DNA of 64,000 bases. Source: Aeoliella mucimassa. GTDB taxonomy: Bacteria > Planctomycetota > Planctomycetia > Pirellulales > Lacipirellulaceae. This document shows, one piece after another, positions 1 through 64,000 of the stretch; position 1 is the stretch's first letter; each line of letters starts with the position of its first letter. Location of the stretch: NCBI RefSeq assembly GCF_007748035.1, contig NZ_CP036278.1:4960001-5024000 (forward strand), read 5' to 3'. Below the pieces are notes generated by a model. The model saw only the letters and a program-made list of their open reading frames with translations, was not told the origin of the DNA and did not search any database. The position numbers and the translations under genes are program-made.

Positions 1-264
1 GTGGCCAAAACCATCCAGCCGCTGCTGACCAAGACCGCCGATCATAACTTCACCGAGACGATGAAGTTCGTCGGCACTTTCTCGAAGACCGCCGAGAACA
101 ATCCGGCCGGCATGGTAAACCTGTCGCGCAAGCTCGAAGCGATCGACGAACCAACTCGCGTCAGCATGGGCGTGCTGTGCCATGAAACCGCCGCCCGCTA
201 CCAGGCAATTGCGGCCAAATCGCAAGAGAGCGCGGTTCGGGTTGCCAGCCAGTCGAGTCCCTAG
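1..264 (+). CDS. Hypothetical protein, probably the C-terminal part of a longer protein cut by the window edge
   Basis: An open frame runs from the first base to a TAG at 262-264, encoding about 87 residues. The first codon is GTG, but nothing upstream is visible, so the true start is probably outside the window. The sequence is helical and soluble in character, rich in Ala, Thr, Lys and Glu, with no signal peptide, membrane segment or cysteine cluster. I do not recognise a family. It converges on the NTPase gene that ends 15 bases downstream on the other strand. Confidence 0.5.
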   Translation: MAKTIQPLLTKTADHNFTETMKFVGTFSKTAENNPAGMVNLSRKLEAIDEPTRVSMGVLCHETAARYQAIAAKSQESAVRVASQSSP

Positions 265-279
265 GCAAGGCGATTCGAC

Positions 280-1785
280 TTAGCTTGCCGACAGCCCGCG
301 ATCGGTCGCCGCCTGCTCGCGGCTATACACGGCCAGGGTCGACTCGAACGTTTCCTTCGGAATCTGCCAGACCGGGTTGGCATCGGTGTGCGAGTTGCAA
401 TGCGCAACGATCACCCGATAGAGGAACTTGAAGAGGTTCCGCGGCACCCGCAGCGAACGAAACGCATCGATCAAACGCTGATCCGAGACCTCGTCGGCAA
501 ACATGGTCCGCAAGCTCGGCGTGGTCCCTTCGCTGGCGCAGGCGTCGAGCCGGGCGTTGGCCAGGTCGTAAAGCGCCTCGCCGGTCCAGTCGAGCGAAGG
601 AATCATGTTCTGTTTGTCGATGCGGGCGCGTTGGTGGAAGTCGCGTGACTCGCGATTCAGGTGCTCGACCAACTCGCTGGCCAACAGCAACTTCAGCCCC
701 ACGCCTGGCTGCTTGAGGAACTTGTTATCGAGCATCGACCAGACGAAGTCTCGCATCAGCTCCACCGAGCCATTCACCAGATGCGGTTCGTCGACACGGT
801 CGACCAGCACCGCGATGCCGGTGTACCCGAGCGACTGGAGCACGCCTTGGAACTTGGAGAGCAGCTCGTAACGATCGTCGGTTCGTCGCCGATTCGGGAG
901 CGGCTGACCATGGAGTTCGTGGTCGCTAACTTTCATAAAAAGCTGCCGTAGCGACGAAGTGTCGCGTTTCAGCACGCGAACCTGCTTGGCAACGCCGCGG
1001 GCTTGGAAGTGGCACCGCCAGAGTCGCACGAACCATGGAATCCAGCCACCGATGGCGAGGATGACTGCGAGCCATCCCCAGAACGCAGTAAGGTTCTCGT
1101 TGCGCCAGAGCCAGATCACCAGCGCAAGCATCAAGCCCGAGGAGACAACACCCGCCAGCGGCGCGAGCAGCGTCGACCAGGAATTGTGCCAGAGCTTCCG
1201 ACGCAACCGCGACGTGCGGGTGGAGAACGACTCGGCCAGCGAATCGTCGTAGCACGCAGCCAGTAGCAGCAAGTCGCGTTTCTGATGCTTGTCGAGTTTG
1301 TTGCGCAGATCGTTGGGAATGCGATTCGCCGAGGGATTGCCCTGCCCTTGTGCTTCGAGCGCCAGATCGACCAGGTTGGTCACCCCCTGCGAAAGGATGG
1401 CGTCCATGTGATCCCAGAGCTTCCACTCGTCGAGCACCTTGGCCGGGTCGCGCTGTTTGCGGGCGGGGAGTCGGTCGGCGAAGCGATCGAGAAACGGATT
1501 GAAGTCGTCGTATTCGATCACCCAAATTTTGCTGTCGGGATGCTCGCGATTGAACTCGGCCAGCTTGCCCATAATCTGCAACCGCATGGCGGTCTTGCCG
1601 GCCCCCTTCTCGCCGAACACGATCGAAGTGGCCGGGTCGGCCGGGTCGCCGAACACCTTATCCCACGCGGGGTGGTAAGTGCTCAGGCGGCAACGGTTTT
1701 TGAACACCGGATCGGTTTGCGCGTCCTCCTCCGCAAAGGGATTGGTGGAGACGCCATGGTGTTCTAGGAATTTTTCGGTACGCAT
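280..1785 (-). CDS. Membrane-anchored P-loop NTPase of unknown function
   Basis: A 501-residue protein with a Walker A motif GEKGAGKT at about residues 58-65 and a Walker B-like strand (GIAVLVDRVDE) in the second half. Two hydrophobic helices at about 205-227 and 232-256 split the ATPase region. I placed the start at the ATG at 1785, because the open frame upstream has no conserved-looking sequence and the body starts cleanly with MRTEKFLEHHG. The layout (P-loop, paired membrane helices inserted in the domain, then Walker B) recalls KAP-type or ORC/STAND-type membrane NTPases. That is inference from layout, not a family assignment. No partner gene lies on the same strand beside it. Confidence 0.75.
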   Translation of the reverse strand: MRTEKFLEHHGVSTNPFAEEDAQTDPVFKNRCRLSTYHPAWDKVFGDPADPATSIVFGEKGAGKTAMRLQIMGKLAEFNREHPDSKIWVIEYDDFNPFLDRFADRLPARKQRDPAKVLDEWKLWDHMDAILSQGVTNLVDLALEAQGQGNPSANRIPNDLRNKLDKHQKRDLLLLAACYDDSLAESFSTRTSRLRRKLWHNSWSTLLAPLAGVVSSGLMLALVIWLWRNENLTAFWGWLAVILAIGGWIPWFVRLWRCHFQARGVAKQVRVLKRDTSSLRQLFMKVSDHELHGQPLPNRRRTDDRYELLSKFQGVLQSLGYTGIAVLVDRVDEPHLVNGSVELMRDFVWSMLDNKFLKQPGVGLKLLLASELVEHLNRESRDFHQRARIDKQNMIPSLDWTGEALYDLANARLDACASEGTTPSLRTMFADEVSDQRLIDAFRSLRVPRNLFKFLYRVIVAHCNSHTDANPVWQIPKETFESTLAVYSREQAATDRGLSAS

Positions 1786-1933
1786 GGTGCGAAGCTCGGG
1801 ACAAACGTTGGGCGGCAGGGTGGCTCTATTTGGTGACGTTCTTGCGTACAATTATAGGTGACCCAACGGCGATACGCTGGTGGGGCATCGGTACGTTTTT
1901 TCGCAAATATCCGCACAGACGGCCTTTTTCACG

Positions 1934-2425
1934 ATGACATTGCCACTGAAAACCGATCCCAAGTACGGCTATTACCCCTGGTGGCCCGAAAACGGCAACG
2001 ACTGGGTTCACCCCGAAGATGTCGAACTGGCCCGCCGGGTGATTCCTAGTCCCCGCATCTGGCGCCGCGACGGCATGCAAGGCGAGTGCGTCGTACTGAC
2101 GTACGGCAAACTGACGCTTCGCGTCCACCGCACGCTCTGGCGCGAACTCGACTGGGAAGGCTACAACCTGGGCGACATGGTCGAGATTCGCACCCGCGGC
2201 ATGCAGAACGAACATCGCACCGGCATCATCCGCGAAATGCACTGGGACGATCACAGCGGTGTGATCCGCTACCAAGTGACTGAAGCGGATGAAACACTCG
2301 ATAACCCGGTAAACTACACAGCCGCTGACCTGAAGCACGTGGAGCCAACCGACACCAGATACGAAGTTCGAGTCGAACCGCCGGAGAGCGATAGCGGCGA
2401 ATACGAAGTAGATACCTCCGAATGA
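1934..2425 (+). CDS. Hypothetical protein, acidic C-terminus
   Basis: 163 residues from the ATG at 1934. A start further upstream at 1880 is open, but its added residues do not look like part of the protein. The N-terminal half is rich in Trp, Tyr and Pro (YGYYPWWPENGNDW), and the C-terminus is acidic. There is no signal peptide or membrane segment. The central part has alternating beta-strand-like stretches that could form a small barrel, which is a guess. No family is recognised. It runs divergently from the NTPase gene, with 148 bases between the two starts. Confidence 0.7.
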   Translation: MTLPLKTDPKYGYYPWWPENGNDWVHPEDVELARRVIPSPRIWRRDGMQGECVVLTYGKLTLRVHRTLWRELDWEGYNLGDMVEIRTRGMQNEHRTGIIREMHWDDHSGVIRYQVTEADETLDNPVNYTAADLKHVEPTDTRYEVRVEPPESDSGEYEVDTSE

Positions 2426-2475
2426 TTGGGATAAAATGGCAGACAGCTTTAGCCCCTCATTCATGGGACGCCAAA

Positions 2476-2733
2476 ATGGACCTTAGCAATCTTACGCAAG
2501 CCGATATTCTCAATGCCGCCTTGGCGTTACCCGAAGCGTCGCGTCGTGAACTGGCTGAAGAGATCATTCACAGCATTAAACCTTCGGATGTATGGAATCT
2601 CGAAGCTCCCAAATTGGGAGAAGCATTGCGGAAACGATCTGAAGCCATGAAATCGGGCGAAGATTTGGGAGTCGATGTGGATGCAATGATCCGCAACGCC
2701 CGCGCTCAAGTTGAAGCCGCCCGTCATCAGTAG
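2476..2733 (+). CDS. Addiction-module antitoxin, TIGR02574-like
   Basis: 85 residues from the ATG at 2476. The opening (DILNAALALPEASRRELAEEIIHSI) matches the helical pattern of the small putative addiction-module proteins of the TIGR02574 type: a hydrophobic helix, LPE, then a basic/acidic helix ending in a hydrophobic stretch. The C-terminal half is a charged amphipathic helix of the kind that wraps a RelE/ParE toxin. It lies 8 bases upstream of the ParE-like gene on the same strand, so the pair would be co-transcribed. Family recall supports the call; no search was possible. Confidence 0.75.
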   Translation: MDLSNLTQADILNAALALPEASRRELAEEIIHSIKPSDVWNLEAPKLGEALRKRSEAMKSGEDLGVDVDAMIRNARAQVEAARHQ

Positions 2734-2741
2734 GCGTCGCC

Positions 2742-3047
2742 ATGGACTTCCGAGTTTCGTCCAGGGTGAATGGCGAGTTCGCTGCAATCTTCGCGCACTA
2801 TCTCGACAAGTCCGTCGATGCAGCCGATCGATTCGTTGGCGAGTTCGAGCGAGCGATCTCAGAGATTCGCTCCTCGCCCAACAGGTATGCTCTGTATCTT
2901 CCGGAGCAGTTTGGCACTATTTATCGGCACTACTTGTTGCAACGTTATCCCTATAGTGTCATTTACGAGGTGACTGACACCGAGGTACTAATTCTTGCTG
3001 TTGCTCACTCCTCACGCGATGCAGGCTATTGGCTGAAAGAAGAGTAA
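2742..3047 (+). CDS. Type II toxin of the RelE/ParE superfamily
   Basis: 101 residues with the ParE fold pattern: an N-terminal strand, two long helices (EFAAIFAHYLDKS... DAADRFVGEFERAISEI), then RSSPNRYALY, a central YRHYLLQRYPYSVIYEV strand pair and a last strand ending in AVAHSSRDAGYW. The central R-x-x-L/F-x-x-x-P-Y-x-V-x-Y segment and the final H-x-x-R-x-x-x-Y/W are typical of ParE-type toxins, which act on gyrase or, in RelE relatives, on ribosome-bound mRNA. Which target applies here cannot be told. It follows its antitoxin with an 8-base gap. Confidence 0.82.
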   Translation: MDFRVSSRVNGEFAAIFAHYLDKSVDAADRFVGEFERAISEIRSSPNRYALYLPEQFGTIYRHYLLQRYPYSVIYEVTDTEVLILAVAHSSRDAGYWLKEE

Positions 3048-3114
3048 CGCCAAAGCACGCATCCCAAGAGCATGGATCGAATCGGCTAGCGGAAGGCGTA
3101 CGATGCGAGGCCAG

Positions 3115-4497
3115 TTAGTGCAGCGGGGCACCATCTTCGAGTCCGAGACGCTTCATCTTCTTGTAAAGCGTGGTTCGGTTGATGCCCAGAGTGTCGGCGG
3201 TTGCGTTGCGATTCCAGCCATTCGACTCGAGCACTTGCAGAATGATCTGCCGCTCGGGCCCTTCGAGGGCTTCTTTCAGCGTTTGGCCAATGGTGAAGCG
3301 GGCCGAGCTGTTCGTGTTGCCTCCGGTGCGTAGCTCCAGCGGCAGGTCGTTCACTTCGATCTGCGGCCCCTTGCCCAACAACACCGCCCGTTCGACGACA
3401 TTCTGTAGTTCGCGAACGTTGCCCGGCCAGGTATGGTTTTGCAGGCAGGTGATCGCATCGTCGCTGAAGCCAGCAACGTCGCGGCCGACGTCTTCGAGTG
3501 TTTCTTTCAGGAAACGTTCGGCCAGCAACGGTACGTCGCTCGCCCGTTCGCGAAGCGAAGGGAGTTCGATGTTGATCACATTGATGCGGTAGTACAGATC
3601 CTGGCGGAAGCTACCATCGGCGACGTTCTTCGCCAGGTCTTCGTTGGTTGCGAGGATCACGCGGACATCGACGTTGTAGGTCTTCGATCCGCCGACCGCT
3701 TCGAACGCCAGCTCTTGAAGTACCCGCAGCAGCTTGACCTGCATCGCAGGGCTGGCGGTGCCGATTTCGTCGAGGAAGATCGTACCGCCATCGGCTTGCA
3801 GAAACTTACCAGTCTTGTCGGTCGTGGCCCCGGTGAATGCACCAGCGACGTGACCAAACAGTTCGCTTTCCAGCAGATTCTCTGGCAGCGCACCGCAGGC
3901 AACTTCCACGAAGGGGCCCTTCGCGCGGCCGCTACGGCGGTGAATCGCCCGGGCGATCATGCTCTTACCAGTGCCACTCTCGCCAGTCACCAGTACGGTA
4001 GCGCGGGTATCCGCGACGCTCTCGATCATTTCGTACACACGCAGCATGCGGGGATCTTGTCCCACGATGTTGCCCATGCCGAAGTGCTTGTCGAGCTCGG
4101 CTTTGAGTTGGGTATTCTCGTCGAGCACCTTGCGTTGCGACAACGCCCGCTCGAGAGCCATCAACAGTTCTTCGTCGATCAATGGCTTGGTGAGAAAGTC
4201 GAACGCACCTGCACGAATGGCATCGACAGCCATGTCGCCGGTGCCGTAGCCGGTCATCATAAGCACCTGAGTGCTGGGCCAGCGTTGGATGGCTTGCTTC
4301 AGAAAATCGAATCCGTCGTCCTGTCCCAGCCGCACGTCGACCAGCGCCAAATCGTAGGTGGTTTGCTGGCAGGCCTTTACGGCATCGTCGCAACCGCGTG
4401 CATTATCGACTTCATACCCCTGGCTACAGAGCCAGTCGGTCATCGACTCGAGCACTTGGTAGTCGTCGTCAACGAGCAGTAACTTGGCGTTCGACAT
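3115..4497 (-). CDS. Sigma54-dependent response regulator, NtrC type
   Basis: 460 residues from the ATG at 4497. Domains are a receiver (about 1-120, acidic pocket D10-D12, phospho-acceptor D54 in LALVDVRLG), a sigma54 AAA+ activator domain (Walker A GESGTGKS near 171-178, sigma54-contact loop GAFTGA near 218-223, then the arginine-finger region) and a C-terminal Fis-type helix-turn-helix ending with TADTLGINRTTLYKKMKRLGL. It would activate sigma54 promoters after phosphorylation. No histidine kinase is adjacent, so it is an orphan here. Targets are unknown. Confidence 0.93.
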   Translation of the reverse strand: MSNAKLLLVDDDYQVLESMTDWLCSQGYEVDNARGCDDAVKACQQTTYDLALVDVRLGQDDGFDFLKQAIQRWPSTQVLMMTGYGTGDMAVDAIRAGAFDFLTKPLIDEELLMALERALSQRKVLDENTQLKAELDKHFGMGNIVGQDPRMLRVYEMIESVADTRATVLVTGESGTGKSMIARAIHRRSGRAKGPFVEVACGALPENLLESELFGHVAGAFTGATTDKTGKFLQADGGTIFLDEIGTASPAMQVKLLRVLQELAFEAVGGSKTYNVDVRVILATNEDLAKNVADGSFRQDLYYRINVINIELPSLRERASDVPLLAERFLKETLEDVGRDVAGFSDDAITCLQNHTWPGNVRELQNVVERAVLLGKGPQIEVNDLPLELRTGGNTNSSARFTIGQTLKEALEGPERQIILQVLESNGWNRNATADTLGINRTTLYKKMKRLGLEDGAPLH

Positions 4498-4854
4498 GGT
4501 GACAAGCGCTCTAGGCGCGACAATGATTAACGAAAACAACAACGGGGGCGACGCAAAAGCCGGTAGCCCGAGCCACAGAAATATCTAGGTTACGCGTTGC
4601 CAAGGGTCAACAAACCATGCCTATTTGAGGCACATTGGCAGGAATGATTCCTGGCTGCCACGCACCAGCCGGTGCAACCCGCACAGGCGGATTCACTGGT
4701 TGCGACCGGTGCATCGTATCCATTTAGTCCCTTGGACTGGCAACGGTTGCGGGTTCCGCCCTGCCGGGGCGGGTTCCCACTTCACGGGTAAAAGGTAGGA
4801 TAGAAAAGGTCGAACAACGAACCGACGCCCAGCGAAACAGAAAAAAGGAATCGA
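4498..4854. other. Intergenic region between divergent ntrC-type and pfk-type genes
   Basis: 357 bases holding both promoters. An interrupted palindrome lies at 4639-4653 (CAGGAA-TGA-TTCCTG) and a GC hairpin at 4755-4771 (CCGCCC-loop-GGGCGG). I found no convincing sigma54 or sigma70 pair, and no RNA gene. Confidence 0.4.
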
Positions 4855-5985
4855 ATGCCAACCGATACATGTATTGGGGTACTCACAAGCGGTGGTGACT
4901 GCCCAGGTTTGAATGCTGCTATCCGCGGCCTTGGTAAGGCGGCGCTCGATCACTACAACATGTCCGTCATTGGATTTCGCGATGGTTTTCGCGGATTGGT
5001 CCAGGACCGCACGCTTCGCATTACCAGCGATCAACTCTCGGGCATTCTGACCGACGGCGGCACCATCCTTGGTACCAGCCGCGACAAGCCCCATAAGATG
5101 CCGATTGGCGACCGTACCGAAGACATGACCGACGTGATCGTCGAGAACTATCACCGTCATGGGCTTGAAGCAGTCGTCTGCATCGGCGGTGGCGGAACCC
5201 AGAAGAATGCCATGCGGTTGGTGGAAGCGGGGCTCAACGTGGTGACGTTGCCCAAGACCATCGACAACGACATCGCCGAGACCGACGTCTCGTTCGGTTT
5301 CGATACTGCTCTGCAGATTGCCACTGAAGCAATCGACCGCCTGCATAGCACCGCGACGAGTCATCATCGGGTGATCGTGGTCGAACTCATGGGGCATCGC
5401 GCCGGGTGGTTGGCCCTGGGGGCTGGCATCGCAGGCGGGGCCGATGTGATTCTGATTCCAGAAATCCCCTACGATCCCAACCTCGTTACCAAAGCCATCA
5501 AACGACGCGCCCGTCGCGGCCATCGCTTCAGCATCGTCGCCGTGGCCGAGGGAGCGGTGACCATCGAGCAGCAACAGCAGATCGACACACTGCTGCAGGA
5601 AAAGAAGGACGCGCAGGAGAAAGACGAAAAGAAAGCCGCATCCGACGCCCTCAAGAAGTTTCATGAAGACCACGTCGACCACACGCTGCTGCTCACTGGC
5701 CAACTGGAGGAGAGCACCGGCATGGAATCGCGACTCACGATCCTTGGCCACCTGCAACGGGGTGGCACCCCTTCGGCTGCCGACCGGTTGCTCGCAACCA
5801 AGCTCGGCACCGCCTGTGCCCGACTGCTCGCCGATCGGAAATATGGCTACATGGTTGCCTCGCAGGGCGATTCCACCGCTGCGGTGCCACTCGAGAAGGT
5901 CGCTGGTAACAAGAAGCTGGTACCGACCGATCACCCGTGGGTCGAAGCGGCCCGCCGCGTCGGAACCTGCATGGGCGACGAGTAG
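4855..5985 (+). CDS. 6-phosphofructokinase family enzyme with an atypical nucleotide site
   Basis: 376 residues. It would phosphorylate fructose 6-phosphate using ATP or pyrophosphate in the cytoplasm. Visible family motifs are the N-terminal [20 protein letters not shown], the catalytic PKTIDNDI (D137, D139), the MGHRAGW substrate loop and LGHLQRGG. The phosphoryl-donor loop reads IGGGGTQ at 110-116, with G113 where classic ATP enzymes have the Mg-binding Asp (GGDGS). K134 precedes TIDND, a residue found in pyrophosphate enzymes and in some ATP enzymes. Donor specificity is therefore uncertain. A charged, Lys/Glu-rich stretch at about 245-265 looks like a surface insertion. Confidence 0.9.
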
Positions 5986-6111
5986 GCTCGCGGCCTCCGT
6001 TGCTTCCAAACCGCTTTGGCTATAACGTAAATGGCACGATCGTCGTCGGCAAACTCGAAGCCGGCGATCGCAGCGTTGGCATTCACGTGGACCCTCGAGC
6101 GTCGTTTGAGC

Positions 6112-7311
6112 ATGATCTACCGTACTTTTGGCCGCACCGGTTTGCAGATGCCCGTATTCAGCTGCGGGGGTATGCGTTACCAGCAATCGTGGAGCGACAT
6201 GCCGCTCGCGGATGTCGAGAAAGAAAACCAGCGAAACCTCGAAGCCACGATCCGGCGGGCCCTGGAACTCGGCATCACGCATATCGAAACCGCTCGCGGC
6301 TACGGCTCGAGCGAGCGACAACTCGGGGTGATCTTGCCGACGCTGCCGCGGGAAGAGCTGATCGTGCAAACCAAAATTGCCCCCGAGGCCGATCCCGCGG
6401 TGTTCGAGAAGCACTTCGAAGAATCGTTGGACCGACTGAACCTTGACTACGTCGACCTGCTGGCCATTCATGGCATCAATAATCATGAGCTGCTCTGGCA
6501 GTCGGTCCGCCCGGGAGGATGCCTGAGTATCGCGCGACGCCTGCAATCCGCCGGCAAGGCTCGGCACATCGGGTTCTCGACCCATGCTGCGATGCCGACG
6601 ATTCTCGACGCGATTGGGCACCAGGGCGACGGTGGCTTCGACTACGTTAACCTGCATTGGTACTACATCAACCAAACCAACTGGCCGGCCATTGAGTTGG
6701 CCCACGAGCATGATCTGGGCGTATTTATCATTTCGCCCAACGACAAAGGGGGCATGCTGTATCGTCCGACCGATAAGCTCACCGAGCTGTGCGCCCCGCT
6801 CCACCCGATCGTGTTCAACACCCTGTTTTGCCTGGCCCGCCCCGAAGTGCACACGCTGAGCCTCGGTGCCGCGCGGCCTAGCGACTTCGATCTTCAAGTA
6901 TCGAGCTTGCCGATGATCGAGCAGGCCAGTAGCACGATCGCTCCGATCGTCGAGCGGCTCGACCAGGCAATGCAGCAGGCCGTCGGTGCCGACGTGGCCA
7001 CGCGGTTCGCCGAGGGTTTGCCCGATTGGGAAGAATCGCCCGGCTACATGAGCATGGCCATCATGCTCTGGCTTCGCAATCTGGCCAAAGCGTACGACAT
7101 GGTCGAATACGGGCAGATGCGTTACAACCTGCTCGGCAACGGAGGTCATTGGTTCGAGGGGCTGAATGCCAAGAATCTCGAATCTATCTCGGACGAACAG
7201 TTTAACAAAGCGGTAAAGGATTCCCCCTTTGCCCAGCATGTACGCGACTGGCTCGCCGAAACGCACAAACTTCTCGGCGGATCCGAACTTAAACGGCTCA
7301 GCCAAAGCTAG
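6112..7311 (+). CDS. Aldo/keto reductase family protein
   Basis: 399 residues, starting at the ATG at 6112 directly before IYRTFGRTGLQMP, the usual family opening. The fold is an NADPH-dependent TIM barrel. The expected Tyr (ARGYGSSE), Lys (VQTKI) and His (LLAIHG) of the catalytic tetrad are present, but the usual Asp of the DTAxxYG motif is Glu here (HIETARGYG). A C-terminal helical extension of about 100 residues follows the barrel. No four-cysteine ferredoxin-like tail is seen, unlike some long homologues. Substrate unknown. It is 126 bases downstream of the phosphofructokinase gene and may be co-transcribed with it. Confidence 0.88.
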   Translation: MIYRTFGRTGLQMPVFSCGGMRYQQSWSDMPLADVEKENQRNLEATIRRALELGITHIETARGYGSSERQLGVILPTLPREELIVQTKIAPEADPAVFEKHFEESLDRLNLDYVDLLAIHGINNHELLWQSVRPGGCLSIARRLQSAGKARHIGFSTHAAMPTILDAIGHQGDGGFDYVNLHWYYINQTNWPAIELAHEHDLGVFIISPNDKGGMLYRPTDKLTELCAPLHPIVFNTLFCLARPEVHTLSLGAARPSDFDLQVSSLPMIEQASSTIAPIVERLDQAMQQAVGADVATRFAEGLPDWEESPGYMSMAIMLWLRNLAKAYDMVEYGQMRYNLLGNGGHWFEGLNAKNLESISDEQFNKAVKDSPFAQHVRDWLAETHKLLGGSELKRLSQS

Positions 7312-7563
7312 CCAGCTAGCGTGCCCAGAACGCATATCTCGCATCGCTTCACCGCCGGGCGTTGGGGGTCCGCTGGCGATTGGTCCGCTGCAGCGCGACT
7401 TGACTCTTCTGGGGCTGCCAAGCTGGGGTTCGCTGCTTTCCGCAACGCATTGGCGACCAGCAAATCCGATTTGACATCCAGTGCGAGGTCCGCGACACTT
7501 ACTTATCCTTTTCGCGGTCCTTTTCGTTTCCCCAAGTAAATAGACAGGTAGGAGTCTGCGGCT

Positions 7564-9522
<1,959 letters not shown>

Positions 9523-9556
9523 CAGGGCCGATCCTCGCGAAAAACCAAATGGCACT

Positions 9557-9594
9557 AACCTGCCTGCTAGTGCTGCTAGCAGGCAGGTTTCTTT
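9557..9594 (+). terminator. Rho-independent terminator after acs
   Basis: A perfect 14-bp inverted repeat (9557-9570 with 9576-9589, arm AACCTGCCTGCTAG) with a 5-base loop is followed by TCTTT. It lies 35 bases after the acs stop. Confidence 0.85.
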
Positions 9595-9748
9595 ATGGGT
9601 GGTTGGTGGTTCTGTCATTCAACTTGACTCCAGTCGGGCGGGTTGCCATACTCCCGCACCTTATCGATGGCCCGCCGGTGCTGCGCCGGCAGGTTGGCTC
9701 TTATCTCCAGTGCATCAAAACAACGTGCGGAAACTCGGCTCCAATGCG

Positions 9749-10696
9749 ATGAGTTGGCTCCAACCAACGTGCTACGTAGCATGCGTGGTGGTCGCTGCTG
9801 TCGCGATGGCCACTCCGGCTGGCGCACAGAGCATGATCCTGCGGACCTCGGCCGAAAGCACCGCAACAACTCCGCCGACTCCAACACCGGCGCCTGAAAC
9901 CTACTCCCCTGCTCCGACGATGAGCGCAGCTCCGATGCTCGAACCAGTGTCTGGCGATTACCCGCCGGGTGCAGCCGGCGATGTCGCTCCCTCCGACTGG
10001 TGCGCCGACGAGTGGGGAGGCCCCATGGTCGAGCCCGCCTCGTCGGGTAGCCGCTGGAGCGACTGGCGCGAGCGGATGCGGTTTCGCCATTCCATGATGG
10101 ACGGGCGAGCCATCGGCAAAGGGCAACCGCTGCGAACCACGAGCTGGCTGAATCGCCCTTACGAGTTTGGCATCGACACCGGTGCTTTCCTGATGGCCAA
10201 CGACGTGAGCAGCAACAACACCAGCAACAACGATCTGATGGTCGCCGCCCACCTGGGATGGGACTGGGACCACTACTGGGGCGCCCAAGCCCGCATGACC
10301 TGGACCACGCCCGAGTTCGCCAGCAGTGTCGATTCGAACGACCAGAACACCAACACGCTGATGATGTACGACGTATCGCTGATGTATTACCCATGGGGTG
10401 ATTCGCGCGTGCGTCCTTATTATCGACTTGGGATGGGGCTGACCGATCTCGACTTCATCAACCCCAGCGGGGTTCGCGAAGACAACACGCTGTTCACCAT
10501 CCCCATGGGGCTGGGCATCAAGTACCAGACCGAGCGGTGGATGGCCATCCGCGCCGAAGCGATGGACAACATTGCCTGGGGACAGAACTCGGCCTCGAGC
10601 ATGCACAACTTCACGCTCACCATCGGCTTCGAATGGCGCTACGGCGGGCGTCCCTCCAGCGGATGGTCGAGCCCCGCCGCCCAGCGAACCTGGTAG
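9749..10696 (+). CDS. Secreted outer-membrane beta-barrel-like protein
   Basis: 315 residues from the ATG at 9749. A signal peptide ends with ATPAGA before QSMILR. A Pro/Thr/Ala-rich linker (about 35-65) leads to a region of alternating aromatic strands (WDWDHYWGAQARMTW, YDVSLMYYPWG, YYRLGMGLTDLDF) and ends with FTLTIGFEWRYGG before a short Ser/Pro tail. This resembles the OmpA/OmpW-like 8-strand barrel proteins common in planctomycetes. A role in the outer membrane is inferred from strand pattern only. The gene stands alone. Confidence 0.72.
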   Translation: MSWLQPTCYVACVVVAAVAMATPAGAQSMILRTSAESTATTPPTPTPAPETYSPAPTMSAAPMLEPVSGDYPPGAAGDVAPSDWCADEWGGPMVEPASSGSRWSDWRERMRFRHSMMDGRAIGKGQPLRTTSWLNRPYEFGIDTGAFLMANDVSSNNTSNNDLMVAAHLGWDWDHYWGAQARMTWTTPEFASSVDSNDQNTNTLMMYDVSLMYYPWGDSRVRPYYRLGMGLTDLDFINPSGVREDNTLFTIPMGLGIKYQTERWMAIRAEAMDNIAWGQNSASSMHNFTLTIGFEWRYGGRPSSGWSSPAAQRTW

Positions 10697-10876
10697 CTGC
10701 CTGGCGCTGCAGCGCCCTGTGCCGGTGTCACCGAAGCAAGTGGAGCACGAGTCGGCATCGACGGGCCTTCCTTGGTGCTCGCAACTTCTGCGGCTCTCCG
10801 CTCGGTCGAACTTCGCAGTTCCCCCCAGAGTGCCAATCTTCCCGCACCTGAGCCGGATAGATTCCCACCGCTCACG

Positions 10877-11099
10877 AATAGATTCCCAATTTTCCCACCG
10901 ATGGGAAAATTGAATCCCCGCCCACGCTACAAAACCAGTGGTTTTCGCGCCCGAATAGATTCCCATTTCCCAAAACGCATCGAGTGGGAATCTATTTTCC
11001 CGCTGGGAATCTATCGCAAGTCGTTAGTGGGTAATAAGTTGCATCAACACCTCCGCGATAGTTGCCCAAAATAGATTCCCACCCATGGGAAACTATTCT
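10877..11099. repeat. 223-bp palindromic intergenic repeat, copy A
   Basis: This copy is collinear with 49941-50163, with no net length difference. It contains three inverted repeats. P1 is 10887-10897 with 10902-10912, an 11-bp perfect stem with loop CCGA. P2 is 10954-10965 with 10985-10996, a 12-bp perfect stem, arm AATAGATTCCCA. P3 is 11070-11081 with 11086-11097, 12 bp with one mismatch and a 4-base loop. Extra copies of the core TAGATTCCCA lie at 10858-10867 and, inverted, at 11004-11014. The middle part, about 11000-11062, is poorly conserved between copies. It sits between convergent genes. Confidence 0.85.
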
Positions 11100-11551
11100 G
11101 GGGGAGGAGTCAGGAATCAGGATTCGGGGGACAGGGAAGTTTTGGATTTATGATTTCTGAATGATGATTTCTGACTTGGGGAGGTCATCTTGAAGGAGTA
11201 GTAGGGTGGGTCCAGGAGCTTCCGGCGACGCAGCCCCACCAACCGCTTTACCTACACGCGCAGCAGCGAACTCCCACGCCGGCAACCATTCGCCTGCGCG
11301 TCGCTTTGAGTCTGACATTTAGAAAAACATCACATCTGATTCACCTCCTTTCATAAAAAGCCAACAGCCGATAGCTGATAGCTGAAAGCCGACAGCCTCA
11401 CACACCTGTCCATTAGAACACCATATGTGGCCAATTTCCAGTGAAAAGCGGGCCATTTGAGAGACCGATTTCCCCCTCGATCCCGCGGGCGAAAGATCGC
11501 ACGACCGACCTACCACCGAGACCGCTCGCCCCCAGGCAGACTATCGCGCAT
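11100..11551. other. Intergenic region, no gene seen
   Basis: This part of the convergent gap has low-complexity purine-rich runs, a direct repeat of ATGATTTCTGA (11150-11160 and 11164-11174) and a short stretch of GATAGCTGA-type microrepeats near 11370. No open frame here looks coding. Confidence 0.4.
11427..11456 (-). repeat. Short dispersed motif around GTGGCCATTT, copy 1
   Basis: Read on the minus strand, this contains TTTTCACTGGAAATTGGCCAC. Similar strings occur at 24489-24511 and 50368-50391 on the plus strand. All three are within about 330 bases of the TAGATTCCCA repeats. Confidence 0.5.
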
Positions 11552-11594
11552 AAAAAAAGCGAAGTGGCAGACCGCTGGGGTCCACCACTTCGCT
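11552..11594 (-). terminator. Rho-independent terminator of the SHD1 protein gene
   Basis: On the minus strand, AGCGAAGTGG and CCACTTCGCT form a 10-bp perfect stem (11585-11594 with 11558-11567) around a 17-base loop, followed by seven Ts (A run 11552-11558). It lies 20 bases after the stop codon. Confidence 0.85.
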
Positions 11595-11613
11595 TGAAGT
11601 TGTAATGTTTCGC

Positions 11614-13131
11614 TTAACGCGAAGCAGTCCGCGACAGAGTCTTCGACTTCTGAGCAGCGGCTTGCAGATTGACGAACGACAGGTCGTCGTCGCTCAGGCG
11701 CGAGAACGGAACCGTCGTGGTGCGGCCGTTGTCCTTCATCAAGCGGACGAAGCCGTCGCCGACAGCCAGCAAGCGGGCGTTGACCGTGTAGGTTCCGGTG
11801 TTGTCGACCCAGTGACGCAGGTTCAAGCTGCCGAAACCACCTGGTTGCTCCAACACTGCACCGAAGCCAGTGCCGAACAGGTCGTCTTCGTCGGTCGATT
11901 CGCTCTCGTCAGCAGCAGGCTCATCCGCAGCGGGTTCTTCCGCAGGAGCACCGAACAGGTCGTCTTCATCGCTACCGGCGTCGAATAGGTTGTCGCTAGC
12001 AGGGGCATCGATCGCGGGGACCTCGATGCCGGAATCTTCCATCGCCGGCTCTTCGGCAGGTGCACCGAACAGGTCATCGTCGCCAGCACCACCGAATAGA
12101 TTGTCGTCGGCGGGTTCCTCAGCGGGCTCTTCTTCCATGGCAGGCTCAGCAGCTGGCTCTTCGGCAGGAGCACCGAACAGGCTGTCGTCACCAGCACCAC
12201 CGAACAGACCGTCGTCAGCGGGTTCCTCAGCGGGCTCTTCTTCCATGGCAGGCTCAGCAGCCGGCTCTTCGGCAGGTGCGCCGAACAGGCTATCATCGCC
12301 AGCACCACCGAACAGACCGTCGTCGGCGGGTTGCGCAGCGGGCTCTTCTTCCATGGCAGGCTCAGCAGCTGGTTCTTCGGCAGGAGCACCGAACAGGCTA
12401 TCGTCGCCAGCACCACCGAACAGACCGTCGTCGGCGGCTTCCTCAGCGGGCTCTTCTTCCATGGCGGGCTCAGCAGCTGGCTCTTCAGCAGGAGCACCAA
12501 ACAGGTTGTCGTCACTCGCATCTTCGCCGCCGAACAGGTTGTCGTCGGCTGGTTCGACGGTGGGCTCTAGCACCGCTGGTTCTTCGACGGCGGGCTCACC
12601 GAAAATCGATTCCTCGACAGCCGGCTCCACGACAGGTGACTCATCGACCGCAGGTTCTCCCACGGCGGATTCTTCGACCATGGGTTCCGCGGGAGCAGCT
12701 TCTTCGACCACGGGAGGTGCGACCAAGGTGGGCTCTTCCGTGGGAAGCGAAGGAGGTACTTCCTCTTCCACCGGCTTGTTCACTGCGCGATCGGTCTTGG
12801 GCTCTTCGCCGGCGAACGTTGCTGGGGCATCGGCCGGGGTGGGCTCGGGTGCCATGGTTGGTTCGGAAGCAGCCGACGACTCGGTCGACTCAATCACTTC
12901 GCCGGTGGTCTCGCAGTCGCAAGGCGACGAAGTGACCACTGTGGTTTCGCAGCAAGGTACGTAGCAAGGATCGCAACAAGGCGAAGGGGCACACACCACC
13001 ACGCAGGGCTTGCGGCACAACCACCGCTGCGACAGCCATTGGCAGGCCTTAGCGGGGTCGACGGTTAAGCACAAACAAAGCATAGCCACGAGGGATACGC
13101 GAAGCAGGCGATGGAAAGTACGAAGACGCAT
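11614..13131 (-). CDS. Secreted SHD1-domain protein with 36-residue acidic repeats
   Basis: 505 residues. A signal peptide ends near DPAKA, followed by a Cys-rich mature N-terminus (CRKPC, CCDPCYVPCC, CDC; at least ten cysteines within about 45 residues). Then comes a long Pro/Glu/Ala-rich acidic region. Within it, near-identical 36-residue units carry paired (D)LFG motifs (DDGLFGGAGDDSLFGAP). The last 70 residues (LRHWVDNTGTYTVNARLLAVGDGFVRL through FSRLSDDDLSFV) match the SLA1 homology domain 1 (SHD1), widespread in planctomycete secreted proteins. Function unknown; binding or cell-surface scaffolding is inference. The repeats could change copy number by slippage. Confidence 0.85.
   Translation of the reverse strand: MRLRTFHRLLRVSLVAMLCLCLTVDPAKACQWLSQRWLCRKPCVVVCAPSPCCDPCYVPCCETTVVTSSPCDCETTGEVIESTESSAASEPTMAPEPTPADAPATFAGEEPKTDRAVNKPVEEEVPPSLPTEEPTLVAPPVVEEAAPAEPMVEESAVGEPAVDESPVVEPAVEESIFGEPAVEEPAVLEPTVEPADDNLFGGEDASDDNLFGAPAEEPAAEPAMEEEPAEEAADDGLFGGAGDDSLFGAPAEEPAAEPAMEEEPAAQPADDGLFGGAGDDSLFGAPAEEPAAEPAMEEEPAEEPADDGLFGGAGDDSLFGAPAEEPAAEPAMEEEPAEEPADDNLFGGAGDDDLFGAPAEEPAMEDSGIEVPAIDAPASDNLFDAGSDEDDLFGAPAEEPAADEPAADESESTDEDDLFGTGFGAVLEQPGGFGSLNLRHWVDNTGTYTVNARLLAVGDGFVRLMKDNGRTTTVPFSRLSDDDLSFVNLQAAAQKSKTLSRTASR
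12046..12552 (-). repeat. 108-bp coding tandem repeat
   Basis: The string agcgggctcttcttccatgg recurs, apart from one or two changes, at 12121, 12229, 12337 and 12445, giving an exact 108-bp period (36 codons), with a diverged partial unit before 12121. The units are nearly identical at DNA level, which points to recent duplication or gene conversion. Confidence 0.92.
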
Positions 13132-13310
13132 GAGTGAATCTCTCTATGATCGCAAAAGATGAACTTATGTTCGTCGAACCCCTGGATTCCGTGGGGTGCC
13201 AATACCTTCCGTGTGAAAAACTATACTACCCACGCCGCGGGGCAAAAGCATAGTCCCTGGAGCTTTCAGAGTCCGAAAATCCCCGCTTTTTCGCTAGAAT
13301 TCCCACGAAA

Positions 13311-13326
13311 GGGCCACTTTTGGCCC
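13311..13326 (-). terminator. Weak hairpin after the prepilin-like gene
   Basis: GGGCCA-CTTT-TGGCCC, a 6-bp stem. On the minus strand it is followed by TTTC. It lies 57 bases past the stop of the upstream minus-strand gene. Confidence 0.35.
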
Positions 13327-13382
13327 TCACTCAACACCCCAATTTGCTCACCCCAACATGCGGCGATGCCCGAAAGACCGGG

Positions 13383-14180
13383 CTACTGATTGTCGTGCTT
13401 TGGCTCCTCAATGCTGGGGAAAGCCACCTGGTACCGTCGGAACAGTACCTCGCACAGCCGGCCGCTCTTCTCGAACAGCAGCATGGCCTCGTTGTTATGT
13501 TGCTGCTGAACCTGCTCAAGCAGCTTGTCGCTCGAGAGTCCCGAGTTCGGCAAATGCTGCCCTTGCCAGACGTTGATCGCTTCGGCGTACAGGTCGGCCC
13601 CGTGCTGGTACCAGCTTGCCAGTTGTTCGGCAAACTGCAACGCTTGGGGATCGATATTGTCCGACATCGCCAACTTCACGGCCTTTGCGCCGTACAAGTA
13701 GGCCCGCCGGCGAACTTCGAGCACTTTGAATACGTTTTGTTCGTTCAGCGATTCATCGGCCGTGGCTTGCAGCCGCTCGACTTCGCCACGAATGCCGCCG
13801 AGCTTCGACCAGAAGGCAAGCGTATGCTCCCGTCGCTCAAGGAGCATCGGGTGCAGCGATTGATTGCTTTCAATCGTAACGGTGCTCACTTCTACCGGTT
13901 CCCCGTCGTCGAGATTCTCGGCCTCCAGACGCAACGCTTCCAGCTCGGCACTCAGCGCGGCGGCTTGTTGTTCGGGAGTCAAAGGTTCCATGCCGGGAGG
14001 AGGTGGCAGCCGCCAGTCGGCTGGCAGCGAGTCCATCACCGCGGTGTCGGCCAAGGTCGTGTACGCGGCCGCGTGCAGGTCGAGTCCCAGGTAGCGGGCC
14101 CCAAGCCAAACGCCGACAGCCACCGCGAGTACACATCCGGTGACCTCGAGCAGCGAGGTGCCATGGCGTTGTGTTTTCAT
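13383..14180 (-). CDS. Prepilin-like single-pass protein of unknown function
   Basis: 265 residues from the ATG at 14180; in-frame ATGs at 14207 and 14210 would lengthen the leader. The N-terminus MKTQRHG-TSLLEVTG is a type IV prepilin-like signature: a short basic leader, Gly before the cut site, and Glu at mature position 5. A hydrophobic helix follows (VTGCVLAVAVGVWLGARYLG). The rest is largely helical with a Pro-rich linker (WRLPPPPG). Family pseudopilins in planctomycetes usually read GFTLVELLV, so this is a divergent relative if the reading is right. The gene lies between the SHD1 protein and coaB on the same strand. Confidence 0.65.
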   Translation of the reverse strand: MKTQRHGTSLLEVTGCVLAVAVGVWLGARYLGLDLHAAAYTTLADTAVMDSLPADWRLPPPPGMEPLTPEQQAAALSAELEALRLEAENLDDGEPVEVSTVTIESNQSLHPMLLERREHTLAFWSKLGGIRGEVERLQATADESLNEQNVFKVLEVRRRAYLYGAKAVKLAMSDNIDPQALQFAEQLASWYQHGADLYAEAINVWQGQHLPNSGLSSDKLLEQVQQQHNNEAMLLFEKSGRLCEVLFRRYQVAFPSIEEPKHDNQ

Positions 14181-14455
14181 GAATTCAGTTTTATCGATGC
14201 GCGTCATCATATCGTCCTCGCATCAGGTGCGAGTCCCCCTAAAAGGCAGGACCTGGTCATTCCGTGGCGGACCGTCCGACTGGGGCGGCGGTACTGGCTA
14301 CAGGATGGAAACTATCATTGGAAGACTAGCTCACCGCTGGCTGAACTTGAAACTCGTTTGCCAGCCGAGGCGTTGCCCCGCAGGTTCGTTGACGGCCTGT
14401 AACGAATAGAACGATTACACCTGGCGTAGTAGGCAGCAGGCGAGCGCGGCGGTGC

Positions 14456-15091
14456 TTAGCGCTCGCCGCGGATGAGCCGCGCGTCGACGATGCTCAACAG
14501 CCCGGTTGCGACGTCGGTCTTGGATCCCTCTATCTGGGCGAGCACCTCTCCAGCGGGGCTGAGCACTTCCACCGAGTTATCGGTCGCGTGCATGGCTTCA
14601 ATGCCATTGGATACCATCAGATCGCAGTGTTTGCGTTCGAGCTTGATGAGCGCCCGAATGCGATGGTCTTCGGTCTCAAGGGCAAATCCCACGACCCAAC
14701 GGTTGCCCTTCGCAGCACCGAGCGTTGCAACGATGTCGTCGGTCTCGACCAATTCGAGCCGCAGTGGCTCGCCAGTCTTGGCGATCTTGCTACTGGCAAT
14801 CACCTCGGGGCGGTAGTCGCAGGGAGCGGCCGCGCCGATCAAGCCGTCGCAGGTGGCAAACTCGTCGCGGGCGGCGGCCATCATCTCTTCGGTCGAGACC
14901 ACCGGCACCACGATCGCCCCTTCGGGATAGTCGACTTCAACCGGCCCGGAGATCACCACCACCTCGTGACCTAGCTCCAAGGCGGCAAGCGTGAGCGCGC
15001 GTCCCATCCGCCCGCTCGAACCATTGGTGAGATACCGCACCGGATCGATGTACTGCCGCGTTGGTCCCGAGGTAATGAGAATTCTGGCCAT
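14456..15091 (-). CDS. coaB: Phosphopantothenate-cysteine ligase (CoaB domain protein)
   Basis: 211 residues corresponding to the C-terminal half of the usual CoaBC fusion. It joins cysteine to 4'-phosphopantothenate in coenzyme A synthesis. The opening ILITSGPTRQYIDPVRYLTNGSSGRMG is the nucleotide-binding signature of CoaB, and GAAAPCDYRPEVIASSKIAK matches the AVADYRP...KIKK region, with Cys in place of the usual Ala/Val. The partner CoaC activity is encoded separately 134 bases upstream, so the two activities are split here. Confidence 0.92.
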   Translation of the reverse strand: MARILITSGPTRQYIDPVRYLTNGSSGRMGRALTLAALELGHEVVVISGPVEVDYPEGAIVVPVVSTEEMMAAARDEFATCDGLIGAAAPCDYRPEVIASSKIAKTGEPLRLELVETDDIVATLGAAKGNRWVVGFALETEDHRIRALIKLERKHCDLMVSNGIEAMHATDNSVEVLSPAGEVLAQIEGSKTDVATGLLSIVDARLIRGER

Positions 15092-15225
15092 GGTTTAGAG
15101 CTACCTAGGGAACGCGAACGTGGAATGGGGACTCGCACCTACCACTTGGGATACGAATCGTGAAACGAATGAAGCTGGGTTCGGGCCACCATCCTACTTG
15201 CAGCCGACTTCAAGACAATCGGCCG

Positions 15226-15765
15226 CTATTCCCCCAGCAGCTTTTCAATCGCCGTGGCGATGGCTGCCGGTTCGCTCATGCGGCCGGCTCCCTTTTCGCG
15301 GCAGCTTAGCCAACCTTCGTCGGGGCCGACGAAGTGAATGCCATCTTCGGCCAGCTGGGCGACGTTGCGCTGCACGGCCGGCTTGGCCCACATTTCGCAG
15401 TTCATCGCAGGGGCCATGAGCACGGGGCCTTCGAACGACAGCAGCAGCGTCGAGAGCAAATCGTCGGCGATGCCATGGGCGGCCTTCGCAAGCGTGTTGG
15501 CCGTTGCCGGGGCGATGACCATCAAATCGGCCTGCCGGGCGAGTTCGATGTGCGGGCCGAGCGGATGGCTGTGCGGCGGGAACGACTGGGTGGCAACTCC
15601 GCGGCCGGTAAGCGCCCGGAACGTTGCTGGACCGATGAACTCGGTGGCCGAGTCGGTCATCACGACACTCACGCCATGGCCGGCCTGAACAAGCTGGCTG
15701 GCCAGCGCTGCCGACTTGTAGGCGGCAACTCCGCCGGTAACGCCAAGGAGGATTTCGTGCGACAT
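15226..15765 (-). CDS. coaC: Phosphopantothenoylcysteine decarboxylase (CoaC flavoprotein)
   Basis: 179 residues, an FMN-dependent HFCD-family flavoprotein. Visible motifs are [14 protein letters not shown] at the N-terminus, [23 protein letters not shown] with the active-site His, the substrate-binding PAMN motif, and the Cys-containing lid ([13 protein letters not shown]). It supplies 4'-phosphopantetheine to CoA synthesis after CoaB. It lies downstream of gmk and rpoZ on the same strand, a common bacterial arrangement. Confidence 0.94.
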
Positions 15766-15843
15766 GGGCAGTGCTTTCGGCGGTCAGCGGTCAGCTCACA
15801 GCAGCCAGCGAGGGCCGACTGCTGTTCGCTGAATGCTGACAGC

Positions 15844-16110
15844 TTACAAAGCGGAGAGATCCACTTCGGGACCATCGTGCATCGTGGGTGGTTCGTCGGC
15901 CACGGTGCGAACTTCGCCGCCGGAGCCGAGGAAGATTTTGTCTTGCAGGATCTCCTGCACCACGATTTCCATTTTCTCGTCGGTATCGATGTCCACCAGC
16001 GGACGGGCGCCGCCGTTGATGGCCACGAGCCGCTTCTGGATGAGCGTCGACAGCTTAAAGCGGCCGCCCACCTTGTTCACAATCTCTTCTTCTTTGAGCG
16101 CATCGATCAT
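15844..16110 (-). CDS. rpoZ: RNA polymerase omega subunit
   Basis: 88 residues with the omega core: EEIVNKVGGRFKLSTLIQKRLVAINGGARPLVD, then a conserved acidic helix. The C-terminal tail is acidic. The ATG overlaps the gmk stop by four bases (ATGA), indicating translational coupling, and gmk-rpoZ is a classic pair. Omega helps RNA polymerase assembly and ppGpp response in many bacteria. Confidence 0.9.
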   Translation of the reverse strand: MIDALKEEEIVNKVGGRFKLSTLIQKRLVAINGGARPLVDIDTDEKMEIVVQEILQDKIFLGSGGEVRTVADEPPTMHDGPEVDLSAL

Positions 16111-16694
16111 GCGTCGAGTCCCTCTTGGGCCAAAATTTGGGCGATCTGGTCGACTGTGTGGTCGACCTCGTCATTGACTACCTGATACCTGTAATTGCTG
16201 GCTTGAGCCATTTCGCGACGGGCTACCTGCAGCCGACGGCGGATATCCTCATCGCTGTCGGTACGCCGAGCGCGGAGCCGGCGCTCCAATTCCTGGTCGT
16301 CCACGGTGATAAAGATGGTCACCGCCTGGGGGAATTGCTCAAGGGCCTTGCGCGCACCGTCGACGTCGATCTCCAGAATAACCCATTGCCCCCGGGCTAG
16401 ACTAGGCCTAACTTCGTCGAGCAAGGTGCCATACCAGTGCCCACGGCCAAAAACCTCCATGCATTCCAAAAACTCACCAGCCGCGCGGCGAGCCGCAAAC
16501 TCCTCGGCAGTCAGAAAATGGTAGTGCTGGCCATCGACCTCGCCCGGTCGGGGAGCACGCGTGGTGGCCGAAATGCTCAGCCGAACCGCCGGTTGCAGCC
16601 GATCGAGCACCGCTGCCACGACGGTCGATTTCCCCACCCCAGAGGGGCCGGAGATAATGACGAGTTGTCCTGGGCTAGGCGACTCGGAGGGCAT
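16107..16694 (-). CDS. gmk: Guanylate kinase
   Basis: 195 residues, the normal length. It phosphorylates GMP to GDP. The P-loop is LVIISGPSGVGKST near 11-24, followed by SISATTRAPRPGEVDGQHYHF (GMP-binding region) and the lid (FGRGHWYGT). It overlaps rpoZ by four bases and follows yicC by 72 bases. Confidence 0.96.
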   Translation of the reverse strand: MPSESPSPGQLVIISGPSGVGKSTVVAAVLDRLQPAVRLSISATTRAPRPGEVDGQHYHFLTAEEFAARRAAGEFLECMEVFGRGHWYGTLLDEVRPSLARGQWVILEIDVDGARKALEQFPQAVTIFITVDDQELERRLRARRTDSDEDIRRRLQVARREMAQASNYRYQVVNDEVDHTVDQIAQILAQEGLDA

Positions 16695-16766
16695 GGCGTC
16701 GGCTCGATTGGAATCCTTACAGGGTGGGAGATTGCCACCAGGCTTGCTGGCGATGGTTGCCGACCG

Positions 16767-17651
16767 CTACTCGACGTTCTGCACCTGCTCGCGAATGCGT
16801 TCCAGGGCAGCCTTCATCTCGACGACATGCTGACTGATCTCGGTATCGTTGGCCTTCGAGCCAATGGTGTTGATCTCGCGACCCATTTCCTGCGAAATGA
16901 ACTCGAGCTTGCGGCCCGAACTGTCCTGGGCGTTAATCGTCGCGTCGAACTGCACTAGATGGCTTTTGAGCCGCACGAGCTCTTCGGAGATGTCGCTCTT
17001 ATCGACAAACAGACTTAGCTCACGCAGCAGATCGGCCGGTTCGACGGTCACGTTCAGCTCGGAGAGCGATCGGTTGACCCGCTCGGTAAGTCGCTCGCGA
17101 TAGCCGACCGAGACGTCAGGAGCCCGTCGCTCGATGGCCGCGGCTTGCTCGCCGATTATCTGGCAGTTTTCCTGCAGGTCGGCCGCCAAGGCACGTCCTT
17201 CAGCCTCACGCATCTTGGTGAGCGCGGCCAAGGCTTCGCGGAGCGTTGGCTCGATGTGGGGCCAGTCTTCCTGCGAGTTTTGCTCGGGAGCACGGCGATC
17301 GTCGATCACGCCTGGCAGGGTCAGCAGCTCGCCGATGGCGATCTTGTCGCTGGCGCCGGTCGCTTGAGCGACTAACTTGGCCTGATTGAGGTAGCCGATG
17401 AGCACCTCGGAATTGATGCGGTAATCGTCGGCTTTGGTCGCCCGCTGCACATGCAGATTAAGCTGCACGGTCCCGCGGCGCACCCGTTTACGAACCAGGG
17501 CATCGATCTGCGGTTCGAGGGCTCCGTAGCCTTCGTTCGCCCGTAAACTGAGTTTGTAATGGCGCGAATTGATGGTCCGCAGTTCGACGGCCACGCTGAG
17601 GGTGTCGAACCGATTATGGGCTTCGCCAAAGCCAGTCATGCTTAGCAGCAC
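16767..17651 (-). CDS. yicC: YicC family protein (endoribonuclease-like)
   Basis: 294 residues. The conserved N-terminus (L-SMTGFGEA, then VELRTINSRHYKLSLR) and the C-terminal domain (HLVQFDATINAQDSSGRKLEFISQEMGREINTIGSKAND) are both full family signatures. E. coli YicC is reported to be an RNase acting with small-RNA pathways. The first codon at 17651 is GTG; an ATG four codons later (17639) also precedes TGFG, and homologues usually carry three or four residues before MTG. It heads the yicC-gmk-rpoZ-coaC-coaB run. Confidence 0.93.
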   Translation of the reverse strand: MLLSMTGFGEAHNRFDTLSVAVELRTINSRHYKLSLRANEGYGALEPQIDALVRKRVRRGTVQLNLHVQRATKADDYRINSEVLIGYLNQAKLVAQATGASDKIAIGELLTLPGVIDDRRAPEQNSQEDWPHIEPTLREALAALTKMREAEGRALAADLQENCQIIGEQAAAIERRAPDVSVGYRERLTERVNRSLSELNVTVEPADLLRELSLFVDKSDISEELVRLKSHLVQFDATINAQDSSGRKLEFISQEMGREINTIGSKANDTEISQHVVEMKAALERIREQVQNVE

Positions 17652-17719
17652 AGCAGATACCCTTCGCGAAGAGACCGTTGTTTTCGAATCACGCAGACAA
17701 GTGCCAAGCGACGGGGGGA

Positions 17720-18097
17720 TTACTCGGCTTCGGAAGTATCGGTGTCGCCAGCGGCAGGGGCCGACTCGGCACCGGCACCCGCATCAGCTCCGGCATCCGA
17801 CGAGGTCGCACCAGCGGGGGCACGACGACTCAAACCTTCGAGCTGGGCGTCGCCGCCAACGCCGGTTTTGCCGTTGGCAAAATAGAGCGAGGCCGAAATG
17901 CAGACCACCATCCAGAACAGCGCGGTGTAAGCGGTGATCTTCGTGAAGGCGTCGCCTGCTTTGGCGCCAAACGCGCTGGAACCGCCAGGTCCGCCAAGTG
18001 CACCAGCCAAACCGCCGCCGCGTCCCTTCTGCACCAGGATGAGCAGAATCATGAACAGGGCGATCACTGACAGAACGAGCTTGAACAGGATTTCCAT
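17720..18097 (-). CDS. secG: Preprotein translocase subunit SecG
   Basis: 125 residues with the two SecG helices ([22 protein letters not shown] and [21 protein letters not shown]) linked by the conserved glycine-rich loop [19 protein letters not shown] non-conserved Ala/Gly/Asp/Glu-rich tail follows ([19 protein letters not shown]), longer than in typical 75-110 residue SecG. It supports SecYEG protein export. It sits downstream of tpiA, a frequent neighbour. Confidence 0.94.
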
Positions 18098-18192
18098 GGT
18101 TTCTTTTGGTTGAAAGTTAAATGCGGCCGAGTGACACTGCTGGACCGGCCAGCAGTGCCATTCTTGCCGACTTTGATCTCAACGGCGGGGCA

Positions 18193-18945
18193 CTACAAGG
18201 CCAGGGCGATGCCCAGGAAGTCTTCCGCCTTCAGGCTTGCACCACCCACGAGGGCACCATCGACATTCGGCTGGCCCATCAATTCGGCGGCGTTGCTAGG
18301 CTTGACGCTACCACCGTACAAAATGCGAACCGTGTCGGCAATCTCGCCATTGTAGCTATCGGCGAGCAGTTTGCGAAGACCAGCGTGCACTTCCTCGGCC
18401 TGCTCAGGAGTAGCGACTTTGCCGGTTCCAATGGCCCAAACCGGCTCGTAGGCGATCACCAGCTTGGCCACCTGCTCGGCCGACAAACCGGCCAGCGAGC
18501 CTTTGAACTGCTCTTCGATCACTTCGGCGGTCTTGCCAGCTTCGCGTTGCTCGAGCAATTCGCCCACGCACACGATTGGAACCAGGCCAGCTTCGAGGGC
18601 GGCAATCGTCTTTTCGTTGACCACCGCGTCGGTCTCGCCGAGGATGTTGCGACGCTCGCTATGGCCGAGAATCACGTATTCGGCACCGACGTCGGTCAGC
18701 ATCGAGGCGCTCACTTCGCCGGTGAACGCACCATTCGGCTGGGCGTACATGTTCTGGGCACCCAGGGCGACTGGCGAGTTGGCCAGGGCCTTGTTTACCG
18801 ACTCGAGATAGATGAACGGCGGGCAGACCAGCAGGTCGGCGTTTTCGACGTCGCCGGCTCCCTTCGCCACGCCTTCGGCCAAAGCCACGGCCGTAGCGTG
18901 ATCGGTATTCATCTTCCAGTTACCAGCGATCAATGTGCGACGCAT
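18193..18945 (-). CDS. tpiA: Triosephosphate isomerase
   Basis: 250 residues from the ATG at 18945, which gives the standard opening [13 protein letters not shown] with the substrate lysine. Catalytic His lies in ILGHSERR and catalytic Glu in [13 protein letters not shown], followed by the phosphate loop [11 protein letters not shown]. It interconverts DHAP and glyceraldehyde 3-phosphate. An upstream in-frame ATG at 18963 would add six residues and is less likely. Confidence 0.97.
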
Positions 18946-19076
18946 AATTTGGATCTCCATCAAAACACAAGTGTCTCGCCTGACCAGCCGTGCTGGCGGT
19001 ACGAGTTATTAGTTGTTGGGTAAGGGGTGAAGAGCCAGGCGACGGCTAGCCGCGGCAAGCACCCGATACCCAAGAC

Positions 19077-20102
19077 CTAAAACGTTTTGCCCACCGCTTC
19101 GGCCACCTTGCGAATCTGAGCCGCCAGGGTGGCATACTGCTCGGGCAGTAGCGCCTGGGGACCATCGCTCATGGCTTCCTCGGGGCAGTTATGAACTTCA
19201 ATATGGATTCCGTCTGCTCCGCAGGCCGCGGCGGCCAACGCACAGGCGGGAATCAACTCGGGGCGACCCGTGGCATGGCTCGGATCGACGATAATCGGTA
19301 GGTGCGACATCAGCTGCACCTGCGGTACCGCAGCGATATCGAGCATGTTGCGGCAAGCGTTGTCGAAGCCCTTGACGCCCCGCTCGCACAGCACCACTTC
19401 GGTCGTGCCGTTGGCGATCACGTACTCGGCGCTCATCAGCAGGTCTTTGATCGTGGCTGCCATGCCGCGCTTCATGAGCACGGGCTTATGGGTTTTGCCA
19501 ACCTCGGTGAGCAGCACGAAGTTCTGCATGTTGCGGGCGCCGAGCTGAATCATGTCGGTGTATTCGGCCACCAATTCCACATGGCGAGGATCGATGACTT
19601 CGGTCACCACCGGCAGGCCATGCTTGTCGCCGACCTCGCGGAGGATCTTCAGCCCCTCTTCGCCGAGTCCCTGGAACGAGTAGGGACTGGTCCGCGGCTT
19701 GAACGCCCCGCCGCGCAGGATGTTGGCCCCGGCTGCCTTGATGGCAGCGGCGATCTCGTCGAGTCGCTCCGCACTTTCCACCGCACAGGGGCCGGCAATC
19801 ATGCCAAAATGGCCACCGCCAAGCTTGGTAATCGCCGAGCCGCTGCCGACCTCCACCACCGTGGGCTGAGGATGGGCTTCGCGACTCGCCAGCTTGTAGG
19901 CCGGCATCACCGGCATGGCTTCTTCCACGCCAGGAATCGCCATGAGCGGCGCGGTTTGCACTTTTTCCTCGTCGCCAATCACGCCGATCACGGTGCGATA
20001 GGTCCCTTTGCTCAAATGAGGCTGCAGCCCCATGGCCTCGATCCGCTCAATCACATGATCGACCTGCTCGTCAGTAGCACCGTGTTTAAGGATGATGATC
20101 AT
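19077..20102 (-). CDS. aroF: 3-deoxy-7-phosphoheptulonate synthase, KDO8PS-like (type I beta) class
   Basis: 341 residues. An N-terminal ferredoxin-like regulatory domain (about 1-70, [20 protein letters not shown]) precedes the TIM-barrel catalytic domain. Metal and substrate motifs are [23 protein letters not shown], the SHATGR motif and [22 protein letters not shown]. It condenses PEP and erythrose 4-phosphate, the first step of aromatic amino-acid synthesis. The regulatory domain and its position just downstream of pheA suggest feedback control and pathway grouping. Confidence 0.94.
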
Positions 20103-20223
20103 GGCAGGAAGAGTCGGGGCTCAGAGGTGGGGGAGATAGAAAAGCGATGGTCAGGGTCGGGAATCGTGGGACGCCAGCAACGGGGGAAATGCTAGCCCCA
20201 CTGCCTGAATCCTCGCCCCTACT

Positions 20224-21273
20224 CTACCCAATAGGCTCCCGATGCGCATAGGACCCGAGCACCACTAGCTGCTGGGCCTTTTTCTCCAAGGCCAATAGGG
20301 CTTTCTTACTGCGGGCTTCGGTCGCATGGCCGACGAATTCGATGAAGAACAAGTACCGCCCGCGGCTACCCGCGACCGGGAAGCTCTCGATCCAGGTCAT
20401 GTTCAGCCGATTTCGCTTGAAAACGCCCATCGCGTCGGCCAGGGCGCCCGGCTCGTGGTTAATCTCGAGCATTAGCGCAGTCTTGTCGTTGCCCGACTTG
20501 CCGGCCATCTCGCGGGCGATCACGGCAAACCGGGTGACGTTGTCCTTGTTGTCCTCGATGTTCGGCACCAGCACCTCGAGCCCGTAGGCCTTGGCTGCCT
20601 GGGCGCTGGCGATGGCCGCCACGCTCGGATCGCTGGCCGCCTTGCGGGCGGCATCGGCCGTGCTGGCGACCGGATGGCACTCGGCACCTGGCAGGTGCTT
20701 GGCCAGCCAATTGCGACACTGCGAGAGTGCTTGCGGCTTACTCTCGACACGTCGCACCTCCGCCCGCGAACCGCTGCCGAGCAGGCAGTGGTGAATCACC
20801 AGCGGCAGCTCGCCGCAGATGCTCACCTGCGAGCGGGCGAAGCACTCGAGGGTGTCGCTCACTCGGCCATCGGTGGAATTTTCAAGCGGCACAATGCCAT
20901 ACGCGGCGGTCCCCTGCTCTACTTCTTCGAACACCGCAGCAATCGTAGCCACCGGCACCAGGTCGGCCGCAACGCCGAACTGCTCGATGGCCGCGATGTG
21001 GCTAAACGTGTGCTCGGGGCCGAGATAGGCAATCCGCTCGGCATGCGACAGCGACTGGCAAGCGGCCGAGATTTCGCGAAACACCGCCCCGATGGCCTCA
21101 CCGTCGAGCGGCCCGCGATTGCGTTCCATCGCCTTCTGCACGACCGCTGACAAGTCGGTTCGCGCGTCGCTGGCGAGCTCCGCCCGCTCGTTGATGAGCT
21201 TCAGAATTTCGCGATCGAGTTTGTCGATCTCACGTTTCGGTCCACCGGTGCGTGCTGTCTTCTTCTTCGCCAT
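20224..21273 (-). CDS. pheA: Bifunctional chorismate mutase/prephenate dehydratase (P-protein)
   Basis: 349 residues from the ATG at 21273. Domains are an AroQ-type chorismate mutase helix bundle (about 14-80, REIDKLDREILKLINERAEL), prephenate dehydratase (about 95-265, with PEHTFSHIAA and GIVPLENSTDGRVSDTLE) and a C-terminal ACT domain (about 270-345). The ACT Phe-binding motif usually read as ESRP is ESFP here, and GALL is GALA, so feedback by phenylalanine may be altered. It leads chorismate to phenylpyruvate. It is upstream of aroF on the same strand. Confidence 0.93.
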   Translation of the reverse strand: MAKKKTARTGGPKREIDKLDREILKLINERAELASDARTDLSAVVQKAMERNRGPLDGEAIGAVFREISAACQSLSHAERIAYLGPEHTFSHIAAIEQFGVAADLVPVATIAAVFEEVEQGTAAYGIVPLENSTDGRVSDTLECFARSQVSICGELPLVIHHCLLGSGSRAEVRRVESKPQALSQCRNWLAKHLPGAECHPVASTADAARKAASDPSVAAIASAQAAKAYGLEVLVPNIEDNKDNVTRFAVIAREMAGKSGNDKTALMLEINHEPGALADAMGVFKRNRLNMTWIESFPVAGSRGRYLFFIEFVGHATEARSKKALLALEKKAQQLVVLGSYAHREPIG

Positions 21274-21686
21274 GTTCGGTCCCTGGCTTGTCGTCGGGCG
21301 GTCTGCTCGGGAGAGCAGGATGCCCAATTCTAAGTCCTTATTCTGGCGGAAGTTGCACTCCGCCGCCTGCCAACTTGACTGCCAATTCGGTCGCTAGCAG
21401 GGCATGCCTTTTGAAGCAGAATGTCAATTTGGCAGCGACCAGCTCCGATGCCAGCCGAGCCTGAGACTCCACAGAAAGTCGCAAACCCTTTACTGCAAAC
21501 ATCTTACATCGTTTTTTGGGCAATGATAGCCCTATCGGCATGCACTTTGCTTTTCTCTGCCTGCGACACGGTCTGCCCACAGCGGGCTACCGTATGAACA
21601 TAAACCTCCGCAAACTGCATTTTCATATTGGCCGTTGCCCTCCAACCAACCCAGGGCCACGGCGACCAACGGAAGAGAGGAATCTC
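21274..21686. other. Divergent promoter region between pheA and dnaK
   Basis: 413 bases. I looked for a CIRCE element (TTAGCACTC-N9-GAGTGCTAA) and saw none, and no clear sigma32-type pair. A Shine-Dalgarno GAGAGG lies before the dnaK ATG. No small gene is convincing. Confidence 0.4.
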
Positions 21687-23597
<1,911 letters not shown>

Positions 23598-23655
23598 GGA
23601 TTAACGCTAGTCGCCAAGGGCGATTAGTCCTAGCTTCTCGAAAGCGAAGAACTTG

Positions 23656-23695
23656 CCCACTGCAACCAAACGCTAGTACGATTGGTTGCGGTGGG
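23656..23695 (+). terminator. Hairpin after dnaK
   Basis: CCCACTGCAACCAA (23656-23669) pairs with TTGGTTGCGGTGGG (23682-23695), 14 bp with one mismatch and a 12-base loop. There is no clear T run, so it may stabilise the mRNA end or act with Rho. Confidence 0.5.
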
Positions 23696-23755
23696 TGCTT
23701 CCAAGACACTCAGCTGGATTCATAGCTTGGTGAGACGGAGACAAGGAGCTTTGCC

Positions 23756-23974
23756 ATGCAGATTCATATCGACGACAGCTTCAATCTAAGCTCCCAGGCT
23801 ACTGCGGCAGGTTTTGCCAGTGTCAATCACTACATCCAACATTTGTTGGATCGCGACCGTGAACGTCTAGCGATTCAAGAAGGCTTGGACGACGTGAAAC
23901 ATGGACGCACGCAGGACCTCGAAGACTTTGATCGCGACTTTCGGGAAAAGAACAGTATTCCTCAGGCCGATTAA
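23756..23974 (+). CDS. Small antitoxin-like protein
   Basis: 72 residues with an AAGGAG Shine-Dalgarno eight bases upstream. The N-terminal strand MQIHIDDSFN followed by two helices (AAGFASVNHYIQHLLDRDRERL) resembles a ribbon-helix-helix or ParD-like DNA-binding domain. The acidic C-terminal tail (DLEDFDRDFREKN) would bind the toxin. It ends directly before the ParE-like gene, with stop TAA followed at once by ATG. Antitoxin role is inferred from this pairing. Confidence 0.75.
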   Translation: MQIHIDDSFNLSSQATAAGFASVNHYIQHLLDRDRERLAIQEGLDDVKHGRTQDLEDFDRDFREKNSIPQAD

Positions 23975-24295
23975 ATGGTTCGTGTCGTCATAACCCAGTC
24001 GGCTGCCCGTGACATCCAAGCCGCGTACGACTGGTGGAGTGAGCATCGCTCCAAAGAACAAGCTAACCGCTGGTACCTTGAGATCTTCGAGCGAATCGCT
24101 TCTTTGAAAGAAAGTGCAACTCGCTACCCAGCAATACAAGAAGAAGGGTTACGTGAACTGGGACTTCGACAACTCTTGTTTGGAATTGGTCGTCGCCCCA
24201 CCCATCGAATCATACTCGCCATTAACGATCAACAAGTCACCGTCTTAAGGGTGCGACACGTCGCCCAGCAGGATCTGGAGAGTGACGAGTTCTGA
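23975..24295 (+). CDS. Type II toxin of the RelE/ParE superfamily
   Basis: 106 residues. ParE pattern: an N-terminal strand (VRVVITQSAARDI), a helix with AAYDWWSEHRSKEQANRWYLEIFERIASL, then the strands GLRQLLFGIGRRPTHRIILAI and VTVLRVRHVAQQDL. The closing VLRVRH is typical of RelE/ParE toxins. The start codon abuts the antitoxin stop. The pair sits between dnaK and clpB and ends in a strong terminator 128 bases downstream. Confidence 0.83.
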   Translation: MVRVVITQSAARDIQAAYDWWSEHRSKEQANRWYLEIFERIASLKESATRYPAIQEEGLRELGLRQLLFGIGRRPTHRIILAINDQQVTVLRVRHVAQQDLESDEF

Positions 24296-24422
24296 TATCT
24301 CGCAAATAAACGAGCTAAGTTACGTTTCTCGGCGACTTAAATACAGACCGATCACAACTATGATCGATCAAACCAAGGTTTCATCAAGAATATCGAACAA
24401 CCAGCGAACATCAAAGTTGCTT

Positions 24423-24450
24423 AAGGCAGGTGTTCGCACCTGCCTTTTTT
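24423..24450 (+). terminator. Rho-independent terminator of toxin-antitoxin pair 2
   Basis: AAGGCAGGTG-TTCG-CACCTGCCTT, a 10-bp perfect stem with a UUCG tetraloop, followed by TTTT. Confidence 0.92.
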
Positions 24451-24488
24451 CATGTCCGGCTCGCAGTACACGCTCCCAGCCCCGACTA

Positions 24489-24511
24489 CTTTTCACTTAG
24501 AAATGGCCACC
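24489..24511 (+). repeat. Short dispersed motif around GTGGCCATTT, copy 2
   Basis: Contains TTTTCACTTAGAAATGGCCAC, similar to the reverse complement of 11427-11456 and to 50368-50391. The rest of the 24.45-24.61 kb stretch shows no gene. Confidence 0.5.
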
Positions 24512-24610
24512 AGGCGCGATAGAATGCGGGATGCGCGATCGCGAATAATCGGCAACGATGACTACTGGCAACAAGGACGAACACTCAGAGCCCAGCACAG
24601 CTTGCAGGAG

Positions 24611-24652
24611 AATAGATTCCCAACGAATCGTTTGCGCAGAAATGGGAAACTA
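24611..24652. repeat. Solitary TAGATTCCCA inverted-repeat unit
   Basis: AATAGATTCCCA (24611-24622) faces TGGGAAACTA (24643-24652), the same arms as P3 of the 223-bp repeats but with a 20-base spacer. Confidence 0.65.
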
Positions 24653-24759
24653 AACGACAACGCAAACGTAGAAATACCAGAGGGCAACTCCAACAAAACG
24701 TCCCACGTTGAGTCGACTCTCGTCCCTCCTAATCCCAGCTACCCCCATCTCTCAAGACC

Positions 24760-27405
24760 ATGGCTTTTCGATTCGATAAACTGACCCTCAAAGCTCAAGA
24801 AGCGGTGCAGCGTGCGCAGGAACTTGCTGCCGACGCAGGCAATCCGCAGATCGAGCCTTTGCATTTGCTCTCGGCCTTAATCGCCGAGACCGAAGGTATC
24901 GTCCGCCCGGTGTTGGCCAAGATGAACGCCAACGTAGGGCAGTTGCAGTCGATGATCACCTCGGAGCTTAGCCGACTGCCGAAGTCGTCGGGCGGGTCGC
25001 CGCCGAGCGTGGGGGCGGAGCTGACGCGCGTGCTCGAGTCCGCCCAGGCGGAAGCCGAAGCGATGAAGGACGAGTTTGTCTCGACCGAGCATCTGCTTCT
25101 GGCGCTGGCCAAAACCAAGTCGAAGGCTTCGGCCACGCTCGAACTGAACGCGATTACCGAGAAAGATCTGCTTGCAGCCATGCAGCAAGTCCGCGGTTCC
25201 GCCCGGGTGACCGACCAGGAGCCCGAGGGCAAGTTCCAGGCGCTCGAAAAATATGGCATCGATCTGGTGGAACGCGCGCAGCAAGGCAAGCTCGATCCGG
25301 TGATCGGCCGCGATAACGAGATTCGCCGGGTGATTCAGGTGCTTTCCCGCCGACGGAAAAACAACCCGGTGCTCATCGGCGAGCCTGGCGTTGGTAAGAC
25401 CGCCATTGCCGAAGGGCTCGCGCTGCGCATCGTGCAAGGCGACGTGCCCGAAAGCCTGAAGGGCCGCCGAGTGGTCGCGCTCGACATGGGCGCGCTCGTT
25501 GCAGGTGCCAAGTACCGCGGTGAGTTCGAAGAGCGTCTCAAGGCGGTGCTTCGCGAAGTGGAAGACTCAGCCGGCAGCGTCATCATGTTCATCGACGAGC
25601 TGCACACGGTGGTCGGCGCCGGGGCGGCCGAAGGCTCGGGCGACGCCGCCAACCTGCTCAAACCAGCCCTCGCCCGCGGCGAGCTGCGGTGCATCGGGGC
25701 GACGACGCTCGACGAGTATCGCAAATACATCGAGAAGGACGCCGCACTTGAGCGGCGATTCCAGCCGGTGTTCGTCGGCGAGCCAAGCGTCGACGATACA
25801 CTTGCGATCCTCCGCGGTTTGAAGCCTCGCTACGAAGCTCATCATCAAGGCGTAAAGGTCAAAGACTCCGCCCTGGTGGCCGCGGCCGAGTTGTCGGATC
25901 GCTACATTGCCGACCGACATCTGCCTGACAAAGCGATCGACCTGGTCGACGAAGCGATGAGCCGTCTGGCGATGGAACTGCAGAGCGTGCCGCAGGAAAT
26001 CGACGAGGTGCAGCGCAAGATCACCCAACTCGAACTCGCCGCCCGACAACTGGCGGAAGAGACCGAGGAGCATGCGCAAGGTCGGCTGAAAGAAATTAAC
26101 GCCGAGATGGAAACCTTGCGGCATCAACTCGCCAGCCTTCGCGAACAATGGGAAGCCGAAAAGCTTGGCGTCGGCGACGTCGCCAGCGTGCGGCAGCAAC
26201 TCGAGGAAGCCAAGCTGGCGTTCGAGCATCAGTACACGGCCGTGCAAGAGAAACAATCGAGCGGCCACCGCCCCGACGAGGCCGACTACCAGAAACTGTC
26301 GCAGCTCGATCAATCGCGGGCAAAGCTCGAAAAGCAACTGGCCGAAATCGAAGCTCGGCAAGACGAAGCGGAAAGCGAACCGCACAGCTCCAAACGCAAA
26401 CTCCTGCGGCAAGAAGTCGGTCCCGACGAAATTGCCGAAGTGGTGAGCGCCTGGACTGGTATTCCGGTGAATCGCATGATGGAGACCGAGCGGGCGAAGC
26501 TGCTGGTACTCGAAGAGCGACTGCATCAACGCGTGGTCGGACAGCATACCGCGGTAGAAGCCGTGGCGAACGCGGTGCGTCGTAGTCGCAGCGGACTACA
26601 GGATCCGAACCGGCCAATTGGTTCGTTCCTGTTCTGCGGGCCTACCGGCGTCGGCAAGACCGAACTTTGCAAAGCACTCGCGCAAGTGATGTTCGACGAC
26701 GAGAACGCGATGGTGCGACTCGACATGAGTGAGTTCATGGAGAAGCACACCGTGAGTCGGCTGATCGGTGCTCCTCCCGGATACGTTGGCTACGAAGAAG
26801 GTGGCAAGCTCACCGAAGCGGTCCGCCGGCGTCCGTACTGCGTAGTGCTGCTCGACGAAATCGAGAAGGCCCACCGCGACGTGTTCAACATCCTACTGCA
26901 GGTGCTCGACGATGGCCGACTGACCGATAACCACGGACACACGGTCGACTTCACGAACACAATCATCGTGATGACCTCGAACGTGGGCAGCCAGATGATT
27001 CAGGAACTGGCCAGCGGAGGAGGCTCGACCGAAGAGATGCACCGCGCGGTGACCGACGCCCTGTCGGCGAGGTTCCTGCCGGAGTTCTTGAACCGTATCG
27101 ACGAGACGATTGTGTTCGAACCGCTCGGGCGGGACGAGATCCGCCATATCGTCGATCTGCAGGTATCGCACTTGGAGCGACTGCTCAACAAGCAAGGCCT
27201 GGAGCTCGTGGTGACCGACGCCGCGCGGCAAGAGATTGCCAACCGGGGTTACGACCCCATGTACGGCGCACGACCGCTCAAGCGTGTGGTGCAGCAACAG
27301 CTGCAAAACCCGCTGGCGACGGAACTACTGAAGGGAGAGTTCCCCGAAGGTGCCACCGTGGAGATCGGCTACGACGATCCGGCGTTCACTTTCACGAGAA
27401 GTTAA
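24760..27405 (+). CDS. clpB: Disaggregase ClpB (Hsp100)
   Basis: 881 residues. Domains are the N-terminal Clp repeat pair (about 1-145), AAA+ 1 (Walker A GEPGVGKT, Walker [11 protein letters not shown]), a coiled-coil middle domain (about 405-530, with long Glu/Arg/Gln runs), AAA+ 2 (Walker A GPTGVGKT, Walker [11 protein letters not shown]) and the C-terminal D2-small domain ending in a Tyr-Asp-Asp stretch. It works with DnaK to rescue aggregated proteins, in line with dnaK upstream. Slightly longer than the usual 857-870 residues because of a longer middle domain. Confidence 0.97.
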
Positions 27406-27420
27406 TCGCAACACGCTTTT

Positions 27421-27450
27421 AGGTGGCGCTCCGCCAAGGGAGCGCCACCT
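27421..27450. terminator. Hairpin between convergent clpB and DUF6800-like genes
   Basis: AGGTGGCGCTCC (27421-27432) and GGAGCGCCACCT (27439-27450) form a perfect 12-bp stem with a 6-base loop. The T tract is weak on both sides. It probably serves both genes. Confidence 0.7.
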
Positions 27451-27453
27451 GCT

Positions 27454-27645
27454 TTAGCGATCGGTTTCCTCAAGCTTCCAGTCTTCGATCAACACCTCGG
27501 CACCGGGAGTCATTCCCCGAAGCTTGCGGGCGATCTCAGCTTTCTCGCTAGGAGAAGCCTTTGAAAGACGCGACTTGAGTTTGGTGAGACCTTCGCGACG
27601 CTTGCGGCGACGACGAATCTCGCGTTGACGTTCACTACCAGGCAT
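27454..27645 (-). CDS. Small arginine-rich DUF6800-like protein
   Basis: 63 residues. A very basic helix (ERQREIRRRRKRREGLTKLK) is followed by SPSEKAEIARKLRGMTPGAEVLIE. This matches my recollection of the planctomycete-restricted DUF6800 family of about 60 residues. Function unknown; RNA or ribosome binding is plausible from charge only. It runs divergently from the peroxiredoxin-like gene. Confidence 0.7.
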   Translation of the reverse strand: MPGSERQREIRRRRKRREGLTKLKSRLSKASPSEKAEIARKLRGMTPGAEVLIEDWKLEETDR

Positions 27646-27880
27646 GTATGACGCTCCAGTACTGGGAGGATGGATTCTTTGAAGCTTGTGATTGTAACCA
27701 CCGATTGCCTGGGCGAAAAGGCGGGGGAAACCTCGGTTTTTGCCGTGCGGGGCCCGTTTTCGCCGGCACGGTTTGCAGGTATCCGCTGCCAGAGGGTGTG
27801 AAACGCCTTACAGAACCGCCGCGACCTGGCTCGTATGATTCGGCACCACCACGTTGGTTCCCCCATCCCTCACCTGGAGT

Positions 27881-28636
27881 ATGAAATTGAAAACACGAAC
27901 CCTGACGCTCCCTGCCCTGCTGCTGTCGGCCCTGGCAGTGCCCGCTTTTGCCGAAGACCAGCCTGCTGCTGCCGACGAGCCGACCAAGACGCTGGCCGAA
28001 CAACTGGAAGAGACAAACAAGAAGTCGGTCGATCGGCTACCAGAAGCAACCCGCATGAAGTTCAAGCAGGCCATCGATGAGGTTCGCGAGAGCAAGATCG
28101 AGAAGACCGCCAAGCAGGTCGGCGACCAGGCCCCCGATGGAACACTAGCGGGCTGGGATGGCGAAGAGGTCACACTGAGCGAACTCTGGAAAGAGCAGCC
28201 GATCGTGCTGATGTGGTACCGGGGCGGTTGGTGCCCTTACTGCAACTTGCAGCTCAAGGCGATGGAAGAATCGCTCGGCGAACTGGAAGGAGCCGGCGCC
28301 CGACTCGTGGTGTTGAGCCCCGAGCTGCCTGAGAACGCTAAACAAACCGCCGAAGCGAACGAGCTGACCTTCAAAGTGCTGCACGACAGCCAAAGCGAGC
28401 TGGCCCACAAGTACGGCATCGTCTTTCCGCTCTCCGATCTGATCACGGGCATTTATCGCGATCGACTGAAGCTTCCCGCTGTGAATGGCTACGACACAAT
28501 GGAGCTTCCGCTCGCAGCGACCTACATTGTCGACCGACAAGGCGTAATTCGTTATGCTTTCCTGGACGCCGACTACAAGAAGCGAGCCGAGCCGGCAGAG
28601 ATCATTAAGGCCGTAAAGACACTCGACAACGAATAA
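27881..28636 (+). CDS. Exported peroxiredoxin-like (AhpC/TSA) protein
   Basis: 251 residues from the ATG at 27881, which follows CTGGAG. A signal peptide ends with VPAFA before EDQPAA. After a charged helical linker comes a thioredoxin-fold domain (about 85-245): GDQAPDG, VLMWYRGGWCPYCNLQL with a CxxC pair in place of the usual single peroxidatic Cys, VVLSPELPENAKQTAEA, and ATYIVDRQGVIRYAFLDADYKKRAEP. This is the peroxiredoxin-like subfamily that often carries WCPYC. It would reduce peroxides or thiols outside the cytoplasm. Confidence 0.87.
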   Translation: MKLKTRTLTLPALLLSALAVPAFAEDQPAAADEPTKTLAEQLEETNKKSVDRLPEATRMKFKQAIDEVRESKIEKTAKQVGDQAPDGTLAGWDGEEVTLSELWKEQPIVLMWYRGGWCPYCNLQLKAMEESLGELEGAGARLVVLSPELPENAKQTAEANELTFKVLHDSQSELAHKYGIVFPLSDLITGIYRDRLKLPAVNGYDTMELPLAATYIVDRQGVIRYAFLDADYKKRAEPAEIIKAVKTLDNE

Positions 28637-28694
28637 CGTGGTTGCCCCGACTGCACTTGGCAAGTAGCCGGCGACCACCACAGGGAGACATCGC

Positions 28695-29114
28695 ATGAAA
28701 TGTCCACGTGATGGAGCCGAACTTGCCACGGTGCAGGTCGACGGAATCGAACTCGACAAGTGCCATCACTGCGACGGCATTTGGTTCGACGCTGGCGAAC
28801 TCGATAAGGTCCGCAAGCTCGAACGGTCGGCCATCGAGCAAGAACTCGAACGCGAATATGGCAATCCCGAAGTCGTTGCCGGCAAAGTGGATGGCTACAT
28901 GCGTTGCCCTCGCTGCGCGGACGGTCGCTTGAACGAGCTGACCTACACTTACAAGAAGCGAGTGAAGATCGACCGCTGCGATCAATGCCACGGTGTGTGG
29001 GTGGACGACAACGAACTCGACGCGATTATCGGCGAGCAAAAGCAACTACAACAAATGAACGACACCAGCGCGATTCGCGCGTTCATGCGAGCCGCGAGTG
29101 CTGCGTTCGGCTAG
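28695..29114 (+). CDS. Double zinc-ribbon (zf-TFIIB) protein
   Basis: 139 residues with two copies of the zf-TFIIB domain. The first spans residues 1-40 (MKCPRDGAEL... CHHCDGIWFDAGEL), the second about 70-115 (MRCPRCADGRL... CDQCHGVWVDDNEL). Each has two CxxC or CxxD knuckles (the first has CPRD), so the first site has three Cys ligands visible. The middle is a charged helix. These proteins are common in bacteria, of unknown role. The gene is 58 bases downstream of the peroxiredoxin-like gene and probably co-transcribed. Confidence 0.85.
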   Translation: MKCPRDGAELATVQVDGIELDKCHHCDGIWFDAGELDKVRKLERSAIEQELEREYGNPEVVAGKVDGYMRCPRCADGRLNELTYTYKKRVKIDRCDQCHGVWVDDNELDAIIGEQKQLQQMNDTSAIRAFMRAASAAFG

Positions 29115-29162
29115 CTGCTTGGGAGCCACGAGGAAACAACTGTCGGCACTTAACAACACGGA

Positions 29163-29178
29163 AGGGGCAACTGCCCCT
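29163..29178. terminator. Short hairpin at the 3' ends of the zinc-ribbon and ALDH genes
   Basis: AGGGGCA-AC-TGCCCCT. The stem overlaps the TAG of the ALDH gene. There is no T run. It may be a weak bidirectional stop. Confidence 0.3.
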
Positions 29179-30718
29179 AGTCGCCGAAGCGGATGCCTTG
29201 GGCAAGCGGCAGTGCGGTACCGTAGTTGATCGTGCAGGTGGTGCGTCGCATGTACTGCTTCCAACTGTCGGAGCCGCTTTCGCGACCGCCACCGGTCTCT
29301 TTCTCACCGCCGAAGGCACCACCGATCTCGGCACCGCTCGTGCCGATGTTCACGCCCGCCAACCCGCAGTCGGAACCCGCTGGGCCGATGAACTTGTGAG
29401 CCTCGCGCATGTCGTTGGTAAAGATGGCCGACGACAACCCTTGTGGCACCGCGTTATGCATCTCGATTGCGTCGTCGAAGTTCTCGTAAGCGACCATGTA
29501 CATGAGCGGAGCAAAGGTCTCCTCGTGCATGATCGGCGTTTGCCGCGGCAGCCGAACGATGGCCGGTTGCACGTAGACGCCCCCTTCGGGTACGTCGTCG
29601 AACACACGATCGCCGCCGCAGAGCAGGTGACCACCTTCGTCGTGAGCCGCCGCCAGGCTGGCCTGCATTTTGTCGAACGAAGCTTCATCTACGAGTGGAC
29701 CGACCAGCGTGCCATCCTCGCGCGGGTCGCCGATCGGCAGTGACGAGTAAGCCTTCTGCAGTCGCTCGACGAGTTCGTCGTACACCGACTCGTGCACGAA
29801 CAATCGCCGCAAGCTGGTGCAGCGTTGACCACACGTACCAACGGCTGCGAACGTGATCGCCCGAATCGCCATATCGAGATCGGCCGATGGGGTAACGATC
29901 ATGCCGTTGTTGCCGCCGAGTTCGAGCAGGCTGCGTCCTAACCGACTGGCGACCACTTGCGCTACCGAGCGTCCCATCGGCACCGAACCAGTGGCAGAAA
30001 CCAACGGCACTCGCGGGTCGCTGGCCAAGGCCGCGCCGACATCGGCTCCGCCGATCACCACGGTGGACAGTCCGCTAGGAGCGTCGCTCCCGAACCGGGC
30101 TGCCGCGAGGGTAACGATCTGGTTGCACGCCAGGGCGATGAGCGGGGTTTGCTCGGACGGTTTCCAGACGATGGGGTCGCCACAAACCAGGCCGATCATG
30201 GCGTTCCACGCCCACACTGCAGCGGGGAAGTTGAACGCCGAAATCACGCCAACCGGACCGAGGGGATGCCATTGCTCGATCAAACTGTGCTCGGGCCTTT
30301 CGGTCGCGATGGTCAGACCATGTAACTGCCGCGAGAGTCCGACCGCGAATTCGCAGACGTCAATCCATTCCTGGATCTCACCTTCCGCTTCAGGGCGAAT
30401 CTTGCCAGCTTCCAGCGTGATCAATTCGGCCAGCTTCGACTTGTTCTCGCGAACGAGATCGCCGATTAGTCGTACCAACTCACCTCGGCGAGGAGCCGGC
30501 ACGGTGCGCCACTGGCGAAAGGCATGCTCGGCCGCCATCACCGCGTCGCCCACCTGCGGGGCAGTTGCGGCGCGAATCTGGCACGTTGGCTTTCCATCAA
30601 TCGGCGAACAAGGCGAAAACACCTCGCCGGCCGCGCCGCGAGGGTACGGGTCGAGGGCCCACAGGCCGGAGAACGTATCGCCATCGGCGGGGGGCAAGAT
30701 ATGCTCGGGCAGTTGCAT
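29177..30718 (-). CDS. ALDH7-type aldehyde dehydrogenase, likely aminoadipate semialdehyde dehydrogenase
   Basis: 513 residues from the ATG at 30718 (a GTG one codon earlier is open); AAGGA lies about seven bases upstream. It is an NAD-dependent aldehyde dehydrogenase with ISAFNFPAAVWAWNAM, catalytic Glu in LELGGNNGMIV and catalytic Cys in VGTCGQRCTSLRRLFV. The LGGNN and GQRCTSLRR signatures are those of ALDH7 (antiquitin, AmaB), which oxidises 2-aminoadipate 6-semialdehyde to 2-aminoadipate. It follows the lysine 6-dehydrogenase-like gene by 37 bases, so the proposed product of one enzyme feeds the other. Confidence 0.9.
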   Translation of the reverse strand: MQLPEHILPPADGDTFSGLWALDPYPRGAAGEVFSPCSPIDGKPTCQIRAATAPQVGDAVMAAEHAFRQWRTVPAPRRGELVRLIGDLVRENKSKLAELITLEAGKIRPEAEGEIQEWIDVCEFAVGLSRQLHGLTIATERPEHSLIEQWHPLGPVGVISAFNFPAAVWAWNAMIGLVCGDPIVWKPSEQTPLIALACNQIVTLAAARFGSDAPSGLSTVVIGGADVGAALASDPRVPLVSATGSVPMGRSVAQVVASRLGRSLLELGGNNGMIVTPSADLDMAIRAITFAAVGTCGQRCTSLRRLFVHESVYDELVERLQKAYSSLPIGDPREDGTLVGPLVDEASFDKMQASLAAAHDEGGHLLCGGDRVFDDVPEGGVYVQPAIVRLPRQTPIMHEETFAPLMYMVAYENFDDAIEMHNAVPQGLSSAIFTNDMREAHKFIGPAGSDCGLAGVNIGTSGAEIGGAFGGEKETGGGRESGSDSWKQYMRRTTCTINYGTALPLAQGIRFGD

Positions 30719-30735
30719 CACGAGTCCTTTCCAAG

Positions 30736-30756
30736 GAACAGTCTAGTCGACTGTTC
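30736..30756 (-). promoter_or_regulatory. Intercistronic hairpin between the LysDH-like and ALDH7 genes
   Basis: GAACAGTC-TAGTC-GACTGTTC, an 8-bp perfect stem, starts at the LysDH stop codon and ends 17 bases before the ALDH ATG. It could stabilise the upstream message or tune coupling. Confidence 0.45.
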
Positions 30757-31901
30757 TACGGTTGCAGTTCGGGTCGGGGGTCGCTGGCGATCGGGGCGCG
30801 AACCTGGGTGGCCGAAGCGTACGGCGCACCGAAACGGTTCTTCAGGAAGTCGGGCAAGCGAACATCCTCCTGGCGAACAAAACCCGATTTGGGCAGTTTA
30901 CCGTCGCGCCACAGGTCGACCACCGCACACAACGACGTCGCAGTGGTAATCTGAATGCTACTGGCTTCGATTCCATGGATATCGCCATGGTACACCTTAC
31001 GAGCATCTGACAACTGCTTGTATTCGCCGTTCTTCCAACCGGTAACCGTACTGAACACCAGCACAACGTCTTGATGCGTGCATGGCACCGAAGCTTCCAG
31101 CAACTCCTTAAGCAGACCACGTTGGTTGTGGAATCGCAACCCCGAGAGCAGGAAGCTCATCAGGTAACGATGCCCCACGTAGCGAACTGTCTTGTAGTCG
31201 AGTTCGTGCACTTCGCCGGCCAGGGTTTCGCATAAAGTGCCGAGACCACCAGAGGTGTTGAACGCCTCGTAGTCGACGCCGTCGAGGGCGAACTGTTCCA
31301 GGCCTTCAAGCGGTTGCAGCTGCACCTGAATGCCCTCACGAATGGCTTCGCAGGGATTGCAGTACTCGTTGATCAGGCCATCGGTCGACCAGGTCAAGTT
31401 GTACTTGAGCATGTTATCAGGGTACAAAGGCAGCGCGCCGACACGCATCTTCACGCGGTCGAGCTTGTCGAAGTGCTGACACAGATCGTAGGCGAGAATG
31501 CCGATGAATCCCGGGGCGAGACCACACTGCGGCATGAAGATCTGCCCGTCGGCTGCTTGCTCGGCCACCGAACGCACAGCAGCAGTGGTCGCTACGTCTT
31601 CGGTCAGGTCGAAGTAGCTCGCACCGACCTCGAGGGCCACGCGGGCGATGCCTTCGTTCACGTCGAACGAGCAGGCCGAAACCACCGCGTCTAACCCTTC
31701 GCTAAACGCTTTGACTTGCTCGCTATCGGAGACCTCGACCAGTTTCGTGGCAACCGGAGTTACCGCAGCAAGCGAATCGAGCGCTACTTGCGAAACGTCG
31801 CCGACCAGCACGTCGTAATCGTCCGAATGGTGCAATAACCTAGCGATCGCCCGACCAATTTTGCCAGCACCAAGGATGCCGATTTTCTTTCTCTCTGGCA
31901 A
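30756..31901 (-). CDS. Saccharopine dehydrogenase family enzyme, probably L-lysine 6-dehydrogenase
   Basis: 381 residues from a TTG at 31901, chosen because AAGAGG sits about seven bases upstream; an earlier TTG at 31919 has no such site. A Rossmann domain opens with KIGILGAGKIGRAIARLL. The C-terminal domain carries YPDNMLKYNLTWSTDGLINEYCNP, EAFNTSGGLGTL and LDYKTVRYVGH, which I recall as closely matching Geobacillus-type lysine 6-dehydrogenase, not a yeast saccharopine reductase. It would deaminate the epsilon amino group of lysine with NAD to give aminoadipate semialdehyde. Context supports this: ALDH7 downstream, HglS-like gene upstream. Confidence 0.8.
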   Translation of the reverse strand: MPERKKIGILGAGKIGRAIARLLHHSDDYDVLVGDVSQVALDSLAAVTPVATKLVEVSDSEQVKAFSEGLDAVVSACSFDVNEGIARVALEVGASYFDLTEDVATTAAVRSVAEQAADGQIFMPQCGLAPGFIGILAYDLCQHFDKLDRVKMRVGALPLYPDNMLKYNLTWSTDGLINEYCNPCEAIREGIQVQLQPLEGLEQFALDGVDYEAFNTSGGLGTLCETLAGEVHELDYKTVRYVGHRYLMSFLLSGLRFHNQRGLLKELLEASVPCTHQDVVLVFSTVTGWKNGEYKQLSDARKVYHGDIHGIEASSIQITTATSLCAVVDLWRDGKLPKSGFVRQEDVRLPDFLKNRFGAPYASATQVRAPIASDPRPELQP

Positions 31902-31972
31902 CGCAGAACCTCTTCTCAAAACAACGGATTAAAACGGTAGCTCTCGGTGAGCCGGGTGAGGGTAACATCCGC

Positions 31973-32773
31973 CTACTTATTGTCGGTCGACTCGAAAATC
32001 TTGTCGGCACTCGTCGCAACAAAACCGGGAAACAGCTTACCGGTGCTGTCGGGATATCGCTTGGCAAACTCGTAGTAACAAGTTGGTACTTCGTGCTGCT
32101 CGCCGCCGGCGAAGTCGACCTGCATGCGGTCGGCCATCGTCGATCCTTGCTCCAGGAGCTGCGCTGGCGAGCCTTTCACGCGGCCGCCCGAGTCGTTTAC
32201 CGCGTAGCCAAGACCTTCCACCACCTGCAGCACTTCTTCGATTTCGGTAGTTTGCGTCAGCTGGTTAACGTTGATCGTAAAGTGATTCGGCCGCAAACCC
32301 AACGTGGCCACCCAGGCTGCGTACTCACTCTCGCTCGCGAGCAATTGGTATTCGTCCCAAGTTACCGGGTCCCACAAACGCCCGCTCCACAACACCTCGG
32401 GCGATTCCACCTTGGTTGCGTCGACTTGCGAAGCGCATCGCCGGAGGATTTCGCCAGCTTCGGCGCTCAGCTCTTCGACTTTCAGCTCGGAGAGAAAGAT
32501 ACGAGGAGCATCGGGTGCATCGCTCACGTAGCCATAAGCACGCAATTTCTTCGAGGGAAACTCATAAGGCTCCAACTGACGATACCCGAGCGCAAGCACG
32601 TGAGGCTCCAAGCGTTCGATGCCAATCGGCTCGAGCCCTAGCGTACGGAAAGCAACATGATCGTTCGAAACCGTCTCGCCCTGTGACTCAAAAGCCTGGC
32701 GTATTTGCTGAGCTTGAGGCGCCATGGCGACGTAGTCGGTCCACAGTGAAGAGAAGAATTCCTCGGGGGTCAT
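31973..32773 (-). CDS. DUF1338 non-heme iron enzyme, HglS-like 2-oxoadipate dioxygenase/decarboxylase
   Basis: 266 residues, shorter than the roughly 460-residue Pseudomonas putida HglS but with the same DUF1338 core. Candidate iron ligands are H39 (SNDHVAFRT), H164 (RPNHFTINVN) and E235 (YYEFAKRYP). HglS converts 2-oxoadipate to D-2-hydroxyglutarate with O2, the last step of lysine catabolism by this route. The gene is 54 bases upstream of the TTG at 31919 and 71 bases upstream of the preferred start of the lysine dehydrogenase-like gene, same strand. A transaminase for 2-aminoadipate is not in the cluster. Ligands were assigned by eye. Confidence 0.85.
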   Translation of the reverse strand: MTPEEFFSSLWTDYVAMAPQAQQIRQAFESQGETVSNDHVAFRTLGLEPIGIERLEPHVLALGYRQLEPYEFPSKKLRAYGYVSDAPDAPRIFLSELKVEELSAEAGEILRRCASQVDATKVESPEVLWSGRLWDPVTWDEYQLLASESEYAAWVATLGLRPNHFTINVNQLTQTTEIEEVLQVVEGLGYAVNDSGGRVKGSPAQLLEQGSTMADRMQVDFAGGEQHEVPTCYYEFAKRYPDSTGKLFPGFVATSADKIFESTDNK

Positions 32774-32865
32774 CGCTTGCTCCTAGTGCAAGGTGCACGC
32801 CCATGCTTCCACCTGACCAGCGGTTTACCCGACCAGCAGACTGAAACACGAGAACGGTTAAGTTG

Positions 32866-32887
32866 CAGCCACCCATAGCGGTGGCTG
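32866..32887 (-). terminator. Hairpin between lutC and the lysine-catabolic genes
   Basis: CAGCCACC-CATAGC-GGTGGCTG, an 8-bp perfect stem, lies 75 bases past the lutC stop in a 188-base gap. There is no T run. It may separate the lut transcript from the HglS-LysDH-ALDH transcript. Confidence 0.4.
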
Positions 32888-32961
32888 ACGAATGAATCGT
32901 CACATAGTCGAGTTTAAGCTGCCGTGTCCCAGCTCTGCAATCACCGTTAGCGCAGGAGTTT

Positions 32962-33567
32962 CTACACTATGAGCAAGACATCGAGCGATCTTGGCCCCTG
33001 GGCACCGATGACGAGCGATTGTTCGATGTCGGCCGTTTTCGAAGGGCCCGCAATAAAGCAGCCAAACGGCGGCGTATCGTCGGTGGCAAAACCGGCCAAC
33101 CGCTCGTACGCTTGCGGCATATTGTGAACCACCTGGCTTGCGGGCAGTACTAGCACCAGGTGCTCGCAGAGATAATAAACCGCTCGGTGTTTGGCGTTGA
33201 TGTCGGTAACCCACAGAGCGCCGTTTTCGGCGACACCGAACTCCGCTGGGAGAATCGCCCAATCCAGTCCGGAGAGTTCTTGAGGGGTCTCAAGCTGGTC
33301 GAGTTCGAGCGTCGAGCGGCCGACTCCTTCGACGAGCGAAATGGTCTGGGAATCCGCGTTCCCCGAAATGCGCTGCTCGAACCACTCGTTGGCTGAAGCC
33401 AAATCGTTCACTCGCAGGCTATTGCCACCGGTCGAGGTAAGCACTTCGCAGAATCGTTCAAGCGGATCGCCGAACGTCTGCCAGTCTTGATCGAGTGAGG
33501 GTAGTTCGAATTCCGCAGCGCGGTTCGCTTTAACTTGCTGGAGAATATGCTTGCGAGAAGAACTCAT
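32962..33567 (-). CDS. lutC: Lactate utilisation protein C (LUD domain)
   Basis: 201 residues of the LUD (DUF162) fold, with the closing part EFGVAENGALWVTD and LVLVLPASQVVHNMPQAYERL typical of LutC. With LutA and LutB it forms the LutABC L-lactate oxidase complex (LldEFG in other names). It starts 42 bases after lutB and ends the lutA-lutB-lutC run. Confidence 0.93.
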   Translation of the reverse strand: MSSSRKHILQQVKANRAAEFELPSLDQDWQTFGDPLERFCEVLTSTGGNSLRVNDLASANEWFEQRISGNADSQTISLVEGVGRSTLELDQLETPQELSGLDWAILPAEFGVAENGALWVTDINAKHRAVYYLCEHLVLVLPASQVVHNMPQAYERLAGFATDDTPPFGCFIAGPSKTADIEQSLVIGAQGPRSLDVLLIV

Positions 33568-33609
33568 AGTAAATGAATGCAGATTAAGTGATTGCGAACC
33601 AACGGCCGG

Positions 33610-34983
33610 TTACTTTGATCGCTTTGCCTGGCGATCCGCGTAGGCTCGGCGGAAGGATTGTTCGGGCACGACCGGCAGCTCCCGCTGACGGCCCCATGGA
33701 TTTAGCCGATTGTAAACGAGTGCTCGCGGCAAACAGCGGAGTACCATGCGAGCCATCCGCCCCCCTGCCCGGTACAGCCATGGCCGGCGAAACACCGCGG
33801 TGGCAAACCACAACGGCGCCCGCTTGCTCAATGGCAGCAGCCCGCGTTCGGCGATCACTCCACGCAAGGCGTAGAGCTGATGGTGCAACGGAATCTTCAC
33901 CGGGCAGACTTCCGAGCAGGACCCGCACAAGCTACACGCAAACGGCAAACTCTCGAACTTCGCCGGGTCGCGGACCGGATTGATCACCGAACCAATCGGC
34001 CCAGGCACGGTCGCGTGGTAGCTGTGCCCACCGCTCCGGCGATACACCGGGCACGTATTCAAGCAAGCTCCACAGCGAATGCAATTGAGTGAGCGATTGA
34101 AGTCTTCGTCGGCCAGGATGCCGCTACGTCCGTTGTCGACCAGAATGATGTGCATCTCCTGACCTTCACGCGGGCGGTGAAAGTGCGAGGAGTAAGCAGT
34201 GATCGGCTGACCGGTGGCCGAACGGGCCAATAGCCGCAGGAACACGCCGAGGTGCTCCAGGCGCGGAATCAGCTTCTCGATACCCATCGAAGCAATATGA
34301 ATGGGAGGGAGCGCGGTACCCAGGTCGGCATTGCCTTCGTTGGTGCAAACCACAATGCCACCGGTTTCGGCAATGGCAAAATTCACCCCCGTGAGTCCAG
34401 CGCCAGCGTTTAGCAGCTTGTCGCGCAGATGATTGCGGGCCGCTTCGGTCAGGTAGTTGGGATCGGCCGCTCCAGCTTCGGTTCCGAGTTGCTCGTGGAA
34501 CAGCTCGCCGACCTCTTCCTTCTTGATATGAATCGCCGGCAGCACGATATGGCTCGGGTGCTCTTTTCGCATCTGCACGATGCGTTCGCCAAGGTCGGTA
34601 TCGACGACTTCGATGCCGGCAGCTTCGAGGTAAGGATTCAAGCCGCACTCTTCGGTGAGCATCGACTTGCTCTTGACGATGTTCGTGACGCCTTTCTCCT
34701 TGAGCAGCTTCAGCACAATCTCGTTGTGCTCCGCCGCATCGCGGGCCCAATGCACCTTGATGCCATGCCGAATCGCGTTTTGCTCGAACTGCTCCAGGTA
34801 TTCATCCAACCGCGAGAGAGTATGACGCTTGATGGCCGAGGCCGTGCTACGCAGGAGTTCCCACTCAGGCACGCTGGCAGCGGCGAGATCGCGTTTATGG
34901 CGGACAAACCAAATGGTTTCGTCGTGCCACTTGGTTCGCTGGGAATCGGCGATGAACTCTCGTGCGGCAGTGGCGTGAGACAT
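33610..34983 (-). CDS. lutB: Lactate utilisation iron-sulfur protein B
   Basis: 457 residues. The N-terminal LUD domain (about 60-300) is followed by two 4Fe-4S clusters, CIRCGACLNTCPVYRRSGGH and CSLCGSCSEVCPVKIPLH, near residues 305-370, and a C-terminal DUF3390-type helical tail. This is the standard LutB/LldF layout. It passes electrons from lactate oxidation through its clusters. It is 51 bases downstream of lutA. Confidence 0.95.
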   Translation of the reverse strand: MSHATAAREFIADSQRTKWHDETIWFVRHKRDLAAASVPEWELLRSTASAIKRHTLSRLDEYLEQFEQNAIRHGIKVHWARDAAEHNEIVLKLLKEKGVTNIVKSKSMLTEECGLNPYLEAAGIEVVDTDLGERIVQMRKEHPSHIVLPAIHIKKEEVGELFHEQLGTEAGAADPNYLTEAARNHLRDKLLNAGAGLTGVNFAIAETGGIVVCTNEGNADLGTALPPIHIASMGIEKLIPRLEHLGVFLRLLARSATGQPITAYSSHFHRPREGQEMHIILVDNGRSGILADEDFNRSLNCIRCGACLNTCPVYRRSGGHSYHATVPGPIGSVINPVRDPAKFESLPFACSLCGSCSEVCPVKIPLHHQLYALRGVIAERGLLPLSKRAPLWFATAVFRRPWLYRAGGRMARMVLRCLPRALVYNRLNPWGRQRELPVVPEQSFRRAYADRQAKRSK

Positions 34984-35034
34984 ATACTCGGCACGGGGCT
35001 GAAGGCAACGGAAAGGATAAGCGGAAACGGAATA

Positions 35035-35802
35035 CTACGAACGGGCGGGCGATGGCTGTGGCACTTCGTAGCCGGCTAGGATTTCGGCCACATGCATCAC
35101 GGCCAGCGGTTTGTTCTGCCGACGGGCGAGTCCCCCCAAGTGCATCAAGCACGACATATCGGCCGAGGCCAACACCTGGGTACCAGCCGATTCGTGATCG
35201 GCCAGTCGATCGTTGCCCATCTGGCAACTCACCGCTTCTTCCGAAACAGCAAACGTGCCGCCGAAGCCACAACAATCGTCGGAACGCGACAGCTCCACCA
35301 GCTCCAGACCTCGCAGGCCGGCGAGTAGCGAGGCGACTTTATTAAACGGCTGGGCCATGTGTTCGCTGGGATTCCCCAGACGCAGCTCCCGCAGTCCATG
35401 GCAAGCATTGTGCAAGCCAACGCGAAAGGGAAACTCCCCTTCAACCTGTTCCACGCCGACCACATCGGTTAGGAACTCGCACAGCTCGAAGGTCTTCTTC
35501 GCCATGGCTTCCACGCGCGCATCGGTGCCAAACAGCCCCGCGTAATGATGGCGAACCATCGCGACGCAAGAACCACTGGGTGCGACCACGTATTCGTAGT
35601 CCTTAAACGTTTGCAGGAAGTGCTCGGCAACGACTCTCGCATCGTCCTGACAGCCGGTGTTGGCCATCGGCTGACCACAACAAGTCTGTTGTTCTGGATA
35701 GTCGACCGTAGCCCCAAACCGCTCAAGTAGATCTACGGTGGCCAATCCCACGCGGGGATAGAACTGGTCGATATAGCAGGGAATGAAGAGTCCGACGTTC
35801 AC
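35035..35802 (-). CDS. lutA: Lactate utilisation protein A (CCG-motif Fe-S protein)
   Basis: 255 residues, starting at a GTG. Two CCG domains are seen: PEQQTCCGQPMANTG near 38-52 and SDDCCGFGGTFAVSE near 190-204, each expected to bind part of a Fe-S cofactor. This is the LutA/LldE form of the glycolate/lactate oxidase Fe-S subunits. It is the first gene of the lutABC run and follows the HTTM gene by 27 bases on the same strand. Confidence 0.95.
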   Translation of the reverse strand: MNVGLFIPCYIDQFYPRVGLATVDLLERFGATVDYPEQQTCCGQPMANTGCQDDARVVAEHFLQTFKDYEYVVAPSGSCVAMVRHHYAGLFGTDARVEAMAKKTFELCEFLTDVVGVEQVEGEFPFRVGLHNACHGLRELRLGNPSEHMAQPFNKVASLLAGLRGLELVELSRSDDCCGFGGTFAVSEEAVSCQMGNDRLADHESAGTQVLASADMSCLMHLGGLARRQNKPLAVMHVAEILAGYEVPQPSPARS

Positions 35803-35829
35803 GCGAGTTCCGCTGGGATTCGAGAGAAG

Positions 35830-37878
35830 CTAGGGAGCCACTTCGTCCCACTCGAAATCGAGCAGGTGTTCGCGCTCCGTGGGTTCGGCAGGCCTGGCTG
35901 GGCCCGTTAATTCGTAGGTAGCAATATACACCGACAGCTGCTGGGGATGCGAGTCACCCAAATAACCCGCCTTATCCCACACGGGAACAAACGACTCGGC
36001 CAGCTTGCGAAGCTCCTCCCGATCTACAGGTTGTCCGATAAATCGCTTGAGCGGAGGAACATATCGCGACTCGGTAAAATGGTCGCGAAGCGCGTCGTCG
36101 TCGAGCACCATGGTCGATCCGTCGGCGAGCACCGCTTCGAACTCTGGCCAACGGATTGTAGAGCTGGAAATCGTATCGAACAGTGGGTAACAGGCAACTG
36201 GCCAGGCCATGCGTTTGCGGCCGATTCCGAGTACCACCTGGGCAGAGAGAATCGCCACCGCGACCATGATCAACGGCACCGGCCACCAACGGAGCAACTG
36301 CGGTTGCTCGGCAGTCTGGCGAATCGGCACGCTGCAAGCACGCGTATCGGCCACCCGTCGGTAGATGCTCTTGCCCAACGCAGCAACCGGCGGCAAGTAC
36401 ACAATCGGCAACGTGAGCCAGAGCACCGGCATCCGCCAGGCGATTCGCTGGTAGGCGTCGAAACCGCGCGTGATGTGGTACTCGCGGGTCGCTCCGAACT
36501 CGGCCGCGTGCATGTCGCGCATCAAGGCGTCGTCTTCCAGATGCCCCAGGCCAAGCTGGTCGATTTGCTCGCGATCAAAAGCACTTACCGGGCGGAGCAG
36601 TTTGAGCCAGTCGAGCGCTAGGAGTATCGACATCGTCCGGCGACACATCCGGCAGTTGCCATCGTACATCACGTGCATCGGACCAGCGAACAGCTTTCGG
36701 CCGAGATAAGCCAGCAGCCATTGCCAGTCGACGAACATCACGTACATGGCCTGCATGGTGTAGAAGCTGATGTTCATCAGCAATTTGGTCATGTTGTGGA
36801 ACAACAGTCCCATGCACGCCCACAAGGTGCGAGTCGGCTTCCAAAGCAGTGCGAGCGGCCACCCCAATTCCATGACTACCGCGGTAAGGGCTCCCAGGGC
36901 GGCGAAGCCGGGTATCTTGTACAACGGCAGCACTGGCTGGAAGGTCTCGATCTCGAACCACTTCTGCAGCATCTGGTTATTCAGATTGTCGCTGAAGATC
37001 CAGGTGGTGCCGTTGCTGGCGATCTTCCAGAAGCCTGGAAAGAAGTAACTGAACGCCAGGACCATCATCGCAAACCGGATCGGCAAGCCATAACGCACAG
37101 CACGATGAATGCGGGCGACCTGACCTTGGTCGGCGCGACGGAACGCATAGTACAGTGAGTCGATCGAAAAGCCATCGCCGGCTCGCGAGAGGGCTACCAA
37201 CAGGCCAATTAGCACTACGTGGTGCATCGTGTGATTCACTTTGCCGGAGCACTGGGGAATGCCCAGCAGATAGAACGATAGCAACACACTTATAAGCGCG
37301 GTGGTACGAGTGAAGCAGCCGAGCATCGCCAATACGGTCGCTACGATGGCAATCGGCAGAAGCGTGCCGACGATGTCGACACTAATCGGCAACCGCGACA
37401 GGATCGGCCCCGCGACCGAGGGCCAGACGAAGTTCTCTCGCGGCCAGGCAGCAAACTCGAGGATTGGCTCGGTGCACAACAATACTAGCAGCATGCCGAA
37501 GACCACCGCGCGGAGCACTCCCAGGTTCAAGGGAGCTTCGGCAGCAAACAGGAATCTCCAGAACCGCCTTCGCAGCGAGTCGATACCGACAAACGCCCCG
37601 GCCGACACCGCCAGCAGCGTCGCCAGCGCGGCCGACTTCCAGGCGTAGGCCTGTGCCCAGGCGACGTACCACTCGCGGGTGCGGTCTTCGCCGAGGGCCT
37701 CACCGTACTTGCGATGCGACTCGATGCGCTGGTTCATCGAGGCAAATGAGTTGCCATCGAACCCATCGAGGATTAACCGTGGAATGGCCACAAAACTCAC
37801 GGCCAAAGCCGCGAGCCACCCTACTAGCAAGGCCAGAAGGATTCGCTTTTTCCAAACACTACGAGACGAATCGGGCAT
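35830..37878 (-). CDS. HTTM-domain membrane protein fused to a DCC thiol-disulfide domain
   Basis: 682 residues from the ATG at 37878 (a TTG two codons earlier is open). The N-terminal two thirds has many hydrophobic helices and the HTTM pattern found in vitamin K-dependent gamma-carboxylase relatives (GIPQCSGKVNHTMHHVVLIGLLVALS, FPGFWKIASNG). After about residue 405 comes a DCC (DUF393) domain with the redox pair in MYDGNCRMCRRTM. One or two further helices and a soluble tail follow. HTTM and DCC proteins often occur as neighbours; here they form one chain. Function unknown. Confidence 0.85.
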   Translation of the reverse strand: MPDSSRSVWKKRILLALLVGWLAALAVSFVAIPRLILDGFDGNSFASMNQRIESHRKYGEALGEDRTREWYVAWAQAYAWKSAALATLLAVSAGAFVGIDSLRRRFWRFLFAAEAPLNLGVLRAVVFGMLLVLLCTEPILEFAAWPRENFVWPSVAGPILSRLPISVDIVGTLLPIAIVATVLAMLGCFTRTTALISVLLSFYLLGIPQCSGKVNHTMHHVVLIGLLVALSRAGDGFSIDSLYYAFRRADQGQVARIHRAVRYGLPIRFAMMVLAFSYFFPGFWKIASNGTTWIFSDNLNNQMLQKWFEIETFQPVLPLYKIPGFAALGALTAVVMELGWPLALLWKPTRTLWACMGLLFHNMTKLLMNISFYTMQAMYVMFVDWQWLLAYLGRKLFAGPMHVMYDGNCRMCRRTMSILLALDWLKLLRPVSAFDREQIDQLGLGHLEDDALMRDMHAAEFGATREYHITRGFDAYQRIAWRMPVLWLTLPIVYLPPVAALGKSIYRRVADTRACSVPIRQTAEQPQLLRWWPVPLIMVAVAILSAQVVLGIGRKRMAWPVACYPLFDTISSSTIRWPEFEAVLADGSTMVLDDDALRDHFTESRYVPPLKRFIGQPVDREELRKLAESFVPVWDKAGYLGDSHPQQLSVYIATYELTGPARPAEPTEREHLLDFEWDEVAP

Positions 37879-37966
37879 CGACAAACTGGCGGCGAACGGG
37901 TGGGCAGGCGGGACACTAGCATTCTAGTCTCCCCAGAGCACTCGTCCAGAAAATCCGCCAACAACC

Positions 37967-38179
37967 CTAATAATGCGGCGGTTTTTCGTGCGGCAAGTCC
38001 TCGCCGACCCGTTCCATGTACTCGGCCAGCAGCTTTACTTTCGCTTCCAGCCGGTCGGTTTTCTGCTGCAGTGTGTTGATGTCGCTTTGTTGCGAAGTCA
38101 CCACACTGTTCAGTGTATCGATCAGGTGCTGCTGGTGGGCCAGCAGTTCTTCGAGTTGGGTCTGACGATCCTCGGCCAT
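37967..38179 (-). CDS. slyX: SlyX family coiled-coil protein
   Basis: 70 residues, almost wholly a heptad-patterned coiled coil (LEELLAHQQHLIDTLNSVVTSQQSDINTLQQ) ending in the SlyX-type PPHY. SlyX is a small protein of unknown function. It starts six bases after the gltD stop, so the two are probably co-transcribed. Confidence 0.85.
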   Translation of the reverse strand: MAEDRQTQLEELLAHQQHLIDTLNSVVTSQQSDINTLQQKTDRLEAKVKLLAEYMERVGEDLPHEKPPHY

Positions 38180-38185
38180 CGCGAC

Positions 38186-39757
38186 TTACACCACCTGTTG
38201 AGGCAAATTGATGCCGGGAGCCGACATGCTGGTCGAGCCCATCAGGAACTCATCAATCGCCCGAGCGGCGCCGCGGCCTTCGTTAATCGCCCACACGACG
38301 AGCGACTGTCCACGTCGGCAGTCGCCAGCGGCAAACACCCCTTCGACGCTCGTCGCAAACTTGCCATGTTCGGCCTTGATGGTCTCCCAGCCGCGACGCG
38401 GCTGTTGCTTCTCCAGACCAAGCAAGTCGCCGACTTCGGGCTCGGGACCGACGAAGCCAGTCGCCAGCAGAACCAGGTCGGCAGGCCAAACCTTTTCGCT
38501 ATCGACCACCTCAGAGAAGGGGGCCATCTCCGTTGGCTTCGACCAGTCGACCTCCACGGTCTTCACGCCGGTGATGTGGCCGTTTTCGCCGACGAATTCT
38601 TTGGTCAGCACTTGGTAGACCCGCGGATCGGTTCCCGTGCGAGCTTCCACTTCAGCATGCGAGTAATCCACGCGGAACACTCGCGGCCACTCCGGCCAGG
38701 GATTCTGTGGCGAACGCTCGGCGGGCGGCTTGCCGAGCAGTTCGAAGTTGACGATGCTCGTCGCGCCATGGCGGAGCGAAGTACCAATGCAGTCGGCACC
38801 GGTGTCGCCGCCGCCGATCACGACGACGTTCTTGCCCTTGGCCGACAGGAACTCACCATCTTTTAGCTCCGAGTCGAGCAGGCTCTTCGTGTTGCGAGTC
38901 AGGAAGTCCATCGCGTAATGGATCCCTTCCAGATCCCGACCAGGACACTTGCCGGTGGGATCAAACGGCTTCGTGGCTCCGGTAGCCATCAACAGCGCGT
39001 CGTATTCCTTCATGAGGTCATTAGGGTCGATCACGGTGATATCGAGCCCACGCTCTTTCATGATGCCGGTCATGTGGCCCGACTCGAAATCGGTACGACT
39101 CCCAACATGCGTGCAAGTGCGGAACTCAACCCCTTCGGCCCGCAACTGGTCGAGGCGGCGTTCCACCACGTCTTTGCCGAGCTTCATGAAAGGAATACCG
39201 TACATGAGCAAACCGCCAATGCGATCGGCCCGCTCGAACACAGTGACCGCATGCCCACGGCGGCGCAGCTGCTGAGCCGCCGACAGCCCAGCAGGGCCAG
39301 AGCCGACAATCGCGATGCGTTTGCCAGTTTCCTGTTCCGGCGGCTGAGGCTTGATCCACCCTTCTTCCCAACCGCGGTCGATGATCGCGTTCTCGATGTT
39401 CTTGATCGTTACCGGCGGTTCGTTGATACCGAGCACGCACGATCCCTCGCACGGCGCGGGACAAGCCCGGCCTGTGAACTCGGGAAAGTTATTCGTCTTG
39501 TGCAACCGGTGCAACGCATCGCGCCAGCGACCGTGGTACACCAGGTCGTTCCACTCGGGAATCAGATTGTCGATGGGACAACCCGTATTTGACTGGCAGA
39601 AGGGAACACCACAGTCCATGCAACGCGCACCCTGGGTACGCAGCTGCTGCTCAGGCGCAGGCGTGAAAATTTCGAGGTAATCGTTGGAACGCTCCAACGG
39701 ATCGCGATAGGGAACCGCCTCGCGCTTAAACTCTTGAAATCCAGTAGGTTTGCCCAT
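38186..39757 (-). CDS. gltD: Glutamate synthase small subunit
   Basis: 523 residues. N-terminal cysteine clusters ([19 protein letters not shown] and CPAPCEGSC) bind two 4Fe-4S centres. An FAD-binding [18 protein letters not shown] near 152-169 and an NADPH-binding [17 protein letters not shown] follow, then the C-terminal FAD motif [24 protein letters not shown]. It supplies electrons from NADPH to the large subunit. It follows gltB by 89 bases on the same strand. Confidence 0.96.
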
Positions 39758-39846
39758 TGTCGGAGGAGCCAGGGGTCAGGGGTTGTGTAGTGAATATTCG
39801 ATGTGGATAGGGCTGCGTGCCCGCCGCAGGTCGGCGGGGCTTCGCA

Positions 39847-42800
39847 TCAGGCACCTGCGCCGATCGAGGCGGCCGCCTTTTGTTCTTCCAGTACGCGTTT
39901 GTAATCGCGAGGCATCACCTTCACGAACTCGCCGAGCACGTCGTCCCAACGATCGAGTACCTCGGTCGCAATCGACGAACCGGTGTACTTGGCATGCAAC
40001 TCAATAAGCTCTCGCAGCTCTGCGATATCGGCTTCGTCGACCATATCGTCGAGATCGACCATGCCAAGGTTGCAGTTGATGCGGAACACGTCGCGATCGG
40101 GAGCCCATACGTAGGCGACGCCGCCGCTCATGCCGGCCGCGAAGTTACGCCCGGTCGGCCCGAGAATCACGATGCGACCGCCGGTCATGTACTCGCAACC
40201 ATGGTCGCCGACCCCTTCAATCACCGTGCGGGCACCGGAGTTCCGCACGCAGAAACGTTCGGCCGCTCGCCCGCGGAAGAAGGCTTCGCCGCTGGTGGCT
40301 CCGTACAAACAAACGTTACCCACCAGAATGTTCTCTTCGGGAGCAAACGTCGACGACTTCGGTGGATAGACAATCACGCGCCCACCCGACAAGCCTTTGC
40401 CGATGTAGTCGTTGCCGTCGCCTTCGAGTTCGAGCGTTACGCCCTTGGCCAGGAAGGCTCCAAAGCTCTGACCGGCCGAACCGTTGAACTTGAAGTGGAT
40501 GGTGCCATCGGGCAGTAGGTCTTGGCCCCACTTCTTGGCAATTTCGTTCGACAGGATGGTGCCAACCGTGCGGTCGGTATTGATGATTTCGAGTTCTGCC
40601 TTCACCGGCTTGCCATCTTCGAGAGCTGGCTTCGCGAGGTCGAGCAGTTTGCGAATATCGAGCGACAGGTCGAGGCCGTGATCCTGAGCTTGGGTGCAGT
40701 ACACGCCAACGTCGGGTCGCGGCTTGACGGCCGGCGTGAGCAACTTGCTGAGGTCGAGCCCTTCGGCCTTCCAGTGAGCAATCGCTTCGGAGGTATTGAG
40801 ACAATCGACTCGGCCAACCATCTCTTCGATGGTACGGAACCCGAGTTCGGCCATCAGCTTGCGAGCCTCTTCGGCAACCATGAACAGGTAGTTCACCACG
40901 TGTTCTGGCTTGCCTTTGAACTTCTTGCGGAGCTCGGGATCCTGCGTCGCGACACCTACCGGGCAGGTATTCAGGTGACACTTACGCATCATGATGCAGC
41001 CCAGGGTAATGAGCGGAGCGGTCGAGAAACCGAACTCTTCGGCCCCGAGCATCGCCGCGATCACCACATCGCGACCGGTCTTCAAACCACCATCGGTTTG
41101 CAACACCACGCGACTTCTGAGGTCGTTCATCACGAGCGTCTGATGCGTTTCGGCGATGCCAAGTTCCCAAGGTAATCCGGCATGCTTGATGCTCGTCAGC
41201 GGCGAAGCACCGGTGCCGCCGCCGTCGCCGGAAATCAGAATATGATCGGCGTAGCCCTTGGCCACACCGGAAGCGATGGTGCCGACACCGACCTCGGATA
41301 CCAGCTTCACGCTGATGCGAGCCGAGCGGTTCGCATTCTTCAGGTCGTGAATCAGCTGCTTGAGATCCTCAATCGAATAAATATCGTGATGCGGCGGGGG
41401 CGAAATCAAACCGACGCCCGGCGTCGAGTAACGAATGCGGGCGATGTTGTCATCGACCTTACGGCCTGGCAACTCGCCACCTTCGCCCGGCTTTGCACCT
41501 TGTGAGATCTTGATTTGAATCTCGTCGGCGTTCGACAGGTAGTTGATGGTCACGCCGAACCGACCGGAGGCCACTTGCTTGATGGCACTACGGCGCGAGT
41601 CGCCATTGTCGTCGGGAGTCCAACGCTTGGGGTCTTCGCCACCTTCGCCGGTGTTGCTCTTGCCGCCGAGGCGGTTCATGGCAATCGCCAGCGACTCGTG
41701 GGCTTCGGCCGAAATCGAGCCGAACGACATCGCCCCGGTGCAGAACCGTTTGACAATGTCTTTGGCCGATTCGACTTCGTCGATCGAGATCGGACCATTG
41801 TTCACGCCCGACTTGAAGGTCAGCAACCCACGCAACTGGCAACGGGTCCGCGAATCGTTATTGATGTGGTTGGCAAACCGCTCGTAGGCACCCGCATCGC
41901 CTGCGCGAGCGGCCACCTGGATATCGGCAATCGCGGTGGGATCCCACATATGGCGTTCGCCCTCGGCACGCCAGTGGAACTCGCCTGGATTCGGCAACAC
42001 GGGGAGCTTGGGGACGCCCTTCTCGGGATAGGCCAAAGCATGGCGACGCATTGCCTCTTCGGCCAGGACGTCCCAACCAACACCTTGGATGCGACTGGCG
42101 GTTCCGACGAACGCCCGGCCGATCACTTCGTCTCGCAGTCCGAGGGCTTCGAAAATCTGCGCCCCCTTGTAGCTCTGCAAAGTGGAAATGCCCATCTTGG
42201 CCATCACCTTGAGCATGCCCTTGGTGATACCTTTGCGATAGCGAGCCGCCAGTTCGTGATCTTCGCGCGTCACCGGATCGTAAAGTTCGTCGTCGAGCCC
42301 GATGGCGGGATGCTCGCGGTTTTCGCCCGATTCTTCCTCGTCCAACTGCATGTCGCAGTCATCGAGCATTCCATCACGGCGTGCTTTCCACAACGCTTCG
42401 AAGGCCAAGTAAGGATTAATGGCATCGGCCCCGTAGCCAATCAACAAACAGTGATGATGCACTTCGCGGGCTTCGCCGGTTTCGACCACGATACCCACAC
42501 GAGTACGCTTGGCAACCTTCACCAGATGATGGTGCACCGCACCGACCGCCAGTAGCGAACTTACCGGCACCCGATCGGCACTTATCGCGCGGTCGGAAAG
42601 GACGATGATCGTGTAACCGTCGTCGATGGCAATCTCGGCTTCAGCACAAATGCGATCGAGCGCTTGCACCATGCCTTCCTTACCGGCCGCACGCGACCAG
42701 GTAATATCGATGGTGCGAGTCTTCCAATCGCCGGCCACTTCGGGATTGTCTTCTATATGCAATAGTGCAGCGAGTTGCTCGTTCGAAAGGAACGGATGCA

Positions 42801-44526
42801 GTAGACGCAACCGATGAGCATGGCCAGCGGTGCTCTCGAGCAGGTTCTGCTCAGGGCCAATGTAGCACTCGAGCGACATAATGACCTCTTCGCGAATCGA
42901 GTCGATCGCGGGGTTGGTCACCTGGGCGAATAGCTGCTTAAAGTAGTCGTACAGCATCCGTGGCTTGTCCGACAAGCAGGCCAGGCACGAGTCGTTACCC
43001 ATCGAGCCAATCGGGTCTTTCTCGACCTTGACCAGCGGCAACAGCATGAAGTGCATGGTTTCGAGCGTGTAGCCAAACGCCTGCATCCGCTGTAGCAGGC
43101 TCTTGGGATAGAACCCGTGCGGCTCTTTGTTTGGCTTGAGATCGTTCAGATCGATCCGCTGCTGGCGAAGCCATTCGGCGTATGGCCGGCGGCTGGCAAA
43201 GTCGTGCTTCAGCTCGTCGTCGGGAATCAGTCGGCCTTGCTCGAAGTCGACCAGGAACATGCGGCCCGGTTGCAAACGGCCTTTGATTTTCACGTTCTCC
43301 GGCTCGATGCTCGGCAACACACCCGCTTCGCTAGCCATGATCACGCGATCGTCGTGCGTCACGTAGAAACGGCTGGGACGCAGACCGTTGCGGTCGAGCG
43401 TTGCTCCGATGTACTTGCCATCGGTGAACGCGACCGATGCGGGACCATCCCATGGCTCCATGAGGGCCGAGTGATATTCGTAGAACGCCCGCTTATCCTC
43501 TGGCATGGTCGCATGGTTTTGCCACGCCTCGGGAATCATCATCATCACGGCTTCTTGCAGCGTGCGGCCGTTCATCAGTAGGAATTCAAGCGCGTTGTCG
43601 AACGTACCCGAGTCGCTGCAGTCGGGCTCGACTACGGGGAACAGCTTTTGAAGCTCGTCGCCAAACAGTTCGCTCTTCACTACGCCTTGGCGGGCGAACA
43701 TCCAATTCGCGTTGCCGCGAACCGTGTTGATTTCGCCATTGTGGCTCATGAACCGCAGCGGCTGCGCCCGATCCCACGAAGGGAACGTGTTGGTCGCGAA
43801 CCGCGAGTGGACCATCGCCAAATGGCTGGTGAAGCGCTCGTCGGCCAGGTCGGGATAGTACTGGAACAACTGGTCGGTGGTGAACATTCCCTTGTAGATG
43901 ATCACCTTGGTCGACAGCGAGCAGATGTAGAACATCTTAGCTTGCGACATCGACTGGTCGGTTCGTAGCTTGTTGCTGGCCTGCTTGCGGATGAGATAGA
44001 CCTGGCGCTCGAAGGCCTCGCCTTGGAAACCGTCGCCGGCGGCGATCACCAACTGTTCGATGTGCGGTTCGCTGGCCTGGGCAGTGGGCCCCAGATCGGC
44101 TTTTGCCCGATCGACCGGCACGGTCCGCCAACCGACGAGTTTTTGCCCTTGTGCAACAACCAATTGGTTGACCACCTGCTTGCATTGAGCACGTTGCTTC
44201 TCGTCGCGTGGCAAGAACACATTACCAGCGGCAAACAACCCGGGAGCCGGCAGTTCGACCCCGAGATCCGCTTTGACGACTTGCGACAGGAATTCATGCG
44301 GCAGCGCGGTGAGGATGCCTGCACCGTCGCCGGTGTTCGGTTCGCACCCACACGCCCCACGGTGATCCATGTTGCGAAGCACAATCTCAGCATCCACCAG
44401 GATTTGATGGCTGCGTTCGCCTTTGATATGGGCGACAAACCCGACACCACAGGCATCGTGTTCAAAGGCCGGATCGTACAGGCCTTGCTGAGGGGGCAGG
44501 TGCGTAAGTTGATGTCGAGTATCCAT
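39847..44526 (-). CDS. gltB: Glutamate synthase large subunit
   Basis: 1559 residues from the ATG at 44526. Cys26 in EHDACGVGFVAHIKG is the likely N-terminal nucleophile of the glutaminase domain after propeptide removal. The FMN-binding synthase domain follows (MSFGSISAEAHESLAIAMNRLGGKSNTGEGG), with the 3Fe-4S cysteines in CIMMRKCHLNTCPVGVATQ, then the C-terminal beta-helix domain (GVAYVWAPDRD). It makes glutamate from glutamine and 2-oxoglutarate with GltD. The hairpin at the LysR stop lies 80 bases upstream of its ATG. Confidence 0.97.
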   Translation of the reverse strand: MDTRHQLTHLPPQQGLYDPAFEHDACGVGFVAHIKGERSHQILVDAEIVLRNMDHRGACGCEPNTGDGAGILTALPHEFLSQVVKADLGVELPAPGLFAAGNVFLPRDEKQRAQCKQVVNQLVVAQGQKLVGWRTVPVDRAKADLGPTAQASEPHIEQLVIAAGDGFQGEAFERQVYLIRKQASNKLRTDQSMSQAKMFYICSLSTKVIIYKGMFTTDQLFQYYPDLADERFTSHLAMVHSRFATNTFPSWDRAQPLRFMSHNGEINTVRGNANWMFARQGVVKSELFGDELQKLFPVVEPDCSDSGTFDNALEFLLMNGRTLQEAVMMMIPEAWQNHATMPEDKRAFYEYHSALMEPWDGPASVAFTDGKYIGATLDRNGLRPSRFYVTHDDRVIMASEAGVLPSIEPENVKIKGRLQPGRMFLVDFEQGRLIPDDELKHDFASRRPYAEWLRQQRIDLNDLKPNKEPHGFYPKSLLQRMQAFGYTLETMHFMLLPLVKVEKDPIGSMGNDSCLACLSDKPRMLYDYFKQLFAQVTNPAIDSIREEVIMSLECYIGPEQNLLESTAGHAHRLRLLHPFLSNEQLAALLHIEDNPEVAGDWKTRTIDITWSRAAGKEGMVQALDRICAEAEIAIDDGYTIIVLSDRAISADRVPVSSLLAVGAVHHHLVKVAKRTRVGIVVETGEAREVHHHCLLIGYGADAINPYLAFEALWKARRDGMLDDCDMQLDEEESGENREHPAIGLDDELYDPVTREDHELAARYRKGITKGMLKVMAKMGISTLQSYKGAQIFEALGLRDEVIGRAFVGTASRIQGVGWDVLAEEAMRRHALAYPEKGVPKLPVLPNPGEFHWRAEGERHMWDPTAIADIQVAARAGDAGAYERFANHINNDSRTRCQLRGLLTFKSGVNNGPISIDEVESAKDIVKRFCTGAMSFGSISAEAHESLAIAMNRLGGKSNTGEGGEDPKRWTPDDNGDSRRSAIKQVASGRFGVTINYLSNADEIQIKISQGAKPGEGGELPGRKVDDNIARIRYSTPGVGLISPPPHHDIYSIEDLKQLIHDLKNANRSARISVKLVSEVGVGTIASGVAKGYADHILISGDGGGTGASPLTSIKHAGLPWELGIAETHQTLVMNDLRSRVVLQTDGGLKTGRDVVIAAMLGAEEFGFSTAPLITLGCIMMRKCHLNTCPVGVATQDPELRKKFKGKPEHVVNYLFMVAEEARKLMAELGFRTIEEMVGRVDCLNTSEAIAHWKAEGLDLSKLLTPAVKPRPDVGVYCTQAQDHGLDLSLDIRKLLDLAKPALEDGKPVKAELEIINTDRTVGTILSNEIAKKWGQDLLPDGTIHFKFNGSAGQSFGAFLAKGVTLELEGDGNDYIGKGLSGGRVIVYPPKSSTFAPEENILVGNVCLYGATSGEAFFRGRAAERFCVRNSGARTVIEGVGDHGCEYMTGGRIVILGPTGRNFAAGMSGGVAYVWAPDRDVFRINCNLGMVDLDDMVDEADIAELRELIELHAKYTGSSIATEVLDRWDDVLGEFVKVMPRDYKRVLEEQKAAASIGAGA

Positions 44527-44605
44527 GACGGCGGTCCTTGAGGGATTCGTCGGTCCCACCCGGGAGGAGCTCTGCGGTCAGCGGGCCTGGTGGCTCGCTG
44601 CCTTG

Positions 44606-44632
44606 GAGGTCTCACCGGAAGGGTGAGACCTC
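44606..44632 (-). terminator. Perfect hairpin between the LysR gene and gltB
   Basis: GAGGTCTCACC (44606-44616) and GGTGAGACCTC (44622-44632) form an 11-bp perfect stem with a 5-base loop, directly at the LysR stop codon. There is no T run on the minus strand, so it may be an attenuator or message-end stabiliser in the gltB leader rather than a plain terminator. Confidence 0.6.
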
Positions 44633-45583
44633 TTAAGCTTTCACGGTGTGGTTATGGTTAGCTGTCGCTTGGGAGTCTATCAGAGGAGCTACGAGCTGAT
44701 CGTCGGCGTGCTGCTGGAGGTACTCCAGGAAGCGCTTGGCCGTATTGCTCAGCTCGTGATCGCGATGGTACATGATGCCCAGCGGGCGAGTGATTTGCTG
44801 GCCGCTTAGTTCGATCGCGACAAGCGATCCGGCAGCCAGCTCGTGCTGCACAGTTGGCTCAGGCAACAGGCTCATGCCATGCCCGGCTTCTACAGCACGC
44901 TTGATGATTTCGATGTTGTCGAATTCCGAACCGACGGAAACTTGCACGTTGCGGAGTGCGAACTGGCGATCGATCTCTTCGCGAATCTTCAGTCCGCGGG
45001 CGAAGGCCACCATGGTCTCGCCGTTGAGTTTCTCGAGCGGCACACGGTCACTGTCAGCCAGGCTGTGCGAAGGAGGAACCACGATGACCATCGGCTCGTT
45101 GCGCCAGCGAACTGCGGCGAGCACCTTGGTTTCTTGCGGGTAACTGACGATACCGAAGTCGGCCTGATGCGTTTCGACCAGTTCAATCACGCGGTCGGGA
45201 TGCAGGAACTCCAGACGTACATCGCTGTCGGGATAGTTGGTGCGGAAATCACTAAGGAACTGGCTCATGTGCGCCAAGCCGACCGAGTAGATCGAAGCAA
45301 CATTCACCCGGGCTTCAGCGGCATCGTGCAGCGAACGCACTTTGCGTTCGAGCGAATCGTACGACACCAGCAGCTTGCGACACCCCTCGTAGTACTGCTC
45401 GCCTTCGGCAGTCAGCACAAACGGGCGGCGCGAGCGATCGAGCAACTGCACGCCTAGGTGTTGTTCTAACTGATGCACCGCTTGGCTAGCATTCGGCTGC
45501 GATACACCGTTCGCGTCCGCAGCTCGTGAGAAGCTACGGTGGCGGACAACGTCGCAGAAGATTCTTAGCGGTTTGAAGTACAT
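44633..45583 (-). CDS. LysR-family transcriptional regulator
   Basis: 316 residues with an N-terminal winged helix-turn-helix (FKPLRIFCDVVRHRSFSRAADANGVSQPNASQAVHQLEQHLGVQLLDRS) and a periplasmic-binding-type effector domain. It lies directly upstream of gltB on the same strand, so control of glutamate synthase (as GltC does in Bacillus) is possible. This is inference from position. No effector can be told. Confidence 0.9.
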   Translation of the reverse strand: MYFKPLRIFCDVVRHRSFSRAADANGVSQPNASQAVHQLEQHLGVQLLDRSRRPFVLTAEGEQYYEGCRKLLVSYDSLERKVRSLHDAAEARVNVASIYSVGLAHMSQFLSDFRTNYPDSDVRLEFLHPDRVIELVETHQADFGIVSYPQETKVLAAVRWRNEPMVIVVPPSHSLADSDRVPLEKLNGETMVAFARGLKIREEIDRQFALRNVQVSVGSEFDNIEIIKRAVEAGHGMSLLPEPTVQHELAAGSLVAIELSGQQITRPLGIMYHRDHELSNTAKRFLEYLQQHADDQLVAPLIDSQATANHNHTVKA

Positions 45584-45990
45584 ACAGTTTCCAAGCGTTT
45601 GTCGGCGCGCTCCTTAAGCCGCGAGGCCAGCTTTCGTGGAAAGTGACCTCTGATGTCTAGTCTCTGTGCCGATCCCCTCTAACCGGCGAGCGATTTCGCG
45701 GATGAATTACGTCCGGAAGAAAAGCCAAGCTGAGCCACCAGTGGGACATAAGTGCCCCGCATAGTTGGCCTCCGCAAAATCGCGAATACGAATGCTAGCC
45801 AGTCCGCACTTCGCTTGTCAATGCCCTAGCCAGGGGAATCACAGCCCAGGCGGGACAATAGATAAACTTTAGTTACCGATACCATTCACACATTCGGCCA
45901 GCCGCAGGCGCGATCGCTATCGAATCGCCCTCGAAAATAAGGCAATTTGTACTAGCATGGCCGCCCCCCGCGGGGGGAATCGGCTACAGG
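45584..45990. other. Intergenic region upstream of the LysR gene and downstream of the beta-galactosidase
   Basis: 407 bases. A G/C palindrome CCCCCC-GC-GGGGGG lies at 45964-45977, 14 bases after the beta-galactosidase stop, without a T run. No gene is seen in the rest, which should hold the LysR promoter. Confidence 0.4.
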
Positions 45991-49122
<3,132 letters not shown>

Positions 49123-49260
49123 CTACCACCTTGTTAGCAATCGATGAATCGAAAAAACCTAAACGGTCATTATAAATGCGCCCCACGAGAATCGCCACAC
49201 TTCGCAGCGGGGGCAACCCGCAGCATGGCGGGCCGGTGTCGTAAGTGTACCTTCTTTTCG

Positions 49261-49286
49261 TTTCCGCATACGGTAAACTGCGGAAA
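49261..49286 (+). promoter_or_regulatory. Inverted repeat at the rdgB start codon
   Basis: TTTCCGCA (49261-49268) and TGCGGAAA (49279-49286) are perfect 8-bp arms with a 10-base spacer. The last base of the right arm is the A of the ATG. No Shine-Dalgarno is visible. A hairpin here would sit directly on the start, or the repeat could be an operator. Confidence 0.45.
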
Positions 49287-49900
49287 TGACACCTCCACTA
49301 GTAATTGGAACACACAACAAGAAGAAAGGTGCCGAGCTTGCCGAAATGCTCGCCCCTTTTCATCTGTCCGTCGCCACGCTGGCCGACTTCGCCAACGCGA
49401 TCGAAGTCGTCGAGGATGGCGACAGCTTTGCCGCCAATGCGCGGCTAAAAGCCGTGCAACAGGCCCAAAACCTCGGTGCCTGGGTGCTGGCCGACGATAG
49501 TGGCATCCAGATCGACGCCCTCGACGGAGCACCCGGCATCTTCTCGGCTCGGTTTGCCGGTGCCGACGCGACCGACGACGACAATAACCGGCTGCTGCTC
49601 GAGAAGCTCGACGGACTGCCGCCCGAGCGCCGCGGGGCACAGTATTACTGTCACGTGACGCTCGCCGACCCCACCGGCGAGGTACGCGCCGAAACTTCGG
49701 CCACCTGCCGGGGGGTGATTCGCACCAAGCCTTCCGGCACCAACGGGTTTGGCTACGACCCGCTCTTTGAAGTCCGCGAGTACCATCGCACGTTCGGCGA
49801 ACTCGGCCCCGCGGTGAAGCGGGCGCTCAGCCACCGCTCGCGGGCGATGCGGGCGATCGTGCCGAGGATTGTCGCCTTGTTAGGCGAATCGGCCCAATAA
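49286..49900 (+). CDS. rdgB: XTP/dITP diphosphatase (HAM1 family)
   Basis: 204 residues. The conserved opening VIGTHNKKKGAELAEML, DDSGIQIDALDGAPGIFSARFAG (substrate and Mg site) and GTNGFGYDPLF are all present. It hydrolyses dITP and XTP to keep them out of DNA. The start overlaps an inverted repeat. It is 166 bases from the divergent beta-galactosidase gene and ends 40 bases before repeat copy B. Confidence 0.96.
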   Translation: MTPPLVIGTHNKKKGAELAEMLAPFHLSVATLADFANAIEVVEDGDSFAANARLKAVQQAQNLGAWVLADDSGIQIDALDGAPGIFSARFAGADATDDDNNRLLLEKLDGLPPERRGAQYYCHVTLADPTGEVRAETSATCRGVIRTKPSGTNGFGYDPLFEVREYHRTFGELGPAVKRALSHRSRAMRAIVPRIVALLGESAQ

Positions 49901-49940
49901 GGATGCCCGGTGATTCGCTGCCGATTTCGGGCGTTCCCCG

Positions 49941-50163
49941 AATAGATTCCCAATTTTCCCACCGATGGGAAAATTGAATCTTCGCCCACGCTATGAAACC
50001 AGTGGTTTTCGGCCTGAAATAGATTCCCATTTCCCAAAACGCATCCGATGGGAATCTATTTTCGCGCTGCGCAATTACCGTAAGTTGTTTTACAAAAGCG
50101 ACTTACGGCAACACGTCCGGTGAAGTTGCCCAAAATAGATTCCCACCCATGGGAAACTATTCT
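49941..50163. repeat. 223-bp palindromic intergenic repeat, copy B
   Basis: Collinear with 10877-11099 (offset 39064). The same three inverted repeats lie at 49951-49976, 50018-50060 and 50134-50161. P2 here extends to 14 bp (AAATAGATTCCCAT with its complement). The less conserved middle carries its own inverted repeat CCGTAAGT (50078-50085) with ACTTACGG (50101-50108), absent from copy A. It sits between convergent rdgB and the desaturase gene. Confidence 0.85.
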
Positions 50164-50302
50164 CGCGGGATCTCCCACCTCGGAACCGGGGGGCGAGAGA
50201 CGGCTCGATGGCCATCAGCTGCCAACCAGAACTGGCCTACCAAGTTTTCAAACAGCGCAGCACCGATCCGCTGGTGGTGCACGCTCTATTAGAGAAAAAC
50301 TG

Positions 50303-50391
50303 GTGGCCAATTGCGATCAAAAAACCGTCGGATCCCGAAGTTGCTGAACCTCGGAATTCATTCCAGATTTCGCTTGGCAAAAATGGCCACC
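50303..50391 (+). repeat. Short dispersed motif around GTGGCCATTT, copy 3, with a second partial copy
   Basis: TTTCGCTTGGCAAAAATGGCCACC at 50368-50391 (given here in parts: TTTCGCTTGG, CAAAAATGG, CCACC) resembles the other two copies. An inverted GTGGCCAATT is at 50303-50312. No gene is visible in 50164-50419. Confidence 0.45.
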
Positions 50392-50419
50392 CTCGCTGAA
50401 CGTGCGTGGGCAACTTGGC

Positions 50420-51451
50420 CTAGTCGACCTGGAAGTGGGGCTTGGGCACTTCGCGTTTGGTCCAAGCCTTTGGCCGGACCACTTGCTGGACAATGCCGAG
50501 CTTCTCGAGCATCAGGATGGTCAGCCAGGTGATGTCGAACTCCCACCATTTATGCCCGTGGGCGGCTGAGCGTTGGTCGGCGTGGTGGTTGTTGTGCCAG
50601 CCTTCGCCATTGCTTACGAGTCCAATGAGAATGTTGTTTTGGCTGTTCTCGCGGGTCTCGTAATTCTGGTAACCCCATAAATGGGTAACCGAGTTCACGC
50701 TCCACGTGATATGCCAGGTGAGCACGGTTCGCAGCAGCACGCCCCACACCACCAGGCTTGCGCCGAATTGCACCCCGGCCATCACGCTGCCTGCAGTCAG
50801 CCAACCGATGGTGAAGCCGGCCAGATAGAACAGCAGCGCGTGCCCGATGTAGATGATCGCCCACAGCGAGTGGCGTTCGAGCTGCATGTAGAAGCGATCT
50901 TTAAGAATGTCGCGAGCGAAGCGTTCGTAGTAGTTCACGTTGCGAAAGTCGCGATTCACCACCATCAACCAGCCACAATGGCCCCACAAGAAATTCACTA
51001 GCGGGCTATGGGGATCGGGCTGCGTATCAGAGTACTTATGGTGCATGCGATGCATCGCCACCCAGCAAGCGGGCGTGTCCTGCAGCGTGCAAACGCCAAG
51101 CAACGCGAGACCATGCTCGAGCCACTTCGGCGCGACGAAGCCTTGATGCGTTAGCAAGCGGTGATAACAGAGGTTAATGCCGAGGGTGCCAAACACGTAC
51201 AGCCCGAGGAAGCAGAGCGCTACGCCGGTCCAGCTGAACAGCCACGGCACGAAAGCCAGGCAAGCGAGCAGATGAATCAGACCGATGCTGATCGCGTACT
51301 GCCAACGGATGCGGACCGGATTCGTCGTCGCATCAGGCCACGCGAGCGGATCGCGAAAGCGAGGATCGTCGTCGGCCACTTCGTCGTGTTCGTCGATGGA
51401 GTTGGAAAGTCGGTCCAACTCTACTTCTTCCGATACCGTATCGGTTGCCAT
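50420..51451 (-). CDS. Acyl-lipid/acyl-CoA delta-9-type fatty acid desaturase
   Basis: 343 residues. Three histidine boxes of the membrane desaturases: HRLLTH near 97-102, HRMHH near 131-135, HNNHH near 286-290. Four or more hydrophobic helices lie between (IGLIHLLACLAFVPWLF, GVALCFLGLYVFGTLGI, and pairs near 205-250). The layout matches stearoyl-CoA-type delta-9 desaturases that insert a cis double bond using a di-iron centre. It would adjust membrane fluidity. No electron donor gene is adjacent. Confidence 0.93.
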   Translation of the reverse strand: MATDTVSEEVELDRLSNSIDEHDEVADDDPRFRDPLAWPDATTNPVRIRWQYAISIGLIHLLACLAFVPWLFSWTGVALCFLGLYVFGTLGINLCYHRLLTHQGFVAPKWLEHGLALLGVCTLQDTPACWVAMHRMHHKYSDTQPDPHSPLVNFLWGHCGWLMVVNRDFRNVNYYERFARDILKDRFYMQLERHSLWAIIYIGHALLFYLAGFTIGWLTAGSVMAGVQFGASLVVWGVLLRTVLTWHITWSVNSVTHLWGYQNYETRENSQNNILIGLVSNGEGWHNNHHADQRSAAHGHKWWEFDITWLTILMLEKLGIVQQVVRPKAWTKREVPKPHFQVD

Positions 51452-52079
51452 GTTCGACTCGTACTCGTTGCTAGGAGGGGGAAATCGTCGTCAGAAAGAG
51501 CGAGCCACGCGGTCGGTTGCGATCAAAGCAGGAGGATCGGCCGCGTCCATTTCAGAGAGCCCTCCTCGCAAACTGCCTTAGTGTAGGGTGCCGACTATCA
51601 CCTACGCTAGGCAACGCGCTGGAAATCGGTATCAAAAAAACGCAACTTGTTGCAGAGTCGCTCCTCGATGGCTGTCGACGACGACCAAACCAACCACTGT
51701 CGGAGGGCATCCGAGTTGCGAGCGGACCTGGCATCGGAGGGATCGACGATCACCATCGGTAAGAGGCCGACTGTCGTTGTTCACGCGGTAGGTTTTCGGA
51801 ATAGTTGGCTGAAAAGCCGGAATGTCGCCATCGAATCTTCGTAGTGTCCGCAGACTTTGCAACGCCATCGAAGGGCTAATTTCCGGGATCGTCTTAATCC
51901 ACATGCTTATTGTCAGTTTTTTCTTGACTATTGGATGCAACTTCGCTGGAATGGTGCGTGGGCGGAGGGAACGATAGCAAGTGCGTGCGCACTCTGTGCA
52001 TGCTGGTGTTCTGCTGGTTTCCTTTTTGTAGTGATACGACATCTTTTTGTGTACCTATTTATTTGTAGGAGGAGACCTC
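51452..52079. other. Intergenic region between the desaturase and PEP-CTERM genes
   Basis: 628 bases of lower GC than the neighbours. I see no convincing gene. A possible promoter TTGACT-N17-TGGAAT is at 51924-51952, and an inverted AGTGCG-TG-CGCACT is at 51980-51993. An AGGAGGAG purine run lies just before the PEP-CTERM start. Confidence 0.4.
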
Positions 52080-52748
52080 GTGCTCAAGAGAATCTGGATG
52101 GCAACCATTGTTGCCTTGCTATGCGCCCCAGGGGCCATGGCTCAAGTCATCTATGAAGAAGACTTCAGTGGCTCGGACGGTGGCTACACGGTGACCGACG
52201 ACAATGCCCCCGAAAGTCCTTGGACGTATGATTCGGTGGCCGAAGCTTGGTTTACCGATGGTACCTCTGAAAAGGGCGAACCTTCACACACTCGACTCAC
52301 CAGTCCGCTGATCGACATCACCGAAACGGGTGCGGTTGATCTTTCTTTCTCGCACTTCTATAGCATTGAAGGTGGTGCCTGGGATGGCGGTGCCGTATTC
52401 ACGAGTGTCAACGGCGGTACTTTCGAGCAAGTGCTCAGCGATGCCTTTACCGAAAATGGCTACACCGCGTTCGACCTGATTGGCAACCACGACCTAAATG
52501 GTCTTGATGGTTTTGGTGACGATTCGGTTGGCTACCCTGCCCCGATCACCAGCACCGCGAGCCTCGGCACGATGACCGCTGGCGACACCCTGGCCATCCA
52601 GTTCCTGATGGCCAACGACGAGTACTCCAAAGGTGCTTCGCTGCCAAACTGGCAAATCGAGAGCGTCTCGCTGACGGCCGTGCCTGAGCCCACTTCGTTG
52701 GCTCTGCTGGCCGTTTGTGGCCTGCTCGCGCTGCGTGTTCGCCGCTAA
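52080..52748 (+). CDS. PEP-CTERM sorted exported protein
   Basis: 222 residues from the GTG at 52080, chosen for the AGGAGGAG run just upstream. A signal peptide (KRIWMATIVALLCAPGAMA) is followed by a beta-rich domain (EEDFSGSDGGYTVTDDNAPESPWTYD...), possibly a lectin-like sandwich. The C-terminus has the PEP-CTERM sorting tail: VPEPTSLALL, a hydrophobic helix, then RVRR. It would be handled by an exosortase-type enzyme, which is not encoded in this window. A strong terminator follows. Confidence 0.85.
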   Translation: MLKRIWMATIVALLCAPGAMAQVIYEEDFSGSDGGYTVTDDNAPESPWTYDSVAEAWFTDGTSEKGEPSHTRLTSPLIDITETGAVDLSFSHFYSIEGGAWDGGAVFTSVNGGTFEQVLSDAFTENGYTAFDLIGNHDLNGLDGFGDDSVGYPAPITSTASLGTMTAGDTLAIQFLMANDEYSKGASLPNWQIESVSLTAVPEPTSLALLAVCGLLALRVRR

Positions 52749-52779
52749 CGCTTGCCGAACGCAACTCGACGGAATTCAT

Positions 52780-52828
52780 GCCCCTCATCATGACACTGCT
52801 CGCAGTGATCGTGATGAGGGGCTTTTTT
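52780..52828 (+). terminator. Rho-independent terminator after the PEP-CTERM gene
   Basis: GCCCCTCATCA... pairs with ...TGATGAGGGGC (52780-52822), a long stem with a few mismatches, followed by six Ts. Confidence 0.9.
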
Positions 52829-52952
52829 GTTGCCTGGCGTTGGCTTGTGGCTCGAATTGCCAGGCGAGGCAGATAAACTACAATTGCCTATCGGTTGCAT
52901 CTTCAACCCTCTGGCCTATCTACGTACCTTGCTGATCCCGGATTATCACTGA

Positions 52953-54296
52953 ATGAATAGTCGCTCTATTATCCTTCTTTGTTCGGTAGGCCTGCTGCTT
53001 CCTGCGATGTGCGAAGCGCAATCGCCGACGGCCACCGCGAGCGACCAACTCGCCAAACAGTTTGCCGCCGAGCAGGTGGAGGAGATCACCACGCTCTATC
53101 GCGAGTTGCATCTAGCGCCGGAACTGTCGCTGAAGGAAGCGAATACCGCCGCCCGGATGGCCGCCGAACTTCGGGCGCTCGGCGCCGAGGTACAGATCGG
53201 CATCGGCGGGCATGGCCTGGTTGGCGTCTTCACAAACGGTCCCGGCAAGACCCTGCTGCTGCGGGCCGACATGGACGCCCTGCCGGTGGTGGAAGAGACT
53301 GGCCGCGAGTACGCGTCGCAAGTACGCACCAAGAACGATCGTGGGCAATCGGTCGGCGTGATGCACGCTTGCGGGCATGACATTCATATGTCGAACCTGA
53401 TCGGCGTCGCCCGCATGCTGGCCGCGCACCCCGAAGCCTGGCAAGGAACCGTGGTGGTGCTGATGCAACCCGCCGAAGAGATCGGCGAAGGGGCCAGAGC
53501 GATGCTCAACGATGGGCTGCTCGCCCTCATCCCCCGCCCCGACTTTGCGGTCGCGTTGCACGTGTCGGCCGACACCGCTGCGGGCGAAGTGGGCTTTACC
53601 TCGGGCTTCTCGTGCGCGAATGTCGATAGCGTCGACATCACCATCCATGGCCGCGGAGGTCATGGGGCGTATCCGGAGACGACGATAGACCCGATTGTGA
53701 TTGCCGCCAAGCTAGTGCTCGACCTGCAAACCATCGTCAGTCGCGAGATTAAAGCCACCGAGCCAGCGGTGGTCACTGTGGGGGCGATCGAGGGAGGAAC
53801 CAAGCACAATGTGATCGGCGATAGCTGCCACCTGCAACTCACGGTACGAAGCTACGCGCCCGAAGTGCGTCAGCACCTGCAGGAGGCCATCGAGCGCAAA
53901 GCCAAGGCGGCCGCGCTTAGCGCCGGGGCCCCCGAACCCGAGATCGTGGTCGATCAAGGCACGCCCTCGCTCTACAACGATCCCGAACTCGTTGCCAAGG
54001 CCGAGGTGGTAGCAAAACGCTTGCTCGGCGACGAGCGTGTGCAGCGCGGCCAGCCCACCATGGGGGGCGAGGACTTCAGCCGTTACGGGCAGGCTGGCAT
54101 TCCGATTTGCATGTTCAAGCTCGGCGTGGTCAACCAGGAGCGGCTCGACCAGTACGCGAGCGATGGCACCCCGCCGCCGTCGCTGCATTCGCCGAAGTTT
54201 TACCCCGATCCCGAGCCCGCGCTCCGCACCGGCATCGCGACCATGGGCGCCATCGCCCTCGACCTGCTGGCGCCAAAAAGCGAGTCGGCGGAATAA
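52953..54296 (+). CDS. Exported M20-family amidohydrolase (hippuricase-like)
   Basis: 447 residues. A signal peptide ends near MCEAQS. The M20D peptidase/aminoacylase pattern is clear: YRELHLAPELSLKE, LLLRADMDALPVVEETG, the metal-binding MHACGHDIHMSNL, PAEEIGEGARAML, and the dimerisation domain (HGRGGHGAYPETTIDP). Such enzymes remove acyl groups from amino acids (hippurate, N-acetyl-amino acids). Secretion suggests use of external substrates. Its C-terminus ends 150 bases before the DUF1598 gene. Confidence 0.9.
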   Translation: MNSRSIILLCSVGLLLPAMCEAQSPTATASDQLAKQFAAEQVEEITTLYRELHLAPELSLKEANTAARMAAELRALGAEVQIGIGGHGLVGVFTNGPGKTLLLRADMDALPVVEETGREYASQVRTKNDRGQSVGVMHACGHDIHMSNLIGVARMLAAHPEAWQGTVVVLMQPAEEIGEGARAMLNDGLLALIPRPDFAVALHVSADTAAGEVGFTSGFSCANVDSVDITIHGRGGHGAYPETTIDPIVIAAKLVLDLQTIVSREIKATEPAVVTVGAIEGGTKHNVIGDSCHLQLTVRSYAPEVRQHLQEAIERKAKAAALSAGAPEPEIVVDQGTPSLYNDPELVAKAEVVAKRLLGDERVQRGQPTMGGEDFSRYGQAGIPICMFKLGVVNQERLDQYASDGTPPPSLHSPKFYPDPEPALRTGIATMGAIALDLLAPKSESAE

Positions 54297-54390
54297 TTCA
54301 GCCCGTTTCCCCCGAATGCTGGCACGGTAGGGTATCGTGGCCCTTAGGAATCGGACACCGGATACTGGGGATAGGAGAACGGGAGATGGA

Positions 54391-54435
54391 GACTAAGGAC
54401 ATCGGGACTAAGGACATCGGGACTAAGGACATCGG
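54391..54435 (+). repeat. 15-bp tandem repeat, three units, at the DUF1598 gene start
   Basis: The unit gactaaggacatcgg occurs three times in a row, followed by a diverged fourth. In frame it would add TKDIG repeats if an upstream ATG at 54386 were used. Confidence 0.85.
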
Positions 54436-54445
54436 CACTGGGGAC

Positions 54446-56062
54446 ATGGCTTATTTGCCTAAGTCGTTCGTCGTAAAACGTGTTTCGCTTACCAATCTAC
54501 TGCTGGCGTTCGTTGCCATCGTGTTGGGCTCGTCCATGGCGGCCGCCCAGCCGAATGCGTTCATCCCGAACGGCGGCAACAACGGTGGCAATTTCTTCCC
54601 CGGTTCGAACGGCCCGAACCAAGGGCAGGCGAACAACGGTCAGGCGAACGGCCAAGGCCCGTTCCAGGGCGGTGCCCAGAACGCCGACTTCGACTCGCTG
54701 ATCGACCTTGTTACCTCGACGGTGAATCCCGATTCGTGGGTCGACAACGGCGGCACCGCCGACATCCGCCCATTCCCCAACGGAGTGTGGGTCGACTCGG
54801 CCGGGTTGCTGCAGGAGTTCAAGGCTGAGCCGAAGATGCTGACCGCCTCGCTCGAGGTGCCTACCCTCCCCGAGACCATCGAACCGGGCGACGTGCGACA
54901 CGCCGCTCGCATGCGATGCGTGTCGCTGCCGCGGCTCGAAGCGGCCATCTACCAGCGCATGCAGCAAGGCCAACCGCTCGACGAATCGATGCTGGTGCTC
55001 GCCGGACTGCAGCGGGTGGAATACGTTTACATCCACCCCGACCTCGGCGACGTGATTCTCGCGGGCCCAGCAGGTGATTGGACCTTGAGCGATCAGAACC
55101 GCCTGGTCTCGACCGATACTCACATGCCAGTCGTGCGACTCGACGACCTGCTTACGCTGCTCCGCCGTGAGCGCGAACAGCAACACAAACCATTCGGGTG
55201 CTCGATCACGCCGCGTCAGGAGAATCTGGCATCGACCCAGGCGTTTCTCGACCGCACAGGCAAAAGGCCGCTTCCGCCAGGCAAGCGCGCCCGTGATCGT
55301 TGGCTCGGCGAGCTTCGCGAAACACTAGGTCGGCAGGACATCGAAGTGTTCGGCATCGATCCCGGCACCCATGTCGCCCACGTGCTGGTGAAAGCCGACC
55401 ATCACATGAAGCAGGTCGGCATCGGGCTCGACGAAGCGGTGCCAGGCGTCGAGAGCTACCTCGACACCGTGGCTCGCAACGCCGACACGCAGCCAGCAAT
55501 GAACGTGCTGAGGTGGTGGTTCTCAACCAACTACGCAGGGGTTGCGAGAAACGCCGAAAACACCGCGATCGAACTCTCAGGCCCGGGGGTCTGCGTGCTG
55601 TCGGAGAACGAGCTGCTCACCAAACGTGGCGAGCGTATCCACACCGGGCAGTCGGACGACGCCACGCAGGAGTTCGCCCACCAGTTCACTGCCGAATACG
55701 CGACGCTTGCTGCGAAATATCCGGTGTATGGCGAACTGCGCAACGTCTTCGATTTGGCCATCGTGGCTGCATTGCTCGATGGCGAAGACTTGTACCAGTT
55801 GGCCAACTGGCAACCGGTGCTGTTCCTCAATGCTGAGCTGTTGCCGCTCCCCAAATACAACCCGCCGAAAGAGGTCGACTCGCTGCTCAACCATCGTCTG
55901 GTCGACGACACCAAGATACTCGCCGCCGTGAGCGGCGGCGTTTGGTTCGACAGCCAAGGCGTGCTCCGCAGCGAAGTGTCCCCCTCCGAGAAGCTCGACT
56001 ACTACCATCGCCAAAAGCCAGCCCACGTCGAACCAGGCACCTGGTGGTGGGACTTGGAATAG
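54446..56062 (+). CDS. Exported DUF1598 protein
   Basis: 538 residues from the ATG at 54446. The signal peptide is basic then hydrophobic (KRVSLTNLLLAFVAIVLGSS) and ends MAAA before QPNAF. An Asn/Gly/Gln-rich stretch (about 35-75) leads to a globular body including PNGVWVDSAGLL, RLEAAIYQRMQQGQPL and GLQRVEYVYIHPDLGDVILAGPAGDW, which I recall as the planctomycete DUF1598 family. An alternative ATG at 54386 has a better Shine-Dalgarno (AGGAG) but adds 20 residues made of a tandem repeat before the signal peptide. Function unknown. Confidence 0.8.
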   Translation: MAYLPKSFVVKRVSLTNLLLAFVAIVLGSSMAAAQPNAFIPNGGNNGGNFFPGSNGPNQGQANNGQANGQGPFQGGAQNADFDSLIDLVTSTVNPDSWVDNGGTADIRPFPNGVWVDSAGLLQEFKAEPKMLTASLEVPTLPETIEPGDVRHAARMRCVSLPRLEAAIYQRMQQGQPLDESMLVLAGLQRVEYVYIHPDLGDVILAGPAGDWTLSDQNRLVSTDTHMPVVRLDDLLTLLRREREQQHKPFGCSITPRQENLASTQAFLDRTGKRPLPPGKRARDRWLGELRETLGRQDIEVFGIDPGTHVAHVLVKADHHMKQVGIGLDEAVPGVESYLDTVARNADTQPAMNVLRWWFSTNYAGVARNAENTAIELSGPGVCVLSENELLTKRGERIHTGQSDDATQEFAHQFTAEYATLAAKYPVYGELRNVFDLAIVAALLDGEDLYQLANWQPVLFLNAELLPLPKYNPPKEVDSLLNHRLVDDTKILAAVSGGVWFDSQGVLRSEVSPSEKLDYYHRQKPAHVEPGTWWWDLE

Positions 56063-56142
56063 CGGGTTTCTGTTCGCCGGAGCCCGTGACTTGGGCTACA
56101 ATACAGGTAGCTTCGTCCCCTGTTCGCGCGCAGAAACCAGCC

Positions 56143-56463
56143 ATGTCGCCGAAGACTCTCGATCAATACATCGCTTGCTCCCCTGGCATCTGTGGTGGTC
56201 AACCACATCTTGCCGGGCATCGCATCACGGTACATCAGATTGTTGTCTGGTACGATCGCATGGGGCTTTCGGCCGACGAGATTGCGACGAACCACGGGCT
56301 GTCAGTTGCAGCGGTTCACGCAGCGCTCGCCTACTATTTCGATCATCGCGACGAAGTCGAGCAGCTGGTGGTCGACAATCAGGAGTTCATCGAACAGCTG
56401 AAGCAGTCGACCCCATCGAAGCTCCACGGAAGGCTCGGCCAAGATGCCGCCGACGCTTCGTAA
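56143..56463 (+). CDS. DUF433 family protein, putative antitoxin
   Basis: 106 residues from the ATG at 56143. The DUF433 core is clear: IACSPGICGGQPHLAGHRITVHQIV, then GLSADEIATNHGLSVAAVHAALAYYFDHRDEV, a winged helix-like DNA-binding unit. The acidic C-terminal tail would contact the partner. It overlaps the DUF5615 gene by 20 bases. DUF433 and DUF5615 genes often pair and are treated as toxin-antitoxin-like. Confidence 0.88.
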   Translation: MSPKTLDQYIACSPGICGGQPHLAGHRITVHQIVVWYDRMGLSADEIATNHGLSVAAVHAALAYYFDHRDEVEQLVVDNQEFIEQLKQSTPSKLHGRLGQDAADAS

Positions 56464-56785
56464 AATCCAATACTACTTGGACGAGCATGTTGCCCTTGCG
56501 GTAGCAGCTGGTTTGCGGGAGCGCGGCATCGATGTGCTCAATGTGCAACAAGCAGGGATGCTCGCCGCGAGCGACATCGAACACCTGGAGTTTGCCCGCT
56601 CGCAGGGGCGCGTCGTTTTTTCGCAGGACGCCGATTTCTTGCGATTGCACGCGATGCAAGTTGATCACGCCGGTATTGTTTACGCTCCTCAACAAACAGC
56701 CATTGGCTCCATCATCGGTGGGCTAACTCTGATCGCCGAGGTCCTGACGCCGGAAGAGATGCAAAACCACGTTGAGTTTCTCTAG
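56444..56785 (+). CDS. DUF5615 PIN-like protein, putative toxin
   Basis: 113 residues of the DUF5615/Mut7-C-like PIN fold: YYLDEHVALAVAAGLRERGIDVLNVQQAGM, then RSQGRVVFSQDADFLRL, with conserved acidic residues (D13, E14, D-A-D) where PIN RNases bind metal. A small RNase role is inferred. It starts within the last 20 bases of the DUF433 gene, implying translational coupling, and ends 8 bases before the convergent apbE gene. Confidence 0.85.
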   Translation: MPPTLRKIQYYLDEHVALAVAAGLRERGIDVLNVQQAGMLAASDIEHLEFARSQGRVVFSQDADFLRLHAMQVDHAGIVYAPQQTAIGSIIGGLTLIAEVLTPEEMQNHVEFL

Positions 56786-56793
56786 CGAGTCTT

Positions 56794-57900
56794 CTATCGC
56801 TCGCGTTCTACCAGATTCAGCGGGCGGAGTCGTACTTCGCCGGGCGTGTTGCCGGCGAGCACTAGCAAGGCTTGCACCTCGGGATGCTGCTCGCAATAGT
56901 CGACCGCGGCTTGTTCGCCCATCACGAAGAACGCGGTCGAGAGCGCGTCGGCCAGCGCACCGTTGTCGGCGACCACCGTGACCGAGTGCATCGTGTCGGC
57001 CGGCTGACCGGTGCGAGGATCGATGAGGTGCCCGTAGCGCTGCCCACCGATCACAAACGACTGGGTCGCCGCCCCCGAGGTCGAAAGCGCTTGGTTGAGT
57101 AGTGTGAACTCGGCAACCACTTGCTGCGGGCGGAGTGGATGTCGCACTCGGGCGGTCCACCCTTCGCAGCCGGTACGCTGCCCACGGGCGAGCAGCGTGC
57201 TTCGCCCGCCATGGAACAAAAAGTTCTCGACGCCTTGCTCGGCCAGCACTTCGGCCGCGCGATCCACGGCGTAGCCTTTGCCGATGCTGTTCACGTTCAG
57301 CTCGACACCTGGCTTGTTGAAACGCACCCGATGACGATCGCGATCGAGCTCCACGTACTGCCATCCCACCACCGAACGGGCGGCGGTCAGTTGCTCTTCG
57401 GTGGGAATCCGTCCGCGACGCACATCGAACCCCCACGCCCGCGAAAGTGGTCCCCCGGTAATGTCGAACGCCCCCCCCGTCTGCTGGTACAAGGTGTCGG
57501 CCAGTTCGAACATCGCGAACAGCCGAGGCTCCACTTCCACCCAATCGTGGGACGCCTGCTGGTTGAGTTCGACCATCTCGCCGACCTCGCGGTAGACGGT
57601 CATTTGGTCTTCCAGTTCTTCCACCAAATCGAGGGCCTCCATCGCGGCCCCGGTTTGTCGATCGTCTCCTCGGCGATCCGCGTTTAGCCGAATTTCGAAC
57701 TCGCAGGCCATCGCTTTTCTCGACAAACTAAGCACGTAGCCGGGCGTAACCGGTTCGGTCGGGGCCGGTGAGCCCAACGATAACGCGTCGGCAAACTGCG
57801 TAAAGTGGTCGGCCGCCCGCCCCGCAGCCCCCTGCACCAGCTTGCCCGCGGTACGGCCAGTAATAAACTCTCGTCGGTGCGTAGGTTGCTCGCTGCTCAT
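56794..57900 (-). CDS. apbE: FAD:protein FMN transferase (ApbE family)
   Basis: 368 residues. The family parts are present: AFDITGGPLSRAWGF, the flavin-binding LNVNSIGKGYAVDRAAE, VENFLFHGGRST, and the metal-binding GHLIDPRTGQPADTMHSVTVVADNGALADALSTAFFV. ApbE attaches FMN to a Thr in targets such as NqrC and RnfG. The N-terminus has a twin-arginine-like RREFITGRTA but no clear hydrophobic stretch, so export is uncertain. HGGRS replaces the more common GGD/GGE motif. Target proteins are not in the window. Confidence 0.88.
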   Translation of the reverse strand: MSSEQPTHRREFITGRTAGKLVQGAAGRAADHFTQFADALSLGSPAPTEPVTPGYVLSLSRKAMACEFEIRLNADRRGDDRQTGAAMEALDLVEELEDQMTVYREVGEMVELNQQASHDWVEVEPRLFAMFELADTLYQQTGGAFDITGGPLSRAWGFDVRRGRIPTEEQLTAARSVVGWQYVELDRDRHRVRFNKPGVELNVNSIGKGYAVDRAAEVLAEQGVENFLFHGGRSTLLARGQRTGCEGWTARVRHPLRPQQVVAEFTLLNQALSTSGAATQSFVIGGQRYGHLIDPRTGQPADTMHSVTVVADNGALADALSTAFFVMGEQAAVDYCEQHPEVQALLVLAGNTPGEVRLRPLNLVERER

Positions 57901-58032
57901 CCCAGCATTATATATACGAACACGTTCTGACGCCTGCCCGGTACTTTTTTGCGTCGCGAACGCCTGCCGCTTATACTCACCTTCGACCCGCGGGTCGCCT
58001 TATTCCCACCCACAGTACCTACGAGGACAGGC

Positions 58033-59367
58033 ATGTCACGTTCATCGTACTCTCGTCGCGACTTCCTTCAACATTCCACCATCGCGGCCGCTGCCACGGC
58101 GGTGCCGTTTAGCTGGACCACCAAGGCGTTTGCCAACGACGAGGCGAACGATCGCCCGCGGATCGGTTGCATTGGTGTCGGTAGCATGGGCACCGGCGAC
58201 GCCCAGCATCATGCCCACTTCGGCGACGTGCTGGCAGTTTGCGATGTCGACATGGGACATTGCCTGCGTGCGAAGAACCACGATGGCATCGGCAAAGGCA
58301 AGGCCGACGCATACGAAGACTACCGCCGGGTGCTGGATCGTGACGACATCGATGTGGTGAGCGTCGTTACCACCGATCACTGGCACACCAAGATTGCCGT
58401 CGAAGCCCTCGAAGCCGGCAAGCACGTCTTCTGCCAGAAACCGCTTACGCTTACCCTGGAAGAAAACCAACTGATTCGCAACGCCTGCAAGAAACACCCC
58501 GAACTCGTGTTTGTGGTCGGCACGCAGCAACGTAGCCAGCGAGACCTGTTCCTGCGTGCGGTGAACATGGTTCATAAAGGCCTGCTGGGCGACATCACTA
58601 AAGTCACTGCTGGCATCAATGGCAGCCCGACCGGTGGCCCGTTCAAGGCAGTGGTTCCTCCGGCCGATCTCGACTGGTACATGTGGCTCGGCCAGGCTCC
58701 GCTCACCGACTACATGCAGAGGCGTTGCCATTATGAGTTCCGTTGGTGGTACGAGTACTCCGGCGGTAAGTTCACCGACTGGGGTGCCCACCATGTCGAC
58801 ATCGCCACCTGGGCGCTCAACCAGGATAAGGAAGGCGACGGCCCGGTCGAAATCAACGGCACCGACGCCAAGCATCCAGTGCCTTACGAAGATGGTTACC
58901 CGACCGTCGACAACTGCTATAACACGTCGCACGACTTCAACGTGATCTGCAAGTACGCCAATGGTGTCGAGCTGCACGTGACCAGCCGTGGCGACAACGG
59001 CGTTACCTTCGAAGGCACTAAGGGCCGGCTCTTTGTGAATCGTGGCAAGATCACTGGCAAGCCGATCGAAGAGAACTGGGACAAAGACGTGTGGAACGAC
59101 GAAGCGGTGCGGGCCTTGTACAAGGACAAGCCGTTCGAAGGCCACAAGGAGAACTTCTACCGCTGCATCCGCGAAGGTGGACAGCCGGTGTCCGACGTTT
59201 ACACCCACGTGCAAACGATGAACACCTGCCATCTGTCGGCCATCGCTGCTCGCCTGGGACGCACCATCAAGTGGGACCCGCACACCGAGCAAATCGTCGG
59301 CGACGAACAGGCGGCTGGCTTCATGGCCCGCAAGCCACGTCCTGGTTTCGAGATCCTCAAGGTCTAA
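58033..59367 (+). CDS. Tat-exported Gfo/Idh/MocA family oxidoreductase
   Basis: 444 residues from the ATG at 58033. A twin-arginine signal (SYSRRDFLQHSTIAAAATAVPFSW) is followed by a Rossmann domain (RIGCIGVGSMGTGDAQHH), the GKHVFCQKPLTLTLEE motif with the conserved Lys, and the C-terminal beta-sheet domain (WWYEYSGGKFTDWGAHHVDIATW). These exported enzymes are numerous in planctomycetes and act on sugars or glycans with tightly bound NAD(P). Substrate unknown. A strong terminator follows. Confidence 0.92.
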   Translation: MSRSSYSRRDFLQHSTIAAAATAVPFSWTTKAFANDEANDRPRIGCIGVGSMGTGDAQHHAHFGDVLAVCDVDMGHCLRAKNHDGIGKGKADAYEDYRRVLDRDDIDVVSVVTTDHWHTKIAVEALEAGKHVFCQKPLTLTLEENQLIRNACKKHPELVFVVGTQQRSQRDLFLRAVNMVHKGLLGDITKVTAGINGSPTGGPFKAVVPPADLDWYMWLGQAPLTDYMQRRCHYEFRWWYEYSGGKFTDWGAHHVDIATWALNQDKEGDGPVEINGTDAKHPVPYEDGYPTVDNCYNTSHDFNVICKYANGVELHVTSRGDNGVTFEGTKGRLFVNRGKITGKPIEENWDKDVWNDEAVRALYKDKPFEGHKENFYRCIREGGQPVSDVYTHVQTMNTCHLSAIAARLGRTIKWDPHTEQIVGDEQAAGFMARKPRPGFEILKV

Positions 59368-59397
59368 GCAAACCAACGCTAAACAACGCAACCCGCA

Positions 59398-59437
59398 CGC
59401 GAGCCACCAGAGCCACTCTGGTGGCTCGCGTTTTTTT
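59398..59437 (+). terminator. Rho-independent terminator after the Gfo/Idh/MocA gene
   Basis: CGCGAGCCACCAGAG (59398-59412) and its perfect complement (59416-59430) form a 15-bp stem with loop CCA, followed by seven Ts. Confidence 0.95.
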
Positions 59438-59561
59438 GAATGCTTGTGTATTTCCCGACGCTTTGTAGCTCGTCGGCTATGAATGGTTGCATAAACCATG
59501 CATCCGATCCCGTTTTTTGGGGATCCTCGGTCCGGTGCCCAAAACCGCTCGCCCGAATCGC

Positions 59562-59590
59562 TTGACATGAACACCCGTTCACACTACACT
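59562..59590 (+). promoter_or_regulatory. Near-consensus sigma70 promoter of the Y-polymerase gene
   Basis: TTGACA (59562-59567), a 17-base spacer, then TACACT (59585-59590). The ATG at 59598 is only seven bases past the -10 hexamer, where transcription would start, and no Shine-Dalgarno is present. The message is predicted to be leaderless. Confidence 0.8.
59568..59581 (+). promoter_or_regulatory. SOS (LexA-type) operator
   Basis: TGAACACCCGTTCA is a perfect 5-bp inverted repeat (TGAAC-N4-GTTCA). It contains GAAC-N4-GTTC, the form known for Bacillus-type LexA boxes. It fills most of the spacer between the -35 and -10 hexamers, where a repressor would block RNA polymerase. Confidence 0.75.
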
Positions 59591-59597
59591 CCGCCAC

Positions 59598-60779
59598 ATG
59601 ATAGGTCATGTGGATGCCGATTGCTTTTACGTCTCTGCCGAACGGGTGCGGTTTCCGCATTTGCGAGGCATGCCGGTCGGGGTATTGGGTAACCACGGGG
59701 CCTGCATCATTGCCAAAAGCTACGAAATGAAAGCTGCCGGCGTGGCGACCGGCGTGCCGATCTGGGAGGCCATTACCCTTTGCCCCCAGGCGGTGTACGT
59801 CAAACGCGACTTCGTATGGTACGAGTCGGTAAGTCGCAAGATGCTATCGGTTGTGCGTAAGATCAGCCCGCAGGTCGAGTTTTACTCGATCGACGAGCAG
59901 TTTTTCGTCGCCCCTGACGCCACGATCGGCTCACGACTGCAGCGCGACATCCTGCACCAGGTCGGCGTACCGGTCAGCGTGGGGATTGCGCCGACCAAGA
60001 CGCTCGCCAAGCTGATTTCCGACTCGTCCAAACCCTTCGGCTGCGGCGTAGTACTAACCGAGGATCAGCGTCGCGAGCTGCTGCACGAGCGACCGATTAC
60101 CGACGTTACCGGCATCGCCAAACGTAGCGCCAAGCGGCTCGCCCAGTATGGCATTCATACGTGCGAGCAGTTTGCTGCTGCCGATCGGGCGTTTATTCGC
60201 TGGTTGCTTACCAAGCGCGGCGAAGACCTCTGGTGGGAACTCAATGGCACCCCCGTGCAGCCCGTGCAAACCACTCGCCCAACGCATAAGTTCGTGTCGC
60301 GCGGCGGCAGCATTGGCAAAGCGAGTCGCGATCCCCAGCGCGTGCAGGCGTTCGTCGTTCGCAACGTCGAGCGACTGGTCGAAGCACTCACCCACTACGA
60401 ATTGTGTTGCGATCAGCTCATCCTGTCGCTGCTGTTTCGCGACGCTCCCGAGCGTTCGGAGCGGTGCAGCCTGCTCGGCAGCCGAGGCGACTTCGAAACC
60501 CTGCTCCAGGCAGCCCTGCACATGCTTCCCCGTGCATGGCAGCCCGACACCGCGTTTGTGCATTACATGCACGTGATCGCCAGCGGGCTGCGTCCCGCCG
60601 GGCGGCGGCAACGAAGTTTGTTCGAACAATCGCAATTATCCGACATCAAGCGCGAGATCAATCATAGAATGGGGCGGTTCGTTCTGCGTAGCGGGGCGAC
60701 GCTGCCGCTGGTCGACGTGTACGGCGACGCAGCCAACAATTACGACATCTGCGACATTTACGGCAAAAGTTGTTTCTGA
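59598..60779 (+). CDS. Y-family translesion DNA polymerase (UmuC/DinB-like)
   Basis: 393 residues. Catalytic motifs are HVDADCFYVSAERV (D6) and YSIDEQFF (D99, E100), with the palm/fingers segment GACIIAKSYEMKAAGVATGVP and the helix-hairpin region ITDVTGIAKRSAKRLAQYGI. It would copy past damaged bases. The second motif has Gln after DE where most enzymes have Ala or Phe. The G-N-H-G-A-C-I-I-A segment is closer to UmuC (N-N-D-G-C-V-I-A) than to DinB. It is under an SOS-type box and precedes a SRAP-like gene by 12 bases. Confidence 0.9.
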   Translation: MIGHVDADCFYVSAERVRFPHLRGMPVGVLGNHGACIIAKSYEMKAAGVATGVPIWEAITLCPQAVYVKRDFVWYESVSRKMLSVVRKISPQVEFYSIDEQFFVAPDATIGSRLQRDILHQVGVPVSVGIAPTKTLAKLISDSSKPFGCGVVLTEDQRRELLHERPITDVTGIAKRSAKRLAQYGIHTCEQFAAADRAFIRWLLTKRGEDLWWELNGTPVQPVQTTRPTHKFVSRGGSIGKASRDPQRVQAFVVRNVERLVEALTHYELCCDQLILSLLFRDAPERSERCSLLGSRGDFETLLQAALHMLPRAWQPDTAFVHYMHVIASGLRPAGRRQRSLFEQSQLSDIKREINHRMGRFVLRSGATLPLVDVYGDAANNYDICDIYGKSCF

Positions 60780-60791
60780 GGTGCAAGTCTC

Positions 60792-61259
60792 ATGTGCAAA
60801 GGCATTTCCATTCTCCGCGCTCGCCTGCGTCAGGAGCTATACGAAGAGTTCGAACTCGCCAGCCGCGTGGTGTCGCGCGGTGGAGATCCTGAATTGCATT
60901 TCATGTACACCGATCGGGTGGTGCAACTGCCGGTGATGCACGATGGCCAGATGCAGATTTACGAGTGGGGCAACCGCGGCAACAAGGAGTCGCGACTTCC
61001 CCGCACCGGTTGGTGCCGTATCGAAAGCCTGGAAGCTGGCAAATGGCGCTGGCTCAAGCCCGAGAAGGTGATGATTCCAGCCGACTTCGGCCTGGAGAAA
61101 GGCGTGTGGTTTCAAATCACCGAAGGACTCGACGGAGTCGTCGTGCACGACGAGCAAGAGCGGCCGCACGTCTACATGCTTACCCAACAAGCGAGCCACT
61201 ACTACGAGACCATGACCAAACACGATCGCATGCCGCTGTTGGTAAATCAGGAGATTTAA
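60792..61259 (+). CDS. Reduced SRAP (HMCES/YedK)-like protein
   Basis: 155 residues, starting 12 bases after the polymerase stop with a GAGGTG Shine-Dalgarno that overlaps that stop. Cys2 directly follows Met1, as in SRAP proteins, which expose Cys2 to bond with abasic DNA. Later parts fit SRAP in order: N64 (in NRGNKES), the IPADFGLEK segment with E102 (SRAP IPADGFYEW) and KHDRMPLLV with H144 (SRAP HDRMP). It is far shorter than the usual 200-230 residues. The assignment rests on these motifs and on the SOS polymerase neighbour; overall similarity is low. Confidence 0.7.
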   Translation: MCKGISILRARLRQELYEEFELASRVVSRGGDPELHFMYTDRVVQLPVMHDGQMQIYEWGNRGNKESRLPRTGWCRIESLEAGKWRWLKPEKVMIPADFGLEKGVWFQITEGLDGVVVHDEQERPHVYMLTQQASHYYETMTKHDRMPLLVNQEI

Positions 61260-61657
61260 ACAACCAGGCAGCCGTGCTACGACGCTTCGTGCGCGGCTGT
61301 GCCGGGTCGGTTCAATCGGGGTGTTATCGCTCGTGCACAGTGTGCGTCATCGCACGCGCGTGTCACTATAGCCCACACAACCGTGCCAGGCGGATCTCGA
61401 AACGCGATCTTCTCCATTCTCTCTCCGCTGTTTCTCTCGGCAATTAAGCGCACCGACTGCGCCGAAATCGGTTTTGCCGAATCCGGATACGTTTGGCATG
61501 CTTCCTGCAATAGGGAGCCACCACCAACACGGTTCGCGCGATGCCAACAGCGATGCGTGGTGGTTCGATAGGATTCATGAACTGCTCGTTCGCAGTTTCG
61601 GTTGCCACCCTCCATTGGCTTGCTGCCAGTACTGGAATAGGACTCAGGGAACTCATC
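61260..61657. other. Intergenic region upstream of the PQQ-like lipoprotein gene
   Basis: 398 bases. I see no gene, RNA element or strong terminator. An imperfect GGCAGCCG...CGGCTGTGCC hairpin just after the SRAP-like gene may end that transcript. Confidence 0.4.
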
Positions 61658-63118
61658 ATGACACGCCACGGTTGCGTAAGTCTGCTACTAGTCGCTATGC
61701 TGTGCCTCGTTGTCGGTTGCAAAGAGAAGGCATCCACCGAGCAAGCCAAGACAAACGACACACCGGCGGCGGGCTCTCCGGCAGGAGATACAGAGACAGG
61801 AGCGGTTGGCCAAGGATCGGCCCCCGCCGAAGAGCCCGCTCAGCCGGTTATCGCCCCCGAAGATCTTCCCACCCCGGTCGAGCTGACCGAAGACGACTGG
61901 CCCTGGTTCCGCGGCCAGCAGAACGATGCCAAGGTGCATAGTCAGGTGAAGCTGGCCCGCTCGTGGCCAGCCGAGGGTCCCCCCGTGTTGTGGGAAACCA
62001 CTGTGGGCGAAGGCTATTCGTCTCCCTCCGTGGTTGGCGACCGAGTCTATCTAAACGACTACAACGAAGAGACCAAAGAGTGGATGGTCCGCTGTCTGTC
62101 GTTCGACGATGGCGAGGAGCAGTGGACCTACAAGGTAAAGAAGGAGATTCGCCCAAACCACGGCATCACCCGCTCGGCACCAGCCACCGACGGCGGATTT
62201 GTGTTTGCCATCGATCCCAAGTGCGAGCTGCACTGCCTCGACGCCCGCAATGGCAACCTGATCTGGAAAAAGTTCCTTCCTAAGCTGTACGACAGCATGA
62301 TTCCCGCCTGGTACAACGGCCAATGCCCGCTGATCGAGGGCGATCGGGTGATTATCGCTGCCGGCGGCAAAGCACTGCTGGTAGCCTTCGATAAAGCAAC
62401 CGGCGAGCCGGTGTGGGAAACGCCCAACCCCGACCAGCAACTCATCACTCACTCGTCGGTGATGCCGGTCGAGCTCGATGGGGTTCGCCAGTACGCGTAC
62501 TACACCATGCAAGGCCTGGTCGGCATCGACGCCGAAACCGGCGCGATGCTCTGGCAGTTCCCCTGGAAGTTCAGCACCGCGGTCCCCACCACCCCACTAG
62601 CGCTCGGCGACGGCAAGTTCCTGGTCACCAGCAGCTATGGCGCCCGCACCGCGGTCTGCCAGGTAACTCACGACGGCGATACCTGGAAGGCCGAAGAGCT
62701 GCTATCGCTGGCTCCCCCGACCGACGGTTGGAACTCCGAAGTACACACCCCGATCGTCCACAACGGCAAAATCTACGGGGTCGGCAAGAAGAGCCGTGGC
62801 CTGTGGACTTGCCTCGATATGGAGTGCAATGAGGTGTGGAACAGCCGCCGGAAGTCGTTCGACCTCGGTGGCTACGTGCTCGCCGATGGCATGTTCTTCG
62901 CACTCGATGGCCGCTCCGGGGCGCTCCGCCTGATCGATGCCGAGGCCGACGAGTACCAGCAACTGGCCGAAGCCAAAATACTGAGTGGCCCCGACGTGTG
63001 GGCCCCGCCTGTGATTGTTCGCGGCAAGCTTCTGGTCCGCGACTTAGGCAAAATGCTGTGCTTGGATGTTCGTGAGCAAACCCTTGCGGCGGACACCAGC
63101 GATTCGAAGCTTCAATAG
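61658..63118 (+). CDS. PQQ-binding-like beta-propeller lipoprotein
   Basis: 486 residues from the ATG at 61658. A lipoprotein signal (SLLLVAMLCLVVGC) puts the lipidated Cys at about residue 21. A low-complexity linker (about 22-70) leads to WPWFRGQQNDAKVHSQ, the opening usual for planctomycete PQQ-like (outer membrane assembly BamB-like) propellers, with repeated blades (GLVGIDAETGAMLWQFPW, ALLVAFDKATGEPVWETPN). True PQQ binding is not shown. It ends 11 bases before the next propeller gene and may be co-transcribed. Confidence 0.88.
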   Translation: MTRHGCVSLLLVAMLCLVVGCKEKASTEQAKTNDTPAAGSPAGDTETGAVGQGSAPAEEPAQPVIAPEDLPTPVELTEDDWPWFRGQQNDAKVHSQVKLARSWPAEGPPVLWETTVGEGYSSPSVVGDRVYLNDYNEETKEWMVRCLSFDDGEEQWTYKVKKEIRPNHGITRSAPATDGGFVFAIDPKCELHCLDARNGNLIWKKFLPKLYDSMIPAWYNGQCPLIEGDRVIIAAGGKALLVAFDKATGEPVWETPNPDQQLITHSSVMPVELDGVRQYAYYTMQGLVGIDAETGAMLWQFPWKFSTAVPTTPLALGDGKFLVTSSYGARTAVCQVTHDGDTWKAEELLSLAPPTDGWNSEVHTPIVHNGKIYGVGKKSRGLWTCLDMECNEVWNSRRKSFDLGGYVLADGMFFALDGRSGALRLIDAEADEYQQLAEAKILSGPDVWAPPVIVRGKLLVRDLGKMLCLDVREQTLAADTSDSKLQ

Positions 63119-63129
63119 ATGAACCTGCT

Positions 63130-63969
63130 ATGAGATTTACCCATCACAAGTCGCTAACCATCGAACAGGGCAGCCGGGTGCTGTTCGAAATGAGACTCGC
63201 CGGCATCGCAGTCGATCCCGACGATCGACTACTGGCCGTCGGCGACGATCATATCAAGCAGTTCTCCGATACCGGTGAGCTGGAGCAACAGATCCCGCTG
63301 CCAGGTCTGGGATGGTGCGTGCTGGCGGAAGACGACGCGCTGTGGGTCGGCATGGATGGCGCGCTATTCCAGCTCGACCGAGAGGGCAAGCGGATTCGCA
63401 CCATTCGCAACAATCAGCTAGGGCGAATCACGTCGATCGCCGCGGTGGGCGATCACCTGCTGCTGGCCGATGCCACGAATCGCACGATTCACGAGTTTAC
63501 CCGCGACGGTAAATACCTCGGCGAAGTCGGCACCAAGGCGAACACTCGCGGCTACATGATTCCCAACGGGCTGCTCGACCTGTGCAGCGAGGCCAGCACC
63601 GAAACGCTGCTTGTTGCCCATCCGCAGAAGCATCGCATCGAGCGCTTCAACGACGCTGGCGAGCTGATCGACAAGTGGGGCAAGTTCGGCATGCACTCGC
63701 CGGCCGATTTTGGCGGCTGCTGCAACCCGACGAACATCGCCGTGGCGGCCGACGGCGTGATCGCTGTCAGCGAGAAGGCCCCGCCCCGCGTCAAGTTTTA
63801 CAGTAGCGTCGGCGAGTACCTGACGCTCATCGAATCGCCATTGTTCAATCCCAACACGGCGAACATCGACCTGGCTTTCGACTCCACTGGCAATCTCTAC
63901 GTAAGCGACCCAGCCCGTCGAGCCATCGAACTGTTCTCGCTAGTTGCGGAGGAAGTCGCCATCCCATGA
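63130..63969 (+). CDS. NHL-type beta-propeller protein
   Basis: 279 residues with about six repeated strand units (LAGIAVDPDDRLLAVGDDHIKQFSDTGELEQQI; ITSIAAVGDHLLLADATNRTIHEFTRDGKYLGEVG; NIDLAFDSTGNLYVSDPARRAIELFS), the NHL/SMP-30 six-bladed pattern. No signal peptide is visible. It shares four bases (ATGA) with the next gene, so the two are translationally coupled. Cys-Cys in FGGCCNPTNIAV may be functional or structural. Function unknown. Confidence 0.8.
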   Translation: MRFTHHKSLTIEQGSRVLFEMRLAGIAVDPDDRLLAVGDDHIKQFSDTGELEQQIPLPGLGWCVLAEDDALWVGMDGALFQLDREGKRIRTIRNNQLGRITSIAAVGDHLLLADATNRTIHEFTRDGKYLGEVGTKANTRGYMIPNGLLDLCSEASTETLLVAHPQKHRIERFNDAGELIDKWGKFGMHSPADFGGCCNPTNIAVAADGVIAVSEKAPPRVKFYSSVGEYLTLIESPLFNPNTANIDLAFDSTGNLYVSDPARRAIELFSLVAEEVAIP

Positions 63970-64000
63970 GCGAAACCAATCGTCGTACGTTCCTCCAACG
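63966..64000 (+). CDS. Start of a Tat-exported protein, cut by the window end
   Basis: The ATG overlaps the previous stop (ATGA). The visible codons give MSETNRRTFLQ, a twin-arginine signal start (RRTFLQ). The product is likely exported folded, often with a bound cofactor, but the family cannot be told. Confidence 0.6.
   Translation, partial: MSETNRRTFLQ

Follow-up and report, generated by a model that had tools for sequence, protein, structure and literature searches.

In the planctomycete Aeoliella mucimassa, a gene for a 155-residue protein follows directly on that of a Y-family DNA polymerase, an arrangement that raises the question of what the small protein is and what it might do for the polymerase. 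The locus was examined within a window of 64,000 nucleotides (contig NZ_CP036278.1, positions 4,960,001 to 5,024,000 of the forward strand), which is the whole stretch of DNA that was analyzed; the original prediction had read the gene as a reduced relative of the SRAP family (PF02586; E. coli YedK, human HMCES). We find that its product is genuinely an SRAP-fold protein, short and divergent, whose gene accompanies one clade of SOS-type polymerases almost without exception. The reading that best explains these properties, to which we give about an even chance, is that the shortened SRAP-fold protein is a dedicated accessory subunit of the upstream polymerase and may form a covalent adduct with abasic (AP) sites.

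A short gene under purifying selection follows a Y-family polymerase

The 155-residue open reading frame begins 12 bases after the polymerase stop codon, both genes lying on the + strand; coordinates and spacing are as first reported (Table 1). In all seven pairs of SRAP-like genes tested, dN fell below dS, the ratio dS/dN being about seven-fold or more with some pairs near saturation (the pair from genomes G025 and G034 gave dN 0.022 and dS 0.88), which indicates that the gene is real and under purifying selection. The protein had also been described as about a third shorter than its relatives, and this agrees with the 220-260 residues that the domain description in PMC3765255 gives for SRAP.

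The upstream gene product matches the IMS family (E 3e-35) and phrog_1268 (E 7.9e-66). Because its acidic residues D6, D8, D99 and E100 are invariant in 25 homologues, the polymerase is probably an active enzyme.

Table 1. Features of the polymerase and SRAP-like gene pair, in window positions
Feature	Position	Strand	Basis or remark
Sigma-70-like promoter, TTGACA-17-TACACT	59562..59590	+	10/12 matches
LexA-type operator TGAACACCCGTTCA, within the 17-bp promoter spacer	59568..59581	+	putative LexA binding
Y-family (UmuC-like) DNA polymerase gene, 393 aa	59598..60779	+	family matches, 25 homologues
Conserved polymerase C-terminal tail (residues 374-393), candidate docking peptide	60717..60776	+	25 homologues; predicted disordered
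Polymerase stop codon overlapping Shine-Dalgarno-like GAGGTG (60778-60783) ahead of the SRAP-like gene	60777..60783	+	sequence reading
Short SRAP-fold protein gene, 155 aa, ATG start	60792..61259	+	ORF reading, fold model, alignment

The protein is predicted to adopt an SRAP fold

The original prediction had proposed a search with the PF02586 model; that model does not recognize the protein, no Pfam match appearing at E-values up to 10 and none in NCBIfam at E-values up to 1. A PHROG search gave a single chance-level match (E 0.32), and phmmer against the sequences of solved structures found no SRAP, again with one chance-level match (E 0.48). An alignment of 27 homologues (A2), run by hmmsearch against solved structures, returned beta-lactamase inhibitory protein II three times (E 4e-4 to 5e-4) and no SRAP; we discounted these matches because they are summed from repeats, no single stretch being significant. 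In profile-profile comparison with 20 canonical SRAPs, a separate alignment (A1) gave an hhalign match with a probability of 81% and E 1.3e-5, and A2 gave a weak local match (probability 41%).

Structure prediction points to the same family. An AlphaFold2 model computed from 27 aligned homologues reached a mean pLDDT of 93.1 and a pTM of 0.89. When it was compared with solved structures by Foldseek, ranks 1-5 were all SRAP chains (human HMCES twice, BT_1218 twice and Bordetella Q7WLM8) at probability 1.00 and modest E-values of 3.8e-4 to 3.7e-3, the remaining rows among the matches listed having probabilities of 0.16 or less. With VIA-align, 14 entries among the matches listed, YedK with abasic DNA included, gave Z-scores of 9.2-11.1 and rmsd values of 3.1-4.0 over 126-143 residues; a Z of at least 2 was attained by 20 of the 998 aligned chains, all 20 of them above 8. 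We take 2f20 and 2aeg to be SRAP proteins. The structures 1zn6 and 2icu are handled as SRAP in the relevant passages of PMC3765255. Superposition places model residue 2 on YedK residue 2 and model residues 153-154 on YedK residues 169-170, so that nothing in the short protein corresponds to the C-terminal part of YedK.

On this modeled structure the 155-residue protein has the SRAP fold, and the resemblance goes beyond chance; the predicted likeness to YedK and HMCES is thus borne out by the Foldseek ranks and the VIA-align scores. That the protein merely happens to resemble SRAP and is unrelated to it, which the failure of the Pfam, NCBIfam and PHROG searches might suggest, seems to us scarcely credible, since SRAP structures alone top the fold comparison and the model already contradicts it.

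Cys2 and an acidic residue persist while other SRAP residues vary

Residue counts were taken from A2, which leaves out the full-length planctomycete members L060, L061 and L065; L060 and L061 are identical, so the rows are not all independent. Cys2 is found in 27/27 sequences of A2 and in 29 of the 30 full-length planctomycete members, the sole exception being L065, which begins Met-Phe-Gly and has lost the cysteine yet adjoins the polymerase gene. Position 102 is acidic throughout (22 Glu and 5 Asp in A2; 30/30 full-length planctomycete members). R146 (26/27) and P148 (27/27) are similarly constant in A2, and position 144, a histidine followed by DRMP in the Aeoliella protein, holds His in 15 of 27 sequences, Tyr in 7, Ser in 3, and Asn and Arg in one each. 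Nearer the middle of the protein, Asn occupies position 61 in 23/27 and position 64 in 11/27, R76 is Arg in 11/27 and E78 is Glu in 19/27. Of four distinct plasmid-borne members, those of Pseudomonas and Methylophaga thalassica have Cys2 and those of M. pinxianii and Nitrosomonas do not.

These counts divide the set of catalytic candidates in the original prediction, which had named C2, N64, E102 and an H144 opening an HDRMP segment. All four residues stand where it had placed them; C2 and the acid at 102 are conserved among homologues as it had anticipated, whereas N64 is not and H144 gives way to other residues in 12 of 27 sequences. Nor does N64 correspond to the SRAP active-site asparagine, which belongs to an N-A-R-x-E motif invariant in canonical planctomycete SRAPs (20/20). 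Two of three MAFFT modes align C75-R76-x-E78 of the short family with A-R-x-E, leaving a gap at the canonical Asn, and place C2 on Cys2 and E102 and H144 on the canonical Glu and His; under the third mode, the central parts of the two families are aligned differently. The hhalign match with A1 likewise pairs E102 and H144 with the canonical Glu and His and leaves the C75-R76-x-E78 segment unaligned. The motif asparagine is therefore missing, the residue before C75-R76-x-E78 being Trp in 24, Tyr in 2 and Asn in only 1 of 27 sequences; N61 might be a stand-in for it in space. Canonical SRAPs also have an Arg at position 4, which the short form lacks.

What varies and what stays in the short family fits the kinetics reported for YedK mutants, where, in the mutant data of PMC9436759, N75A had a very modest and E105D a modest effect, H160A cost at least 10-fold and E105A caused the largest loss. 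Judged from the alignments, the short family appears to retain the residues that matter most in YedK, those dropped mattering less. Ring opening and DNA binding may nonetheless be weak, because the NARxE asparagine is missing, H144 and R76 vary and there is no Arg at position 4. Covalent abasic-site chemistry by the short form is accordingly plausible but unproven.

The presence of Cys2, E102 and H144 in the Aeoliella protein would also suit a thiol autopeptidase or damage-sensing switch, the type of function that, in its discussion of SRAP, PMC3765255 first proposed. We hold this to be very improbable for the short form: with C2 right behind M1 the protein has no N-terminal extension that could be cut off, and removal of the initiator Met from bacterial YedK did not need active-site residues in the experiments described in PMC9436759.

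The gene is a near-constant partner of one polymerase clade

Full-length homologues were counted at 30 distinct planctomycete places (the window plus 14, 2 and 13 others), a tally that leaves out decayed or partial copies (L018, L021 (G026), L068-L071), a contig-cut gene in G016, and duplicates (L004 = window, L020 = L012, L022 = L007). At 29 of the 30 this polymerase is encoded upstream in the same orientation, the exception being genome G054, which has the gene without the polymerase; the pairing thus recurs in other genomes, as the original prediction had proposed to check. The gap between the two genes, stop codon included, is 64 nt or less in 21 of 25 cases and 104-597 nt in the other four.

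Presence and absence follow the same pattern. Among 59 genomes, the polymerase (E <= 1e-60) was found in 14, that of Aeoliella included, and the SRAP-like gene also in 14, with 13 shared. In G016 the polymerase is followed by the first 19 residues of the SRAP-like protein before the contig ends, and with this partial copy counted all 14 polymerase-bearing genomes carry the gene; if G016 is counted as negative, co-occurrence still gives a Fisher p of 5e-11, for genomes that are related and not independent. A profile search of 392 genomes drawn from the phylum found matches in 14, again with Aeoliella included, which makes the pair rare and patchily distributed. Pairwise distances between polymerases track those between their partners (Pearson 0.88, Spearman 0.64; 24 pairs, 276 comparisons), a correlation that shared ancestry alone would also give.

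The Aeoliella genome, a single contig that is 96% complete, yielded no second candidate for the partner. The window polymerase is its sole IMS match, its only S24 match is lexA itself, and searches of it for UmuD, YolD and PF02586 found nothing, which leaves the SRAP-like protein as the one candidate for a small polymerase partner. The short form is not a simple replacement for canonical SRAP, an idea that we rejected since canonical SRAP occurs in 7/14 genomes with the short form and 30/45 without it (p 0.35), and in G052 the two forms are neighbors, a canonical gene being located about 475 bp downstream of a short one.

These distributions bear on whether the protein might be an independent AP-site shield, co-regulated with the polymerase and making no contact with it. 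Transcription from one promoter would by itself suffice for joint SOS induction, G054 has the gene by itself, and the tethered fusion model described below has no confident interface. Such a shield would not be expected to be tied so closely, nearly one to one, to a single polymerase clade (29/30 places; 14/14 genomes), and the short form is distributed without relation to canonical SRAP and adjoins it in G052. We consider the independent shield unlikely and favor an accessory subunit tied to the polymerase.

Two contigs of G052, L085 (C220, 3352-6146) and L086 (C174), each show the polymerase and the short gene with a canonical-type SRAP gene downstream, the canonical frame in L086 having only about 120 residues. 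A third, partial polymerase match lies in contig C207 of the same genome (10959-11837).

A probable SOS-type promoter precedes the pair

The polymerase had been described as SOS-regulated, and the LexA-type operator in its promoter, where LexA would bind, agrees with that description. The operator pattern has a mean of 0.13 occurrences in shuffles of the window; the promoter pattern, found once against a mean of 0.7 in shuffles, is weak on its own. The lexA promoter of the Aeoliella genome carries TGTACGCCCGTATA, one mismatch from TGWACN4GTWCA, just after TTGACG, and recA has a two-mismatch site only. Across 25 polymerase promoters, 15 contain an operator with at most one mismatch to a consensus drawn from these same sequences, and the remaining 10, including all five of genus g43, have two or three mismatches. 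Genome-wide, TGWACN4GTWCA occurs less often (nine places) than its reversed control (17), and most of those nine do not clearly precede SOS genes. Inferred from these sites, SOS control of the pair in its own genome is likely.

The five g43 loci (L089, L090, L091, L094 and L099) share another element, roughly ACTGTTCAGTAGTAT, upstream of the polymerase, perhaps another LexA motif. Elsewhere, at L109 (G000 4324096), an operator-like TGAACACACGTACA precedes by 24 bases a reading frame of 492 codons or more, possibly another SOS gene, whose product we presume to be a ComM/YifB-type ATPase from its appearance.

The polymerase carries a conserved tail

Besides its catalytic residues, the polymerase has a QxxLF-type motif (Q338, L341, F342), and its invariant N355, G359, R360 and F361 (25 homologues) resemble, as we take it, the RecA-NT motif; DUF4113 was not listed by a Pfam search of the polymerase. 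The protein ends in YDICDIYGKSCF, in which D386, G389, K390, C392 and F393 are invariant in the same 25 homologues. PMC6511836, in its sections on these polymerases, names the UmuC tail as a major UmuD'-binding site and proposes that the conserved tails of YqjW and UvrX bind YolD proteins; in the 2026 models described in PMC12926913, the YqjW tail does not touch YqjX. By analogy, the tail in the window polymerase is a candidate docking site for the SRAP-like protein, and no more than that. A read-through fusion of the two proteins modeled with a pTM of 0.53, residues 358-397 having pLDDT below 50, and its 5-residue tether may forbid the true pose; the model neither supports nor excludes contact.

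The conserved tail could also serve a partner that has no covalent chemistry, the SRAP fold then being a purely structural or regulatory subunit, an analogue of UmuD' or YolD that perhaps binds this tail. The missing NARxE asparagine, the variable His and R76 and the occurrence of the C2-less L065 beside a polymerase would all suit such a subunit, and SRAP-like proteins are placed among putative PolY-binding regulatory subunits in the SRAP passages of PMC12926913. A cysteine right after the start Met in 29 of 30 members, together with an acid in all 30, is hard to explain unless the N-terminus is used, and we rate the purely structural subunit as a real possibility that falls clearly short of an even chance.

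A proposed role at abasic sites

The accessory subunit with a potential for AP-site adducts, which we prefer, builds on the predicted fold and on the gene pair, the co-occurrence, the operator-like site and the conserved Cys2 and acid observed here; polymerase contact, LexA control, crosslinking and handover are steps that we infer. One SOS-type promoter would drive both genes. Removal of Met1 would make Cys2 the N-terminus, and Cys2 with acid 102 (and H144 in the Aeoliella protein) would most likely react as YedK does, forming first a Schiff base and then a thiazolidine with abasic sites or lyase products in the single-stranded template. Since the polymerase would act on the same lesion, the SRAP-like protein could hold or shield the abasic site and then hand the lesion over, SRAP crosslinks being reversible, or it could keep competing enzymes away during polymerase action. 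In doing so it would fill the place of UmuD' or YolD in other mutasomes.

A compact abasic-site tolerance unit, which the original prediction had suggested, is plausible. Its strongest form, in which the small subunit of the mutasome is itself a covalent abasic-site trap, an SRAP reduced to Cys2 and an acid that holds the lesion and releases it reversibly for bypass, we advance tentatively and think rather doubtful. Several points count against the preferred reading: an SRAP crosslink would be expected to block the polymerase, L065 lacks Cys2, G054 lacks the polymerase, and three of the four plasmid members have no annotated polymerase within 5-6 kb.

Relation to known systems

The short form shares with YedK and HMCES the predicted fold (model residues 2-153), a Cys2 that follows the initiator Met, a Glu at the position of YedK E105, the HDRMP segment, a WG motif and an association with SOS genes. 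It differs in its 155 residues, ending right after the HDRMP strand where the C-terminal part of SRAP would follow, in lacking the NARxE Asn and the Arg at position 4, in its variable family His and in being missed by the Pfam model. With Pol V (UmuC-UmuD') and YqjW/UvrX-YolD, as these are presented in the polymerase sections of PMC6511836, the locus has in common an SOS-type Y-family polymerase, a small partner gene and a conserved tail. The partner fold is SRAP here, whereas it is an SH3-type barrel in UmuD' and YqjX; a putatively reactive Cys2 replaces the N-terminal arm; and no UmuD or YolD was found in the Aeoliella genome.

The pairing of polymerase and SRAP is itself not new. SRAP was tied to mutagenic polymerases in 2013 (PMC3765255, SRAP passages), and an association of UmuC-like polymerases with SRAP-related genes was published in 2026 as a prediction (PMC12926913). 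The latter resembles the present case in joining an active UmuC-like polymerase to an SRAP-related partner gene, and its SRAP passages give no taxa, sizes or residues, so that its partner genes are likely, though not proven, to be the family described here. In the open-licence literature, covered by titles and abstract openings and by the SRAP passages of PMC11791011, we found no account of a short SRAP-like form; what is new here is the residue pattern and the reduced architecture of that form.

Human HMCES is said in PMC9436759 to inhibit mutagenic translesion synthesis. The near one-to-one tie between an SRAP-fold protein and a translesion polymerase points the other way, toward the two cooperating at a shared lesion; if the covalent-trap mutasome were real, abasic-site protection and translesion synthesis would be one machine and not competing pathways. 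The short family also offers a natural test of which SRAP active-site residues are dispensable, the Asn being missing, the His variable, and Cys2 and the acid kept, and its small size and simple gene pair make the system testable in vitro.

Plasmid-borne and decayed copies

A viral origin found no backing: a tblastn search of 50,697 phage records gave no match to the window protein or to its M. thalassica homologue, viral contigs yielded none for A1, and BFVD contained nothing at E 0.001; one apparent hit in viral contigs (L100) was discarded as false, the matched + strand lying opposite an unrelated 376-residue open reading frame. On the M. thalassica plasmid the gene order is lexA, polymerase, SRAP-like gene, with identities to the window proteins of about 26% for the polymerase and about 30% for the partner. 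Around the plasmid genes of M. pinxianii, Pseudomonas and Nitrosomonas, the 5-6 kb on either side contain no annotated polymerase.

Several copies appear to be remnants or distant paralogues. G026, which also has an intact pair, carries at L077 (2788500-2797500, at about 4130-4942) a second copy of the polymerase end and SRAP-like gene, now decayed, and C-terminal remnants of the SRAP-like gene are present at L068 (G127) and L070 (G106). Two far paralogues in G444 (L069 and L071) start Met-Cys-Asp and have seemingly lost acid 102 and the His; their fetched flanks hold no match to the window polymerase. On the Nitrosomonas plasmid (L101, 5983-6387), the homologue lies just 3' of genes for a RelE/ParE-type toxin and a DNA-binding regulator, carries Tyr where Cys2 would stand, and ends earlier at the C-terminus; it may be a copy that has decayed or been repurposed. 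In Pseudomonas, too, the SRAP-like copies are situated 3' of an Xre-family antitoxin gene.
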